Made by a program: the position numbers and the translations under genes
Source of the DNA: Bacteroidales bacterium
Lineage (GTDB): Bacteria; Bacteroidota; Bacteroidia; Bacteroidales; UBA932
DNA length: 48,036 nucleotides
Assembly: GCA_017471045.1 (NCBI GenBank)
Contig: JAFUWZ010000060.1
Span: 1 to 48,036 of the forward strand
Reading direction: 5' to 3'
Part shown: positions 1 through 48,036 of the stretch, piece after piece
Layout: every line of letters begins with the position of its first letter
How positions within the stretch are numbered: position 1 is the stretch's first letter
The notes under the pieces: model-generated
Told to the model about the DNA's origin: nothing
The model's input: only the letters and a program-made list of their open reading frames with translations
Database searches by the model: none

Positions 1-62
1 TCGCAAAAGAATGGCGGGACAGGTCCGGACCATTGTTATACCTCAATAAACATCGGGACGGG

Positions 63-794
63 TTATCTAGAAATGGCACGAAAATATCCGATGCGTTGGG
101 GATTGGTCAATGAAAAGTCCAGGGCCGCGACTGCGGAGTGCGGTCTTCTTGCCGATGCGGTACATCTAGTCGGCGTTCTCAAAGATAGCAAACAGTTCGA
201 AGCCTCTGGCAAACTCAAACTCTGGTGCGGTGGTTGAATGGACCAGGATCTTCTCAAGAATGGCCGTGGACACCATCAAAGCTAATCACCGAAGCCTCCG
301 AGATCAATCCCTGACCAGCTGTGACGGAGCACCGGAAGCGTATAGCCGGTATTCTTTCTCCGTAGGCCGCAGCAGAAATGTCCGCCCGTCAGTCATTTCA
401 CGGACATCCTCATACACTGTCTCTGCCGCAATGTGGTCCGTTTACATGATCAGGACATCAATGCCGGAGATGTGATGCATAAACGAGGAGATGGCCCTTA
501 CCTGCCAGATGCAAAACGCGGCACAAGGGTATCGCTCCCTGATGCCAGAGAACAGCACCTTCATTTCCATGGAGACAACCGGAATATATGGAAGTTTGAC
601 ATCAACACACAAGCGAAATTGTCGTATCCTGTCCGCGCCATCGCACCCGCAGCCATCATTTGCCGCAGTTCGGTATCCATGCTCCGGACCGATCCATCCA
701 GATAGGAAGATTCAAAATAGGCAACAAAGTCCCTACTCACCACATTTCCCCTATGAGATGCCGCATAGTTCAATATGATCTCTGCATTCGTCAT
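63..794 (-). pseudogene. Decayed DUF6577-like gene (several frameshifts)
   Basis: Read right to left, successive frames give pieces that look like one protein. An N-terminal part of about 65 residues (561-794) begins MTNAEIILNYAASHRGN and resembles a winged-helix domain. It is followed in another frame by VVSMEMKVLFSGIRERYP and FMHHISGIDVLIM, then RTFLLRPTEKEYRLYASG, then LEKILVHSTTAPEF and MYRIGKKTALR. The order and wording match my memory of the DUF6577 family (about 200-250 residues, DNA-binding-like, often in defence or toxin-antitoxin contexts). At least three frame changes and several in-frame stops separate the pieces, so no intact product is possible. The family name is from memory; the decay is seen directly. 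Confidence 0.6.
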
Positions 795-885
795 ACAGCG
801 TCAAAGGCATATGGATTTTGGTAAAATAATGTGAGTTCGGAGAAATTTAATTAATTGACTATCAGGGAAATAGAGAAATCTTTTG

Positions 886-893
886 TAAATTTG
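886..893 (+). promoter_or_regulatory. -7 box TAAATTTG
   Basis: This is an exact match to the Bacteroidetes -7 consensus TAnnTTTG, 34 bp before the transposase stub at 928, with a TTG about 29 bp upstream as a possible -33 element. It may be the relic promoter of the insertion sequence. Confidence 0.35.
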
Positions 894-927
894 GAATAAC
901 GACAAACCAAATACGAACACTCTCGCT

Positions 928-1107
928 ATGACGATCGCCAAGGACAAAATTACGGAAATTTTCTGTATGGCGGATGATTTCTGCCATGTTTACGACAGAT
1001 TTATCAAGATTAACGGACTTGCGCCCAAGCGGGACAAGTTGTCCAAATGTCCCGCCTGTTCCATTCCTCCTTGTGGAACAGAACAAGGCCTTACGCTTGC
1101 TTTTTGA
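928..1107 (+). pseudogene. IS982-type transposase N-terminal stub
   Basis: A 59-codon reading frame starts MTIAKDKITEIFCMADDFC and continues with a Tyr-Asp-rich segment and KRDKLSK. This opening is characteristic of Bacteroidales IS982-family transposases, which are usually about 300 residues. The frame then runs into unrelated sequence and a stop, so the DDE catalytic domain is missing. No terminal inverted repeats could be assigned. It lies beside the decayed DUF6577-like gene, which suggests that an old insertion contributed to the decay. Confidence 0.65.
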
Positions 1108-1197
1108 CGCACTTCGTAACCACCTCTGTTAACGGTATTTGCTGATTAATGCAATTTAATTGCAACAGTGTGAAATAAAAATTGTAAAATTTGCTTA

Positions 1198-1422
1198 TTG
1201 TCTTCGGACAATACTACATACAGAAAGCGTCAAGCGATTCCTAACAACCTCTACAACGATCGTGAGCGGATCGTGTGCATCAAGGAGAAAGGGGAACCCG
1301 ACCGTCGCTTCACCTACCACGACCACGAAAGTGGCATCTGGGACGCCCCACAGGAGCTCGCCCGGGACGGAACCATCGTCCAAGAAGTGATCAGTGTCAT
1401 TGAGAATCTGGATGCCGGGTAA
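1198..1422 (+). CDS. Small uncharacterised ORF or gene remnant
   Basis: The 74-codon frame encodes a charged peptide (RERIVCIKEKGEPDRRF ... VISVIENLDAG). It has no ATG and would need the TTG at 1198. No clear ribosome binding site or exact TAnnTTTG box precedes it. The composition looks coding rather than random, so it may be the tail of a lost gene beside the transposase stub. I do not recognise the family. Confidence 0.3.
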   Translation: MSSDNTTYRKRQAIPNNLYNDRERIVCIKEKGEPDRRFTYHDHESGIWDAPQELARDGTIVQEVISVIENLDAG

Positions 1423-1452
1423 GTCTTTATGATCACAAAGGCCTAAGTCCCT

Positions 1453-1538
1453 GCGCCCGATGGGACGATTCTGGGCTCATTGGGCGCAAAAACGGGTCAG
1501 AATGCGCCTGATGGGACACGAAATAGCCCATCGGGCGC
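1453..1538. repeat. Two tandem 35-bp stem-loops
   Basis: Two consecutive imperfect hairpins (1453-1487 and 1504-1538) share arms of the type GCGCCYGATGGG / CCCATSGGGCGC. They lie just past the 3' end of the leftward DUF418 operon. They could stabilise that transcript or be small mobile palindromes. Neither is followed by a convincing T-run. Confidence 0.6.
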
Positions 1539-1554
1539 GGGGAGCGGGTGTAAA

Positions 1555-1593
1555 GATCAGGTGCAGGGATCAGGTGCAGGAATCAGGCGCAGC
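1555..1593. repeat. 13-bp tandem repeat, three units
   Basis: The unit GATCAGGTGCAGG occurs twice exactly (1555-1567 and 1568-1580) and once with changes (1581-1593). It is a minisatellite in the intergenic region after the DUF418 gene. It is too short, and without spacers, to be a CRISPR array. Confidence 0.7.
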
Positions 1594-1601
1594 CCGGAAT
1601 C

Positions 1602-2780
1602 TCACCCGCGGTCCCGTTCGCGGAGCAGGGGCAAGGGCTGGGCGTAGGTGAGCATGCGCCAGAGCCACTCGACGGGGCCGTAGCGGAAGTAGCGGAGCCA
1701 GAGGTGGCTGGCGAGGACTTCGAGGGCATAGACGCCGAGGGCGATCGCTTCAGTCTGGGCCAGGGTCACGCCGGCGCCGAGCCCCAGGCCGATGCCGTAG
1801 AAGAGGAGCACGCCGAGGAGCGACTGCATCAGGTAGTTGGTGCATGCCACCCGACCGGGCCGGGAGAAGACCTTCCACAGGGCCGCGTCTGCGCTCCGCT
1901 CATACAGCAGACAGAATCCGGCGGCGTAGGCCAGCCCCATCGGATATACGCTCAGCAAGTACAGCACGCTGTGCGCCACCGTTCCCCAGGGATGTGCGCC
2001 CACCGCGCTCAAGGTGTACAGGACCGAGACGGGGAGGCCGAGTCCCAGGCCGAGCAAGAAGACCTTCCGCAGCAGCGCGCGACGGCCCGGCAGATCGGCG
2101 TAGATCCGTTCGCGCCCGATGGCGAATCCGATCAGGAAAAGGCCCAGCACCTTGAAATAGCGGTGGCTGGAGACGAACTCCCACATCCGTTCCACGGCGC
2201 CTTGCTGCAGGAACTGGAAGACTTCCCGGTAGGAGGACGCATCCCGCAGCCAGGTCCCGAAATTCGCCTCCGTGATCCCGTACAGCGAGCAGATGCGCCA
2301 CTGGGCCGTCTCGATGGGATCGGACAGTGACCCGCCCAGCACGGCATCGGACAGGACCGGCAGCAGCAGAAGGACGCCCGCCGTCGTCAGCATCCTCCGG
2401 GTCGGGCAGCGGCGGAAAAGCGGCAGCAGCATGCCCATCGCCGCATAGAGCATCAGGATGTCGCCGCTCCAGAGGAACAGCAGATGCAGCAGCCCGATGC
2501 CGAACAGGACCCCCATCCGCCGATAGAAGGTCCGGAGCCGTCCGTCGGCATTGTCCAGCTGGATGGAAAAGCCGATCCCGAACAGGATGGAAAAGAGCGT
2601 ATAGAACTTCCCGTCCACGAAAAAGGTCAGCAGCGCCTGGACAACCCGGTCCGAAGCCGGATGCGAAGCCGGATCGGCAAAGGTCCACAGGGAAAACTCC
2701 GGGAAATTGGCCAGGCAGATCCCCAGGATGGCAAAGCCCCGCAGGGCGTCCAGGATGACATATCGGGGCCGGGAGCTCAT
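1602..2780 (-). CDS. DUF418 family membrane protein
   Basis: This 392-residue protein opens with RYVILDALRGFAILGICLAN, the signature of the DUF418 / acyltransferase-like membrane family. It then has roughly ten hydrophobic segments, and its C-terminal half carries the DUF418 pattern (SRPGRVACTNYLMQSLLG, then a Trp/Arg-rich WLRYFRYGPVEWLWRMLTY). The length is normal for the family. The biochemical role is not established; relatives are thought to be transporters or acyl-modifying membrane proteins. It is the last gene of the tsaD-led leftward operon, 15 bp after the oxidoreductase. Confidence 0.85.
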   Translation of the reverse strand: MSSRPRYVILDALRGFAILGICLANFPEFSLWTFADPASHPASDRVVQALLTFFVDGKFYTLFSILFGIGFSIQLDNADGRLRTFYRRMGVLFGIGLLHLLFLWSGDILMLYAAMGMLLPLFRRCPTRRMLTTAGVLLLLPVLSDAVLGGSLSDPIETAQWRICSLYGITEANFGTWLRDASSYREVFQFLQQGAVERMWEFVSSHRYFKVLGLFLIGFAIGRERIYADLPGRRALLRKVFLLGLGLGLPVSVLYTLSAVGAHPWGTVAHSVLYLLSVYPMGLAYAAGFCLLYERSADAALWKVFSRPGRVACTNYLMQSLLGVLLFYGIGLGLGAGVTLAQTEAIALGVYALEVLASHLWLRYFRYGPVEWLWRMLTYAQPLPLLRERDRG

Positions 2781-2795
2781 CGGCAGACGAAACGA

Positions 2796-4433
2796 TTAAG
2801 GGTGCATCTTTCCGGCCGCCGCCACCGCACAGCGGATCCCATCGATGGCCGACGAGACGATGCCGCCGGCATATCCGGCGCCTTCCCCGCAGGGGTACAG
2901 GCCTGGCACGGACAGCGACTCGAGCGTCTCGGGATCGCGCGGAATGCGGATCGGAGACGAGGTGCGCGACTCCACACCCAGCAGCAGGGCGTCGTTGGTA
3001 TAGTAGCCGTGGATCTTGCGGTCCACCGCCGGGAAGGCCAGCCGCATACGCCGGTACACGAAGTCCGGCAGCAGCTCGTGCAGCGGCGCGGACACCGCCC
3101 CCGGGAAATAGGAGGTCGCCGGGAGACTGGCGGAAACCACGCCCCGGCAGAAGTCCTTCATCCGCTGCGCGGGGGCCGCCATCGGATTCAATGGCGCAGC
3201 GCGGCCAACTCCAGCAGCCTGGCCACCCCCGGAAGCCCGCCCCGATGCCGAAGCGCGGGCGGCAAACTCCGCCGTGAAATCAAACATCCGCCGCTCCACG
3301 TCCCGCTGGAAATCCATCACCGCAAAGGCCCCGGCGCCCGCATAGGAGGCCGGAATGTCCTCCGGCTCCACCTGCACGACCACGCCCGCATTGGCCCACT
3401 TCGAGTTGCGCGCCGAATTGGACATCCCGTTCAACACGATCCCGTCCGGCTCGGTCGAAGAAGGTACCAGGATGCCCCCGGGGCACATGCAGAAGGAAAA
3501 AACGCCCCGTCCTTCGACCTGCTCGACAAAGCTGTATTCGGCCGCGGGCATCCCCGGCCACTGGCGGCCATGGTATCGCGCGCTGTTGATCAGGTGCTGC
3601 GGATGCTCCACCCGCACGCCCAGGGCGAAGCCCTTCGCCTCCAGCGCCCAGCCGTGCCGGTCGAACAGTTCGTAGATATCCCGCGCGGAATGGCCGGTCG
3701 CAAGGATCACCGACGCCGCGCGGAACTGCGCCGGAACGCCGCCGGACAGCGCGGATACGACAAAGCCGGCGTCTTCCCGAGTGATCTCCGTCACCCGCGT
3801 ATCGAAGTGATACTCACCCCCGTGCGCGATGATGCAGGTGCGGATGGCCTCGACCACCACCGGCAGCCGGTCCGAGCCGATATGCGGATGCGCATCGACG
3901 AGGATCTCCTGCGACGCGCCAAACGCGACCAGCTGGTGCAGCACTTCCCGGATGTCGCCGCGCTTGGATGAGCGCGTGAAGAGTTTCCCGTCGGAGAAAG
4001 CCCCAGCCCCGCCCTCGCCATAGCAGTAATTCGAGTCCGGATCCACGACACCGGTGCGGGAGAGCGTCGCCATGTCCGTCTTGCGGCGATGGACGTCCTT
4101 GCCCCGCTCGAGGATCACGGGCCTCAGGCCCAGCATCAGAAGTTTCAGCGCCGCGAAAAGACCGGCCGGACCGGCTCCGACCACCAGCACCTCGGGTGCT
4201 TCCGCCACCTCCCGGTACGGATCCAGCCGGAAAGGCTCATACGCCTCGCCGGGCACATAGGCCTCGACGTGGTAGCGGTAAACGATGTCCTTGCGCGCAT
4301 CCAGCGAGCGCTTGGTCACGACGCAACGCACCGGCGCGCTTTTGGGCAGGCCCAGTTGCCGCCGGGCTTCGGCCTCCATCTGCTCCTGGGACAAACTGCG
4401 CCCCACCGGGACGGCGATATCAAACTCTTTCAT
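2796..4433 (-). CDS. NAD(P)/FAD-dependent oxidoreductase
   Basis: The protein has 545 residues. An N-terminal domain of about 100 residues (start MKEFDIAVPVGRSLSQEQ) precedes a dinucleotide-binding motif VLVVGAGPAGLFAALKLL. The C-terminus has the FAD-contact region GEGAGYAGGIVSSAIDG. This arrangement is typical of a conserved bacterial flavoprotein family annotated only as FAD-dependent oxidoreductase; the substrate is unknown. I chose the ATG at 4433 because the longer frame would run into tsaD, and because the family starts with this small domain. It lies 13 bp after tsaD and is probably co-transcribed with it. Confidence 0.85.
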   Translation of the reverse strand: MKEFDIAVPVGRSLSQEQMEAEARRQLGLPKSAPVRCVVTKRSLDARKDIVYRYHVEAYVPGEAYEPFRLDPYREVAEAPEVLVVGAGPAGLFAALKLLMLGLRPVILERGKDVHRRKTDMATLSRTGVVDPDSNYCYGEGGAGAFSDGKLFTRSSKRGDIREVLHQLVAFGASQEILVDAHPHIGSDRLPVVVEAIRTCIIAHGGEYHFDTRVTEITREDAGFVVSALSGGVPAQFRAASVILATGHSARDIYELFDRHGWALEAKGFALGVRVEHPQHLINSARYHGRQWPGMPAAEYSFVEQVEGRGVFSFCMCPGGILVPSSTEPDGIVLNGMSNSARNSKWANAGVVVQVEPEDIPASYAGAGAFAVMDFQRDVERRMFDFTAEFAARASASGRASGGGQAAGVGRAAPLNPMAAPAQRMKDFCRGVVSASLPATSYFPGAVSAPLHELLPDFVYRRMRLAFPAVDRKIHGYYTNDALLLGVESRTSSPIRIPRDPETLESLSVPGLYPCGEGAGYAGGIVSSAIDGIRCAVAAAGKMHP

Positions 4434-4446
4434 AGGATGAGCAAAA

Positions 4447-5469
4447 CTAAAACTCGGAAATCCGGGACACAGGCGCAACATCCAGCGGGCAGCGCTCCCC
4501 TGCCAGATAGCGGTAATACCCGGCGATCGCAATCATGGCCGCGTTGTCGGTCGTAAACTTGAAGGCGGGCAGGTAGGTGTTCCAGCCGCGCTTGCGGCCT
4601 TCCGACTCGATGCGGCTGCGCAGGCCGCTGTTGGCCGACACGCCGCCGCCGATGGTGATCTCCTTGATCCCGGTCTGGCGCACGGCCTTGATGAGCTTGT
4701 TCATCAGGATGTCGATCAGGGTCTTCTGGAACGACGCACAGAGGTCCTCCTTGTTGTTTTCCAGAAACGACGGGTCCTTGGCCATCTCGTCCCGCACGAA
4801 ATACAGGAGCGAGGTCTTGATCCCGCTGAAACTGTAGTCCAGGCCCGGGATGCGCGGCTTGGCGAACTGGAAGCGGTCCGGGTCCCCCTCCTTGGCCAGG
4901 CGGTCGATGACCGGCCCGCCGGGATAGCCCAGGCCCAGCATCTTAGAGCATTTGTCGAAGGCCTCCCCCACCGCATCGTCGATGGTCTGGCCCAAGATCT
5001 CGAACTCCAGCGGACCGTCCACCCGCACGATCTGCGAATTGCCGCCCGACACGAGCAGGCACAGGTACGGGAACGAGGGCTGGCGGTTCTCTGCGCCTTC
5101 CTCCTTGACAAATCCGGCCAGGATGTGTCCCTGCAGGTGATTGACCATCACAATCGGGATGCCCAGCGAAAGGGACAGGGACTTGGCGAAGGACGTGCCT
5201 ACCAGCAGAGAGCCCAGCAAACCGGGGCCGCGCGTGAAAGCGATGGCCGTCAACTCCTCTTTCGACACGCCAGCCTGTCGGAGCGCTTCGCTCACCACGG
5301 GTACGATGTTGAGCTCGTGGGCACGGGAGGCCAGCTCCGGCACGACGCCGCCGAAACGCCGGTGTACGTCCTGGCCCGCGATAACGTTGGACAGCAGCCA
5401 TCCGTCGCGGATGACGGCCGCCGAAGTGTCGTCGCAAGAGGACTCGATGCCAAGAATGATGTCAGACAT
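4447..5469 (-). CDS. tsaD: tRNA threonylcarbamoyladenosine transferase TsaD
   Basis: This 340-residue ASKHA-fold protein starts MSDIILGIESSCDDTSAAV. TsaD transfers threonylcarbamoyl to A37 of ANN-decoding tRNAs (t6A), working with TsaB and TsaE in the cytoplasm. The metal-binding His pair is in VNHLQGHILAGF, and the glycine-rich segments LLVSGGNSQI and TIGGGVSANSGLR are present. Length and architecture are complete. A TTG two codons upstream is also in frame, but the ATG at 5469 fits the family. The first gene of the leftward operon, it has a TATCTTTG box 23 bp upstream of the start. Confidence 0.95.
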   Translation of the reverse strand: MSDIILGIESSCDDTSAAVIRDGWLLSNVIAGQDVHRRFGGVVPELASRAHELNIVPVVSEALRQAGVSKEELTAIAFTRGPGLLGSLLVGTSFAKSLSLSLGIPIVMVNHLQGHILAGFVKEEGAENRQPSFPYLCLLVSGGNSQIVRVDGPLEFEILGQTIDDAVGEAFDKCSKMLGLGYPGGPVIDRLAKEGDPDRFQFAKPRIPGLDYSFSGIKTSLLYFVRDEMAKDPSFLENNKEDLCASFQKTLIDILMNKLIKAVRQTGIKEITIGGGVSANSGLRSRIESEGRKRGWNTYLPAFKFTTDNAAMIAIAGYYRYLAGERCPLDVAPVSRISEF

Positions 5470-5492
5470 GATCAAAGCGCCATTTCACGCTG

Positions 5493-5500
5493 CAAAGATA
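5493..5500 (-). promoter_or_regulatory. -7 box TATCTTTG for the tsaD operon
   Basis: This is an exact TAnnTTTG match on the minus strand, giving a predicted leader of about 17 nt before the tsaD ATG. It lies back-to-back with the tamB promoter, separated by 22 bp. Confidence 0.65.
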
Positions 5501-5522
5501 GCAAATTTGGCATAATATTTAT

Positions 5523-5548
5523 TAACTTTGTAAGATCCGATAAAAGGA
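5523..5548 (+). promoter_or_regulatory. tamB promoter and ribosome binding site
   Basis: TAACTTTG at 5523-5530 matches the -7 consensus. AAAAGGA at 5542-5548 is a good Shine-Dalgarno sequence, 5 nt before ATC 5554 and 8 nt before ATC 5557. This placement argues that translation starts there although no ATG exists. Confidence 0.55.
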
Positions 5549-5553
5549 TCTGA

Positions 5554-8500
5554 ATCATCGCAAAAGTCAAACATATCGTCCCGCGCATCCTGGCTGCGCT
5601 GCTTCTCCTGCTCCTGGCAGGAGGGCTGGTCCTGCAGTCCCCGCGTGTGCAGACCGCCCTGGCCCGCAAACTCGCCGCCCGCCTCAACGAGAAGATCGAA
5701 GGCGAGCTGACCATCGGCCGGGTACAGATCCTTCCCTTCAAGACCGTGATCGTCCGCGACGCCGTCCTGACCGACAACGACCCGCTGGCCACCTCTTTCT
5801 TTGAACCGAAGGACACGGTCGCACGCATCGGCATGGCAACGGTTTCCTTCTCGCTGAAAGGCCTGACCGGCAGGAAACCCGTCGTCCTCAACAAGGTGGT
5901 GGTCCGGGACGGCCTGCTCAACCTCGTCACGGAAGCCCACCACGTCTCCAATATCAAGCGCATCTTCCACGGAAAGGAGCCCAAACCCCTGCAGGACAAG
6001 GGCGATGTCCTTCATGTCAAGCAGGTCGAAGCCCGCGACTTCCATTTCACCCTGTCCAATGCCCTCGGCAAGAAAGCGCCCAAAGGCAAGCCCGGGATCA
6101 ACTGGGCGGAGCTCGATCTGATGGCCGACGCCAAGGCCCATGATTTCCGGATCACGGGTGGCACCGTCCAGGGCGTCCTGGACGACGCCAAAGCGACCGA
6201 GAGGTCCGGTTACTCCTTCTACAACACCAGCGGCCGCGCCCAGGTCAGCCGGGGTAAGGTGGAGGTGTTCGACTTCGTCCTGAATGACGATGGCAGCCAC
6301 CTTGTACTCCCCTATTACGCGATGCGCTTCGACAACTACAGGTCCTTCGACCATTTCCTGGACGAAGTGGAGCTGGAGATCCAGCTCGGCCGTTCCCGGC
6401 TGGGCGAAGGGACGTTGAGAGGATTTGCCGGGCTGGCGCTCCCCCATCTCTCGATGGATATTTCCCAGGCCCGCGTACTGGGGACGATCAATGATTTCAC
6501 GGTCGAGTCATTGAGTTTCCGCGAACAAAGCGGGATCTCCGGCAGCCTCAGCGGAGAAGTCAGCCGCATCACGAATCTTCCCGAGAGTTACATCGACGCC
6601 AAGGTGGACGGCCTGACCTTCACGACCGAAGCGGCCGGGCGTCTCGTCGAGGCTTTTGCACCCGGAAAGGGTGCGGCCATCGGGCGCTATGCCCCAGGCG
6701 AAACCTTCCTGTTCAACGGCCGGCTCAAAGGCCCGGCCGACGACCTGGCCCTCGACTGCGCGCTCACCTCCCAGGCGGGCAGCGTCAACGGTTCCGTCAA
6801 GGCCAAGGATCTTCTGGACAGCAGCGTCCCCTCCCGCCTGGGCGGTTCCGTTGCCGTCAACAACCTGGACCTTGGCAGCCTGCTGGGCACCGACCGGGTC
6901 GGTGAATGCTCGATGCGGGGACAGATGGACGCCGTCCTTGGGCCGGGCGGGATCAGCCTGGACATCGACTCCCTGATCATTGACAAGGCCCGGATCAACG
7001 GTTACGACTACAGCAACATCGCCGGTGCCGGCACCTTCAAGGACGACGCGTTCAACGGCCGCATCGTCTGCTCTGACCCGAACCTGAATTTCATCTTCCA
7101 GGGCCTGGTCAACCTGTCCGGCAAGACCCACAACGCCCTTTACAAATTCTACTTCAACCTCGGCTACGCGGACCTCTACGCCCTCAACCTGGACAAGCGC
7201 GGCCCGTCCAAGGCTTCCCTGGCCGTCAACGCCAACATCTCCCGCATCGGCAAGGAGAACATCCTGGGCGACATCGACGTCAAGGACGTCCGGCTGGAAA
7301 ACCGGGACGGTATCCACGACATCGGCCACCTATCCCTCCGCTCCTACACCTCCAACGAGACGCAGCGGCTCAGTTTCGAGTCCGCCTTCGCCCAAGCACA
7401 ATTCTCCGGTTCCAAGCCGGTCACAGGCCTGGTCACCGCCTTGCGGGACGGTGTCTTGTACAAGGAACTCCCCGCCCTGGCCGCGAAGGCGCCCGCCGTG
7501 CCGGAGGGTGAAGACTACCGGCTGACGCTGAAAACCGCCGACACCCGCGACCTGCTCTCCTTCGTCCTGCCCGGCCTGTACGTGGCCGAAGGCACAACCC
7601 TGAATCTCCGGATGGGAAGGGACGGGACCCTGAAAACCGAACTCAAGTCCCAGCGCCTCGCCTTGCAGGACAAATACCTCAAAAATGTCACCCTCCAAGC
7701 GCGGGGGGACGGTGAGCGTCTCCTCTGCGACCTTGCGGGCGACGAGTTGAATGCCGGCGTCAAACTGCTGGGTAACCGGATCCGTATCGAGGCGGACAGC
7801 AACCGCGTGGGTCTGCGCTACCGTTTCGACAACGGAACGGATCCTGAGACGAAAGGCCTGCTGGATCTGGCCTGCACCCTAAGCCGGAACCGGGACAACC
7901 GGCTCAACTACGACATCCGCACCCTCCCCTCCGACCTCACCGTCGGCGGGGAGAAATGGACGTTCGACCCGTCGGACATCTCGATCAAGCCGGCCGGCGT
8001 AGCGGTCCCCCGCTTCGTCGCCCACAACGGCGAGCAGCGGATGGAGATAGAGGGCGGCCTTTCCCGGAAGCATGAAGACACGCTGGTCCTCGCACTGAAC
8101 CGGATCGCCCTGGAGGCCGTCCGCTCCCTGGCGCCGGACCTGCCTGACATCCAGGGCATCCTGACCGGCGATATCCGGATGGTATCTCCTTTCGGCAAGG
8201 ACCAGCTCGATCTCCATGCGCATCTCCGGGCGCAGGAAACGTCCGTCAGCGGTTATGATGCCGGGACGTTAAGCCTGTCCGGCGAATGGGACAACGAGCA
8301 CAACCGGATGGAATTCCTCTTCGAAGACCGGGTCCGGGAAGCAACGACCCTCCGGGCGCACGGCACCTATCAGCCCTCCAGCCACGAACTCAGGGCCAAG
8401 GCCCGGATGGACAGCCTCCAGATCGGCTACGCCAGCGGATTCGTGCAGGAAGTCTTCAGCCGCCTGGAGGGCAAAATCAGCGGAGACCTGGCTGTCAGCG

Positions 8501-10068
8501 GGCCTGTCGACCGACTGTCACTGTCCAGCCGGGGGGCACGCCTGGATGACGCGCTCCTCCAGATAGCCTTCACCCAAGTCCCTTATTTCGTCAGCGGGCC
8601 CTTCCATATCGATGATTACGGGATCACCTTTGACGACATGGCGCTCAAAGACCGTTACGACGGCAGCGGAACGGTCACCGGAGGCGTCACTTTCGACCAC
8701 CTGAAAGACATCCGGATGGCCACCTCGATCCGGGTCAACGGAGTGGAGGCCTTCAATACCGAGGATGACGGCGAATCCCCCGTCTACGGCCACGTGGGCG
8801 CCAGCGGCACGGTGGACCTGACCGGTCCTTTCTCGTCCCTGCTGATGAGCATCAACGCCCGGACACAAGGCGGGGGCGACTTCCACATCCCCCTGCGGAG
8901 CGGCGCCACGCTCACGGGAACCGACCTGCTGACCTTCAAGCAGCCGGCCGGCGACGAATGGGTCGATCCCTATGAACAGATGATGCAGTCCCTGGTCAAG
9001 AAAGAGAAGGAAAAGGGCCGCTTCGCCATGAAGATGCGAGTCACCGTCGATCCGGAGGTCCAGTGCGACCTCGAGATCGACAAAGACAGCGGCAATATCC
9101 TTTCAGGACGGGGCAACGGCACCATCTCCCTGGAGGTCGGCGGAGAGAAAGCCTTCAGCATCAACGGTGATTACAACCTCACGGCAGGAGATTTCCACCT
9201 CAACGTCATGAACATCGCCTCCAAGAATTTCACCATCGACAGCGGCAGCTCGATCAAGTTCAACGGCGACATCATGGACAGCGACCTGGACATCGACGCC
9301 CGGTACATGACCAAGACTTCACTCTCCAACCTGCTCACGGACAGTTCAGCCACCTCATACCGGCGTAACGTCGAGTGCGCCCTCAAGGTGTCCGACAAGC
9401 TCCGGAACCCGCAGCTCGCCTTCTCCATCGACATCCCGGATCTCGATCCTTCGACCAAATCCCAGGTCGAGAGCGCACTCAACACCGAAGACAAGGTCCA
9501 GAAACAGTTTGTCGCCCTGCTTGTGACCAACAGTTTCCTGCCCAGCGACCAGTCCGGCATTTTCAACAACAACACCGGCATCCTGATGTCCAACATGATG
9601 GAAGTGATGTCCGGGCAGCTCAGCAACATCCTGCAGCGCCTGCAGATCCCCCTGGATCTGGGTTTGAAGTATGCGGCCGGAGAAGGCGGCAGCGACCTGT
9701 TCGACGTCGCCGTCTCCACCAAGCTCTTCAACGACCGGGTCAGCGTCAACGGCGTGATCGGCAACCGGCAATATTCCACGGATGCCGGTGACCGGGATGT
9801 CGTCGGCGACCTGGATGTGGAGATCAAGCTCGACAACGCGGGCAACGTCCGCCTCAACCTCTTCTCCCACTCCGCCGACAAGTACTCGAATTACCTGGAC
9901 TACAGCCAGCGCAACGGCGTCGGCATCGGATACCAGCGGGAGTTCAACACCCTGCGAAGCTTCTTCCGGAGCCTGTTTACCAGCCGGAAGAAACGGCAGG
10001 AACTGCTCTTCCAGCCCCGCCCGGAGGAGCGCAGAAAAACCTTGAAGATCCTAGCAGATGAGCGATAA
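5554..10068 (+). CDS. TamB-like translocation/assembly protein
   Basis: A very long protein (about 1504 residues if it starts at ATC 5554) with one N-terminal membrane anchor (LAALLLLLLAGGLVLQ), followed by repetitive beta-strand-rich AsmA/TamB-type sequence and a C-terminal TamB domain (DLDIDARYMTKTSLSNLL; FNDRVSVNGVIGNRQYS). Such proteins bridge inner and outer membranes and are linked to lipid transport or outer-membrane protein assembly. The frame has no ATG or GTG before the membrane segment: a stop lies at 5551, and the first GTG is at 5647, after the anchor. The anchor and RBS both point to ATC 5554 or 5557. First gene of the tamB-rsmI-folB-mtaB operon; its 3' end overlaps the next gene by 11 bp. 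Confidence 0.88.
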   Translation: MIAKVKHIVPRILAALLLLLLAGGLVLQSPRVQTALARKLAARLNEKIEGELTIGRVQILPFKTVIVRDAVLTDNDPLATSFFEPKDTVARIGMATVSFSLKGLTGRKPVVLNKVVVRDGLLNLVTEAHHVSNIKRIFHGKEPKPLQDKGDVLHVKQVEARDFHFTLSNALGKKAPKGKPGINWAELDLMADAKAHDFRITGGTVQGVLDDAKATERSGYSFYNTSGRAQVSRGKVEVFDFVLNDDGSHLVLPYYAMRFDNYRSFDHFLDEVELEIQLGRSRLGEGTLRGFAGLALPHLSMDISQARVLGTINDFTVESLSFREQSGISGSLSGEVSRITNLPESYIDAKVDGLTFTTEAAGRLVEAFAPGKGAAIGRYAPGETFLFNGRLKGPADDLALDCALTSQAGSVNGSVKAKDLLDSSVPSRLGGSVAVNNLDLGSLLGTDRVGECSMRGQMDAVLGPGGISLDIDSLIIDKARINGYDYSNIAGAGTFKDDAFNGRIVCSDPNLNFIFQGLVNLSGKTHNALYKFYFNLGYADLYALNLDKRGPSKASLAVNANISRIGKENILGDIDVKDVRLENRDGIHDIGHLSLRSYTSNETQRLSFESAFAQAQFSGSKPVTGLVTALRDGVLYKELPALAAKAPAVPEGEDYRLTLKTADTRDLLSFVLPGLYVAEGTTLNLRMGRDGTLKTELKSQRLALQDKYLKNVTLQARGDGERLLCDLAGDELNAGVKLLGNRIRIEADSNRVGLRYRFDNGTDPETKGLLDLACTLSRNRDNRLNYDIRTLPSDLTVGGEKWTFDPSDISIKPAGVAVPRFVAHNGEQRMEIEGGLSRKHEDTLVLALNRIALEAVRSLAPDLPDIQGILTGDIRMVSPFGKDQLDLHAHLRAQETSVSGYDAGTLSLSGEWDNEHNRMEFLFEDRVREATTLRAHGTYQPSSHELRAKARMDSLQIGYASGFVQEVFSRLEGKISGDLAVSGPVDRLSLSSRGARLDDALLQIAFTQVPYFVSGPFHIDDYGITFDDMALKDRYDGSGTVTGGVTFDHLKDIRMATSIRVNGVEAFNTEDDGESPVYGHVGASGTVDLTGPFSSLLMSINARTQGGGDFHIPLRSGATLTGTDLLTFKQPAGDEWVDPYEQMMQSLVKKEKEKGRFAMKMRVTVDPEVQCDLEIDKDSGNILSGRGNGTISLEVGGEKAFSINGDYNLTAGDFHLNVMNIASKNFTIDSGSSIKFNGDIMDSDLDIDARYMTKTSLSNLLTDSSATSYRRNVECALKVSDKLRNPQLAFSIDIPDLDPSTKSQVESALNTEDKVQKQFVALLVTNSFLPSDQSGIFNNNTGILMSNMMEVMSGQLSNILQRLQIPLDLGLKYAAGEGGSDLFDVAVSTKLFNDRVSVNGVIGNRQYSTDAGDRDVVGDLDVEIKLDNAGNVRLNLFSHSADKYSNYLDYSQRNGVGIGYQREFNTLRSFFRSLFTSRKKRQELLFQPRPEERRKTLKILADER

Positions 10069-10768
10069 AGGAAGATTATACCTGATCCCCTCCCCACTCG
10101 GGGAGAATGATCCCGCGGAGGTCATTCCGGCACCAGTGCTGGAGCGGCTCCGGGACTTGAAAGTCTTTGTCGTCGAGGAAGTGCGCACGGCCCGCCGTTA
10201 CCTGTCCCGCGCCGGCCTGAAAGGCCGGATCGAGGGATTGGAGTTCCACGTGCTCAACGAGCATACGGACGAAGCGGAAGTCGAAGCGATGGCCACGCTC
10301 TTCGACGGCGGACAGGATGTCGGCCTGATCACGGAAGCCGGCCTGCCGGCCGTAGCGGATCCCGGCGCGGCCCTGGTGGCCCTGTGCCACCGGCACGGCA
10401 TCCGGGTCGTCCCCTTCGTCGGGCCCTCGTCCCTGATGCTGGCACTGATGGCGTCGGGCCTCAACGGCCAGTCTTTTGCGTTCCTGGGGTATCTGCCGGC
10501 CAAGACGGATGAACGCCGCAACGCCATCAGGGACATGGAGAAGCAGTCCGCCGCCCGGCATCAGACACAGATTTTCATTGAGACGCCCTACCGCAACGAT
10601 GCGATGTTGGAGGACCTGCTGCGCATCTGCGCTCCGGGGACACGGCTGTCCATCGCAGCCGACATCACGCTGCCAGAGGAGACCATCCGGACCCGCACCG
10701 TCGCCCAATGGCGCAAAGAACCCCTGACTATAGGAAAAAGACCATGCGTTTTTATGATTTTGGCATAA
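10058..10768 (+). CDS. RsmI-like SAM-dependent methyltransferase
   Basis: This 236-residue protein belongs to the tetrapyrrole-methylase superfamily. It starts MSDKGRLYLIPSPLGEN and has the SAM-pocket motifs ITEAGLPAVADPGAAL and PFVGPSSLMLALMASG, then QIFIETPYRND. Bacteroidales often carry a short RsmI paralogue of this kind beside the standard rRNA 2'-O-methyltransferase, so the exact RNA target is uncertain. It overlaps tamB by 11 bp, and its stop (TAA 10766-10768) overlaps the likely folB start, which suggests translational coupling. Confidence 0.85.
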   Translation: MSDKGRLYLIPSPLGENDPAEVIPAPVLERLRDLKVFVVEEVRTARRYLSRAGLKGRIEGLEFHVLNEHTDEAEVEAMATLFDGGQDVGLITEAGLPAVADPGAALVALCHRHGIRVVPFVGPSSLMLALMASGLNGQSFAFLGYLPAKTDERRNAIRDMEKQSAARHQTQIFIETPYRNDAMLEDLLRICAPGTRLSIAADITLPEETIRTRTVAQWRKEPLTIGKRPCVFMILA

Positions 10769-11157
10769 TGGAACTCTCCGGTTTGGAGTTCCACGCCTTC
10801 CACGGCTGTCTCGAGCGTGAGAAGCAGGAAGGCAACCGCTTTGTCGTAGATTTCAAGGCGGCTTATCTGCTGGGCAAAGCGGACCGGACGGACCGGCTGG
10901 AGGATGCGGCCGACTACGGCATCATCTATGAGGCGATCCGGAAGGAAATGGAGCAGCCGTCGGAGCTGCTGGAGCATGTGGCCCGGCGCATCGTCAAGGC
11001 GGTTGAAGCGCGGTTCCCGAAGCGCTTCCCGCTGATCAAGGTGACGGTTTCGAAAGAGCATCCCCCGGTGGAAGGACCGTGCGAGTGGTCCCGGATCACC
11101 GTTTTCAGCCGCGATCCGGTCTTCGCCGTCAAGTATCTGCACGTACCTGCGCTATGA
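10768..11157 (+). CDS. folB: Dihydroneopterin aldolase
   Basis: About 129 residues beginning MELSGLEFHAFHGCLEREKQ, the standard FolB opening, then an ADYGIIYE segment and a C-terminal IKVTVSKEHPPVEGP strand. FolB converts dihydroneopterin to 6-hydroxymethyl-dihydropterin in folate synthesis. I chose ATG 10768 (TAATG overlap with the methyltransferase) because it matches the family start. ATG 10744 is an alternative: it has a better purine-rich sequence before it and would add MRFYDFGI. The stop overlaps mtaB as ATGA. Confidence 0.88.
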   Translation: MELSGLEFHAFHGCLEREKQEGNRFVVDFKAAYLLGKADRTDRLEDAADYGIIYEAIRKEMEQPSELLEHVARRIVKAVEARFPKRFPLIKVTVSKEHPPVEGPCEWSRITVFSRDPVFAVKYLHVPAL

Positions 11158-12401
11158 CCGTCGCTTTTGTCACCCTGGGCTGCAAACTCAACTACGCCGA
11201 ATCGGCCGCCTATGCCCGAGGATTCAAGGCGGCCGGGCTGGAGGTCGTCCCGTGGAGCAAGGGGGCGGACCTGTTCGTCGTCAACACCTGCTCGGTGACG
11301 GCGACGTCCGACAGCAAGTCGCGCAGCGCCATCCGCAAGCTGCACCGGCTGCGTCCGGATGCCCCGATCGTGGTGACCGGCTGTTACGCCGAGCTGCGGC
11401 GCGAAGAGGTGGAGGCGCTCGAAGGCGTCGCCCGGGTCTTCGGCGCCGCCGAAAAAGCCCGCCTTGTCCCCGACACCCTCGTGCTGCTTGAAGGCACCGT
11501 CTCCCCCTCCCCGGCCCGTGACAACACAGTTTTCGGGGCCTACAGCATCGGCGGGCGGACGCGCTCGTTCCTCAAGGTCCAGGACGGCTGCGACAACTTC
11601 TGCGCCTACTGCGCCGTCCCCTACGCCCGCGGCCGCAGCCGCAGCATCCCCATCTGCGAAGCCGTCCGGGCGGCCCGCGACATCGCCGCTTCCGGCACCC
11701 GGGAGATCGTCCTCACCGGCGTCAACACCGGCGATTTCGGCCGCACCACCGGCGAGCGTTTCCTCGACCTGCTCAAGGCCCTCAACGAGGTCGAAGGCAT
11801 CGAGCGCTACCGCATCTCCTCGATCGAGCCGAACCTCATCACGGAAGAGATCGTGGACTGGATCGCCTCCGTCACCAAGTTCCTCCCCCACTTCCATATC
11901 CCCCTCCAGACCGGCAGCGACGTCCAGCTCAAACGCATGGGCCGCCGCTACACGACCGCATTTTTCCGCGAGCGGATCGAATACATCCGCAGCCGGATGG
12001 AAGGCCCCGGACGGCCGAAAGTCTTTTTCGGCATCGACGTGATGGTCGGGCTCCCCGGCGAAACGGAAGCCCTGTTCGAGGAAACCCGCGCTTTTATCGA
12101 GTCCGTCCGGCCCGCTTTCATCCACATCTTCCCCTATTCCCGCCGCCCCGGGACCCGCGCCGCCGCCTGGCCGGACCAGGTCCCCGAAACGGTCAAGGCC
12201 GAACGTGTCAAAGCCCTCGAAGCGCTCTGCGACCGGCTGCACGCCGACTTCATCGCGTCCAACCGCGGCCTGACCGAGCGCGTGCTCTGGGAGTCGAAAG
12301 AAAAAGACGGCACCATGTCCGGCTTCACCGGCAACTATATCAAAGTCACCCGCCCCTACGAGGCGGGCCTGAGCGGCACCATCACGGAAGTCACGATCTG
12401 A
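11154..12401 (+). CDS. mtaB: tRNA t6A methylthiotransferase MtaB
   Basis: This 415-residue radical-SAM methylthiotransferase starts TVAFVTLGCKLNYAESAA, with N-terminal cluster cysteines in TLGCKLN, VNTCSVT and VTGCYAEL. The radical-SAM cluster motif is DGCDNFCAYCAVPYARG, and a TRAM-like tail follows. It adds a methylthio group to t6A37 to make ms2t6A, so it acts downstream of TsaD, encoded on the other side of tamB. ATG 11154 overlaps the folB stop (ATGA); the longer frame is not needed. Last gene of the rightward operon. Confidence 0.92.
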   Translation: MTVAFVTLGCKLNYAESAAYARGFKAAGLEVVPWSKGADLFVVNTCSVTATSDSKSRSAIRKLHRLRPDAPIVVTGCYAELRREEVEALEGVARVFGAAEKARLVPDTLVLLEGTVSPSPARDNTVFGAYSIGGRTRSFLKVQDGCDNFCAYCAVPYARGRSRSIPICEAVRAARDIAASGTREIVLTGVNTGDFGRTTGERFLDLLKALNEVEGIERYRISSIEPNLITEEIVDWIASVTKFLPHFHIPLQTGSDVQLKRMGRRYTTAFFRERIEYIRSRMEGPGRPKVFFGIDVMVGLPGETEALFEETRAFIESVRPAFIHIFPYSRRPGTRAAAWPDQVPETVKAERVKALEALCDRLHADFIASNRGLTERVLWESKEKDGTMSGFTGNYIKVTRPYEAGLSGTITEVTI

Positions 12402-12581
12402 CACCTCGCCGGCTAACACTGAGACCCGATCGAGGATCTCGACATCGTCCCGTCGCGAACCGTATCCACGATCTTGCAGGGATCATATTTATACAACCCA
12501 ACGAGAGTATTATACCATTCCCATTCAAATTGATGGAGTTGAAGAGCCTTATTATGTTCTGTTTTTCCATTCATCTGTGAT
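12402..12581. other. Intergenic stretch with a possible coding relic
   Basis: No gene is supported here. One plus-strand frame reads YTTQREYYTIPIQIDGVEEP and then stops near 12600, which may be a relic of a lost gene. The base composition turns AT-rich compared with the preceding operon, marking entry into accessory DNA. Confidence 0.3.
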
Positions 12582-13023
12582 TTGTGTGATTCTGGTATAA
12601 TTGGGTCGAAATCTCTGATTCGTGATGATGATACTAAAGACTTGTTTTCCTTTAAAGCTAAAAAGTGCGGGTATCATCTGACTCCGTCGGCTTTTTTCCG
12701 GGAGCATCCGGAGCGGAAGCCGGGGCCGGACTGGCGGTATGAGACGGTGGATGTGGAGGCTTTGAGACGTGCGGGGCGGGTGAACTGGGTGCATTCGGTG
12801 TTGAAGCGCCGGGACCTGACTCCTCCGCGGGGGCTGCAGCCTGAGGGGTGGGAGCTGCGGCAGTGTCTTTTCGGGGAGCATTTGCTTCGGGAGTATCCGG
12901 ATATTGACGGGTATGAGGAAGTTGTCGGAGTTCCCGTCGCTGAGTGTGACGGTGTCGCCGGAGTGTCATGAGGAGCTGGAGAAGCTGATCGAGGAGCTGG
13001 GGCTGGTGTGCTATGGGGTGTAA
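12582..13023 (+). pseudogene. DUF6371/Toprim-like primase remnant, middle deleted
   Basis: The 12582-12971 frame contains GRVNWVHSVLKRR and WELRQCLFGEHLLREYP, which resemble the conserved block of DUF6371-type primase-helicase proteins of Bacteroidales mobile elements. In those proteins GEHLL is normally followed by the Toprim VAVVESEKTA motif. Here it is followed directly by a tail, DIDGYEE, then in a second frame RKLSEFPSLSVTVSPECHEE to a stop at 13023. The Toprim core therefore appears lost and the tail is frameshifted. Codon use (many GGG, CGG and TAT) differs from neighbouring core genes. The family assignment is from memory. Confidence 0.5.
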
Positions 13024-13025
13024 GG

Positions 13026-14447
13026 CTACTGGAACAAATCGTCCATCGTCAATTGGACCGGGATATCGGCTGCATTTGCGTTGTTGGTGAGTCCGAATGT
13101 AGTGATGAGTGAGAGCATGATCCGTTTCCGAGTTCCGGTTTCCCTCTTGAAAACGGTCTTGCGGTACTCCATCTTTGAAAGGTCCTCTGACGAAAGCGGA
13201 TAAGGTGATTTGCTGTATTTCATTTCGCAGAGGTTGATGGTATCGTCGTTGCGGTCGATCAGGAGGTCTATCTGGACGCCTTCCTCTTTTGAGTCCTTGG
13301 GGGCCTTCCAGTTCCAGGAATGGGCTGTACTGATTACGACGGTAAGTCCCATCGCTTTCTTGATTTGCTCCAGATGTTGCAGGCATACTCTCTCGAAGGC
13401 CAGGCCAACCCAGTTGCCATAGACCCCGGTGTCCAGGTTAGAGGTCCAGAAATGTGACTCTCCGCGGGTGTTCTCTCTGATGAATTTGAACCAGAAGAGC
13501 GTGTAGTTATCCATCAATTGGTATAAGGAGCCCTTCTTTTTATTCCCGATCATCGTATATTTACGGATGAAGCCACACTGCTCCAACTCCTTGAGCGCAT
13601 TGGAGAAGGTTTCATTATCGCTGAGAGAGGTGATGTCCAATATCTCCTCTCTCAGCAATCCGCCTTTCTTTGTGGCCAAGGCATTGACGATTGCAATATG
13701 TGTCTTGGGACGTTTGAACAGCGAAGCATAGAGGGCGTCGTATTCGTGGACCATTTCACCATCTTCTTCGAAGAACATCCGGTCAATATTCTGGGCTACA
13801 GAAAAGCCGGGACGAAGGATACTCCAGTAGTATGGAATACCTCCCATCACCATATATGCTTCCAGGATTTGCCTGCGGGTGAAATCGAGTTTGTGTTCAC
13901 GGCTGTATTCCTCACATTCCCTCAGCGTGAATGGACGGAGCTGAATCTGGCGGGTGACGCGGTCGTGGAGACCGCCGTAATTCATCACGATATTGTCAAT
14001 AATCCAGGAGGTGGCGCTACCGCAGACGATGAGGATGATGTCCTTACGGGTGGTGGCCCAGGCATTCCAGAAATGATCAAGTGCACGGATAAAGTTGGAT
14101 TTGGGCGTATCCATCCAAGGCAGTGCGTCGATGAATACGATTTTCTTTCCTTCAGGAAGGCTTGTCAGAAGGCGCTGAAGGAGCCGGAAAGCATCGCCCC
14201 AGGTCTTTGGCTTGGGACTTTTGGGCAGGCCTGCGGCGTAGAGTGATTCCCGGAATTCACCCAGTTGCTCGCTCATGGGGGCATCCAGGATTCCGGTGTG
14301 CTGGAAGGCAAACTGGTAGTTGAAGGTCTCGCGCACCAGGAATGTTTTGCCGACTCGACGCCTGCCATAGAGGGCCACGAATTCGGACTGTTTTGACTGT
14401 AATAGCTCGTTGAGCAGTGCCTGTTCTTTTTCTCTTCCTATCAGCAT
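13026..14447 (-). CDS. DUF234-type ATPase (archaeal-ATPase-like)
   Basis: This 473-residue protein starts MLIGREKEQALLNELL. It has a Walker A motif (GRRRVGKTF), a Walker B strand (IVFIDALPWMD) and a sensor-like IILIVCGSATSW. A winged-helix region follows, then a C-terminal PD-(D/E)XK-like module (VQIDLLIDR ... INLCEMKYS). Such proteins are common in Bacteroidales accessory regions and are suspected defence or toxin-antitoxin ATPases; the true role is unknown. The Walker B motif usually reads DELPW or DEMPW; here it is DALPW, so the catalytic Glu appears replaced. Start 14447 is supported by AAAGGAC 8-13 bp upstream. It is AT-richer than the core genes. Confidence 0.82.
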   Translation of the reverse strand: MLIGREKEQALLNELLQSKQSEFVALYGRRRVGKTFLVRETFNYQFAFQHTGILDAPMSEQLGEFRESLYAAGLPKSPKPKTWGDAFRLLQRLLTSLPEGKKIVFIDALPWMDTPKSNFIRALDHFWNAWATTRKDIILIVCGSATSWIIDNIVMNYGGLHDRVTRQIQLRPFTLRECEEYSREHKLDFTRRQILEAYMVMGGIPYYWSILRPGFSVAQNIDRMFFEEDGEMVHEYDALYASLFKRPKTHIAIVNALATKKGGLLREEILDITSLSDNETFSNALKELEQCGFIRKYTMIGNKKKGSLYQLMDNYTLFWFKFIRENTRGESHFWTSNLDTGVYGNWVGLAFERVCLQHLEQIKKAMGLTVVISTAHSWNWKAPKDSKEEGVQIDLLIDRNDDTINLCEMKYSKSPYPLSSEDLSKMEYRKTVFKRETGTRKRIMLSLITTFGLTNNANAADIPVQLTMDDLFQ

Positions 14448-14454
14448 AATAGTG

Positions 14455-14490
14455 TCCTTTCTTTGATGTACAAAGATAATGATTATCTTT
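14455..14490 (-). promoter_or_regulatory. ATPase promoter with overlapping dyad
   Basis: On the minus strand, TATCTTTG (14471-14478) is an exact -7 box. It is embedded in a perfect palindrome, AAAGATAAT-G-ATTATCTTT (14472-14490). AAAGGAC (14454-14460) is the ribosome binding site. A repressor binding the dyad would cover the promoter; autoregulation is possible but unproven. Confidence 0.6.
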
Positions 14491-14502
14491 TGAAATGATG
14501 CC

Positions 14503-14549
14503 ATAAGCCGTGGAAATCTACAAAAAATCAGCACATTTCCACGGCTTAT
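14503..14549. repeat. Perfect 15-bp inverted repeat, 17-nt loop
   Basis: The arms 14503-14517 (ATAAGCCGTGGAAAT) and 14535-14549 are exact reverse complements. The element sits between the ATPase promoter and the end of the minus-strand fragment at 14560. It has no T-run after the stem on either strand, so it is a weak candidate for an intrinsic terminator and could be an operator or recombination site. Confidence 0.7.
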
Positions 14550-14559
14550 AGCGCATCAA

Positions 14560-14718
14560 TTAGTCAAAGTAGTCGTATTTGTCGATGCCGGCAAGGTACA
14601 TGAGGGTGGCGCCGGTCTTTTTCTGGATGATGTCGATGTAGGTGATTTCTTTGGTGGGGATGGTCTCGCCTTCATGCTCGGGGTCCGGGACTTCTTCTAT
14701 CCAGTGTTTCTTGGTGGT
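14560..14718 (-). pseudogene. C-terminal fragment of an unknown protein
   Basis: Fifty-two codons (KKHWIEEVPDPEHEGETIP ... KTGATLMYLAGIDKYDYFD) look like a genuine protein tail ending at a stop at 14560. The frame upstream of about 14718 is the shadow of a plus-strand remnant, so the N-terminus has been lost at a junction. Family not recognised. Confidence 0.4.
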
Positions 14719-14736
14719 GTGGATGGCGTCTTGCCG

Positions 14737-14892
14737 ATGAAGGAAAGTTCCCCTGTAAAGGCATACCCCCTTGGCAAGACAGCCCAACGCATCATTGATG
14801 CCCTGGTAGATGACCCCACACTGACCCGGAAAGCCCTCGACCACGAAGGCTCCGACAAAAGCGGCTACTGGGTAGTCCTCATCCGCAAATAA
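14737..14892 (+). pseudogene. C-terminal wHTH tail of an AlbA_2-type ATP-binding protein, deleted
   Basis: The peptide PLGKTAQRIIDALVDDPTLTRK joined to GSDKSGYWVVLIRK resembles the winged-helix tail of AlbA_2/ATP-binding or Fic-linked regulators. That tail typically ends in a GSDKGGYWEV-like motif. About 20 residues of the helix-turn-helix seem to be missing between the two pieces, and nothing upstream belongs to the same protein. It faces away from the ATPase gene. Confidence 0.45.
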
Positions 14893-14912
14893 AAAATCCC
14901 GAAAACCTCTTC

Positions 14913-15023
14913 ATGGACTCCCGCCCCGACTGCGCCTTCCTCCTCTCCGAAGAAGGTCAATCCGCCATCGTCTCCCTCCACATCGATGGAATCATCCACT
15001 TTGTCCGTGCTTATTCCAAATGA
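14913..15023 (+). CDS. Mini-ORF, 36 aa, paralogue of 17800-17913
   Basis: The peptide begins MDSRPDCAFLLSEEGQSAIV, then LHIDGIIHFVR, and ends at 15023. Its pattern (MD-R----FLLS-EG--AIV-LH--GII--VR) recurs in the mini-ORF at 17800-17913, and such conservation argues that it is or was coding. It follows the AlbA_2-like tail by 20 bp. It may be a small protein or the frameshifted C-terminus of a larger family. Function unknown. Confidence 0.45.
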   Translation: MDSRPDCAFLLSEEGQSAIVSLHIDGIIHFVRAYSK

Positions 15024-15120
15024 ATTCAGAAGTTTCTCAGTGTCTTTGCAAAAAAACGAATGATTATTTATCCCTAAAAATCCGAATTTATATCTCTGAT
15101 ATGATACTCAACTGTGATGA

Positions 15121-15546
15121 TTATTTTCCATACATCTCTTGTATTCGAACCAACTCTTCCGTATAATGCTGCTCGTATTCTGGGAGAGGATATAGGATTA
15201 TCTTAATATACCGGGGCGTGATCCCAAATTCATGGTCGTGTTGCAACATTTCTGGCAGAATCATAGCGCGGAAACGTTGGCCTACCTCAGTGTCTCGGAA
15301 TGCCTTTTTTGAAAGACTTACCCAGTTACGGTAATACATCCCATTATACTCGATATCATATTGCGCCCTTCCATTATCCTTCTTGATAATCGTGGCGGTA
15401 GTATCATAGCCTCTTGTATTGAACAAATGGTTGTTGTATAGGGTCCAAACGCCGTACACACCAGCATACAAGATGATTATTGCACCGATAAGGAGAATGG
15501 AGAGCAAGAAGTAATACGAAACATTATGTTTTGCTGTAGAGGACAT
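15121..15546 (-). CDS. Hypothetical membrane-anchored protein
   Basis: This 141-residue protein has a single N-terminal transmembrane helix (YYFLLSILLIGAIIILYAGV) and a soluble domain that could be DUF3592-like (TTATIIKKDNGRAQYDIEY; MYYRNWVSLSKKAF). The sequence is AT-rich. It has no operon partner and the family assignment is weak. Confidence 0.6.
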   Translation of the reverse strand: MSSTAKHNVSYYFLLSILLIGAIIILYAGVYGVWTLYNNHLFNTRGYDTTATIIKKDNGRAQYDIEYNGMYYRNWVSLSKKAFRDTEVGQRFRAMILPEMLQHDHEFGITPRYIKIILYPLPEYEQHYTEELVRIQEMYGK

Positions 15547-15601
15547 GTAAATTCCGATTTATTAGCGCAATTATACTTACTTTCTGCTGCATAGCCAGAA
15601 G

Positions 15602-15632
15602 AAAACCCCGCTGGATGCTCTCCAACGGGGTT
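15602..15632 (-). terminator. Intrinsic terminator
   Basis: Read on the minus strand, CCCCGTTGGA pairs with TCCAGCGGGG (loop GAGCA) and is followed by TTTTCTT. It lies 35 bp after the stop of the minus-strand fragment ending at 15668. Confidence 0.75.
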
Positions 15633-15667
15633 AACTGATTCAGATTTCAGCCATGAGGGCCGGAAGT

Positions 15668-15949
15668 TTAGTCACCCTCACCGGCAGGCTCTGCGGCGGG
15701 TTCCCACTTGGTCTCGGCCAGCATCTCGCCGGTGGCGCTGTTGATGTAGTAGTAGCGGAAGAAAATCTTCAGAGCCGCAGCACTGGGAGCGCCGTACTTG
15801 GCCACATAGTCCGCGCGAATGTCGATGACGGAGGCGTCGGGCTCCTCGACCAGTTTCACGGCCGATGCCTTGGAATGGGCGCGGGTAACGCCGTTGGACT
15901 GGCCTTCGGTGGCCTCAATCACGAGGTGTGCAATAGGGTTTTGCAGGAT
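15668..15949 (-). pseudogene. C-terminal fragment of an unknown protein
   Basis: The frame encodes HLVIEATEGQSNGVTRAHSK, then a Tyr-rich FFRYYYINSATGEMLAE, and an acidic tail. An 84-codon frame has an in-frame ATG at 15922, but homology-like sequence continues upstream (LQNPIAHLV) without a start, so this is probably a 5'-truncated gene. A strong terminator follows it, so it once had its own transcript. Family not recognised. Confidence 0.45.
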
Positions 15950-15968
15950 GTGGTATATTTTTTATCAA

Positions 15969-16000
15969 CATCGGCCCCTTAGGGTGGTGAGAGGCCGATG
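15969..16000. repeat. 8-bp stem-loop downstream of fic
   Basis: CATCGGCC (15969-15976) and GGCCGATG (15993-16000) form a perfect stem. It lies just beyond the repeat pair after the fic stop and could terminate fic transcription, although the T-rich stretch on the minus strand is interrupted. Confidence 0.45.
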
Positions 16001-16052
16001 GAATAATACATAAGATTTTTGTCTATTTTCAGTGTTGTTTGGGTGTTTCAAT

Positions 16053-16102
16053 GGGTAAAATTGTCGAAATTCAGCTGGGCCTTCTGGTAAAATTGTCGAA
16101 AT
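16053..16102. repeat. Repeat pair, 3' side of fic cassette
   Basis: Two copies of GGTAAAATTGTCGAAAT (16053-16070 and 16085-16102) are spaced exactly 32 bp apart. The fic stop codon (TAG on the minus strand, 16103-16105) abuts the second copy. A pair with the same 32-bp phase sits on the other side of fic. Confidence 0.85.
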
Positions 16103-17569
16103 CTAGAACTTAAGGATGTATTCCTGTTCATCCCGGAAGGCGTTGCACTGCTCCAGATAAGCCTTGAGCGCATCATAATCGGAGCCGTCCAGGCCACTGC
16201 TCCAAAGGCGTACCCTTTCCATAGCGCGGATGATGGTTGACGGCTCTCCATTCTGAGTAAGACGTTTCAAGGCGTCGATGTAATCAATACGATACACAGT
16301 GGGGATGATAATCTTGGGCATCCCGGCTGCCGTAAGTTCCGCATTCATCATGATGCGGGATATGCGGCCATTGCCATCCATGAAAGGATGGACCTCACTA
16401 ACCATAAACAGGATGAAGTATGCCTTTGCAACTGGGTCCTGGATGGCATTGTAAATCTCAAACCCTTTCTTCAATGTCCCGCGAACAAGACGGTAATCTA
16501 CAAAATGCGAGTTTCCCGCCTTGTTATTCTGCTCCTTGAAAAGCCCGGGCGTTTTTGTGGGTCTTGCAGACAGAAGGATCGAATGCCGGCGCTGAAGCAT
16601 ATTGATAAGGTTGTCAGGGTCTTTGGGCAAGATGGACATCTCTTTCCTATTGGAGGTTAGAAAGAAAGTACCCAGAACATCATGGCTGTCTTCATCTCTT
16701 GTAGGAAGTGCGACACCGGTATCGACAATCTGCTTGGCTTCCTCCACCTCGAACTCTGTTCCTTCAATATAGTTGGAGAAATAACTCTCGAAGAAAGCGA
16801 AGTTCTTATAGGCCGTCTCAGCCCCATTGATGTCAGTATAGTGTTTGAAATCTTTCTGGGAAAGATGTTCATACAGTGTGCTGAACAGGCTGATGCGCTC
16901 CGAATCATACGGCTCTCCTGCAGCCCAGGCCTTGGCGGATTCTCCTTTTAGGGCCTCTGCTTCCCGAGTAGAAAGAATTGCGCCAATGATCTTATCCAGA
17001 AGTTTGAATTCGTTTTCTAATTGCAATTGCCTAGACATTTCGCGAGCCTCGTCACGAAGACGATTCAACTCGTTCTCTCCGTTTGCCAGTAACTTCTTTT
17101 CCAGTTTCGCTTCCAGTTGTGCCTGGGGAATGCACTTGGAAACGCCGTTTCTGACATAACCCAGCTGAAGGTTTTCCAAGTATGCACGTGCAGGATTGGA
17201 GATGAACAGACCGTCCAGGTAGGGTATGTCTTTCTCGATAGGTTTAGGTCCGGCCACTAGGTGCAAAACAATTCCCGGCAAAGAGACATTTTTTGTGTAG
17301 CCGTAACTCAAGTAGAAGTGTCCATCGGCTGAAGGCCTAAGTTCAAACGCGGACCGATGGCTTATCAGTGCGCCGGGATACAGCCGGCCGATAATCATGT
17401 AGAGGTTCCGACGAACGATGTTCTCCGGAGTATCTATCAGATTGGTAGTATATACGCGGGATGCTATTTTTTGTAGCTTCTCCTCCTTTTTGAGACGTGT
17501 GATCATAGCCGACATTTTCTTGTCGGACGACGCAATCAATATTTCGGGTAGCTGAGTATTTTTTTCCAT
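16103..17569 (-). CDS. Fic-domain protein with AbiEi-like N-terminus
   Basis: The protein has 488 residues. Residues 1-150 resemble the winged-helix AbiEi antitoxin-type domain (KKEEKLQKIASRVYTTNL; GALISHRSAFELRP). Residues 240-420 form a Fic domain with the catalytic loop HPFMDGNGR starting at His394. An N-terminal-type autoinhibitory motif (S/T)xxxE(G/N) is seen as SNYIEG at 265-270. Fic enzymes usually transfer AMP to protein hydroxyls, here presumably cytoplasmic and self-inhibited. The antitoxin-like plus toxin-like fusion suggests a self-contained regulatory or defence unit. It is AT-richer than the core genes and framed by paired 18-bp repeats. Confidence 0.88.
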   Translation of the reverse strand: MEKNTQLPEILIASSDKKMSAMITRLKKEEKLQKIASRVYTTNLIDTPENIVRRNLYMIIGRLYPGALISHRSAFELRPSADGHFYLSYGYTKNVSLPGIVLHLVAGPKPIEKDIPYLDGLFISNPARAYLENLQLGYVRNGVSKCIPQAQLEAKLEKKLLANGENELNRLRDEAREMSRQLQLENEFKLLDKIIGAILSTREAEALKGESAKAWAAGEPYDSERISLFSTLYEHLSQKDFKHYTDINGAETAYKNFAFFESYFSNYIEGTEFEVEEAKQIVDTGVALPTRDEDSHDVLGTFFLTSNRKEMSILPKDPDNLINMLQRRHSILLSARPTKTPGLFKEQNNKAGNSHFVDYRLVRGTLKKGFEIYNAIQDPVAKAYFILFMVSEVHPFMDGNGRISRIMMNAELTAAGMPKIIIPTVYRIDYIDALKRLTQNGEPSTIIRAMERVRLWSSGLDGSDYDALKAYLEQCNAFRDEQEYILKF

Positions 17570-17595
17570 TTTTGAACGGGATTCATTACAAAGAT

Positions 17596-17645
17596 GGGTA
17601 AAATTTTCTAAATTAAGGCATCTTTTTGGGTAAAATTGTCGAAAT
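17596..17645. repeat. Repeat pair, 5' side of fic cassette
   Basis: GGGTAAAATTTTCTAAAT (17596-17613) and GGGTAAAATTGTCGAAAT (17628-17645) are again 32 bp apart. The second copy is followed by CTA, as on the other side, which reads as a TAG stop for a minus-strand frame ending AAMEKALGE. The first copy runs into a CATCTTTG near-consensus -7 box for fic. Confidence 0.85.
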
Positions 17646-17667
17646 CTACTCTCCGAGCGCTTTTTCC

Positions 17668-17772
17668 ATGGCCGCCTTGGATAACCTGCCAGGCCACAGG
17701 ATGCGCTTTGACTATAGCGACGGCGATCCGGACCAGGAGGCCAACTTCACCATTCTTCAGAAAACCGCCTGA
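17668..17772 (+). pseudogene. Short frame before the second mini-ORF
   Basis: Thirty-four codons (MAALDNLPGHRMRFDYSDGD ... QKTA) end 27 bp before the mini-ORF at 17800. Its position parallels the AlbA_2-like tail before the other mini-ORF, but the sequences do not obviously match. A minus-strand frame across the same bases ends KAAMEKALGE at the repeat, so either strand could be the true relic. Confidence 0.25.
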
Positions 17773-17799
17773 GCAAGTTGTCTGACGGAATCGGGATAC

Positions 17800-17913
17800 A
17801 TGGACTGCCGGGAATCGTTGGAGTTCCTTCTCAGCGACGAAGGAAAAGCCGCCATTGTCCAGCTGCACGTTGAAGGCATCATCGCCTACGTCCGTAGCCA
17901 AAACCAGGACTAA
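17800..17913 (+). CDS. Mini-ORF, 37 aa, paralogue of 14913-15023
   Basis: The peptide starts MDCRESLEFLLSDEGKAAIV and continues LHVEGIIAYVRSQ. About half its residues match the 36-aa ORF at 14913, and lengths and start positions agree. Two independently placed copies next to accessory ATPase and Fic genes support a real small-protein family or a conserved C-terminal module. No clear ribosome binding site is visible. Confidence 0.45.
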   Translation: MDCRESLEFLLSDEGKAAIVQLHVEGIIAYVRSQNQD

Positions 17914-18001
17914 AACAGAATCCGCTCGTCCAAAGGTATGACGTAGCGCGTTCCGGGCTGTTTCCAGCCTGTTTCCCGGTTCGTTCCGGCATCACAGCAA
18001 A

Positions 18002-18031
18002 GCCCCGGCAATCCATCAGGACCACCGGGGC
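18002..18031 (-). terminator. Probable terminator of the leftward AKR-CMD operon
   Basis: GCCCCGG (18002-18008) pairs with CCGGGGC (18025-18031). On the minus strand the stem is followed by TTTGCT, a weak T-run. Confidence 0.45.
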
Positions 18032-18060
18032 GTCGTTATACCTATAAATAGGAATTGATT

Positions 18061-18136
18061 TGTCATCCTGAGCGCAGCGAAGGATCTATAAACGGCATGT
18101 AATCAATCAGATTCTTCGCTTACGCTCAGAATGACA
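18061..18136. repeat. Palindromic dispersed repeat (paired inverted arms)
   Basis: A 27-nt arm beginning TGTCATCCTGAGCGCAGCGA (18061-18087) is followed, after a 21-nt spacer, by its near-perfect inverted partner (18109-18136, ending CGCTCAGAATGACA). The motif is a well-known dispersed intergenic repeat in many bacteria. A single half-copy lies at 22477-22502. Confidence 0.8.
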
Positions 18137-18154
18137 GGAACGGTAAATTCGAAT

Positions 18155-19180
18155 TTACTCGCCCACTCTGGAATACTGCTCATCAGTAACGTGCTCCAGC
18201 CACTCATTAGATTGTTCGCCACCTGTAGCGACATGCGTGGTGAGATGCTGGAACCAGGAGTCCTTCTGGGCGCCGTGCCAATGCTTCACCTCGGCCGGGA
18301 TATCGATAATCATTCCGGGCTTGAGTGCGATGGCTGGTCTGCCCCATTCTTGATACCAGCCACGACCAGAGACGCAGATCAGGATCTGATGCGCACCGTG
18401 ATGGATGTGCCAGTTGTTGCGACAGCCGGGCTCAAAGGTGACGTTGGCATAATTGGAAACGGTTTTTGCGCCCTCTGGCAGATTAGCCGGAGCGATGGGT
18501 GCCAAGTGGCTGTCTCCGGTGAAGTATTGGGCATAAACATCGTTGGGATTACCTTTTGGCCATGCTCCAGCATTGGCATCTGCTGCTGAGTCCACCTGGC
18601 TGTAGCCATTATCGCTAAGCCACGCACAGAGTTCGTCCACCTGTTCCTTGGTGTTACCCATGTTCACGGCTCCCGCCTTGTGGGCTGCCAACTGTGGCTC
18701 CACACCCTTCAGACTGCTGAGGGCGGCTACGGTGACAAGTTCGCGGTCAGAGGCAGAGAGCTGGTCTCCAGCGAAGATGTCGCCAAAGAGGTGCGACTTC
18801 AGGTAGTAATCATCCTGCGGACAGAAATCGTAGTTGAAGGGCTTTCCCGTGAGACGCGTCTGCACCTCCGTGCCTTGCTTCAGTGCCTGATCAGCATTAT
18901 CCCATACGGCTGGGCGCGTCCAGGGCTTACCCTCGTTATCGATGACGCCTTGTGCCTCTCGATCGGCAAGCACCTTCTCAAGTGTGCTAAGTGCATTCAG
19001 TGAACGGGGGAATCCCATGTAGGCATAGAGCTGCGAGAAAGCCTCCTTGAGTTCATTCACGGTTACTCCACCATCCAGTGCACGGCGGATGGCTGGGTCG
19101 AGACGTTCCAAATCGCCCTGCGCCTCCAGTGAGGCACAGGCGCAGAGCAGCAGTTGACGCTCAATCAGTGTCTGTGCCAT
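18155..19180 (-). CDS. Carboxymuconolactone decarboxylase-cupin protein
   Basis: This 341-residue fusion has two CMD/AhpD-like helical segments (residues about 20-90 and 125-190; the second contains ELVTVAALSSLKGVEPQLAAH) and a C-terminal cupin with the metal-binding pattern NNWHIHHGAHQILICVSG. AhpD-like domains usually have a CxxC redox pair; I do not see one here, so the catalysis is uncertain. The start at 19180 follows GGGGGAA. The gene begins 2 bp after the truncated aldo/keto reductase stop, so the two form an operon, probably for detoxification or redox handling of small carbonyl compounds. Confidence 0.85.
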   Translation of the reverse strand: MAQTLIERQLLLCACASLEAQGDLERLDPAIRRALDGGVTVNELKEAFSQLYAYMGFPRSLNALSTLEKVLADREAQGVIDNEGKPWTRPAVWDNADQALKQGTEVQTRLTGKPFNYDFCPQDDYYLKSHLFGDIFAGDQLSASDRELVTVAALSSLKGVEPQLAAHKAGAVNMGNTKEQVDELCAWLSDNGYSQVDSAADANAGAWPKGNPNDVYAQYFTGDSHLAPIAPANLPEGAKTVSNYANVTFEPGCRNNWHIHHGAHQILICVSGRGWYQEWGRPAIALKPGMIIDIPAEVKHWHGAQKDSWFQHLTTHVATGGEQSNEWLEHVTDEQYSRVGE

Positions 19181-19182
19181 AA

Positions 19183-19719
19183 TTATTTCCCCCAAATCAT
19201 AAATTGTTCAACAGTCGCCGGATCGGGGTGGGGGAAGAAAAGACTCTTCCCGGTGTCCAGCGTGCCGATTTCGGCCATGTCGGCTTCGCTGAGGGTGAAG
19301 TCGAAGATATCGAAGTTCTGGTGCATGCGCTCCACATGGGTGGACTTGGGAATGATGACCGTTCCTTGCTGGAGCAGGAAGCGAAGAGCCACCTGTGCGA
19401 CACTCTTGCCATACCTGTCGCCAATGACCTTCAACGTCTCATTGGTAAAGAATCCGTTGCGACCTTCGGCAAAAGGGCCCCAGGACATGGGCTGGCAATG
19501 GTACTTGCGCATATACTCACGGGCCTGAGTCTGCTGGAAGAACACATGGTTCTCCACCACCCCCTCTTCGTTGTGATACGCCTGTGCCGTGTCAATGAGC
19601 CGGTAACCCACGCGGATGGCATCGGCCACGCAGCGCTCGCACTCCGCCGGATCCACCTGATAGACCCCATAGCCCAGGATGGGCATCTTCACTCCGTTGT
19701 TCAGTGTTACGTATTCCAT
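19183..19719 (-). pseudogene. Aldo/keto reductase with in-frame internal deletion
   Basis: The 178-residue product starts MEYVTLNNGVKMPILGYGVY and retains the catalytic Asp and Tyr (RLIDTAQAYHNEEG). It then jumps directly to ENHVFFQQTQAREYMRKY, which in full-length enzymes (about 280 aa) lies some 100 residues later. The catalytic Lys, His and part of the barrel are missing, while the C-terminal cofactor motif (VIIPKSTHVERM) remains. The reading frame is preserved, so the downstream CMD-cupin gene is still translated normally. An AKR function is not expected. Confidence 0.8.
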
Positions 19720-19746
19720 ATCAAAGCATTTGTTTTTTCCCCGATG

Positions 19747-19815
19747 CAAAGGTCGGGAGTTTTTTACTTCTTATTGTTACACATTTTACGCTATTGTTTT
19801 CACATTTTACTCTAT
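19747..19815 (-). promoter_or_regulatory. AKR-CMD promoter with 21-bp phased direct repeats
   Basis: CACATTTTACGCTAT (19780-19794) and CACATTTTACTCTAT (19801-19815) match at 14 of 15 bases and are exactly 21 bp apart, two helical turns. GACCTTTG on the minus strand (19747-19754) is a near-consensus -7 box for the AKR gene, placing the repeats just upstream of the -33 region. This is the classic site layout of an AraC-type activator, and the regulator gene lies directly upstream. Confidence 0.65.
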
Positions 19816-19900
19816 ATTTGGAACGAAGTCTGGATCGCAAGCCATAAATTCCGATTTCACAGCGCAAACTACACATTTCGACGCTAAGATTCCTTATACT

Positions 19901-20707
19901 TTATTGCTTTTGGTACGCTCCGGGAGGCATCCCTGTATGCCGCTTGAAATAGCGGTTGAAATAGGGAGCATCAGGAAACTCAAGCGCCTCGCTCACTTGC
20001 AAGGCTGTCTGACCTTGCGACAGCAGGAGCTTTGCCCGCTGGATGGTAGCCCGGTGAATCCAACTCATGGCACTTTCTCCGCTGACAGCTTTCACAATGG
20101 CCGAAAGATGGTGGGCCGATATCCCAAGTTTATCGGCATAGAAGGGAATTCTGCGATTTTGCATACACCATGCATTGACGGCTTCGATAAATTGGGTAAA
20201 AAGTTCCTCCGACCTCAAGCTTTTCTTCTTTGGGGCAGCACCTTCAATCATCAGGGCTTTGGAGATAAATGCCTTGGAGAGGGTTTGGACATAATCCGTT
20301 GCCTTGTCCCGCAGCCCCCGCCAGATGGCTGTCATCAGCGCCTCCATGTCTTCTTTTTCTTCCCCCTGTGGGGAAACCAGAACAAGGTGGTCCAAAGCCT
20401 CGTCTCCAAAAGCCATCAGGCGGACTTCCATATCCGGACTTCTTTCTAAAAGTTCTATGACGCAGCCGGGAGGAACAATCATCAATGCTCCTGTCCGAAG
20501 TTCCACCTGCACAAGATTGACGAGGAATTGAGCCGTTCCCTGAAGGACATATATTGCCCTCATTTTGGGGGCAAGATAAGGTTGCCCGGCCCGATATGGA
20601 ATAAGGTCCATCGATACGCGGTGGTTCATGGCATAATCACCAGCGGCCATAATCGTGCCGCTGCGGTAGCCTTCCGGTACAATCAATGGTTGAATCTGCG
20701 ACTTCAT
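19901..20707 (-). CDS. AraC-family transcriptional regulator
   Basis: 268 residues from MKSQIQPLIVPEGYRSGTIM. An N-terminal cupin-like sensing domain (IVPPGCVIELLERSPD) is followed by a C-terminal double helix-turn-helix (YADKLGISAHHLSAIVKAVS; ALEFPDAPYFNRYFKRHTGM). It probably controls the AKR-CMD operon just downstream, whose promoter carries the phased repeats. The ATG lies only 5 nt after the -7 box, so the mRNA may be leaderless. The longer frame would start inside or upstream of the promoter. Confidence 0.9.
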   Translation of the reverse strand: MKSQIQPLIVPEGYRSGTIMAAGDYAMNHRVSMDLIPYRAGQPYLAPKMRAIYVLQGTAQFLVNLVQVELRTGALMIVPPGCVIELLERSPDMEVRLMAFGDEALDHLVLVSPQGEEKEDMEALMTAIWRGLRDKATDYVQTLSKAFISKALMIEGAAPKKKSLRSEELFTQFIEAVNAWCMQNRRIPFYADKLGISAHHLSAIVKAVSGESAMSWIHRATIQRAKLLLSQGQTALQVSEALEFPDAPYFNRYFKRHTGMPPGAYQKQ

Positions 20708-20712
20708 AGAGG

Positions 20713-20720
20713 CAAAGATA
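20713..20720 (-). promoter_or_regulatory. -7 box TATCTTTG of the AraC gene
   Basis: Exact TAnnTTTG match on the minus strand ending 5 nt before the ATG at 20707; transcription would start at or within a few bases of the start codon. Confidence 0.6.
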
Positions 20721-20786
20721 GGGCAATCCGTACAAAAAGACAATATTTCCATCCAAAAAGCCCAGCAAATACTCCTAATTTCACGG

Positions 20787-20794
20787 TAATTTTG
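20787..20794 (+). promoter_or_regulatory. -7 box TAATTTTG of the HXXEE gene
   Basis: Exact TAnnTTTG match 29 bp before the ATG at 20824. It sits between the arms of a small dyad, TTTCAC (20780-20785) and GTGAAA (20800-20805), that could be an operator. Confidence 0.55.
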
Positions 20795-20823
20795 CAATGT
20801 GAAATAAAAAAGCAATACTGATT

Positions 20824-21462
20824 ATGAAAAAGTTCGGTTTCTGGCTCTTGAAGAACAACATCCACATGATGACGCTCATCTTCTTAGGATGGGCCGTCTG
20901 GGGCTTCTGCAACTGGCAAAACCTGATGCTTGTTCAGAAACTCACTCTTGGGCTGTACGCCTTCATGATTGTCCACGAGTATGAGGAAAGTTATAAGGGC
21001 CGTTTCCTTGACCTCCTGGCAGGAAGGGTGCTCCAAATTGACTGGCGCTCGCTCACACCCGGAGTAACGCATATCTCGCAGGCATTGTACATTACACTGG
21101 CCTTTTCCGCAGCGATGATTTGGCCTGAACAATTATGGCTTACATTTGCAGTAATCATCCTCTGCATCTTTGAGGGTTTCATTCATAACTGGGGCATCGT
21201 GATGTTTCGTTTACACAGTGTGTCGCCCGGGTGGTGGACGGCGGTTTTGATGTGCGCATACGCTATATGGGCAATCATTGTCATTAACAGAAATATAGAC
21301 TACCCCGGTATACAGTGGCTGTGGGGAACACTATGCTTTCTGGGAGGTTTTCTGTGCATGGAAGTATTGTTCCAGACCTTGTTGGATAAACCGATGAAAG
21401 AGAAAGTTGCATCGGCCCGGCGATTCTTGGGGGAACGTTTTGGCAAAAAATCAAACAATTAA
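20824..21462 (+). CDS. HXXEE-domain membrane protein
   Basis: 212 residues with about six hydrophobic helices. The HEYEE motif in FMIVHEYEESYKGRF defines the HXXEE family, and the later FEGFIHNWGIVMFRL contributes a second conserved His. The family is of unknown function, possibly a metal-dependent membrane enzyme. It is divergent from the AraC gene at 19901-20707 and may share its regulatory region. Confidence 0.8.
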   Translation: MKKFGFWLLKNNIHMMTLIFLGWAVWGFCNWQNLMLVQKLTLGLYAFMIVHEYEESYKGRFLDLLAGRVLQIDWRSLTPGVTHISQALYITLAFSAAMIWPEQLWLTFAVIILCIFEGFIHNWGIVMFRLHSVSPGWWTAVLMCAYAIWAIIVINRNIDYPGIQWLWGTLCFLGGFLCMEVLFQTLLDKPMKEKVASARRFLGERFGKKSNN

Positions 21463-21508
21463 ATAGTCGGAATCAAGGTCTTCGGTTTGGACAGCAATTA
21501 TCGCCTAC

Positions 21509-22405
21509 TCAGTTTATTCCAGATGGTATCCACTCCTTCTTCTCCTTCAAAGTAAGCGTGCTGCTCGTCTTTGCAAAAGGTCTCTGCCGTTGTTGCCATA
21601 TCTGTGATTTTTTCCATTTGGCTGGAGTCGTACCCAACGTTTTCTTGAAAGTCTTAATGAAATAAGCCGAATCCTTGAACCCACACAGGGCCGCCACATC
21701 CGAGACAGTGGCATCGGCCTTTGCCAGCAGTTCACAGGCACGCTCAATCCGGTAATCGCTCAGCGCATGGGTGAAGGTTTTTCCGACATGCCGCTTGAAA
21801 AACGAGCAGAATGATGTTCGGTTCATCCCGGCATAGGAAGCTATCTCGTCAATGCTGATATTCCGTGCATAATTGCAGGAAACATAGATTCGGATCTTCT
21901 CCAATCTCTTTTCAGGCGAACCGATGGCCGACAAAGAGCTGATCGGCCTGGATTCCCGCAGTCTGGACATCTCAAGCACCAGTCTGAGCAATTCCGGCAC
22001 ACGCTCCTGTCCTTCCAGCGCATCAATCCGGAGCAGCGTTTCAATAAGGGCCGATTGCTGCTTCCCTTTGAACGAAACGGCCTCCGTGAGTTCCTTGAGC
22101 CGCATCACCTCGGCAGAGAGTTCCGGAAAGGCCGACAGAAGCCTGTCCAGGAAGGTCTGAGAAAAGTGGAAGGTGATGTTCTCGATGCAGCCGCCCTCAT
22201 CCGTACAGTCAGGGGAAAACTGCCATTGATGCGACAAGCCCGGCGGAATCAGCACCACTTCACCCGCTTCAAAATGCTCCGTGACTGTGCCCAGTATGCG
22301 TGTCCCGCTTCCCGTGATGATATACGAGATTTCAAAACCCGGCTGGGTATGAAGACCTATCTGTTTGTCCGGAGACAGGCGCACGTGGTCGAACTGATAA
22401 TACAT
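21509..22405 (-). CDS. AraC-family transcriptional regulator
   Basis: 298 residues. It has an N-terminal cupin sensor (IGLHTQPGFEISYIITGSG; AGEVVLIPPGLSHQW) and a C-terminal AraC DNA-binding domain (IDEIASYAGMNRTSFCSFFK; VAALCGFKDSAYFIKTFKKT). The tail after WKKSQIW is unusually basic and long. It is divergent from the acyltransferase gene at 22514, a likely target. The start codon is 4 nt after its -7 box, so it is probably leaderless. Confidence 0.9.
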   Translation of the reverse strand: MYYQFDHVRLSPDKQIGLHTQPGFEISYIITGSGTRILGTVTEHFEAGEVVLIPPGLSHQWQFSPDCTDEGGCIENITFHFSQTFLDRLLSAFPELSAEVMRLKELTEAVSFKGKQQSALIETLLRIDALEGQERVPELLRLVLEMSRLRESRPISSLSAIGSPEKRLEKIRIYVSCNYARNISIDEIASYAGMNRTSFCSFFKRHVGKTFTHALSDYRIERACELLAKADATVSDVAALCGFKDSAYFIKTFKKTLGTTPAKWKKSQIWQQRQRPFAKTSSTLTLKEKKEWIPSGIN

Positions 22406-22409
22406 GTTG

Positions 22410-22417
22410 CAAATATA
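22410..22417 (-). promoter_or_regulatory. -7 box TATATTTG of the AraC gene
   Basis: Exact TAnnTTTG match on the minus strand, 4 nt from the ATG at 22405. Confidence 0.6.
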
Positions 22418-22465
22418 GTTATATTTAAATTGAAAATAATTATACTGACTGAAATTTATTTGTCA

Positions 22466-22473
22466 TATCTTTG
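22466..22473 (+). promoter_or_regulatory. -7 box TATCTTTG of the acyltransferase gene
   Basis: Exact TAnnTTTG match; the transcript would begin near 22480, so the half-copy dispersed repeat at 22477-22502 lies in the 5' leader. Confidence 0.55.
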
Positions 22474-22476
22474 CAA

Positions 22477-22502
22477 AGATTCTTCGCTGCGCTCAGAATG
22501 AC
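22477..22502. repeat. Half-copy of the dispersed repeat
   Basis: Starts AGATTCTTCGCTGCGCTCAG and ends AATGAC, matching the right arm of the palindromic element at 18061-18136. It lies between the acyltransferase promoter and its start codon. Confidence 0.75.
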
Positions 22503-22513
22503 GGTATAATGAT

Positions 22514-23695
22514 ATGGCAAAAGAAACAGTATATCTTGCATCAAAACCCCGCTATGAGATTTTGGATGGACTCCGGGGTGTGGCCGCATTAATGGTCGTG
22601 GCCTTCCATCTTTTCGAGACCTACAGCAAAGGCCCCGCTTTCCAAATCATCAACCACGGTTATCTGGCGGTGGATTTCTTCTTTGTGCTGAGCGGCTTTG
22701 TCATCGGCTATGCCTATGATGACCGCTGGGACAGGATGAGCACATGGGGCTTTTTCAAGCGTCGGCTCACGCGTCTGCATCCGATGGTCATCATGGGGAC
22801 GCTCATCGGCGCGGCGCTGTTCTTCTTCCAGGACGCAAGGATGTTTCCGAACATCATGCAGACGCCGCTGTGGAAGTTCCTGCTGTGCCTTGTAATGGGA
22901 CTTGTAATGATCCCCTGCGGTGCCGGCCTCGACATCCGTGGCTGGGGAGAACTTAACTCCTTTAACGGGCCCAACTGGTCGCTCACACTGGAGTACTGCG
23001 GCAATATTCTTTACGCCTTTGTATTCAGACATTTGCCGAAGGCCGTCCTGGCCCTGCTTTGCGTCTGCAGTGCTTTCTTTACACTGGATCTTACCCTGGG
23101 CTGGGACGTTTTCGGCCTGTTCCCGGATGGGCCTCAGTACAATGTCATCGGCGGCTGGAGTCTCAATGCGCAGCAGATGTACATCGGCTTTACGCGCCTG
23201 CTATATCCGTTCCTCTGCGGCCTGCTCATTTCCAGGATTTTGCCTGCCCGTCGCAGCGAAAACAATCCCAGCGGCTCGCCCATCCATCTGAAAGGCGGGT
23301 TCTGGTGGTGCTCGCTTGTCCTGGTCCTGATTATGTCATGGCCTTGCATCGGCGGCCGGCAAGCTGTCCCGGACGGCATCTTCCAGGCGATCAGCATTCT
23401 TGCCGTCTTTCCGCTCATCGTTCTGGCGGGGGCCGGAAGCGTGACAACGCACCGCTGGAGTACCCAGGTCTGCCAATGGCTGGGAGACATCTCCTATCCC
23501 ATCTACATCACGCATTATCCGCTTATCTACATGCAACTTGCCTGGGCTGAGAAGCACCCGGACGCGCCGCTCTATATGCACATCGCAGTGGCCGTCGGCG
23601 TCTTCTTCCTCGCCATCCTGCTGGCCTGGGCCCTCCTGAAAGTCTATGACCAGCCCGTCCGCGAGTGGCTTAAGGAGCATTGGCTCAAGAGGTAG
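22514..23695 (+). CDS. Acyltransferase family 3 membrane protein
   Basis: This 393-residue protein opens YEILDGLRGVAALMVVAFHL, with the family's catalytic-type His and Arg region, then FFFVLSGFVIGYAY and about ten transmembrane helices. Near the C-terminus GDISYPIYITHYPLIY is the conserved late motif of the OafA/YrhL family. Such enzymes O-acylate surface sugars or lipids in the inner membrane. The divergent AraC gene probably regulates it. Confidence 0.88.
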   Translation: MAKETVYLASKPRYEILDGLRGVAALMVVAFHLFETYSKGPAFQIINHGYLAVDFFFVLSGFVIGYAYDDRWDRMSTWGFFKRRLTRLHPMVIMGTLIGAALFFFQDARMFPNIMQTPLWKFLLCLVMGLVMIPCGAGLDIRGWGELNSFNGPNWSLTLEYCGNILYAFVFRHLPKAVLALLCVCSAFFTLDLTLGWDVFGLFPDGPQYNVIGGWSLNAQQMYIGFTRLLYPFLCGLLISRILPARRSENNPSGSPIHLKGGFWWCSLVLVLIMSWPCIGGRQAVPDGIFQAISILAVFPLIVLAGAGSVTTHRWSTQVCQWLGDISYPIYITHYPLIYMQLAWAEKHPDAPLYMHIAVAVGVFFLAILLAWALLKVYDQPVREWLKEHWLKR

Positions 23696-23916
23696 CCGGG
23701 CAAATCCGGCAAGGCTGACAAGCAGCACAGTCACATCTCCCTCCCTGTGGTATTTGCCATTTGGGTAATGATTGAAAGCGTAGTTATTGCGGTCCAAAGC
23801 TTCGACTACAAGAAAGTGGGCTTCCCGACATGGTGGGTGTGAACCGTTTCGAAAAGAAGGTTGACCAGTTCGGACGCATCATTGGCATAGACGAGCAGTA
23901 AGCGTACGAATATCGC

Positions 23917-24180
23917 TTATGATTCTTCTGCGAAAACCGATTCAAAGATAGTTCGGAGCCGCGTTTCATCTTTAATAATCTCGCGCAGCTGTTTCAGGGG
24001 GGCCTCATTGGGTGAACCCGGAATCAGAAGGTGAAGATAGCCGCCCTCGGCATATTTCTCTTTGATATGTTTCAGCGTGCGATTCCAGTGGCCTTCTTTG
24101 TCCAGTTCCGGATAGTTGGAAAGGCCGAACTGGATGGTCCGGCGTATGATGGTTTCCGGTAGTTGGTAAAATGATTCCAT
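23917..24180 (-). pseudogene. C-terminal fragment of an unknown protein
   Basis: 87 codons (RRTIQFGLSNYPELDKEGHW; GGYLHLLIPGSPNEAPLKQL; RTIFESVFAEES) look coding. The frame enters from the 3' end of the BspA-like gene, which it overlaps, so it probably lost its N-terminus when the two were joined. The 220 bp before it (23696-23916) hold only short plus-strand relics, such as NRFEKKVDQFGRIIGIDEQ. Family not recognised. Confidence 0.4.
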
Positions 24181-25010
24181 CCCGCGGCAGTCCTGTAGTT
24201 TTCCACGCAGGACATCATTACGGTAACGGGGATGTCTGAAGGAATTCTTTCAAAAGTGTCTGCAGAACATACAGGCGGCGTTGCCGTCAGGCACGTCATT
24301 GATGCTACTTCGCTGCATCCGGCAAAAGCCCTGGATCCGATACTTTGGACCGAACGGTCCAGATAGATTTCTTTCGCATTGACGCACTCTCCAAAAGCAT
24401 CCTTCCCAATCTTCATCACAGAGGCCGGGCAACGGATTTCTTCAAGACCGATACAGCCATAGAAGGCTTCATCCGGAATCTCAGTGAAGGAGGATGGGAA
24501 TTCAATGGTTTTCAAGGCACTGCACCCACGGAAGCATCCTTTTCCAAGGGAAGAGACAGAAGCAACCAGGCTGAATTCCTTCAGAGAAACGCACCCGTCG
24601 AAAGCATAATCTCCAATGACGGACAAGGGTTGCGGCGTGTTGATTTTTTCCAGAGCTACGCACCCGGCGAACGCCGAGGCTTCAATGATTGACAGCGTCT
24701 TGGGAAGGGTGACGGAAGTAATTGCAGCGCAATCCCTGAAGGCCTTTTCCCCAACCTGTGTTACCACAAAGTTATCACCTTCATACGAGACGGCAGATGG
24801 AATGATGATACTCCCGGAAAGATTGCCGGAAACCGGAACCACACGCACATAGTTCATCCTTGATACAATGACTTCATACTGATATTCCACGCCATCTGTC
24901 GTAGCCGTGAAAGTATCTCCGGCTTTCAATTTGGAGCACCCTGTAATGAAGGCAGAGAAAAGGATGGCCGAACAAAAGATAATGCCAATATTCAAGATAC
25001 GGGTTTTCAT
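24072..25010 (-). CDS. BspA-type leucine-rich repeat lipoprotein
   Basis: 312 residues starting MKTRILNIGIIFCSAILFSA with a lipobox (FITGC), so it is probably anchored in the outer membrane. It contains about six BspA/LRR_5 repeats of the type IGDYAFDGCVSLKEFSL and ends near the usual ENYRTAAGWNHF motif. The last 30 or so residues (RKPSYAGPSSSAFPTIRN) are an out-of-frame reading of the following fragment, so the natural stop has been lost. Such proteins mediate adhesion or binding. The promoter is the palindrome at 25027-25042, shared with the AraC gene. Confidence 0.82.
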   Translation of the reverse strand: MKTRILNIGIIFCSAILFSAFITGCSKLKAGDTFTATTDGVEYQYEVIVSRMNYVRVVPVSGNLSGSIIIPSAVSYEGDNFVVTQVGEKAFRDCAAITSVTLPKTLSIIEASAFAGCVALEKINTPQPLSVIGDYAFDGCVSLKEFSLVASVSSLGKGCFRGCSALKTIEFPSSFTEIPDEAFYGCIGLEEIRCPASVMKIGKDAFGECVNAKEIYLDRSVQSIGSRAFAGCSEVASMTCLTATPPVCSADTFERIPSDIPVTVMMSCVENYRTAAGWNHFTNYRKPSYAGPSSSAFPTIRNWTKKATGIAR

Positions 25011-25026
25011 ATTCGTTTTTCTTTGA

Positions 25027-25042
25027 TAACTTTGCAAAGTTA
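25027..25042. promoter_or_regulatory. Palindromic bidirectional promoter
   Basis: TAACTTTGCAAAGTTA is a perfect 16-bp palindrome made of two head-to-head -7 boxes (TAACTTTG on each strand). It sits between the lipoprotein start (25010, minus) and the AraC start (25093, plus). Polymerase cannot occupy both at once, so the two genes would compete. Confidence 0.65.
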
Positions 25043-25092
25043 CCCCATAAAACCATACATTTTTGGGCAAAACTGACCGAATATTGGCACAA

Positions 25093-25935
25093 ATGACCTC
25101 TATTAACAAAAATATTCTTCGGCTACAGGGATTCAATCCAGAATATATGTTCGTCACAAGGATTACTCGGGCGAATGTGATTGTTTCCCAGCCGGTCCGA
25201 TTGGAGTACGACCTTTGGCTTGTTGTCAAAAGCGGTTTTGTCCGGATCGCGTCGGATATTGTCACAGCAGACATTCCAGCCTCTTCCTTCAGCGTCCTTG
25301 GATGTGGCAGGATATTGGAAGTCCTGGATATCTCTGATGATTTCGTAGCAGATGTCTTCATCCTGTCCGAGAAGTTCCAGAACGAGCTTGGAATCAGTGA
25401 ATTCTTCTCTCTCAAACTGCGTTTTCATCTTTCGCCAACCCTTATGCTGGACGCTGATTCGCTGGAAGCCGTAGAAGAGTATCACAGAATGGCTGTCCGC
25501 ATTATCTCCCTTCAGGATAATCCCCACAGGTGGGAGAGCCTGCTCAATCTGACCAAAGCGTTCTATTACGGCGGCGGTTACTATTTCTTCCGTGGAGAGG
25601 ACAAACCATCCAAAGACGACTCTACGCTGACACGGTTCCTTTCATTGGCGGAAAAGTATGCCAGTTCCCAGCGGGCGACCGGATTCTACGCTGACAGGCT
25701 CTGTCTGACGTCAAAGTATCTCTCCAGGCTGGTCAAGGAGAAAACGGGCAGGACAGCAAAGGAAATCATTCTTAACTATGTGACCCTTCAGGCCCGGACA
25801 ATGCTTCTTGGCACAGACCTTACAGTCCAGCAGATATCCGATACGCTACATTTCCCCTCCCAGTCTGTCTTCGGAAAATTCTTCAAAAAAACGACCGGAT
25901 TGTCCCCACGAGAGTACCGGAATCGCCTGCAATAG
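25093..25935 (+). CDS. AraC-family transcriptional regulator
   Basis: 280 residues from MTSINKNILRLQGFNPEYMF. It has an N-terminal sensor region and a C-terminal AraC domain (YADRLCLTSKYLSRLVKEKT; DTLHFPSQSVFGKFFKKTTG; LSPREYRNRL). An in-frame TTG at 25063 would add ten residues. It is divergent from the BspA lipoprotein, and 147 bp upstream of an aldo/keto reductase gene whose promoter carries phased direct repeats, so that operon is a likely target. Confidence 0.9.
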   Translation: MTSINKNILRLQGFNPEYMFVTRITRANVIVSQPVRLEYDLWLVVKSGFVRIASDIVTADIPASSFSVLGCGRILEVLDISDDFVADVFILSEKFQNELGISEFFSLKLRFHLSPTLMLDADSLEAVEEYHRMAVRIISLQDNPHRWESLLNLTKAFYYGGGYYFFRGEDKPSKDDSTLTRFLSLAEKYASSQRATGFYADRLCLTSKYLSRLVKEKTGRTAKEIILNYVTLQARTMLLGTDLTVQQISDTLHFPSQSVFGKFFKKTTGLSPREYRNRLQ

Positions 25936-25987
25936 TTGCTTTACACATCGGATTGTAGCTGCTGCTTCGCAGAACAGGAGACGGATA

Positions 25988-26055
25988 ATCCGTAATGATG
26001 GTTGATTTATCCGTAATATGTTTAGGCCTTCAACGCCCATTTCGACGTACTTTTG
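25988..26055 (+). promoter_or_regulatory. AKR promoter with 21-bp phased direct repeats
   Basis: ATCCGTAATGATG (25988-26000) and ATCCGTAATATGT (26009-26021) share their first nine bases and are 21 bp apart. TACTTTTG (26048-26055) is the -7 box. The repeats therefore end just upstream of the -33 position, as expected for an AraC-type activator, and an AraC gene lies immediately upstream. Confidence 0.65.
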
Positions 26056-26081
26056 CAACATCAAATCAAAGCGATAGAATT

Positions 26082-27007
26082 ATGACAAAGATTGCATTAG
26101 GAACCTGGGCCTGGGGCGCAGGAGCATTTGGAGGAGACAAAGTCTTCGGCAGCAAAACCGATGTGGAGAACCTGAAGCCCGTATTCGATGCGGCGATGCA
26201 GTCGGGATTGAACCTCTGGGATACGGCTACGGTCTACGGCATGGAAAGATCCTTGGTTCGCTTGCACAGACATATAACCGTGCAGACGTACAAATCTCTA
26301 CGAAGTTTACCCCGCAGATTGCCGACATTTACGAAAATTCGGTGGAAAAGATGGCCGATGCCTCTCTGGAGCGCATGGGGCTCGATTATATCGATATCTA
26401 TTGGATACACAATCCGATGGACGTGGACCGCTGGACGCCCGGACTGATTCCGCTGCTCCGGTCCGGCAAGGTAAAGCGAGTGGGCGTTTCCAACCACAAT
26501 ATCAAGGAGATCCGGCGGGCCAATGAGATTCTTGGTGAGGCAGGCTTCAAGGTGAGCGCCGTTCAGAACCACTTTTCCCTTCTCTACCGCTCCAGCGAAA
26601 AAGGCGGCGTACTCGACTACTGCCGCGAGAATGGAATAGAATTCTGGGCCTACATGGTGCTGGAGCAGGGAGCACTCTCCGGCAAGTACAACAAGGAAAA
26701 CCCGCTGCCTGCCGACAGCGAACGCGGCCAGAAGTACAATCCTGTCCTGCCGCAACTGGAGGCCCTGACCGGCGAGATGACGGCCATCGGAGAGAAGTAC
26801 GGCGCCAGCTGCTCGCAGATAGGTATCGCCTGGGCCATCGCCAAGGGCACGCTCCCCATCATCGGAGCCACCAAGGAGCGCCACGTCATCGAGGCGGCGG
26901 AGGCTGCCAAGATTGTTCTTACCGCGGAAGAAGTCAACTGCTTGGAGCAACTTGCCGATGCTACCGGCATTGACACGCGTGGCGGCTGGGAACACACAAT
27001 GGAATAG
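26082..27007 (+). pseudogene. Aldo/keto reductase, frameshifted by a short deletion
   Basis: The first frame reads MTKIALGTWAWGAGAFGGDK ... LWDTATVYGME and breaks near 26240. The second frame resumes KILGSLAQTYNRADVQISTK and runs through MADASLERMGLDYIDIYWIH and IGATKERHVIEAAEA to 27007. Joined, the two halves make a normal enzyme of about 310 residues with catalytic Asp, Tyr, Lys and His regions. The break falls where G(M)GRSEE-type sequence is expected, consistent with loss of roughly 10 bases. A sequencing error is possible. It leads an operon with the cyclophilin-like and flavin reductase genes. Confidence 0.78.
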
Positions 27008-27012
27008 TTCTT

Positions 27013-27495
27013 ATGATTACCGCAATTCAACAGTTCATTTCCAGAAGTGCCATCGTCTTGGCGGCAATGGCACTCCCGTTTACATCTTGCTCTGCCGATC
27101 CGGTGCCGGACCAGCATGAAGAACAAATACAAGAGCAAAAAGAAGAAACATCCATGAAAGTAAAGATTACCGTCGGCGGGAAGGCATTCACCGCCGAGAT
27201 AGAAGATTCGCAGACCGGGAAAGCCTTCCTGGACAAGCTGCCGTTAACCCTTGATATGTCGGAACTGGGCGGCAACGAAAAGTTTTGCTACGGGGTATCC
27301 CTTCCGAGAAACGACCAGCATTACGGCAGCATCGTCCCGGGAGACCTGATGCTCTACAGCGGCAACTGCCTGGTCCTTTTCTATGGCGCCGCAGGCGGTT
27401 ACAGTTATACCCGCGTGGGCAAGATTGCCGACACTACCGGCCTTGCAGAAGCCGTGGGGAAAGGAAGCGTAACGGTCATATTCGAACAACAGTAA
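27013..27495 (+). CDS. Cyclophilin-like fold lipoprotein
   Basis: 160 residues with a signal peptide ending in LPFTSC (lipobox), a short acidic linker, then a domain beginning MKVKITVGGKAFTAEIEDSQ. This domain matches the cyclophilin-like family frequently found beside aldo/keto reductases and flavodoxins. Enzymatic activity is not established. It starts 5 bp after the AKR stop, in the same operon. Confidence 0.8.
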   Translation: MITAIQQFISRSAIVLAAMALPFTSCSADPVPDQHEEQIQEQKEETSMKVKITVGGKAFTAEIEDSQTGKAFLDKLPLTLDMSELGGNEKFCYGVSLPRNDQHYGSIVPGDLMLYSGNCLVLFYGAAGGYSYTRVGKIADTTGLAEAVGKGSVTVIFEQQ

Positions 27496-27562
27496 AAAAT
27501 AAAGGAACAGTATTAAACATTAAAACCAGAGGCTTTACCGTACCAGCCATACATTAAAGGCT

Positions 27563-28129
27563 ATGAAACAGAATATTGGAAAGAAACTGGCACTCTATCC
27601 AACACCTGCCACGGTTGTAGGAACTGTCGGAGAAGGGGGAAAGGTAAACTGGCTGCTGGTGGCACACGTCGGCATCGTCAGTCATTCGAAATTGCTGTTG
27701 AGCGTACATTCGTCACACCACAGCATTAAAGCCATTGATGAGACAAAACGGCTCTCTGTCAATCTCATTGACGAAGCGTTTGTCGCATCCGCAGACTATA
27801 CAGGGACAGTGAGCGGAGCCAAGACTGACAAATCGGCCCTGTTCCCTTACCATCTGGGTGATGTCGGCATGCCCATTATCGAGCAGTCGCCACTGGTGAT
27901 GGAATGTGAGGTTATAGATACCTACGAGATTGACGGTTTCAAGAATTACATCTGCACCATCCTCAATACCTACGTCGAAGAGGATAAACTTGACGGAAAC
28001 GGCAAACCCGACTACTCGAAACTGAAGCCCGTACTTTTTGAAATGCCAACCTACAAATATTTGCGCACAGGCGACATCATCGGCGACTGCGTGAAGATGG
28101 GGAAGGCGTATGGTGAGACTTTGAAATAA
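27563..28129 (+). CDS. Flavin reductase family protein
   Basis: 188 residues in the FMN-binding split-barrel flavoreductase family: N-terminal YPTPATVVGTVGEGGKVNWL, then SVHSSHHSIKAIDETKRLSV and SPLVMECEVID. It probably binds FMN and uses NAD(P)H; the substrate is unknown. It is third in the AKR-led operon. Its last 53 bases overlap the 3' end of the convergent AraC gene. Confidence 0.85.
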   Translation: MKQNIGKKLALYPTPATVVGTVGEGGKVNWLLVAHVGIVSHSKLLLSVHSSHHSIKAIDETKRLSVNLIDEAFVASADYTGTVSGAKTDKSALFPYHLGDVGMPIIEQSPLVMECEVIDTYEIDGFKNYICTILNTYVEEDKLDGNGKPDYSKLKPVLFEMPTYKYLRTGDIIGDCVKMGKAYGETLK

Positions 28130-29009
28130 AATCAGAAGGAGTTACTCCGTAGTACTTCTTGAACTGTCGGGTGAAGTGCTGCGGATAGTCGAAGCCCAGT
28201 TGCTCCGCGGTTTCCGAAACGGTGGATCCGCCTATCAGGAGTGACTGGGCTCGCTGCATGATGAAACGGCGAATGTGGGAGGTGGCCGTATCTCCTGTCA
28301 GTTCCCGGATGAGGTCACCAAAGTAGTTGGGCGAAAGGAACAATTGCCGGGCACAGTATTTCACGGAGGGCAGTCCAAGGTTGTGCTGCCTCCCTTCTTC
28401 ATAGTATTTCCGTAAAAGATTCTCGAAACGCGAAAGCAGGTTGGAGTTTGTCGTAGTGGCCGATGTTGAAAGTTGGAGGGCATAGTAGCGGCTGACGAGT
28501 TCCAGCACCTGCTCAATCAACGAAGTCGCGATGCGAAGCGTGTGGGCGTCCTCTTCCTGCAAAAGCTCCGTTCGAATCTGCTGCAGCAGGTTGACAATGC
28601 TTTGCCGCTGTCCGGGTGTCATCAGCAGGGCCTCGCTGGTGCTGTAGGAGAAGAAATGATAGTCGGCCATGCGACGCCCCAGTTCTGAGTTACGCAGCAG
28701 TTCGGTGTCGAAGAGCAGGGCCCATCCCTTGGTGTGGATTTCTTCGCCCGTATCAGCCTTTCCGCCGATCTGCCCTGGGGCTACGCACATCAGCGCATGG
28801 CGGTGCAGGACGTATTCAAGCTGTCCGTACGACAAATCCTCCAGTTCCTCGTCGCCGATGAACAGTGCATAGACATCATAGTTGTTCAATGAATGACGAC
28901 AGTGTTCCAGCTCGTCATAATGAATCACGGAGACGAGCGGATGCAATTCCGGTGCCCCGATATACCTGGCGTAATCATTGACGTGATGAACCTTCAGTAT
29001 CTTTTCCAT
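28077..29009 (-). CDS. AraC-family transcriptional regulator
   Basis: 310 residues. A long N-terminal domain (VIHYDELEHCRHSLNNYDVY) is followed by the C-terminal AraC domain (YCARQLFLSPNYFGDLIREL; AEQLGFDYPQHFTRQFKKYY; GVTPSDFISK). The Ser/His/Arg-rich tail after that motif overlaps the flavin reductase coding end and may be an extension caused by loss of an earlier stop. Confidence 0.88.
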   Translation of the reverse strand: MEKILKVHHVNDYARYIGAPELHPLVSVIHYDELEHCRHSLNNYDVYALFIGDEELEDLSYGQLEYVLHRHALMCVAPGQIGGKADTGEEIHTKGWALLFDTELLRNSELGRRMADYHFFSYSTSEALLMTPGQRQSIVNLLQQIRTELLQEEDAHTLRIATSLIEQVLELVSRYYALQLSTSATTTNSNLLSRFENLLRKYYEEGRQHNLGLPSVKYCARQLFLSPNYFGDLIRELTGDTATSHIRRFIMQRAQSLLIGGSTVSETAEQLGFDYPQHFTRQFKKYYGVTPSDFISKSHHTPSPSSRSRR

Positions 29010-29078
29010 CTTTATCGATAAATCTCAATTTCTTCGTCGGAGAAGTCGTAAAGTTCCCGACTTCTCATTTTCTCAAAT

Positions 29079-29741
29079 TCAGTTTTTATATAATGCAGGT
29101 ATTTTTATCAGTTCTGCCAAGTCATCAATAATGAAGTCGGCACCTGCTGCTTCCAACTGCTGGCGGGAGGCATTGCCATAGGTCACGGCACAGGTGCGAG
29201 TGCTCGCATTTCGCCCCATCATGATATCTACGGGCATGTCGCCCACCACCAATGCTTCATGGGCAGGAACATGAAGAGACATGAGCGTCTTCATTACTGG
29301 CTCTGGGTCTGGTTTGGCATGGGTTACATCATCTGCACCGACAACATACGAGATGTAGGCGGCGATATCCATGTCGCGCAGGAATTCGTTGAGCGAGGCA
29401 GACGAACGCGACGAGGCCACAGTGAGTACGTAGCCCTGCTGGTGAAGCCTATGCAGCGTTTCCTTGACATGCGGGAACATGGTTGGGATCAACTTTTTCT
29501 TGTTAATCTCGAAGATATGGCGATAGACGGCCGCGCACTTTATGATGCAATCATCGGTCAGGTTGGGATAGATTTGTCGGAAGCAGTCCTCCAACGGCAG
29601 GCCGATCGTTGCTGCACAGGCAGCTTCATCTGCCACTGGAAGATGCAGTTCCACCATTGTCTGTTGCATGGTCAACACAATATTGTGGCGTGTATCGCCC
29701 AGCGTTCCGTCAAAATCGAATATGATTAGTCGGATATTCAT
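29079..29741 (-). CDS. HAD-superfamily hydrolase (phosphatase-like)
   Basis: 220 residues from MNIRLIIFDFDGTLGDTRHN, with the DxDGT nucleophile motif. The later motifs are TVASSRSS, a Lys near HAKPDPEPVMK, and VVGDMPVDIMMGRNA. It resembles phosphoglycolate phosphatase or other sugar-phosphate phosphatases. A strong GGAGGTGA ribosome binding site overlaps the stop of the upstream metallo-hydrolase, only 5 bp before this start, so the pair is translationally coupled. Confidence 0.88.
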   Translation of the reverse strand: MNIRLIIFDFDGTLGDTRHNIVLTMQQTMVELHLPVADEAACAATIGLPLEDCFRQIYPNLTDDCIIKCAAVYRHIFEINKKKLIPTMFPHVKETLHRLHQQGYVLTVASSRSSASLNEFLRDMDIAAYISYVVGADDVTHAKPDPEPVMKTLMSLHVPAHEALVVGDMPVDIMMGRNASTRTCAVTYGNASRQQLEAAGADFIIDDLAELIKIPALYKN

Positions 29742-29746
29742 GGCAC

Positions 29747-30823
29747 TCACCTCCACCATTTACTGAATGTCTGCGGCTCGTTTAGTTTTATCTGCTCGCC
29801 GATGCGAGGGGTGAGCAACTGCCAGGGTTTACCTTTGGCGTGGACATAGATGCTGTCGAGCGGTTCCGTCCAGGAGTGGTTGGCAAGGGCGTATTTGGAG
29901 TTGTGGTAGGTCAGCACACGGCGGGCGCCGAGTTCGCTGATGACCGTTGGCAGTTCGCTGGGCAGTGTGTGGATATGACGCCACCCCTCATCGTACTGTC
30001 CGTTTTCCAGGATGGCGAGGTCGATGTCTGGATATTGCTTGCCAAACGTCTTGAATCGTTCGTCGTAGCCACCGTCGCCAGAAACAAAGATGCGGCGCGG
30101 ACCGTCAATGAGGTACGAAGCCCAGAGCGTCTTGTGCTGTCCCATGCGGCCGGAGAAATGGCGGGTGGGCAGACAGCGGAGGGTGATAGAATCGTTGATG
30201 GCAATGCTGTCCTGCCAGTCGAGGTCGTGAATCCGCTGTGGGTCGTAGCCCCAGTATTCAAAGTGCTCGCCGATGCCAAGGGCGCAGACCACCTGGCCGA
30301 CACGGTCTTTCAGAGCCATCACCGTCTTCCAGTCCAGATGATCCCAGTGGTCGTGGGTGATGATGAGGTAATCGACTTCGGGAATATCATCGACGGTATA
30401 GACATCAGCCCCTTTGAACGGGCGCATGAACCACCACACGGGCAGTCGGTTGGTCAGCACGGGGTCGAAGAGGAAGCGCATGCCTTCCGTCTGAATATAG
30501 ACCGTGGAGTGGCCGAGCCAGACGCAAATCTCTTCAGAGCGGGGAATGTCCTTCAGCGACGACTTTGCCGTTGGTACGTTGCTGTCAGGACTCAGATTCT
30601 TCACCTTGCCAAACAGAAACTTATACATCTGACCGAAGAGCCCCTCATCACCCGTCAACGTCGGTGTCTCATGCACGTTGACAAACTCACCATCGCGCCA
30701 CTGCGGCGACTGTTTGCACCGCTCCAACCGTTCTCCACGCGGCTGGCGGCCAACCGCCACCCAGAACTCGTAGCCCTGCCAGCATAGCAGCAAAGCCACT
30801 ACCAATAGAATGCTGTATATCAT
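29747..30823 (-). CDS. Metallo-beta-lactamase-fold hydrolase (NAPE-PLD/UlaG-like)
   Basis: 358 residues with an N-terminal signal or anchor helix (YSILLVVALLLCWQGYEF). The MBL motif THDHWDHLD follows ICVWLGHSTVYIQTEGM; LPTRHFSGR and FVSGDGGYDE supply later metal ligands, and LTYHNSKYAL ends the core. This pattern fits the lactonase/phospholipase-D-like branch of the fold, probably periplasmic or membrane-attached. It is first gene of a two-gene operon with the HAD phosphatase. Confidence 0.85.
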   Translation of the reverse strand: MIYSILLVVALLLCWQGYEFWVAVGRQPRGERLERCKQSPQWRDGEFVNVHETPTLTGDEGLFGQMYKFLFGKVKNLSPDSNVPTAKSSLKDIPRSEEICVWLGHSTVYIQTEGMRFLFDPVLTNRLPVWWFMRPFKGADVYTVDDIPEVDYLIITHDHWDHLDWKTVMALKDRVGQVVCALGIGEHFEYWGYDPQRIHDLDWQDSIAINDSITLRCLPTRHFSGRMGQHKTLWASYLIDGPRRIFVSGDGGYDERFKTFGKQYPDIDLAILENGQYDEGWRHIHTLPSELPTVISELGARRVLTYHNSKYALANHSWTEPLDSIYVHAKGKPWQLLTPRIGEQIKLNEPQTFSKWWR

Positions 30824-30917
30824 CTTTCGCTTCTTCTTTTCTTATATTCTGTTACCGTTTGTCGTGTAAATATACGTACAATCACCCGGATGGCCAAGGA
30901 AAAACGTCCTTCACTAC

Positions 30918-31259
30918 ATGAAGTTGAGTATCCTGTCGCGGCTTCCTGGGCTCAGCCGCCGGTTTGCCGACGTCCTCATCCGGCTCAACTGCTACTTTGA
31001 CCTGAATGTCAGCACAGACGGGGAAACCTGGGCCCTGAACGAGTCTCCCGATGGCCTGGCGCGCCATTTCGAAGAGATCGCCATCTCCCACTCCCCTCTT
31101 TTCATCCTTGTCGGAACCGCAGACGCTCTTGTCACCTTCCGCGGAGACGACCATAACATGACCCTATACAATCCGGACGATGAGCTGCTGGAGCTGGTCC
31201 GTCAGTGCGCCCAGGCGGAAGGCCTGTTCGTTTGGGGTCCCAGACAAACCGAGCCATGA
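30918..31259 (+). CDS. Hypothetical protein, 113 aa
   Basis: A soluble protein beginning MKLSILSRLPGLSRRFADVL, with a hydrophobic strand (PLFILVGTADALVTF) and an acidic C-terminal half (NPDDELLELVRQCAQAEGL). No family recognised. Its stop overlaps the start of the following membrane protein (ATGA), so the two are probably a functional pair. No exact -7 box is visible upstream. Confidence 0.6.
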   Translation: MKLSILSRLPGLSRRFADVLIRLNCYFDLNVSTDGETWALNESPDGLARHFEEIAISHSPLFILVGTADALVTFRGDDHNMTLYNPDDELLELVRQCAQAEGLFVWGPRQTEP

Positions 31260-31447
31260 CTTTCCTCCTCGAATCCCTCGCCGCCTGCGCCCTCTTCACC
31301 CTACTGGTCTATCTGATAGTGATCAAGGGGACGGAGGACATGGTGAAGGACTACCACGACTACTGGTTCCACATCAAAGGGGGCCTTATCGGCATGGTGC
31401 TGCCCATCCCCGCCGTCCTGATCGCAGGAGTCATCGTGATACTTTGA
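31256..31447 (+). CDS. Small membrane protein, 63 aa
   Basis: Two hydrophobic helices (ESLAACALFTLLVYLIVI and GGLIGMVLPIPAVLIAGVIV) flank a charged, aromatic loop (EDMVKDYHDYWFHIK). It starts inside the stop of the preceding gene (ATGA). Family and role unknown. Confidence 0.6.
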   Translation: MTFLLESLAACALFTLLVYLIVIKGTEDMVKDYHDYWFHIKGGLIGMVLPIPAVLIAGVIVIL

Positions 31448-31472
31448 TACTATTGACAACCAAACCAACTAT

Positions 31473-31820
31473 ATGGATAAGAATGAATTGATCCGGCGTG
31501 TCAGCCTGATGGAGGACCGCTATGCGCTCGAGGGCTGCCGGAATCTCTTCCGGGAGGGCTACGGCTACAAGAAAGCGGGGGTCGTCATCACGAAGCTCGT
31601 GCAGGAGGAAGGCTTTTCACATTCACTTTTCTCGGACATGACGGCACTGGAAAAGGAGTCGAAGCTCTCGTCCAGCATCGACTCCATCCACAAGGCGTTC
31701 GGCCGCGGTGCGGTCCTGCTTGGGTCCCAGGGAAACGGCGAGATCAAGATGAGCCGGGAGCACCAGAGCCCGCACTACACGACCCTCTGGAGCGATATTC
31801 CGACGGTTTCTGTCCGATGA
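31473..31820 (+). pseudogene. UmuC C-terminal fragment, copy 1
   Basis: The 115-codon frame contains NLFREGYGYKKAGVVITKLV, the little-finger region of Y-family polymerase UmuC, and ends SPHYTTLWSDIPTVSV, the DUF4113-type tail. Full UmuC has about 420 residues, so palm, fingers and thumb are absent. The first 15 or so residues before DRYALEG may be unrelated. Copy 2 lies at 37265-37509. Confidence 0.7.
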
Positions 31821-31908
31821 CTGATTCCTTCATCTTCGACTGTCCTTTTTCAGAAATATTGATAAAAATAACCGCCATACTTGTATGCCTTCATCAGGAA
31901 CAAGGTTG

Positions 31909-31916
31909 TATCTTTG
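31909..31916 (+). promoter_or_regulatory. -7 box TATCTTTG of the AKR gene
   Basis: Exact TAnnTTTG match 22 bp before the AKR ATG at 31939. Unlike the other AKR promoters, no convincing 21-bp phased repeat was found upstream. Confidence 0.6.
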
Positions 31917-31938
31917 CATCAAGAAAAAACACACGGAC

Positions 31939-32784
31939 ATGGAATACACAACTTTAAGCAACGGAGTTCGGATGCCGCTCCTCGGCTACGGCGTCTTTCT
32001 GGTACCGCCCCAGGAGGCGGAACGCTGCGTGTCTGACGCGCTTTCTGTCGGATACAGGCTTATCGACACGGCCCAGGCCTACTTCAATGAAGAAGGTGTG
32101 GGTGATGCTATCGCGAAGTCCGGCATTCCCCGCGAGGAGCTCTTCCTTGTGACGAAGGTATGGATCAGCAACAGCGGAGAGCAGAAGGCTGCCGCCTCGA
32201 TTGAGGAGAGCCTTCGCAAACTCAAGACCGACTACATCGACCTGCTGCTCATCCACCAGGCCTACGGCGACGTGTTCGGTACCTGGCGCGCGATGGAGAA
32301 GGCCTATGCTGGCGGCAAGGTCCGCGCGATCGGCGTGAGCAACTTCCAAGCGGGCAGATTTTTCGATTTCGCCCATTACGTGGATGTCAAGCCGATGGTA
32401 AACCAGCTCCAGTGCAACGTGATGGTCCAGCAGCGTGACATCAAGCCCATCCTCGCGGAGCACGACACCCGGATGATGGCCTGGGGCCCGCTGGGCGGCC
32501 AGGGCGTGGACGGCATCGTGAAAAACGCGAGACTTGCTGAGATTGGCGCCAGGTACGGCAAGAGCGCTGCACAGGTGGCCCTCAGGTGGCTCACCCAGCG
32601 CGGGATCGTCGCTATCCCGAAATCGTCCCACAGGGAGCGTATGGCGCAGAACCTCGATGTGCTGGACTTCTCCCTTACACCGGAGGAGATGGCTCTCATC
32701 GCCTCACTCAACGAACATGACAGCGGTCTGATCGATTTCGGCGACCCTCAGTTCGTTAAACACCTGATTGAGACATACGGATAA
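31939..32784 (+). CDS. Aldo/keto reductase (intact)
   Basis: 281 residues, full length. The catalytic tetrad is visible: Asp and Tyr in LIDTAQAYFNEEG, Lys in VTKVW, His in LLLIHQ. The NADPH-binding C-terminal motif is AIPKSSHRERMAQNLDVLDF. It probably reduces aldehydes or ketones; the substrate is unknown. I chose ATG 31939 over the longer frame because the promoter lies at 31909. It overlaps the FMN reductase gene as TAATG. Its N-terminal half closely resembles the deleted AKR at 19183-19719. Confidence 0.92.
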   Translation: MEYTTLSNGVRMPLLGYGVFLVPPQEAERCVSDALSVGYRLIDTAQAYFNEEGVGDAIAKSGIPREELFLVTKVWISNSGEQKAAASIEESLRKLKTDYIDLLLIHQAYGDVFGTWRAMEKAYAGGKVRAIGVSNFQAGRFFDFAHYVDVKPMVNQLQCNVMVQQRDIKPILAEHDTRMMAWGPLGGQGVDGIVKNARLAEIGARYGKSAAQVALRWLTQRGIVAIPKSSHRERMAQNLDVLDFSLTPEEMALIASLNEHDSGLIDFGDPQFVKHLIETYG

Positions 32785-33323
32785 TGAAAAAGATTCTTGT
32801 TCTATCCTCCAGCGCCCGCAAGGGCGGGAATTCCGACTCCCTGGCCAATGAGTTCATCCGCGGCGCGCAGGAGTCCGGTCATGGGGTCGAAAAGATCATG
32901 GTGGACCGGCTTCAGATGCACGGCTGCCTGGGATGCGACGGCTGCAAGCGCAATCCCGGCATCTGCTGTGTCCAGAAGGACGACATGTTCCCCATATATG
33001 AGAAGTTCCTCACTTCCGACGTGATCGTCTTCGCCTCCCCTGTCTATTACTATGCCGTCAATGCGCAGCTCAAGGTGGTCATGGACCGCACATACGGGAT
33101 CCTGGACCAGTTGAAGGGCAAGACCTTCTACCTGATCACCTCAGGTGCCTCCCCGAAGGCGGGTCCTTTCTACGACCACATCAAAGAGGAGTTCCAGCTT
33201 TATCTGGACTGCTTCGAGGCTTTGGAGAACGGCGGCGTCATCATTGGCGAGAACGGTATGGGGCGAGGGGTGATGAGCGACCGTGACAAGGCAGAGGCCT
33301 ATAACGCGGGTAAAAACGCATAA
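32784..33323 (+). CDS. NAD(P)H-dependent FMN reductase / flavodoxin-like
   Basis: 179 residues with the flavin phosphate-binding opening ILVLSSSARKGGNSDSLANE. A Cys-rich segment (HGCLGCDGCKRNPGICCVQK) is seen in the iron-sulphur flavoprotein branch, followed by FASPVYYYAVNAQLKVVMDR. The cysteines may bind a metal cluster. It is translationally coupled to the intact AKR. Confidence 0.88.
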   Translation: MKKILVLSSSARKGGNSDSLANEFIRGAQESGHGVEKIMVDRLQMHGCLGCDGCKRNPGICCVQKDDMFPIYEKFLTSDVIVFASPVYYYAVNAQLKVVMDRTYGILDQLKGKTFYLITSGASPKAGPFYDHIKEEFQLYLDCFEALENGGVIIGENGMGRGVMSDRDKAEAYNAGKNA

Positions 33324-33327
33324 GGAC

Positions 33328-33803
33328 ATGAGACCCTATATCATCTGCCACATGATGGCATCCCTGGACGGGCGGATCGACTGTGACATGACGGAAAAGA
33401 TCAGCGGAGACGAGTACTATGAGGCGCTCGAGACGCTTGGCTGTCAGAGTGAACTCAATGGCCGCGTGACGACACCAGGCCCAAGTTCAAAGGAAGTGTC
33501 GAGAATATCTCCCAATACACGAATATCTTTATCGGCGGTCCCGTCTGGTGGGCTGAGCCCCCCATGATCCTTCATACTTTCTGCGAGGCGAATCCTCAGT
33601 TGAAAGACAAAACGATCATCCCATTCGGGACGCACGGCGGCAGCGGGGTCGGCAGCTACAAGACAATGCTTCAGAAATACTATCCGGACGCGAAGTATCC
33701 GGAGAGTCTGGGTATCAGCGGTGCCTCGGTCCGCAACAGTGACAGCAAGACTGCTGTCGCGAACTGGGTCAAAAAGATAGGATTGGAAAAGAAAACCGAA
33801 TAA
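33328..33803 (+). pseudogene. Chimera: RibD/DHFR-like start joined to flavodoxin end
   Basis: The first 47 codons (MRPYIICHMMASLDGRIDCD ... LNGRVT) are the N-terminus of a RibD C-terminal/dihydrofolate-reductase-like protein. From about 33480, a different frame reads RPKFKGSVENISQYTNIFIG, then WWAEPPMILHTFCEANPQ and the flavodoxin C-terminus to 33803. Each half lacks its partner, so a deletion has removed one gene's end and the other's beginning. The actual frame stops at 33567. Non-functional unless the flavodoxin tail is translated from an internal start. Confidence 0.78.
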
Positions 33804-33807
33804 CACA

Positions 33808-34644
33808 ATGAAGAAGGAAGTATCCGTTCTGGTCGGGGCCGGTTCCATCGGCCTGGCCATCGCCAGAAGAGTAGGTGCGGGACGCATCACCGTCCTGGCC
33901 GATTACAGCATCGAAAACGCAGACAGGGCTGCAGGGATCATGGAAGACGCAGGTTTTGAGACCCGTACCATCCGGATCGACCTCGGCAGCAGGGGCGACA
34001 TCCTGGAACTGGTGGATTTCGCGACCGGGCTCGGTCCCGTGAAGTACCTCATAGGTGCCGCCGGCGTCTCCCCTTCCCAGGCTCCCGTAGATAAGATCCT
34101 GCAGGTGGACCTATACGGGACATCCGTCCTGCTGGAGGAGTTCGGCAAGGTTATCGCTGAAGGAGGCGCAGGCGTTGTTATCTCCTCCCAGTCCGGTCAC
34201 CGCCTTCCGGCGCTGAGCCTCGAGGAAAATGAAGCTTTGGCGACGTCGCCTGTAGAAGAATTGCTCTCTCTCCCCTTCATCGCCTCCATCACCGACACCC
34301 TGAAGGCTTATCAGTATTCCAAGCGCTGCAACGTACTGCGCGTAGCCGGAGAGGCCTGCAGATGGGGCAGGCGCGGCGCTACCGTCAACAGCATCAGCCC
34401 GGGTATCATCATCACTCCCCTGGCCAACGACGAGCTGCATGGCCCGCGGGCGGAGGGCTACTTGAAGATGATAGAGGGAATGCCCGCGGGGCGTGCCGGT
34501 ACGCCTGATGAGATCGGGGACCTGGCGGAGTTCCTCCTATCCAGCCGCGGACGGTTCATCAGCGGAGCGGACTTCCTCGCCGACGGCGGATGTACGGCGT
34601 CCTACTGGTACGGCGACCTGCAGTACCTGAAGGCCACGCACTGA
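33808..34644 (+). CDS. Short-chain dehydrogenase/reductase
   Basis: 278 residues. The cofactor loop VLVGAGSIGLAIARRV is a GxxxGxG-like variant, followed by LIGAAGVSPSQAPVD, VISSQSGH, a YQYSKRCN stretch carrying the YxxxK catalytic pair, and SPGIIITPL. The C-terminal FISGADFLADGG is standard. It probably reduces or oxidises a small alcohol or carbonyl. Last gene of the AKR-led set and convergent with an AraC gene 4 bp away. Confidence 0.88.
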   Translation: MKKEVSVLVGAGSIGLAIARRVGAGRITVLADYSIENADRAAGIMEDAGFETRTIRIDLGSRGDILELVDFATGLGPVKYLIGAAGVSPSQAPVDKILQVDLYGTSVLLEEFGKVIAEGGAGVVISSQSGHRLPALSLEENEALATSPVEELLSLPFIASITDTLKAYQYSKRCNVLRVAGEACRWGRRGATVNSISPGIIITPLANDELHGPRAEGYLKMIEGMPAGRAGTPDEIGDLAEFLLSSRGRFISGADFLADGGCTASYWYGDLQYLKATH

Positions 34645-34648
34645 TCCC

Positions 34649-35461
34649 TTATCTCCCGGATCGGTACTCGGACGGAGTCATGCCGTGGACGCGCTTGAAA
34701 TAGCGCGTGAGCATCGGCGGTGCCGGGAAATTCATCCGGTCCGAAATCTCGGTGAGGGTCAGGTCCGGGTTGTTGAGCAACAGAAGGATCTCATGGGCGG
34801 TATAGTACTCTATCCAGTACGAGCCGCCCTTTCCCGTCATCTTCTGGCAAATGGCCGACAGGTACTTCGGCGTAACGCAGAGTTTGTCGGCATACCAGGC
34901 CACCTCGCGCTGCGCCCGGCAGTTCTGCTGGACCAGATACAGGAAACGCATGAAGATGCGGGCCGACGTCTCGTCCGTATCCAGGTTTTCCATCTCCCGG
35001 GAGTAGATGCCCCACATGTCCATCAAAAGCAGTTGGAAGACACGTCCCACTTTGTCATCATAGAAGAGGTCGAAGCGGGAGTGAATCCGGTGGCGGAACT
35101 GCTCAAAATCCGCTTCGATGACCTCCCATTCGTCAGGCTCCAGATGGAAAACCGGATGACTCTTGATATAGATGTAACCCTTGGTCGCCCATACTTGCTC
35201 GGGGTTGTAGAGGTTTAGGAAAGGATTGGAAATGAGCACGAGATCCGCGTCGAAATCCTCCGAATAACTGACAGAGGAAACCGCCGTCGTCATCTGCCAG
35301 ATAACAAGGTCTCCGGGACCAGCCATGAAGGTCTTGCCAACGGCATCAAACTGCATTTCACCGCTGCGGCAGAGGATGTGGCAGTGATAATTCTCCTTGT
35401 ATGCGTCTGGATAATTCCCGTCTTCCTGCGTATTGAATATCAAAAAATCTTCCATACCCAC
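34649..35461 (-). CDS. AraC-family transcriptional regulator
   Basis: 270 residues with an N-terminal cupin (YHCHILCRSGEMQFDAVGKT; AGPGDLVIW) and a C-terminal AraC domain (YADKLCVTPKYLSAICQKMT; DRMNFPAPPMLTRYFKRVHG). It ends 4 bp from the SDR gene on the opposite strand and could regulate the AKR-FMN reductase-SDR group. Confidence 0.9.
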   Translation of the reverse strand: MGMEDFLIFNTQEDGNYPDAYKENYHCHILCRSGEMQFDAVGKTFMAGPGDLVIWQMTTAVSSVSYSEDFDADLVLISNPFLNLYNPEQVWATKGYIYIKSHPVFHLEPDEWEVIEADFEQFRHRIHSRFDLFYDDKVGRVFQLLLMDMWGIYSREMENLDTDETSARIFMRFLYLVQQNCRAQREVAWYADKLCVTPKYLSAICQKMTGKGGSYWIEYYTAHEILLLLNNPDLTLTEISDRMNFPAPPMLTRYFKRVHGMTPSEYRSGR

Positions 35462-35496
35462 GAAGGTACGGAAGATTTATCGCTTATCAAAATTTC

Positions 35497-35865
35497 TCAA
35501 TAGGTGGAGGCCCTGCTGTAAGCGATCCGCCATACCCCGTTTTCCTTGCGGAGCTGCGAGTCCATCCGAAGCCGCCAAGTGTGTCTGCTTCCGCCATAGA
35601 CCGCCGCATTCACCCTGCTTCTGCCCACCATCCGGGCGGTATCTCCATCCACGGTGATTTCCAGGGAGTCAGTCTCTACGCTGTAGTAATTCAGGACGCC
35701 GGAGGCAATCTCGGAGAGATATTCCTTCCGGGGCTGACGGTGCCCTGTCATATGGACCAGTACGCTATCGCCAGTGAGTAAACGGCCAAGCGCCACTGTA
35801 TCCTTGGCAATCATTGCCCCATACATGGACTCGTACAGGCTCTGGATCAGTTCTTTGTCCGTCAT
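35497..35865 (-). CDS. SnoaL/NTF2-like protein
   Basis: 122 residues: an N-terminal helix (KELIQSLYESMYGAMIAKD), then beta strands (GDSVLVHMTGHRQPRKEYLS; RMVGRSRVNAAVYG; GVWRIAYSRASTY). This is the pattern of nuclear-transport-factor-2-like ligand-binding or isomerase domains. Last gene of the flavodoxin operon, its start abuts the stop of the upstream gene. Confidence 0.82.
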   Translation of the reverse strand: MTDKELIQSLYESMYGAMIAKDTVALGRLLTGDSVLVHMTGHRQPRKEYLSEIASGVLNYYSVETDSLEITVDGDTARMVGRSRVNAAVYGGSRHTWRLRMDSQLRKENGVWRIAYSRASTY

Positions 35866-36429
35866 TCACTTTCCTCCGGACACGAATTTCTCGATCTGTG
35901 CGTCGCTGGAGCGGGCAGCCGTTCCGCGAAGGGAGAGTCCCTTGGCGACCGTTGCTCCCTGTACGGCAGCCTTCAAGTCGCGCAGTCCGCTACCGAAACC
36001 GCTTCCCTCATGGGTCGTGAACGGGATTACAGTCTTACCGTTCCAGTCATGCTTCTCGATGAAGGTGAACATGCACATCGGGAGAGTCCCCCACCAGCAC
36101 GGCCAGCCGATGTAGATGGTGTCGTACTTTGAGATGTCAATGTCACCCTTGATGGCCGGACGAGCCTTGGCATTCAGCTCCTCCTTCGCCACATCGATGA
36201 GATTCATGTGGTCATCAGGATAGGTCTTGACCGTCTCTACACGGAAGATATCTGCCTTCGTGAGCTTCTGGATGCGCTCGGCTACCTCCTGGGTATTCCC
36301 TTTTTTCAGGTTGATGATTCCGTCCGGTGTATAGGTCTCACCCGGTTTGGAATAATAGACGACAAGCGTCTGGGCCGATGCAGTCAGTGCGGCAAGGGCA
36401 AGGATGGCGGTAAGGATGATACGTTTCAT
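35866..36429 (-). CDS. Exported flavodoxin
   Basis: 187 residues. An N-terminal signal peptide (MKRIILTAILALAALTASAQ) precedes a flavodoxin_4-type domain (TLVVYYSKPGETY; IGWPCWWGTLPMCMFTFIEK; TTHEGSGFGSGLRDLK). Export of a flavodoxin suggests a periplasmic electron carrier or a methionine-sulphoxide-type reductive repair partner; this is inference. Its ATG overlaps the stop of the upstream flavodoxin. A truncated near-copy of its signal peptide occurs at 45622-45700. Confidence 0.85.
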   Translation of the reverse strand: MKRIILTAILALAALTASAQTLVVYYSKPGETYTPDGIINLKKGNTQEVAERIQKLTKADIFRVETVKTYPDDHMNLIDVAKEELNAKARPAIKGDIDISKYDTIYIGWPCWWGTLPMCMFTFIEKHDWNGKTVIPFTTHEGSGFGSGLRDLKAAVQGATVAKGLSLRGTAARSSDAQIEKFVSGGK

Positions 36430-36947
36430 TATTTGGCCTGTGCTAAGATGAGATTCACTTCACGTTCACAGTGGGATGCGGAGGCCCCGTGGATGGCTAC
36501 TCCGGCGGTAATGTTGGCTTCCGGGACAGCCATCTTAATCTGGCGGATGCTGCCGCCCAGGCCGCTACCCTCGTGGGAGCAGAAAGGAACAATCTTTTTA
36601 CCGGCGAAGTCGTAACTCTCCAGGAAGGTAAAAACAGCCATCGGAGGAACGCCCCACCAATTGGGATAGCCCAGGATGATGGTGTCGTACTGGTCCATAT
36701 TCTCCACCTTGCTGGTGAGTTCTGGACGGGCCTTGGCACGGAGTTCCTGCTTAGCCTCCTCGATGCAGACCATATAGTCGTCGGAATATTTCTTCACGGT
36801 GTCAATCTGGAAGACATCGGCCTCAGGGAGCTGAGCCTTAATCTTCTCCACGATAACCTCATTATTGCCTTTAGGAAGGTTGCGGATACTGCCGTCCACC
36901 CAGTTTTCTCCGCGGCGGGAGTAGAATGCGATAAGTGTTTGTGCCAT
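36429..36947 (-). CDS. Flavodoxin (cytoplasmic)
   Basis: 172 residues: MAQTLIAFYSRRGENWVDGS with the phosphate loop, ILGYPNWWGVPPMAVFTFLE, and CSHEGSGLGGSIRQIKMAV. No signal peptide. It probably carries electrons for the neighbouring reductases. Residues 19-22 and 132-135 both read GSIR, encoded by nearly identical DNA. The paralogue at 45697-45876 lacks exactly the segment between these repeats. First gene of the flavodoxin-flavodoxin-SnoaL operon. Confidence 0.88.
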   Translation of the reverse strand: MAQTLIAFYSRRGENWVDGSIRNLPKGNNEVIVEKIKAQLPEADVFQIDTVKKYSDDYMVCIEEAKQELRAKARPELTSKVENMDQYDTIILGYPNWWGVPPMAVFTFLESYDFAGKKIVPFCSHEGSGLGGSIRQIKMAVPEANITAGVAIHGASASHCEREVNLILAQAK

Positions 36948-36974
36948 GATTGTTGTCGTTATTTAGTTCTGGTG

Positions 36975-37030
36975 CAAAGGTCGGTATTCTTCCCGGGAGG
37001 ATGATTATCAATTTTCCCGGGAAGTTTATC
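36975..37030 (-). promoter_or_regulatory. Flavodoxin operon promoter with 21-bp phased repeats
   Basis: Minus-strand GATAAACTTCC (37020-37030) and GATAATCATCC (36999-37009) match at 9 of 11 positions, 21 bp apart. Each is followed by a TCCCGGGA block. GACCTTTG (36975-36982), in the same context as at 19747, is a near-consensus -7 box. The layout matches the other AraC-type operators in the window. Confidence 0.55.
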
Positions 37031-37036
37031 GTTAAC

Positions 37037-37252
37037 TCACAAAACGGCCGGATCCTGTTTGAGTTTTTCTGCATACCGGTCAATCCGGTGGAGTTCATCC
37101 GGGATCTTGATGGTCTGGGGACAGTGGACCATGCACTGGCCGCAGCCGATGCAATGATCGGCCTGACGGAGCGTGGGGATAGCCCGGTCATAGCTGACGA
37201 GGTAGGTCCGGCGGGCTTTCCGATACCCCGGATCCTGGCGGTCCGTTGCCAT
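37037..37252 (-). pseudogene. C-terminal fragment of a 4Fe-4S aldo/keto reductase
   Basis: The frame encodes ADHCIGCGQCMVHCPQTIKI followed by PDELHRIDRYAEKLKQD, the ferredoxin-like tail of the AKR/4Fe-4S oxidoreductase family (normally about 370-450 aa). The barrel is absent: upstream of about 37262 the DNA belongs to a UmuC fragment on the other strand. Confidence 0.75.
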
Positions 37253-37264
37253 CGTCCCTTCCGT

Positions 37265-37509
37265 GACGCGTTGTTATCACGAAGCTCGTGCAGGAGGAGT
37301 GCTTCTCCCATTCCCTCTTCTCAGACATGGCGGCACTGGAAAAGGAGTCGAAGCTGTCTTCCAGCATCGACTCCATCCACAAGGCCTTCGGCCGCGGAGC
37401 GGTCCTTCTGGGGTCGCAGGGCAGCGGCGAGATCAAGATGAGCCGGGACCACCAGAGCCCGCATTACACAACACTCTGGAGCGATATCCCCAAAACATCG
37501 GTTCGATAA
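37265..37509 (+). pseudogene. UmuC C-terminal fragment, copy 2
   Basis: The frame reads VVITKLVQEECFSHSLFSDM ... SPHYTTLWSDIPKTSV. It corresponds almost residue for residue to the second half of 31473-31820, and the DNA is also clearly similar. It has no start codon and directly abuts the 4Fe-4S AKR stub on the opposite strand, so it is the edge of a rearranged segment. Confidence 0.75.
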
Positions 37510-38376
37510 TCAGTGCTGTTTCTTTAAATACCCGGAACGCGCTTTCGCCTCCGTGTCATCAGATTCATCGTATCCGTCATAGGGAGCCCCGGGGTCGTGG
37601 ACGCGCGGTTTGCGGCGCAGGGAATTGCACACCTCGCTGCGATGGGCGAATGCCCAGTCCAGGTCGTCTGTCCATCCGGTATGGCCGGTGATGACGAGCG
37701 GCGAGAGTCCCCGGCTCCGCAGCCTGTTCTCCAGATCTGCCAGGGAGCGCCTGGCCAGTTTGTTGTCAACGGCCAGGACATTGATGAAGCTATAGCCGCC
37801 ATCTGCCCCGAACCATAGGGTGTCTCCGGTGAAAAGGTACTTGTCGTCAATGAGATAGACCATATGGCCAAGGGTATGTCCGGGGACCAGAAAGGCCTCC
37901 ACCTTGACGTCACCGATGGTGAACACATCACCGTCCTTCAACAGATGGCGAGGGTTGTCGATATAGACCTGCGGCAGTGCGTAGAAGCCGAAGAATACCT
38001 TCCGTCGGACCTCACCGGTGAGATAGCGGTTCTCAATTTCGCCGATGTGCAGGGTGGCATGTGAGAGGAGTCCGTCGCTGTCCCTTTCCAGTGCGCCCAC
38101 ATGGTCCGTGTCCTGGTGGGTGATCAGCACGTCTTTGATGTCGGAGGGATCAATGTCCAGCCAGGACATTTTCTCGGCCAGACGGTCATAGTTATATCCT
38201 GCGTCAATCATAATGGTTGTGCCGTTCTTGGTATAGAAGAAGATATTGGCGATCCATTCGCGGATGCAGGAAACGTGCTCGTCTATGCGGCCCGTGTTCA
38301 GGGGCTTGAAGATCTCCTTGCCGCGATAGATGCGCGACATGGCTTTCTTTTGGAATTGCGATGCTTTTCTGGACAT
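37510..38376 (-). CDS. Metallo-beta-lactamase-fold hydrolase
   Basis: 288 residues from MSRKASQFQKKAMSRIYRGK. The metal motif is THQDTDHVG, a variant of HxHxDH in which the first His pair reads H-Q-D. It is followed by LVPGHTLGHMVY and FTGDTLWFGADGGYS, and GHTGWTDD supplies the last ligand. The fold and order match glyoxalase II-like hydrolases; the substrate is unknown. Divergent from the ATC hydrolase gene, with a small GCAAC-CCG-GTTGC dyad between them. Confidence 0.82.
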   Translation of the reverse strand: MSRKASQFQKKAMSRIYRGKEIFKPLNTGRIDEHVSCIREWIANIFFYTKNGTTIMIDAGYNYDRLAEKMSWLDIDPSDIKDVLITHQDTDHVGALERDSDGLLSHATLHIGEIENRYLTGEVRRKVFFGFYALPQVYIDNPRHLLKDGDVFTIGDVKVEAFLVPGHTLGHMVYLIDDKYLFTGDTLWFGADGGYSFINVLAVDNKLARRSLADLENRLRSRGLSPLVITGHTGWTDDLDWAFAHRSEVCNSLRRKPRVHDPGAPYDGYDESDDTEAKARSGYLKKQH

Positions 38377-38415
38377 GTGATATTGTTTCAGACGCAAAAA
38401 AAGGGTGTTCTTTTC

Positions 38416-38449
38416 GCAACCCGGTTGCAAACCATTCTTCGTATTTTTG
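38416..38449 (+). promoter_or_regulatory. Dyad and -7 box before the ATC hydrolase
   Basis: GCAAC-CCG-GTTGC (38416-38428) is a perfect dyad and TATTTTTG (38442-38449) an exact -7 box, 7 nt before the ATG at 38457. The short distance predicts a leaderless or nearly leaderless mRNA. Confidence 0.55.
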
Positions 38450-38456
38450 CAATGTT

Positions 38457-39146
38457 ATGAGAATTGGACTTATCGACAGGGCGATGTTCGCCGTCATGGC
38501 GTCGGCCTGTATCAAAGAGCTCAGGAAAGAGCACAACGACTGGAACGGAAGAGCCATCCGGAAGAATTCGCGCAGTCGGTTATCAAAGATGCTGAAGGAG
38601 ACACCTTCCATCGGTTCCTACCGCAGCAACTGCTGGAAAATGAACCTGGTAGGCGGCGCCGTATGGTTCTCCCTGTATGAAGCGGTGGAAGAGTTGTACG
38701 GGAAAATGAGTGACGGTCTCTACGGCAAGATGTGCAATGCCACCTACGCCATCCCCTTCATGGCCCGGAAGTATGCCTCTACGCCTTTCTTCACAGAGAA
38801 GTATCAGGATGCCTACATCCGTAAGATCGACAAGGCGAACCATATCAGGTCGGAGTATAACTGGACCACCCATTACGAGAAAGGCCCCACGCCGGATTCG
38901 CTGCGGATACGCTTCACCACCTGCGGTCTCTGTGCCCTCGCCACCCGCACCGGTCACCGGGATATCCTTCCGATCATGTGCTGGACCGACTACACAGTTG
39001 CGAATGCCATCGGCACATGCCTGCATCGCGACAAGACGCTGGCCACCGGCGACCCCTGCTGCGACTATCTCTATACCCGTCCGGGCTCTGATGCCGAAAA
39101 GAGCTGGCTGGCAGAGCACCCGGAGGGAACATTCCATTCCAAGTAA
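38457..39146 (+). CDS. ATC hydrolase family protein
   Basis: 229 residues from MRIGLIDRAMFAVMASACIK. The conserved block YTVANAIGTCLHRDKTLATG, followed by DPCCDYLYTR, and the earlier FTTCGLCALATRTGHRDILP match the L-2-amino-thiazoline-4-carboxylic acid hydrolase family. Members open thiazoline rings or act as related C-S hydrolases; the real substrate here is uncertain. It is followed 4 bp later by a smaller ORF. Confidence 0.75.
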   Translation: MRIGLIDRAMFAVMASACIKELRKEHNDWNGRAIRKNSRSRLSKMLKETPSIGSYRSNCWKMNLVGGAVWFSLYEAVEELYGKMSDGLYGKMCNATYAIPFMARKYASTPFFTEKYQDAYIRKIDKANHIRSEYNWTTHYEKGPTPDSLRIRFTTCGLCALATRTGHRDILPIMCWTDYTVANAIGTCLHRDKTLATGDPCCDYLYTRPGSDAEKSWLAEHPEGTFHSK

Positions 39147-39150
39147 GCCG

Positions 39151-39483
39151 ATGAAGAAGGAATACAAGCCCCTCAATCTCGTCATGAACGGGCGCTATGC
39201 CGCACTGTTCGGGAAGCTGTCCCCTGAAGAGCAGCAGGCCATCCTGTGCCGTATCGGAGAGCTTATCGAAGCGGAAAAGGAATACACGGACAAAGGCAAC
39301 TACGGCCATTTCTGCAATATTCTCCCCACCATCTCCATTGACGAGGTTCTGCAGCGCCACGGCAAGAGCGCCGACGAAGCGTTCATTCCGGCGACCATCA
39401 GCCTGCCGAAAAACCCCTGCGGCTTACGCGTGTTGCTGAATATCTTGCTGAGAAGTCCCATCTTATTTCAGGAGTTTGTCTGA
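39151..39483 (+). pseudogene. Probable truncated partner of the ATC hydrolase
   Basis: 110 codons (MKKEYKPLNLVMNGRYAALF; GELIEAEKEYTDKGNYGHFC; TISIDEVLQRHGKSADEAFI) look like the N-terminal part of another small-hydrolase family member. After about residue 85 the sequence becomes LPKNPCGLRVLLNILLRSPI and runs into the 3' end of the convergent transporter gene, so the C-terminus is probably not native. Family assignment tentative. Confidence 0.4.
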
Positions 39484-40041
39484 TTTCTTATCGACTCTGC
39501 CGCAAAGCCAGATGCCGAGGACGGCAACGGCTGCGGTCAGGACGATAACGGCTACGAGATGGCCGGGCGTCTGGAGGGCCTTGATACCCTCGGCATAGGC
39601 CTGGCCCATTTCCTCGACGGCTCCGTCATAGTAGAACTGCTTGTCGGACCAGAGCCGGATGACCCAGCCTATATTTCCGATGGCCAGCAGCGGATAAGCG
39701 CAGAAGAGGGCCTTCCTGGTGCTGTTGCCCGCAAGCTGACGGACGATGTCGGCGAGGAGGCCTCCGCCCAAGATGATTGCCTTGGAGAGCAGTCCCCCAG
39801 CCTCTCCGGTAGCAAGGCAGAAAAGGCAGACGAGTGCGGCGCAGAACGTCCCCACACCGAACTTCCGCCAGCGGGCTGCCAGCCAGAAGTAAGGGCCAAC
39901 TGCCAGGATGGCGGCCAATACGGAGAAATAGGCCCAGCAGGCCGGATGCAGGAAGCCGATGAAACAGGATGCGAATACAAAGACCAGATAAAGCAGCCCC
40001 ATGCAGAGGATCTGCCACCACTTGAACGAACTCTTTTCCAT
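39463..40041 (-). CDS. MptD/Trep_Strep-type ECF transporter S component
   Basis: 192 residues with about six helices. The profile of the family is recognisable: a short N-terminal charged stretch (KSSFKWWQILCMGLLYLVF), a central KFGVGTFCAALVCLFCLATG, then GGGLLADIVRQLAGN and a GNIGWVIRLW region, and an amphipathic stretch before the last helix. Such S components bind a small substrate in an ECF-type ABC importer; no A, A' or T genes are nearby. It overlaps the preceding ORF by 21 bp tail to tail. Confidence 0.72.
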   Translation of the reverse strand: MEKSSFKWWQILCMGLLYLVFVFASCFIGFLHPACWAYFSVLAAILAVGPYFWLAARWRKFGVGTFCAALVCLFCLATGEAGGLLSKAIILGGGLLADIVRQLAGNSTRKALFCAYPLLAIGNIGWVIRLWSDKQFYYDGAVEEMGQAYAEGIKALQTPGHLVAVIVLTAAVAVLGIWLCGRVDKKSDKLLK

Positions 40042-40061
40042 AGCGATAACTTGTTATATGG

Positions 40062-40069
40062 CAAAGTTA
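40062..40069 (-). promoter_or_regulatory. -7 box TAACTTTG of the transporter gene
   Basis: Exact TAnnTTTG match on the minus strand, 20 nt before the ATG at 40041. An ATAAC-TT-GTTAT dyad lies in the leader. Confidence 0.55.
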
Positions 40070-40185
40070 CCGCGCCGGAGAATGCCCGTCAATCCTAATT
40101 TATTGGTAAATCGACAAGTATTCCTTATCGGATCGTTTTCCACCAACGGACGATGAACCGTATTCCGGCGGAGAACAATCCATCG

Positions 40186-40374
40186 CTACTTCCTGTAACC
40201 GTCCTTGGTGATGATGGGCTTTCCGTCGGAATCCAGCAGCGGGGTAAGACCGCCGCCGTAACCCCGGTGAACGTAGAGATAGTTCACACCGGTTTCCTTG
40301 TCAACGATGACGATGGCGTCTGTCGCGAAGCTCACGCCTTCCCTTTCCTTGATGTCGAATCTGTCTTTTGCCAT
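40186..40374 (-). CDS. DUF6440 family protein
   Basis: 62 residues, MAKDRFDIKEREGVSFATDA, then IVIVDKETGVNYLYVHRGYG and GGLTPLLDSDGKPII. This is the complete small DUF6440 fold. Function unknown. The ATG at 40374 fits the family better than the upstream in-frame start. Confidence 0.78.
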   Translation of the reverse strand: MAKDRFDIKEREGVSFATDAIVIVDKETGVNYLYVHRGYGGGLTPLLDSDGKPIITKDGYRK

Positions 40375-40417
40375 ATTTGAAGGAATTGTCATTATTCTTA
40401 GAATCTCGTTTTAACAG

Positions 40418-40822
40418 CTACATGATCAAAGGCCGGGCAATGCGGTCGAACTCATCGACCGGCATGGGCCTGAAACTGCTGACAAGGGCGATGACTTCCA
40501 CTTGCCGGTTGAGCGCATAGGTGCAGTCTTCAAGCCGGATGGTGACGTCACAGAAATCTTCATAACTCCATTTCTGCTCCACGATGGTATGCCCGTCACT
40601 CAGCCTGTCGGAAATCAGATAAAAGTTATGAAGGCTTACATGCCAGTCCCTGAAGGCGACCTTTTCCACATAGAACTCCTCTCCATCCAAGTTGACCATC
40701 TCGCTTTTCACAAGTTTCCCTTCCCGCATGATTCTTTTGGGGCTCTTTTGACTCTTGCCGACAATGATGGCTGCCGCTATGACAATAGCAGAGAGCAATG
40801 ATATCAACAAAAGCCAACCCAT
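40418..40822 (-). CDS. Hypothetical membrane-anchored protein
   Basis: 134 residues from MGWLLLISLLSAIVIAAAII, a single N-terminal helix followed by a basic linker (KSQKSPKRIMREGKLVKSEM) and a soluble beta-rich domain. The architecture resembles the protein at 15121-15546, but the sequences do not clearly match. The longer start at 40858 lies upstream of the -7 box and is rejected. Confidence 0.6.
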   Translation of the reverse strand: MGWLLLISLLSAIVIAAAIIVGKSQKSPKRIMREGKLVKSEMVNLDGEEFYVEKVAFRDWHVSLHNFYLISDRLSDGHTIVEQKWSYEDFCDVTIRLEDCTYALNRQVEVIALVSSFRPMPVDEFDRIARPLIM

Positions 40823-40845
40823 ACGAATCTGAATTTGCGGACTTG

Positions 40846-40853
40846 CAAATGTA
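40846..40853 (-). promoter_or_regulatory. -7 box TACATTTG
   Basis: Exact TAnnTTTG match on the minus strand, 23 nt before the ATG at 40822. Confidence 0.5.
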
Positions 40854-40923
40854 CGCAATTTCTACGAGACCGGTGTTGCTGCAGCGCCCTTTCTCTTTTT
40901 TCTTTTGGGAAGACCGTATATTC

Positions 40924-41019
40924 TTCCTGGACGTCCCTCTGATGAACTACGTCGCTTTCCGGGGCAAGGGCAATCCCAATGACGAGGACAGTGAATACAA
41001 AGCATCCATTGAGCTATAA
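40924..41019 (+). pseudogene. GyrI-like domain protein, N-terminal stub
   Basis: The peptide FLDVPLMNYVAFRGKGNPND and EDSEYKASIEL is the highly recognisable opening of Bacteroidales GyrI-like small-molecule-binding proteins, normally about 200 residues. It stops at 41019, where the family continues LLYGI. The upstream frame (RPFSFFFWEDR) is not typical, so both ends are damaged. Confidence 0.65.
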
Positions 41020-41068
41020 GGATACGGCAACCGGTCCGACAGGATCGAAGGGAATCGCGAAAAAAGAC

Positions 41069-41076
41069 TACCTTTG
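41069..41076 (+). promoter_or_regulatory. -7 box TACCTTTG of the GreA/B-like gene
   Basis: Exact TAnnTTTG match, 4 nt before the ATG at 41081; the mRNA is predicted to be leaderless. Confidence 0.6.
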
Positions 41077-41080
41077 TGAC

Positions 41081-41548
41081 ATGGAATACCTGTCAAAGCA
41101 ACGATACGACGAGATTTCGGCCGAGTTGAAGCATCTGATCGGCGAGGTTTATCCCAAGGTGAAGGAAGACCTCGCAGAGGCCAGTGCCCAGGGGGACCGA
41201 AGCGACAATGCGGGATACCGTGAAGCCCGGCGGATCCAGGGGAAAACGATCAGCCGCATCCGTTTCCTGCAGAAGATCCTGGAGCATTCACGCGTCATCG
41301 ACCCTGACGTCCTTCCCAAAGACCGGGTTTGCCTGTTGAGCCGGGTCGAATTCACGAACCTGTCGACAAACACCCGCATGCAATTCGAAATTGTCAGCCC
41401 CCACGAGATGGACCTGGAGGCTGGCAAGATTTCGCTGAAATCCCCGATCGGGGCCGCCCTGATGGGCAAGAAGGTCGGAGAAATCGCCGAGGCGCAGGTC
41501 CCCTCCGGAATCCTGCGCCTCAGAATCGACAGCATCACGCTTGCCTGA
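41081..41548 (+). CDS. GreA/GreB-family elongation factor
   Basis: 155 residues. An N-terminal coiled-coil hairpin (KVKEDLAEASAQGDRSDNAG) carries the acidic tip that enters the RNA polymerase secondary channel. The C-terminal FKBP-like domain contains ISLKSPIGAALMGKKVGEIA. Such factors rescue backtracked polymerase. The longer frame to 40979 is rejected because the promoter is at 41069. Confidence 0.9.
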   Translation: MEYLSKQRYDEISAELKHLIGEVYPKVKEDLAEASAQGDRSDNAGYREARRIQGKTISRIRFLQKILEHSRVIDPDVLPKDRVCLLSRVEFTNLSTNTRMQFEIVSPHEMDLEAGKISLKSPIGAALMGKKVGEIAEAQVPSGILRLRIDSITLA

Positions 41549-41560
41549 GCTCGTCGCGGA

Positions 41561-41690
41561 CCCTTCGGGCACATAGACATTCATATACTGGTAGGTAGGG
41601 TCCTCTACGTTTGTCACGAAACACAGTTTCTCGTAGGCAGTATAGTTTACGTTTCCCCGGTAGGAAGTTCGATGCTCCCCGCCTTTCCGG
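41561..41690 (-). pseudogene. Tannase-like alpha/beta-hydrolase, N-terminal fragment
   Basis: One minus-strand frame reads VNYTAYEKLCFVTNVEDPTY followed by QYMNVYVPEG. This is the N-terminal signature of a Bacteroidales alpha/beta-hydrolase family related to subtype B tannases (normally 500 or more residues). Nothing of the catalytic domain follows: the frame runs into the GreA/B-like gene from the other side. Confidence 0.6.
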
Positions 41691-41748
41691 AGGAGGCATC
41701 AAAGGAAAGCCCATCGGCAGGAACGGAAGCGCTGCAAGCAGCTGCTTT

Positions 41749-43272
41749 TTACGCGTGAGAACGGCCTCCTTTTCTCGCGAAAGACTTAAGATCCCACTTG
41801 CGTGCTGCAGCCACGAAAATGCTCTCCAGCAGGGGCACCGAACTGTAAATCTGTCGTTTGAAGCGCGACAGCGCAATGAGGGCCAGCACGCCCACACCGA
41901 AAATGACGCTGTAGCCATAGAGTTCCCGAATCGTGAGTTCCAGATCCGGACGGAGGTTCATCAGACCCATTAGCGCCGTGCTGTAGATGGCATCGCCGAT
42001 GGGGGCCCCGACGCCGGTCCGGATGAATCCAAGCAGGCAGAGAATCTGAAAATAGTAGGTGAAATTGGCTGTCGCCTGCGCATAGACCGTCAAGACGATA
42101 AATACGCCCACATGTCCGATTCCGCAGAAGACGAGCGGCAGGTACAGGGCCCGGGTATCCATCCCGTCTGAAACCGCGGCGGTCATTCCCAGCGCGTACA
42201 GGACAATGGCGGCGAAACTGATGAACAGGACCAGTTTCGGTGACCATTTCCGTTTTGTGAGCGTCCACCAGCAGAAGACAGCTCCTATTGTCTGGCCAAT
42301 GAAATCCAGCCATTTGAGATCGGCTGCATGAACCTGATCCATCCCCAGAAAAGCCGTCACTACGGTATTCAGCAGCACCGTCTGGGTGGACAGCAGGATA
42401 TCCAGGCACAGGAAGATGAACATGATGAGCCAGAAATTCCTCAGGCTGAAGGCTCCTGTTTCAATGAACGGATGGCGCAGGTGATACATGGCCCAGATAC
42501 CGTAGGCAAAGCAAAGCGTAGCCACACACAGCCCCATACGGATATAGGGCGATGCCAGCCAGCCGTACTGTTCGCCGTACTGCGCCACAAAAATAAGGCT
42601 CAGGATGAAAAGGGACCATGTCACGAATCCCAGCCAGTTGATGCCGTAGAGCGGCGCCTTGGGCTGCGGACGGAAGGGACGCATGGTCACCATCACCAGA
42701 ATGGCTGTCAGAAGCGTCAGGCAGATGGCTGTTGTATGCACATACTGCCAGCCCAGTTCATAGATAATGTGTGTGGAGATGATGTCGAAGACGTTGATGA
42801 ATCCCAGCACGATCCAGAATACGAAGGACAGGAATACGGCGTAGTTGTATGTCGGTGTAATCTTCGGCAGCAGGTTGGAGAAACATTCGAAGGTCCCGTA
42901 CAGTCGCAGGAACCCGCCCACGAAACAGACAGCCAGCATGGCCGGCAGGCTGTTCAGATGCGGGAAGACCAGGTTGCAGCAGCACTGGCCCAGAGAGGCA
43001 ATGAACAAACTGGTCTGGTTGGTGAAACGGAACTTCAGCCGGAACGCCAGCGGAAAGTACATGGTCAGGCCGATGAGAACGGTCTGCCCCATCATGGCCA
43101 CGTCGTTCTGCGTGATGGAGAACGCCCCCTGCATCTGGGCGAAGGCCGTGAAGTACATGCCGTTGGAGAACTGGAAGGAGCACAGGAACACGAGGTAGAG
43201 CACCACGCGTGCCCAGTCCGGGACCCAGTCCCGGAAGTTCATCAGCCGCGGTTTTTCGTTATCCCAGGCCAT
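41749..43272 (-). CDS. MFS transporter (EmrB/DHA2-like)
   Basis: 507 residues, about 12-14 transmembrane helices. It begins with a cytoplasmic stretch (MAWDNEKPRLMNFRDWVPDW), then VVLYLVFLCSFQFSNGMYFT, and ends with a basic tail. Partnered with an EmrA-like adaptor and TolC-like protein in the same operon, it should be the inner-membrane pump of a drug-efflux system. Start and adaptor stop overlap as TAATG. The final SFARKGGRSHA may be non-native, since degraded DNA follows. Confidence 0.85.
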   Translation of the reverse strand: MAWDNEKPRLMNFRDWVPDWARVVLYLVFLCSFQFSNGMYFTAFAQMQGAFSITQNDVAMMGQTVLIGLTMYFPLAFRLKFRFTNQTSLFIASLGQCCCNLVFPHLNSLPAMLAVCFVGGFLRLYGTFECFSNLLPKITPTYNYAVFLSFVFWIVLGFINVFDIISTHIIYELGWQYVHTTAICLTLLTAILVMVTMRPFRPQPKAPLYGINWLGFVTWSLFILSLIFVAQYGEQYGWLASPYIRMGLCVATLCFAYGIWAMYHLRHPFIETGAFSLRNFWLIMFIFLCLDILLSTQTVLLNTVVTAFLGMDQVHAADLKWLDFIGQTIGAVFCWWTLTKRKWSPKLVLFISFAAIVLYALGMTAAVSDGMDTRALYLPLVFCGIGHVGVFIVLTVYAQATANFTYYFQILCLLGFIRTGVGAPIGDAIYSTALMGLMNLRPDLELTIRELYGYSVIFGVGVLALIALSRFKRQIYSSVPLLESIFVAAARKWDLKSFARKGGRSHA

Positions 43273-44290
43273 TACCGGCGCACTTTACAAGTCACATTCA
43301 TTCCGGAGGAAAGTTTATCCAACGGGCCGTCGGTAAACTTGATTTTCACAGGGATGCGCTGCTCGATCTTTACGAAGTTGCCCGTTGCATTATCCGGGGC
43401 CACTGGCGAATACTGGGCGCCGGTCGCATCGGCGATGGCATCTACTATTCCGGTGAATTTCAAGTTCTTCAGCGCATCCACCTTAATATCTACTTTGCAG
43501 CCCACGGCGATGCCGCCCAACTGGGATTCCCGGAAATTGGCGATAATCCAGGGTTCTGCATCGGAGACGATGGAAAAAAGCCGCTGGCCGGGCATCAGAA
43601 GTTCTCCCTCCTGAATGGTCTTTGCCCCCGTTACGCCCTCACAGGGGGCCGTGATGACGGTGTAGGAAAGATTCAGGCGAGCCAGGTCAAGGGCGGCGGA
43701 TGCCACGTCAATACCCGCACGGCTCTGCAGACGCCTCAGCTCCTGTTCACTGCGGGCACTGCGCGTTGTGGCGATCTGGCGCTCCATCGTAGCCACCTTG
43801 GCTTTCAGACCCTCGTACTGGGTTTTCACCCCTTCGAACTGCTGCTGGGTGACGGCTCCCTTCTCCAACAGGTTCTTATAACGGATGTAGTCGGCTTCGG
43901 CATTGGCGAGTTGTATTTTCACCTCCTCGATGGCCGATGGGTCACCAGGATGTTGCTGTCAGTGGTGCGGATACCGGCACCGGCGGCACTTTCTCCAACC
44001 TGGGCGTTCTGATAGCCGGCCTCGGCCTGGGCCAATGCCAGACGGAATTCGGCATCTTCAATCAGCAGCAGCGTGTCTCCTTTATGCACCCGCTGGAACT
44101 CGTCGAATCGGATTTCTTTCACAAATCCCTGCACGCGGGAAGAGACGGGGACGATGTCCTTGCGTACCTGGGCATTGTCGGTGTACTCCACGCCCGGATG
44201 CCAGAAAAGAGAGAGGAACCAGCCCAGCGCGCAAAGCAATAGGGCGATGACGACGGTGTTTACGATGATTTTCTGGGTATGCTTATTCAT
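43272..44290 (-). pseudogene. EmrA/HlyD-type adaptor, frameshifted
   Basis: The first frame (44290-43919) has the anchor helix IIVNTVVIALLLCALGWFLS and the lipoyl half-motif VQGFVKEIRFDEFQRVHKGD, ending NILVTHRPSRR. A second frame gives DPSAIEEVKIQLANAEADYI and continues the coiled coil and barrel (SYTVITAPCEGVTG; VDIKVDALKNLKFTG) to 43272. The halves would fit after a one-base change near 43930-43945. Together they make a normal adaptor of about 340 residues. Either a real mutation or a sequence error. Confidence 0.8.
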
Positions 44291-44302
44291 GGTAATGTCT
44301 TA

Positions 44303-44866
44303 TTAAATGATTCCGGCAAGATATTCGAGTTTATAACGGTTGTAGGCGATGCTCATCCGGGCATTCACTTCCTGCATCTGCGCGTCCAGCAGCTGGTTGG
44401 ACGCATCCAGCAGACTCTCCAGGGTGGCCAGGCCTTCCTCGTAGCGGTAGCGGACCTGGTCATAGTTATCCTGGGCCAGTGAAACACTCTTGGTTTTGGT
44501 ATCCAACAGGCGGAAAGCATTGTGGTAGTCCGATTCAGCGGCACCCATTGCGAGGCTTATTTTCTCACGGGTGACCTGCAATTGGGCGCGGGCCTGTTCG
44601 GTGGCAATCCGTGCCTGGCGGATCGTGCGCGGACTCTTGTACAAACTGGCCAGGTTGTACCGGACACCAACGCCTACCGCCCAATAATTGAAATTCTTGT
44701 TGATAGGCGGGATTTCAATGAGGATGGGGCCGTCCAGGTACTCCCCGGCAAAGAGGGCGATCTTGGGAAGGCGCTCTGCCTGGGCGATCTTTTCCTTGTG
44801 CTCTCCCATCTTCACAATCGCATCGGACAAAAGGATGGCCGGGGAATTTGCGAGCGCTTCCGACAA
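44303..44866 (-). pseudogene. TolC-like outer-membrane efflux protein, 5' half lost
   Basis: 187 codons with the C-terminal half of an outer-membrane factor: SPAILLSDAIVKMGEHKEKI, FNYWAVGVGVRYNLASLYKS, EKISLAMGAAESDYHNAFRL and TLESLLDASNQLLDAQMQEV. TolC-like proteins are about 440-480 residues with a signal peptide, both missing here. At about 44866 the DNA switches to an AraC gene fragment on the other strand, so the operon promoter is gone too. Confidence 0.8.
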
Positions 44867-45101
44867 CCATCTCTCCTCCGTCGTAAAGAAGACGAGCGGT
44901 AAAACTCCGCTCGAATGGATTGAGAATTATGTCATCCTGGATGCGAAAGCCCAACTCAGTTCCACGATGAATACGGTTCAGCAGATAGCCTGGAACCTGA
45001 ATTTTCCGTCACAGAGCTTTTTCGGCCGATACTTCAAGCGGATTATAGGGATGTCTCCCTCCGACTACCGCGCTAATGTACACAAAACACTTTACCCATG
45101 A
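44860..45101 (+). pseudogene. AraC-family C-terminal fragment
   Basis: The frame SDNHLSSVVKKTSGKTPLEW, IENYVILDAKAQLSSTMNTV, LNFPSQSFFGRYFKRIIGMS and SDYRANVHKTLYP is most of an AraC DNA-binding domain. The sensor domain and first recognition helix are missing. It abuts the TolC fragment head to head. The original arrangement was probably a divergent regulator-efflux pair. Its stop overlaps the next AKR start as ATGA. Confidence 0.78.
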
Positions 45102-45622
45102 ACCAGACAACTCTTACCCTTAACAACGGCGTCGTGATTCCGCAGTTCGGACTCGGCGTCTACTCCATCCCCGACGGGGAAATCACGTACAACTCCGTAC
45201 TGGCAGCCCTGAGGGCCGGTTACCGGCACATTGATACAGCCCATGCCTACGGCAACGAGCGCAGCGTAGGCCGCGCCATCAAGGACAGCGGCATCCCGCG
45301 CGACAGCATTTGGGTTACTTCCAAACTCTGGCCCAACGAGTACGGTGAAATCCTACGCGATCCGGTCATAAACGAAATCGCCAAATCCCACGGCAAATCC
45401 GCTGCCCAGGTCATCATTCGCTGGCACATCCAGAAGGGTTTCAGCGTTGTGCCAGGCTCCTCCAATCCCAAGCACATCCAGGAGAACATCGAGGTCTTCG
45501 ACTTTGAACTTAGTCCGGAAGAAATGGCAAAGATGGCTTCCCTGAATCAGGAGAAACGCTACTTCACCATGAATTACCAGCAGATTAAGGCCTGGATGGA
45601 AAACTACGAACTTTGGGACTAA
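45098..45622 (+). pseudogene. Aldo/keto reductase with in-frame internal deletion
   Basis: 174 residues. The first 88 or so are a normal AKR start with catalytic Asp, Tyr and Lys (RHIDTAHAYGNERSVG; VTSKLWPNEYGE). The sequence then jumps to ILRDPVINEIAKSHGKSAAQ and continues to a normal C-terminus (SVVPGSSNPKHIQENIEVFD; MENYELWD). About 100 residues, including the catalytic His and central barrel, are missing but the frame is kept. Different breakpoint from the deleted AKR at 19183-19719. Confidence 0.8.
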
Positions 45623-45700
45623 GCCTTCCGGGAACGATGTCTGGGCCGATGCACTCAGTGCTGCAAGGGCAAGGATGGCGGTAAGGAGGATACGTTTCAT
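45622..45700 (-). pseudogene. Exported flavodoxin, signal-peptide stub
   Basis: MKRILLTAILALAALSASAQ is nearly identical to the signal peptide of the flavodoxin at 35866-36429. After AQT the sequence becomes SFPEGLV and runs antisense into the AKR gene, so only the signal peptide and two or three residues remain. Its ATG overlaps the stop of the deleted flavodoxin, as in the intact operon. Confidence 0.75.
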
Positions 45701-45876
45701 TTTGCTTGAGCGATAATAAGGTTGACTTCCCGGTCACAATGGGATGCGGCGGCGCCGTGGATAGCCACGCCTGCGGTTAGGTTGGCTTCCGGGACAGTCA
45801 GCTTGATCTGACGGATGCTGCCGTCCACATAGTTTTGTCCCCTGCGAGAGTAAAATGCAATCAGTGTCTTTGCCAT
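45697..45876 (-). pseudogene. Flavodoxin with exact 113-residue in-frame deletion
   Basis: 59 residues: MAKTLIAFYSRRGQNYVDGS, IRQIKLTVPEANLTAGVAIH, then CDREVNLIIAQAK. Aligned to the intact 172-residue flavodoxin at 36429-36947, residues 23-135 are missing, between two GSIR repeats encoded by nearly identical 12-bp DNA (GGCAGTATCCGC and GGCAGCATCCGC). The remaining peptide lacks the FMN-binding core, so it should not be a working flavodoxin. Confidence 0.82.
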
Positions 45877-45922
45877 AGTTGTCATCATTAACTGATGCAA
45901 AGGATTATTAAGTCGTTGATTA

Positions 45923-45930
45923 CAAAGGTA
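45923..45930 (-). promoter_or_regulatory. -7 box TACCTTTG before the deleted flavodoxin
   Basis: Exact TAnnTTTG match on the minus strand, 46 nt from the ATG at 45876; suggests the truncated gene could still be transcribed. Confidence 0.5.
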
Positions 45931-45988
45931 TAAAAAATCCGAAAGACACGCTTGAGAAAGCCCGCATCGCGGCCATTGTTTTTTTTCG

Positions 45989-45996
45989 TATATTTG
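45989..45996 (+). promoter_or_regulatory. -7 box TATATTTG of the DIP1984 gene
   Basis: Exact TAnnTTTG match, 4 nt before the ATG at 46001; predicted leaderless mRNA. Confidence 0.6.
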
Positions 45997-46000
45997 CATT

Positions 46001-46453
46001 ATGAAACTAGCAGAAGCATTGAACCAGCGGGCGGATCTCCAGAAGCGGATCGCCCAATTGAGAGAAAGACTTGAGAATAACGTGAAAGTGCAGGAAGGCG
46101 ACCAGCCTGCCGAGAGGCCGGAAGACCTCTTCCGGGAACTGGAAGCGTCCCTGCAGGAGCTGGAGACGCTCATCGTCCGGATCAACCGGACCAACCAGGA
46201 GACGGAATGGGAAGGAAAGACCCTGACCGGCATGATCGCCGCGAAAGACGTCCTGTCCCTTCATCTTTCCACCCTGCGCGCCACTCTGGACGCTGCCAAT
46301 GTCCGGAGCGACCGTTTCTCCCGCAACGAGATCAAGTTTGTCCGCACCGTGGACATCAATGCCCTTCAAAAGAAGGTCGATGACCTGTCCAGAGACCTCC
46401 GGGAACTGGATTCCAAGCTCCAGCAGGCAAACTGGATGACGGACCTCAAGTAA
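46001..46453 (+). CDS. DIP1984 family protein
   Basis: 150 residues, almost entirely alpha-helical and probably coiled-coil: MKLAEALNQRADLQKRIAQL, ELETLIVRINRTNQETEWEG, KTLTGMIAAKDVLSLHLSTL, FSRNEIKFVRTVDINALQKK. The pattern is that of the DIP1984/septicolysin-like family, whose role is unknown. It stands alone, with an intrinsic terminator at 46619-46643. Confidence 0.82.
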   Translation: MKLAEALNQRADLQKRIAQLRERLENNVKVQEGDQPAERPEDLFRELEASLQELETLIVRINRTNQETEWEGKTLTGMIAAKDVLSLHLSTLRATLDAANVRSDRFSRNEIKFVRTVDINALQKKVDDLSRDLRELDSKLQQANWMTDLK

Positions 46454-46618
46454 CAGCCGGGCAGGGCGGGCACACCTCCGGACGGGAGGTAAAATCGTCC
46501 AACCCTTCAGGTGATCGGGAAACGGAGCCGCTCCCAGTCAGTACCGTACGGCTCAGCATCACGCACAGGCGCACAATTGACGACGCACAGTTTACTACCG
46601 CGTGCCGACTGCCAGGCG

Positions 46619-46643
46619 ACCTCCCCTTTCCGGGGAGGTTTTT
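46619..46643 (+). terminator. Intrinsic terminator
   Basis: ACCTCCCC (46619-46626) and GGGGAGGT (46632-46639) form a perfect stem with a 5-nt loop, followed by TTTT. On the plus strand it would end the DIP1984 transcript; it also lies 10 bp from the stop of the convergent YqeY gene. Confidence 0.75.
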
Positions 46644-46652
46644 CAGGTTCCC

Positions 46653-47102
46653 CTAGCCCAGGAGTTCCTTGACGACGGCGGAGATGGTACGGCCGTCGGA
46701 CTGGCCGGCAAGGGCCTTGTTGGCGACACCCATCACCTTTCCCATGTCCCGGATGGAGGCAGCCCCCACCTGGGCGATGATTTCCCGGACCTTGGCCTTC
46801 ACCTCATCGACGGAAAGCTGCTTGGGAAGGTATTTTTCCATGGCGGCAGCCTCGGCCAGCTCGTTGTCGGCGAGTTCCTGGCGTCCGGCGGCGGCATACT
46901 GTTCGGCGGATTCCTTGCGCTGCTTGATCAGTTTCTGGACCATCTTGAGGATGTCCGCATCGGTCACTTCCTTGCTTCCGCCCTCGGCGGTCTTGAAAAG
47001 AAGGATTTCTCCCTTGACGGCACGGGCAGCGGCGAGCGTAACGGTATCCTTGGCCTTCATGGCGGCCTTGATGTCTTCCTGGATCTGGGATTCGAGTGTC
47101 AT
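46653..47102 (-). CDS. GatB/YqeY domain protein
   Basis: 149 residues: MTLESQIQEDIKAAMKAKDT, AARAVKGEILLFKTAEGGSK, KLIKQRKESAEQYAAAGRQE, LPKQLSVDEVKAKVREIIAQ and DMGKVMGVANKALAGQSDGR. This is a complete stand-alone YqeY protein, related to the tail domain of the GatB amidotransferase subunit and probably tRNA- or RNA-binding. Monocistronic, with its own -7 box. Confidence 0.92.
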   Translation of the reverse strand: MTLESQIQEDIKAAMKAKDTVTLAAARAVKGEILLFKTAEGGSKEVTDADILKMVQKLIKQRKESAEQYAAAGRQELADNELAEAAAMEKYLPKQLSVDEVKAKVREIIAQVGAASIRDMGKVMGVANKALAGQSDGRTISAVVKELLG

Positions 47103-47124
47103 GGCTTGTCGGTTTTCTTTTGTA

Positions 47125-47132
47125 CAAATGTA
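47125..47132 (-). promoter_or_regulatory. -7 box TACATTTG of the YqeY gene
   Basis: Exact TAnnTTTG match on the minus strand, 22 nt before the ATG at 47102. Confidence 0.6.
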
Positions 47133-47159
47133 CGAAAAAAATCCGTTCGTTGGAAACAG

Positions 47160-47190
47160 GAAGCCGCCGCAGGATTCCTGCGACGGCTTC
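47160..47190 (-). terminator. Stem-loop after the DUF5692 gene
   Basis: GAAGCCGCCGCAGGA (47160-47174) pairs with TCCTGCGACGGCTTC (47176-47190) with one mismatch. It lies 26 bp past the DUF5692 stop. The T-run on the minus strand is weak (CCTGTTTCC). Confidence 0.55.
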
Positions 47191-47215
47191 TCGAAGTCAG
47201 GATGGATGGGACGGG

Positions 47216-48036
47216 CTAGGAAAGGTCGGCACGGGCCATGGCATCCTTGTAGTACTTCTGGTCCACGAAGACGTCTTCCTTGTACGGGTTGATGTGACGC
47301 TTCTTGGAGACGGCGATGATGTAGCAGATGGCAATCAGGTTGGTCACCAGGGCCAGGGCGCTGATGACGACCATCATGGTGGGATTGGCGGCCACTACGG
47401 AAGGATCCACGGTAGTGCCCACGACCGCGGCTTCGCCGCCGGCCACCTCATAGAGCTTGCTGATGGTATCGACACCTTCGGGATACAGGACCGGCAGCGT
47501 GGCCCAGGAGAACCACTGCTGGCCGTTCTTGAAGGTTTCCTGGAACAGCGGGAACACCTGGGCGAACATGCACCAGATCGCCAGGGTGTTGGCCCGGTTC
47601 TGGATCCAGCCGCCACGGTTCCACAGGAGGGCGGCCACGGTCGGGGCGAGGAGCAGGGCGATACCGCAGTACCAGCTGTGCGTCGGCAGGCAGTTGTAGG
47701 TATAGGCGAAGTTCCAGATGTCGTAGATGAGGATATAGACCCAGGTCATGTCGGCCCAGATCATGTCCTTCTTGTCCTTGGAAGGGTAGACGTTCCACCA
47801 GGCGGTCATGCACATGATGTTGATGAGACCGGCCACGCCGTTCATCACATTGTGCCAGCCGCCGTACTGCCAGACACCTTCAGAAGTGAGCCACCACTTG
47901 TTCCAGCCCATGACGGCGGACTCGAAGTCGGAGACACAGGCGATGAGGATGTTGATGCCCACGATGATGAACGGGAACGGCTTGAACCAGTGCTTGGCAC
48001 CGATGCCCCACTTGTACTTGATCATCATGAAGCCGA
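47216..48036 (-). CDS. DUF5692 family membrane protein, 5' end outside window
   Basis: At least 270 residues, continuing past the window edge (the frame is open at 48036). It has several transmembrane helices and the family's Trp-rich motifs: GGWHNVMNGVAGLINIMCMT, KDMIWADMTWVYILIYDIWN, YNCLPTHSWYCGIALLLAPT, and a tail with RHINPYKEDVFVDQKYYKD. DUF5692 proteins are conserved in Bacteroidales; the function is unknown. The internal Met at 48028 is probably not the true start, because the family has about 80 more N-terminal residues. Confidence 0.78.
   Translation of the reverse strand, partial: GFMMIKYKWGIGAKHWFKPFPFIIVGINILIACVSDFESAVMGWNKWWLTSEGVWQYGGWHNVMNGVAGLINIMCMTAWWNVYPSKDKKDMIWADMTWVYILIYDIWNFAYTYNCLPTHSWYCGIALLLAPTVAALLWNRGGWIQNRANTLAIWCMFAQVFPLFQETFKNGQQWFSWATLPVLYPEGVDTISKLYEVAGGEAAVVGTTVDPSVVAANPTMMVVISALALVTNLIAICYIIAVSKKRHINPYKEDVFVDQKYYKDAMARADLS

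Follow-up and report, generated by a model that had tools for sequence, protein, structure and literature searches.

Direct repeats in front of fic genes keep a register of 31 or 32 bp (or 41 bp) in two phyla while the sequence of the repeats changes, which points to a fixed protein geometry that reads evolving sites. The register is described here from one fic gene and its homologues. The window is the whole stretch of DNA analysed, positions 1-48,036 of contig JAFUWZ010000060.1 of a Bacteroidales bacterium, whose genome assembly has a size of 2.6 Mb in 73 contigs and is 96% complete. The fic gene in it lies between two pairs of a short repeat, which we call R. We consider it likely that the pair before the start codon, R4 and R3', is the operator of an autorepressed fic gene, and that the pair after the stop codon, R2 and R1, consists of surplus operator copies that arose by duplication and recombination. 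The register is a more interesting result than the idea of the initial annotation, a single-gene cassette, which found partial support. The features are as follows.

16103..17569, minus strand: fic gene of 488 aa (protein P0001), with an AbiEi-like N-terminus (about residues 13-89) and a class II Fic domain
17628..17645, minus strand: R4, putative distal operator repeat, gene strand ATTTCGACAATTTTACCC; it adjoins the stop codon of the recombinase remnant, and its register is kept in homologues
17596..17613, minus strand: R3', putative proximal operator repeat, gene strand ATTTAGAAAATTTTACCC, beside the likely -7 box
17589..17596, minus strand: likely Bacteroidota -7 element CATCTTTG, from direct reading of the sequence
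16085..16102, minus strand: R2, probable leftover operator copy, touching the fic stop codon
16053..16070, minus strand: R1, outer downstream repeat
17646..17669, minus strand: last codons (MEKALGE and stop) of a decayed tyrosine recombinase, by DNA match to the tail at L061 and L091
15967..16052, no strand: left flank common to occupied and fic-less sites, a hairpin ATCGGCC...GGCCGAT followed by AT-rich, conserved sequence that reaches R1

The -7 consensus of Bacteroidota is TAnnTTTG. The initial annotation had described two repeat copies on each side of the gene, and copies do stand at 16053, 16085, 17596 and 17628, but the one at 17596 reads GGGTAAAATTTTCTAAAT, with two mismatches. Because this variant recurs at the same place in 5 of the 6 other close fic copies, with a near variant in L097, it is taken as a fixed difference. 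The 32-bp register inside each pair, the unlikeness of the 14-bp spacers of the two pairs, the pair-to-pair distance of 1543 bp and the direct contact between the repeat and the minus-strand TAG of fic (16103-16105) were all confirmed. On the other side a TAG at 17646-17648 touches the repeat as well, but the frame reported as ending in KALGE, with the end MEKALGE, is not a gene. There are 4 matches to R in the window while 0.04 are expected from shuffles of the window, and the 2.6-Mb assembly contains no exact match to GGTAAAATTNTCNAAAT beyond these 4 (the reversed control has 0). The repeat-bounded unit has fic as its only long ORF and no recombinase gene inside. No transposon hallmarks (terminal inverted repeats, transposase) were found at the unit and no inverted repeat pair lies at its edges; the one pair that spans it, I6, sits hundreds of bases outside. 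An AAA ATPase with a DUF234 domain is encoded near the unit, at 13026-14534.

What kind of protein is encoded between the repeats? Judged by its motifs, P0001 carries an intact class II Fic domain of the AMPylator type. The Pfam Fic profile matches at residues 325-411 (7.5e-11), and the Fic motif HxFx(D/E)GNGRxxR is present as HPFMDGNGRISR (394-405); all 29 homologues keep its catalytic residues. The inhibitory motif (S/T)xxxE(G/N), N-terminal to the Fic motif, is present as SNYIEG (265-270), and its S265, E269 and G270 are invariant in the 29 homologues. This combination of motifs is that of the class II AMPylators FICD and SoFic, and PDB profiles match a FICD homologue at 2.9e-16 and SoFic at 2.2e-4; unlike them, P0001 has an AbiEi-like N-terminus and an operator array. 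The N-terminus is probably AbiEi-like and DNA-binding, and may be a winged helix, as suggested by a match to the PADLOC AbiEi profile (9.6e-7) and by one AbiEi model that matches 11 of the 29 family members. NCBIfam AbiEi reaches only 0.02-0.05, Pfam finds no AbiEi domain among the 29 members, a direct profile comparison with the AbiEi of L060 gave no match, and a structure predicted from four sequences had a pLDDT of 33.5 and was unusable. At L060 itself a decayed fic start, read by eye, stands beside R', and an AbiEi/AbiEii gene pair (4721-6333; Pfam 4.9e-25 and 1.7e-33) adjoins this fic start and its operator pair.

Is the repeat pair peculiar to the window, or does it belong to the family? 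Homologues of fic with 35-57% identity occur in 11 of 247 genomes of the order and 36 of 325 genomes of the phylum, both counts including the window genome and G789. They were also found in 21 plasmid records (8 fetched) and one viral contig, while P0001 had no match in phage records. In most fetched homologues, from Bacteroidota and Proteobacteria, direct repeats of clade-specific sequence stand right before the start codon. For a quantitative description, 53 of 54 proteins were clustered at 70% identity into 21 clusters (L232, with an unreliable start codon, was left out), and the upstream 110 bp of the 20 non-window clusters were given a match score at each lag and compared with shuffles. 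At lag 31 the mean match score is 10.7 versus 3.8 in shuffles (z 24.3), followed by lag 41 (z 6.8) and lag 32 (z 4.9). The peak is exactly at lag 31 in 14 of the 20 clusters, and 16 have p<=0.05 for 31/32; the clusters without a significant 31/32 signal are L194, L197, L198 and L207, the last peaking at 41. No lag-31 peak appears in the control regions, namely the downstream 110 bp, the 300-410 bp upstream and the first 110 bp of the gene, where z nowhere exceeds 4.6 (at lag 36). Locus by locus, the peak is at 32 in the seven close copies and in the homologues of B. fragilis and P. vulgatus, and at 31 in 28 of the 45 remaining loci. Steps of 31, 32 and 41 bp amount to about three and four helical turns. 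When operator similarity was compared with similarity of the N-terminus over that of the Fic domain, the partial r was 0.09 (permutation p 0.064). The upstream repeat pair belongs to the fic family and not to a cassette system, and R4 together with R3' is, by this sequence pattern, probably the fic operator. A paralogue with 53% identity to P0001, L241 (G599:C7:81052-82521), has its own 32-bp repeat pair; its match at 41 bp is weaker, and direct repeats of 87 bp and 35 bp enclose it.

Then why are there repeats after the gene? The downstream pair R2 and R1 is a probable leftover operator copy. The main rival to this reading is that both arrays are functional, with Fic bound upstream and downstream so that the DNA is looped or read-through is blocked, and repression is tightened; we regard it as rather unlikely. 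An upstream motif fit for the comparison was available at 29 loci, seven close copies and 22 others. All seven close copies have R after the fic stop, exact or degenerate, and clear downstream copies of the motif occur outside them in L199 (18/18), L212 (15/18) and L210 (14/18), which suits a looping role, as do three such repeats seen by eye downstream in L194, a locus with no upstream array. Against this role, 17 of the 22 other homologues have no clear downstream copy and two are borderline (L204, inverted, and L239), and among the close copies L091, L095 and L097 are partly degenerate, the decay in L095 and L097 counting against a function. Tandem duplication, which the leftover-copy reading would need, does occur in the fic family, since in L225 a partial second fic, 96% identical, lies in tandem just upstream of the intact one.

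A framing test searched for direct repeats with E<1e-8 within 1.5 kb on both sides. Such framing was found at 8 of 26 fic loci versus 4 of 192 control positions (p 5e-6), the match of the window being the R array itself; inverted repeats frame 1 of the fic loci and 0 of the control positions. Ordinary causes were recognised by eye in some cases: L194 owes its repeats to the start of an AAA-ATPase-like gene, L221 to a tRNA-like repeat, and L199 and L200 to what look like interspersed repeats. The enrichment is therefore only a hint of mobility. It can be cited for the idea that the operator doubles as an exchange site: phased operator repeats would recombine with one another, and fic units would thereby spread, be duplicated or be lost, perhaps with the Fic repressor bringing distant arrays together. 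We give this idea a low probability.

The distribution of R in relatives bears on whether the unit is an insertable or duplicable single-gene cassette, as the initial annotation proposed. The repeats are not confined to this locus, a case that it had held to speak against a cassette: R-like words occur in 17 of 299 family genomes, and among these genomes the complete four-repeat unit is present in the window genome, G162 and G245, all with the spacing 32/1511/32. L091 has a similar unit whose outermost R has three mismatches. An exact-pattern scan of a collection of 84,980 species gave 22 stretches, of which 14 were taken as real R loci; single R-like words at L043, L045, L047, L048, L049, L052, L053 and L059 were judged unrelated by eye. 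The word with at most one mismatch occurs in 60 of 400 genomes of the genus (reversed control 10), part of which were inspected at locus level. The R pair has 0 stretches in viral contigs.

The blastn similarity of the window ends at about 15969-17680 against L029 and at about 16017-17670 against L030, with no likeness outside about 16.0-17.7 kb. The same two flanks enclose fic in the window, L029, L030 and L091, and enclose a single R without fic in L032 and L090. Bare R pairs without fic stand at L051, L056 and L061, triple R at L044 and L041, and a 13-bp fic tail at L058. L050, L095 and L097 hold full-length close fic copies at different addresses, and remnants lie at yet more; close copies at several addresses with R at the edge indicate that the unit moves or is lost. 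For L095, a syntenic empty site downstream of the aldolase gene (our naming) was found at 0 of 23 such loci, among 30 matches listed from 300 genomes. P0001 has a match in 5 of 13 R-site genomes searched and none in G269, G606 (74% complete), G432 and G608, which are single-R, bare-pair and triple-R genomes; G599 has the 53% paralogue and G461 a weak distant match only.

Are the bare pairs empty targets or footprints? Three sites do hold the bare pair that was expected of empty sites, but their spacers are those of occupied sites. The spacer at L061 equals the right-hand spacer of occupied sites (14/15), and those at L056 and L051 equal the left-hand spacer (13/15), so they are expected products of recombination between different R copies. 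The array after fic in L050 has the right, or operator, type of spacer (13/15). In L044 the first spacer has no good match to occupied sites (p 0.46) and the second fits the right type (12/15), and the second spacer of L041 fits weakly. This pattern suggests that bare pairs reflect fic loss rather than targets before insertion.

Integron gene cassettes consist of a gene and a short repeat, with a stop near the boundary, and are marked by an attC-type inverted repeat behind the gene and by an integron integrase. The fic unit resembles them as a gene with a short repeat and a stop codon at the boundary, and differs in that its edges have no inverted repeat, no integrase lies inside, its direct repeats lie in the promoter and its neighbour is a recombinase remnant of the tRNA-island type. 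Movement of the unit by site-specific recombination at R, as an integron cassette moves, would fit R at the unit boundaries at several addresses, the single-R sites with both flanks and the stop codons that touch R. It would also fit a recombinase tail that occurs without R, and a case of other cargo: a unit lying exactly between two 24-bp direct repeats is present in L096 and missing in L094, and holds a fic remnant and rhuM (Pfam Virulence_RhuM 1.5e-110), whose stop touches a repeat copy. However, rhuM at this one locus was the only other gene found between the repeats, not a series of unrelated cargo genes, and four R copies per genome and the missing recombinase argue against recombination at R, as do the register kept upstream of distant homologues and the bare-pair spacers that resemble deletion products. 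We therefore find such a cassette improbable. Of the two roles first offered for the repeats, recombination sites or regulatory sites, the regulatory one is better supported, by the register in homologues. On two plasmids with fic homologues, L234 (CP103159.1) and L233 (NZ_CP103198.1), of Bacteroides fragilis and Phocaeicola vulgatus, fic stands behind a recombinase-family gene and ahead of a small hypothetical one, after which comes a gene annotated as RhuM-family.

A further question is whether the arrays belong to the neighbouring recombinase. The tail in the window is 98% identical in DNA to the tail of L061 and L091 over 40 bases; in tblastn with the recombinase this remnant was not matched, the piece being too short. 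Longer remnants with the same junction of stop codon and R occur in L091, L056 and others, and intact relatives exist: the Pfam Phage_integrase match is 1.1e-8 for the full-length relative in L055 and 0.0016 for the L091 remnant, the latter weak and under the Pfam cut-off. A 49-residue recombinase tail was matched in 77 of 120 genomes of the genus. If R arrays were arm or attachment sites of this tyrosine recombinase, in a tRNA-Phe island, R would be expected to touch the recombinase stop, as it does, and tRNA-Phe genes do lie near the site in L030 and L032. But the same arrays occur at addresses without a recombinase match (L050, L095, L097, L044) and in distant homologues, and the recombinase in the window is a remnant. 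The reading is weakened further by L145 (G401) and the second tail of L051, where the hairpin and a related recombinase tail stand about 100 diverged bases apart and R is missing. R is thus not obligatory at the hairpin/recombinase-tail site, which favours insertion of the unit there and disfavours R as the recombinase's own site. We consider an attachment-site role very improbable. In 250 genomes the left flank next to R1 was never found at full length unless R was there too; the only R-free pieces of it, four fragments of about 25-30 bases (G493, G335, G317, G458), are at or near chance level. The hairpin CATCGGCCCCT..AGGCCGATG by the left flank (window 15967-16000) recurs at further loci with R present or absent, for example L145. 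Fragments of apparently the same protein, LEFLLSDEGKAAIVQLHVEGI and LAFLESDEGKKAIIALHVDGI, adjoin R arrays at two addresses, the window (17818-17913) and L041, there on both sides of the array.

How would the operator work? P0001, with its AbiEi-like N-terminus, probably binds both R4 and R3', which share one face of the DNA at a distance of three helical turns, and the bound protein would shut the promoter bordered by R3', giving autorepression. R2 and R1 would then be surplus copies left when the operator-plus-gene unit was duplicated in tandem and recombined unequally, and recombination between short direct repeats would account for fic-less sites that keep a single R or a bare pair. We infer this order of events, like the binding, the repression and the toxicity of the protein, from sequence.

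Autoregulated Fic or AbiEi proteins are already known. AbiEi of the AbiE type IV toxin-antitoxin system represses itself through two widely spaced sites, inverted 11-mers with N27 (PMC3985639). By analogy, P0001 has an AbiEi-like N-terminus and two repeats set far apart in the promoter of its gene, and negative autoregulation would be expected. In the window, however, the operator is of direct repeats at 31/32 while the AbiEi sites described there are inverted, the putative regulator forms one protein with Fic, and the AbiEii toxin (PF08843) is absent from the fic operon, its sole match in the genome lying on contig C41 (the window is C48). CccR of Yersinia is a Fic protein and secreted effector with an HTH that represses itself through two widely spaced boxes, inverted 10-mers with N26 (PMC9755527). 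P0001 is similarly a Fic protein with its own putative DNA-binding domain and two widely spaced boxes at its own promoter; as described there, the HTH of CccR is C-terminal and its boxes are inverted, unlike the N-terminal regulator-like part and direct repeats here. What is new is that the direct repeats hold a fixed register while their sequence drifts, an arrangement not described in the literature searched (titles and abstract openings, with subscription journals mostly outside).

The best reading of these sequences is a one-gene, self-repressing AbiEi-Fic protein. If the operator did double as an exchange site, the switch of fic would at the same time mark where its mobile unit ends. The fic-less sites would show the footprints that operator repeats leave after loss of a toxin gene. 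The register gives a sequence rule for locating promoters and start codons of AbiEi-Fic genes, and it opens this widespread family to direct tests as one-gene, self-repressed toxins.
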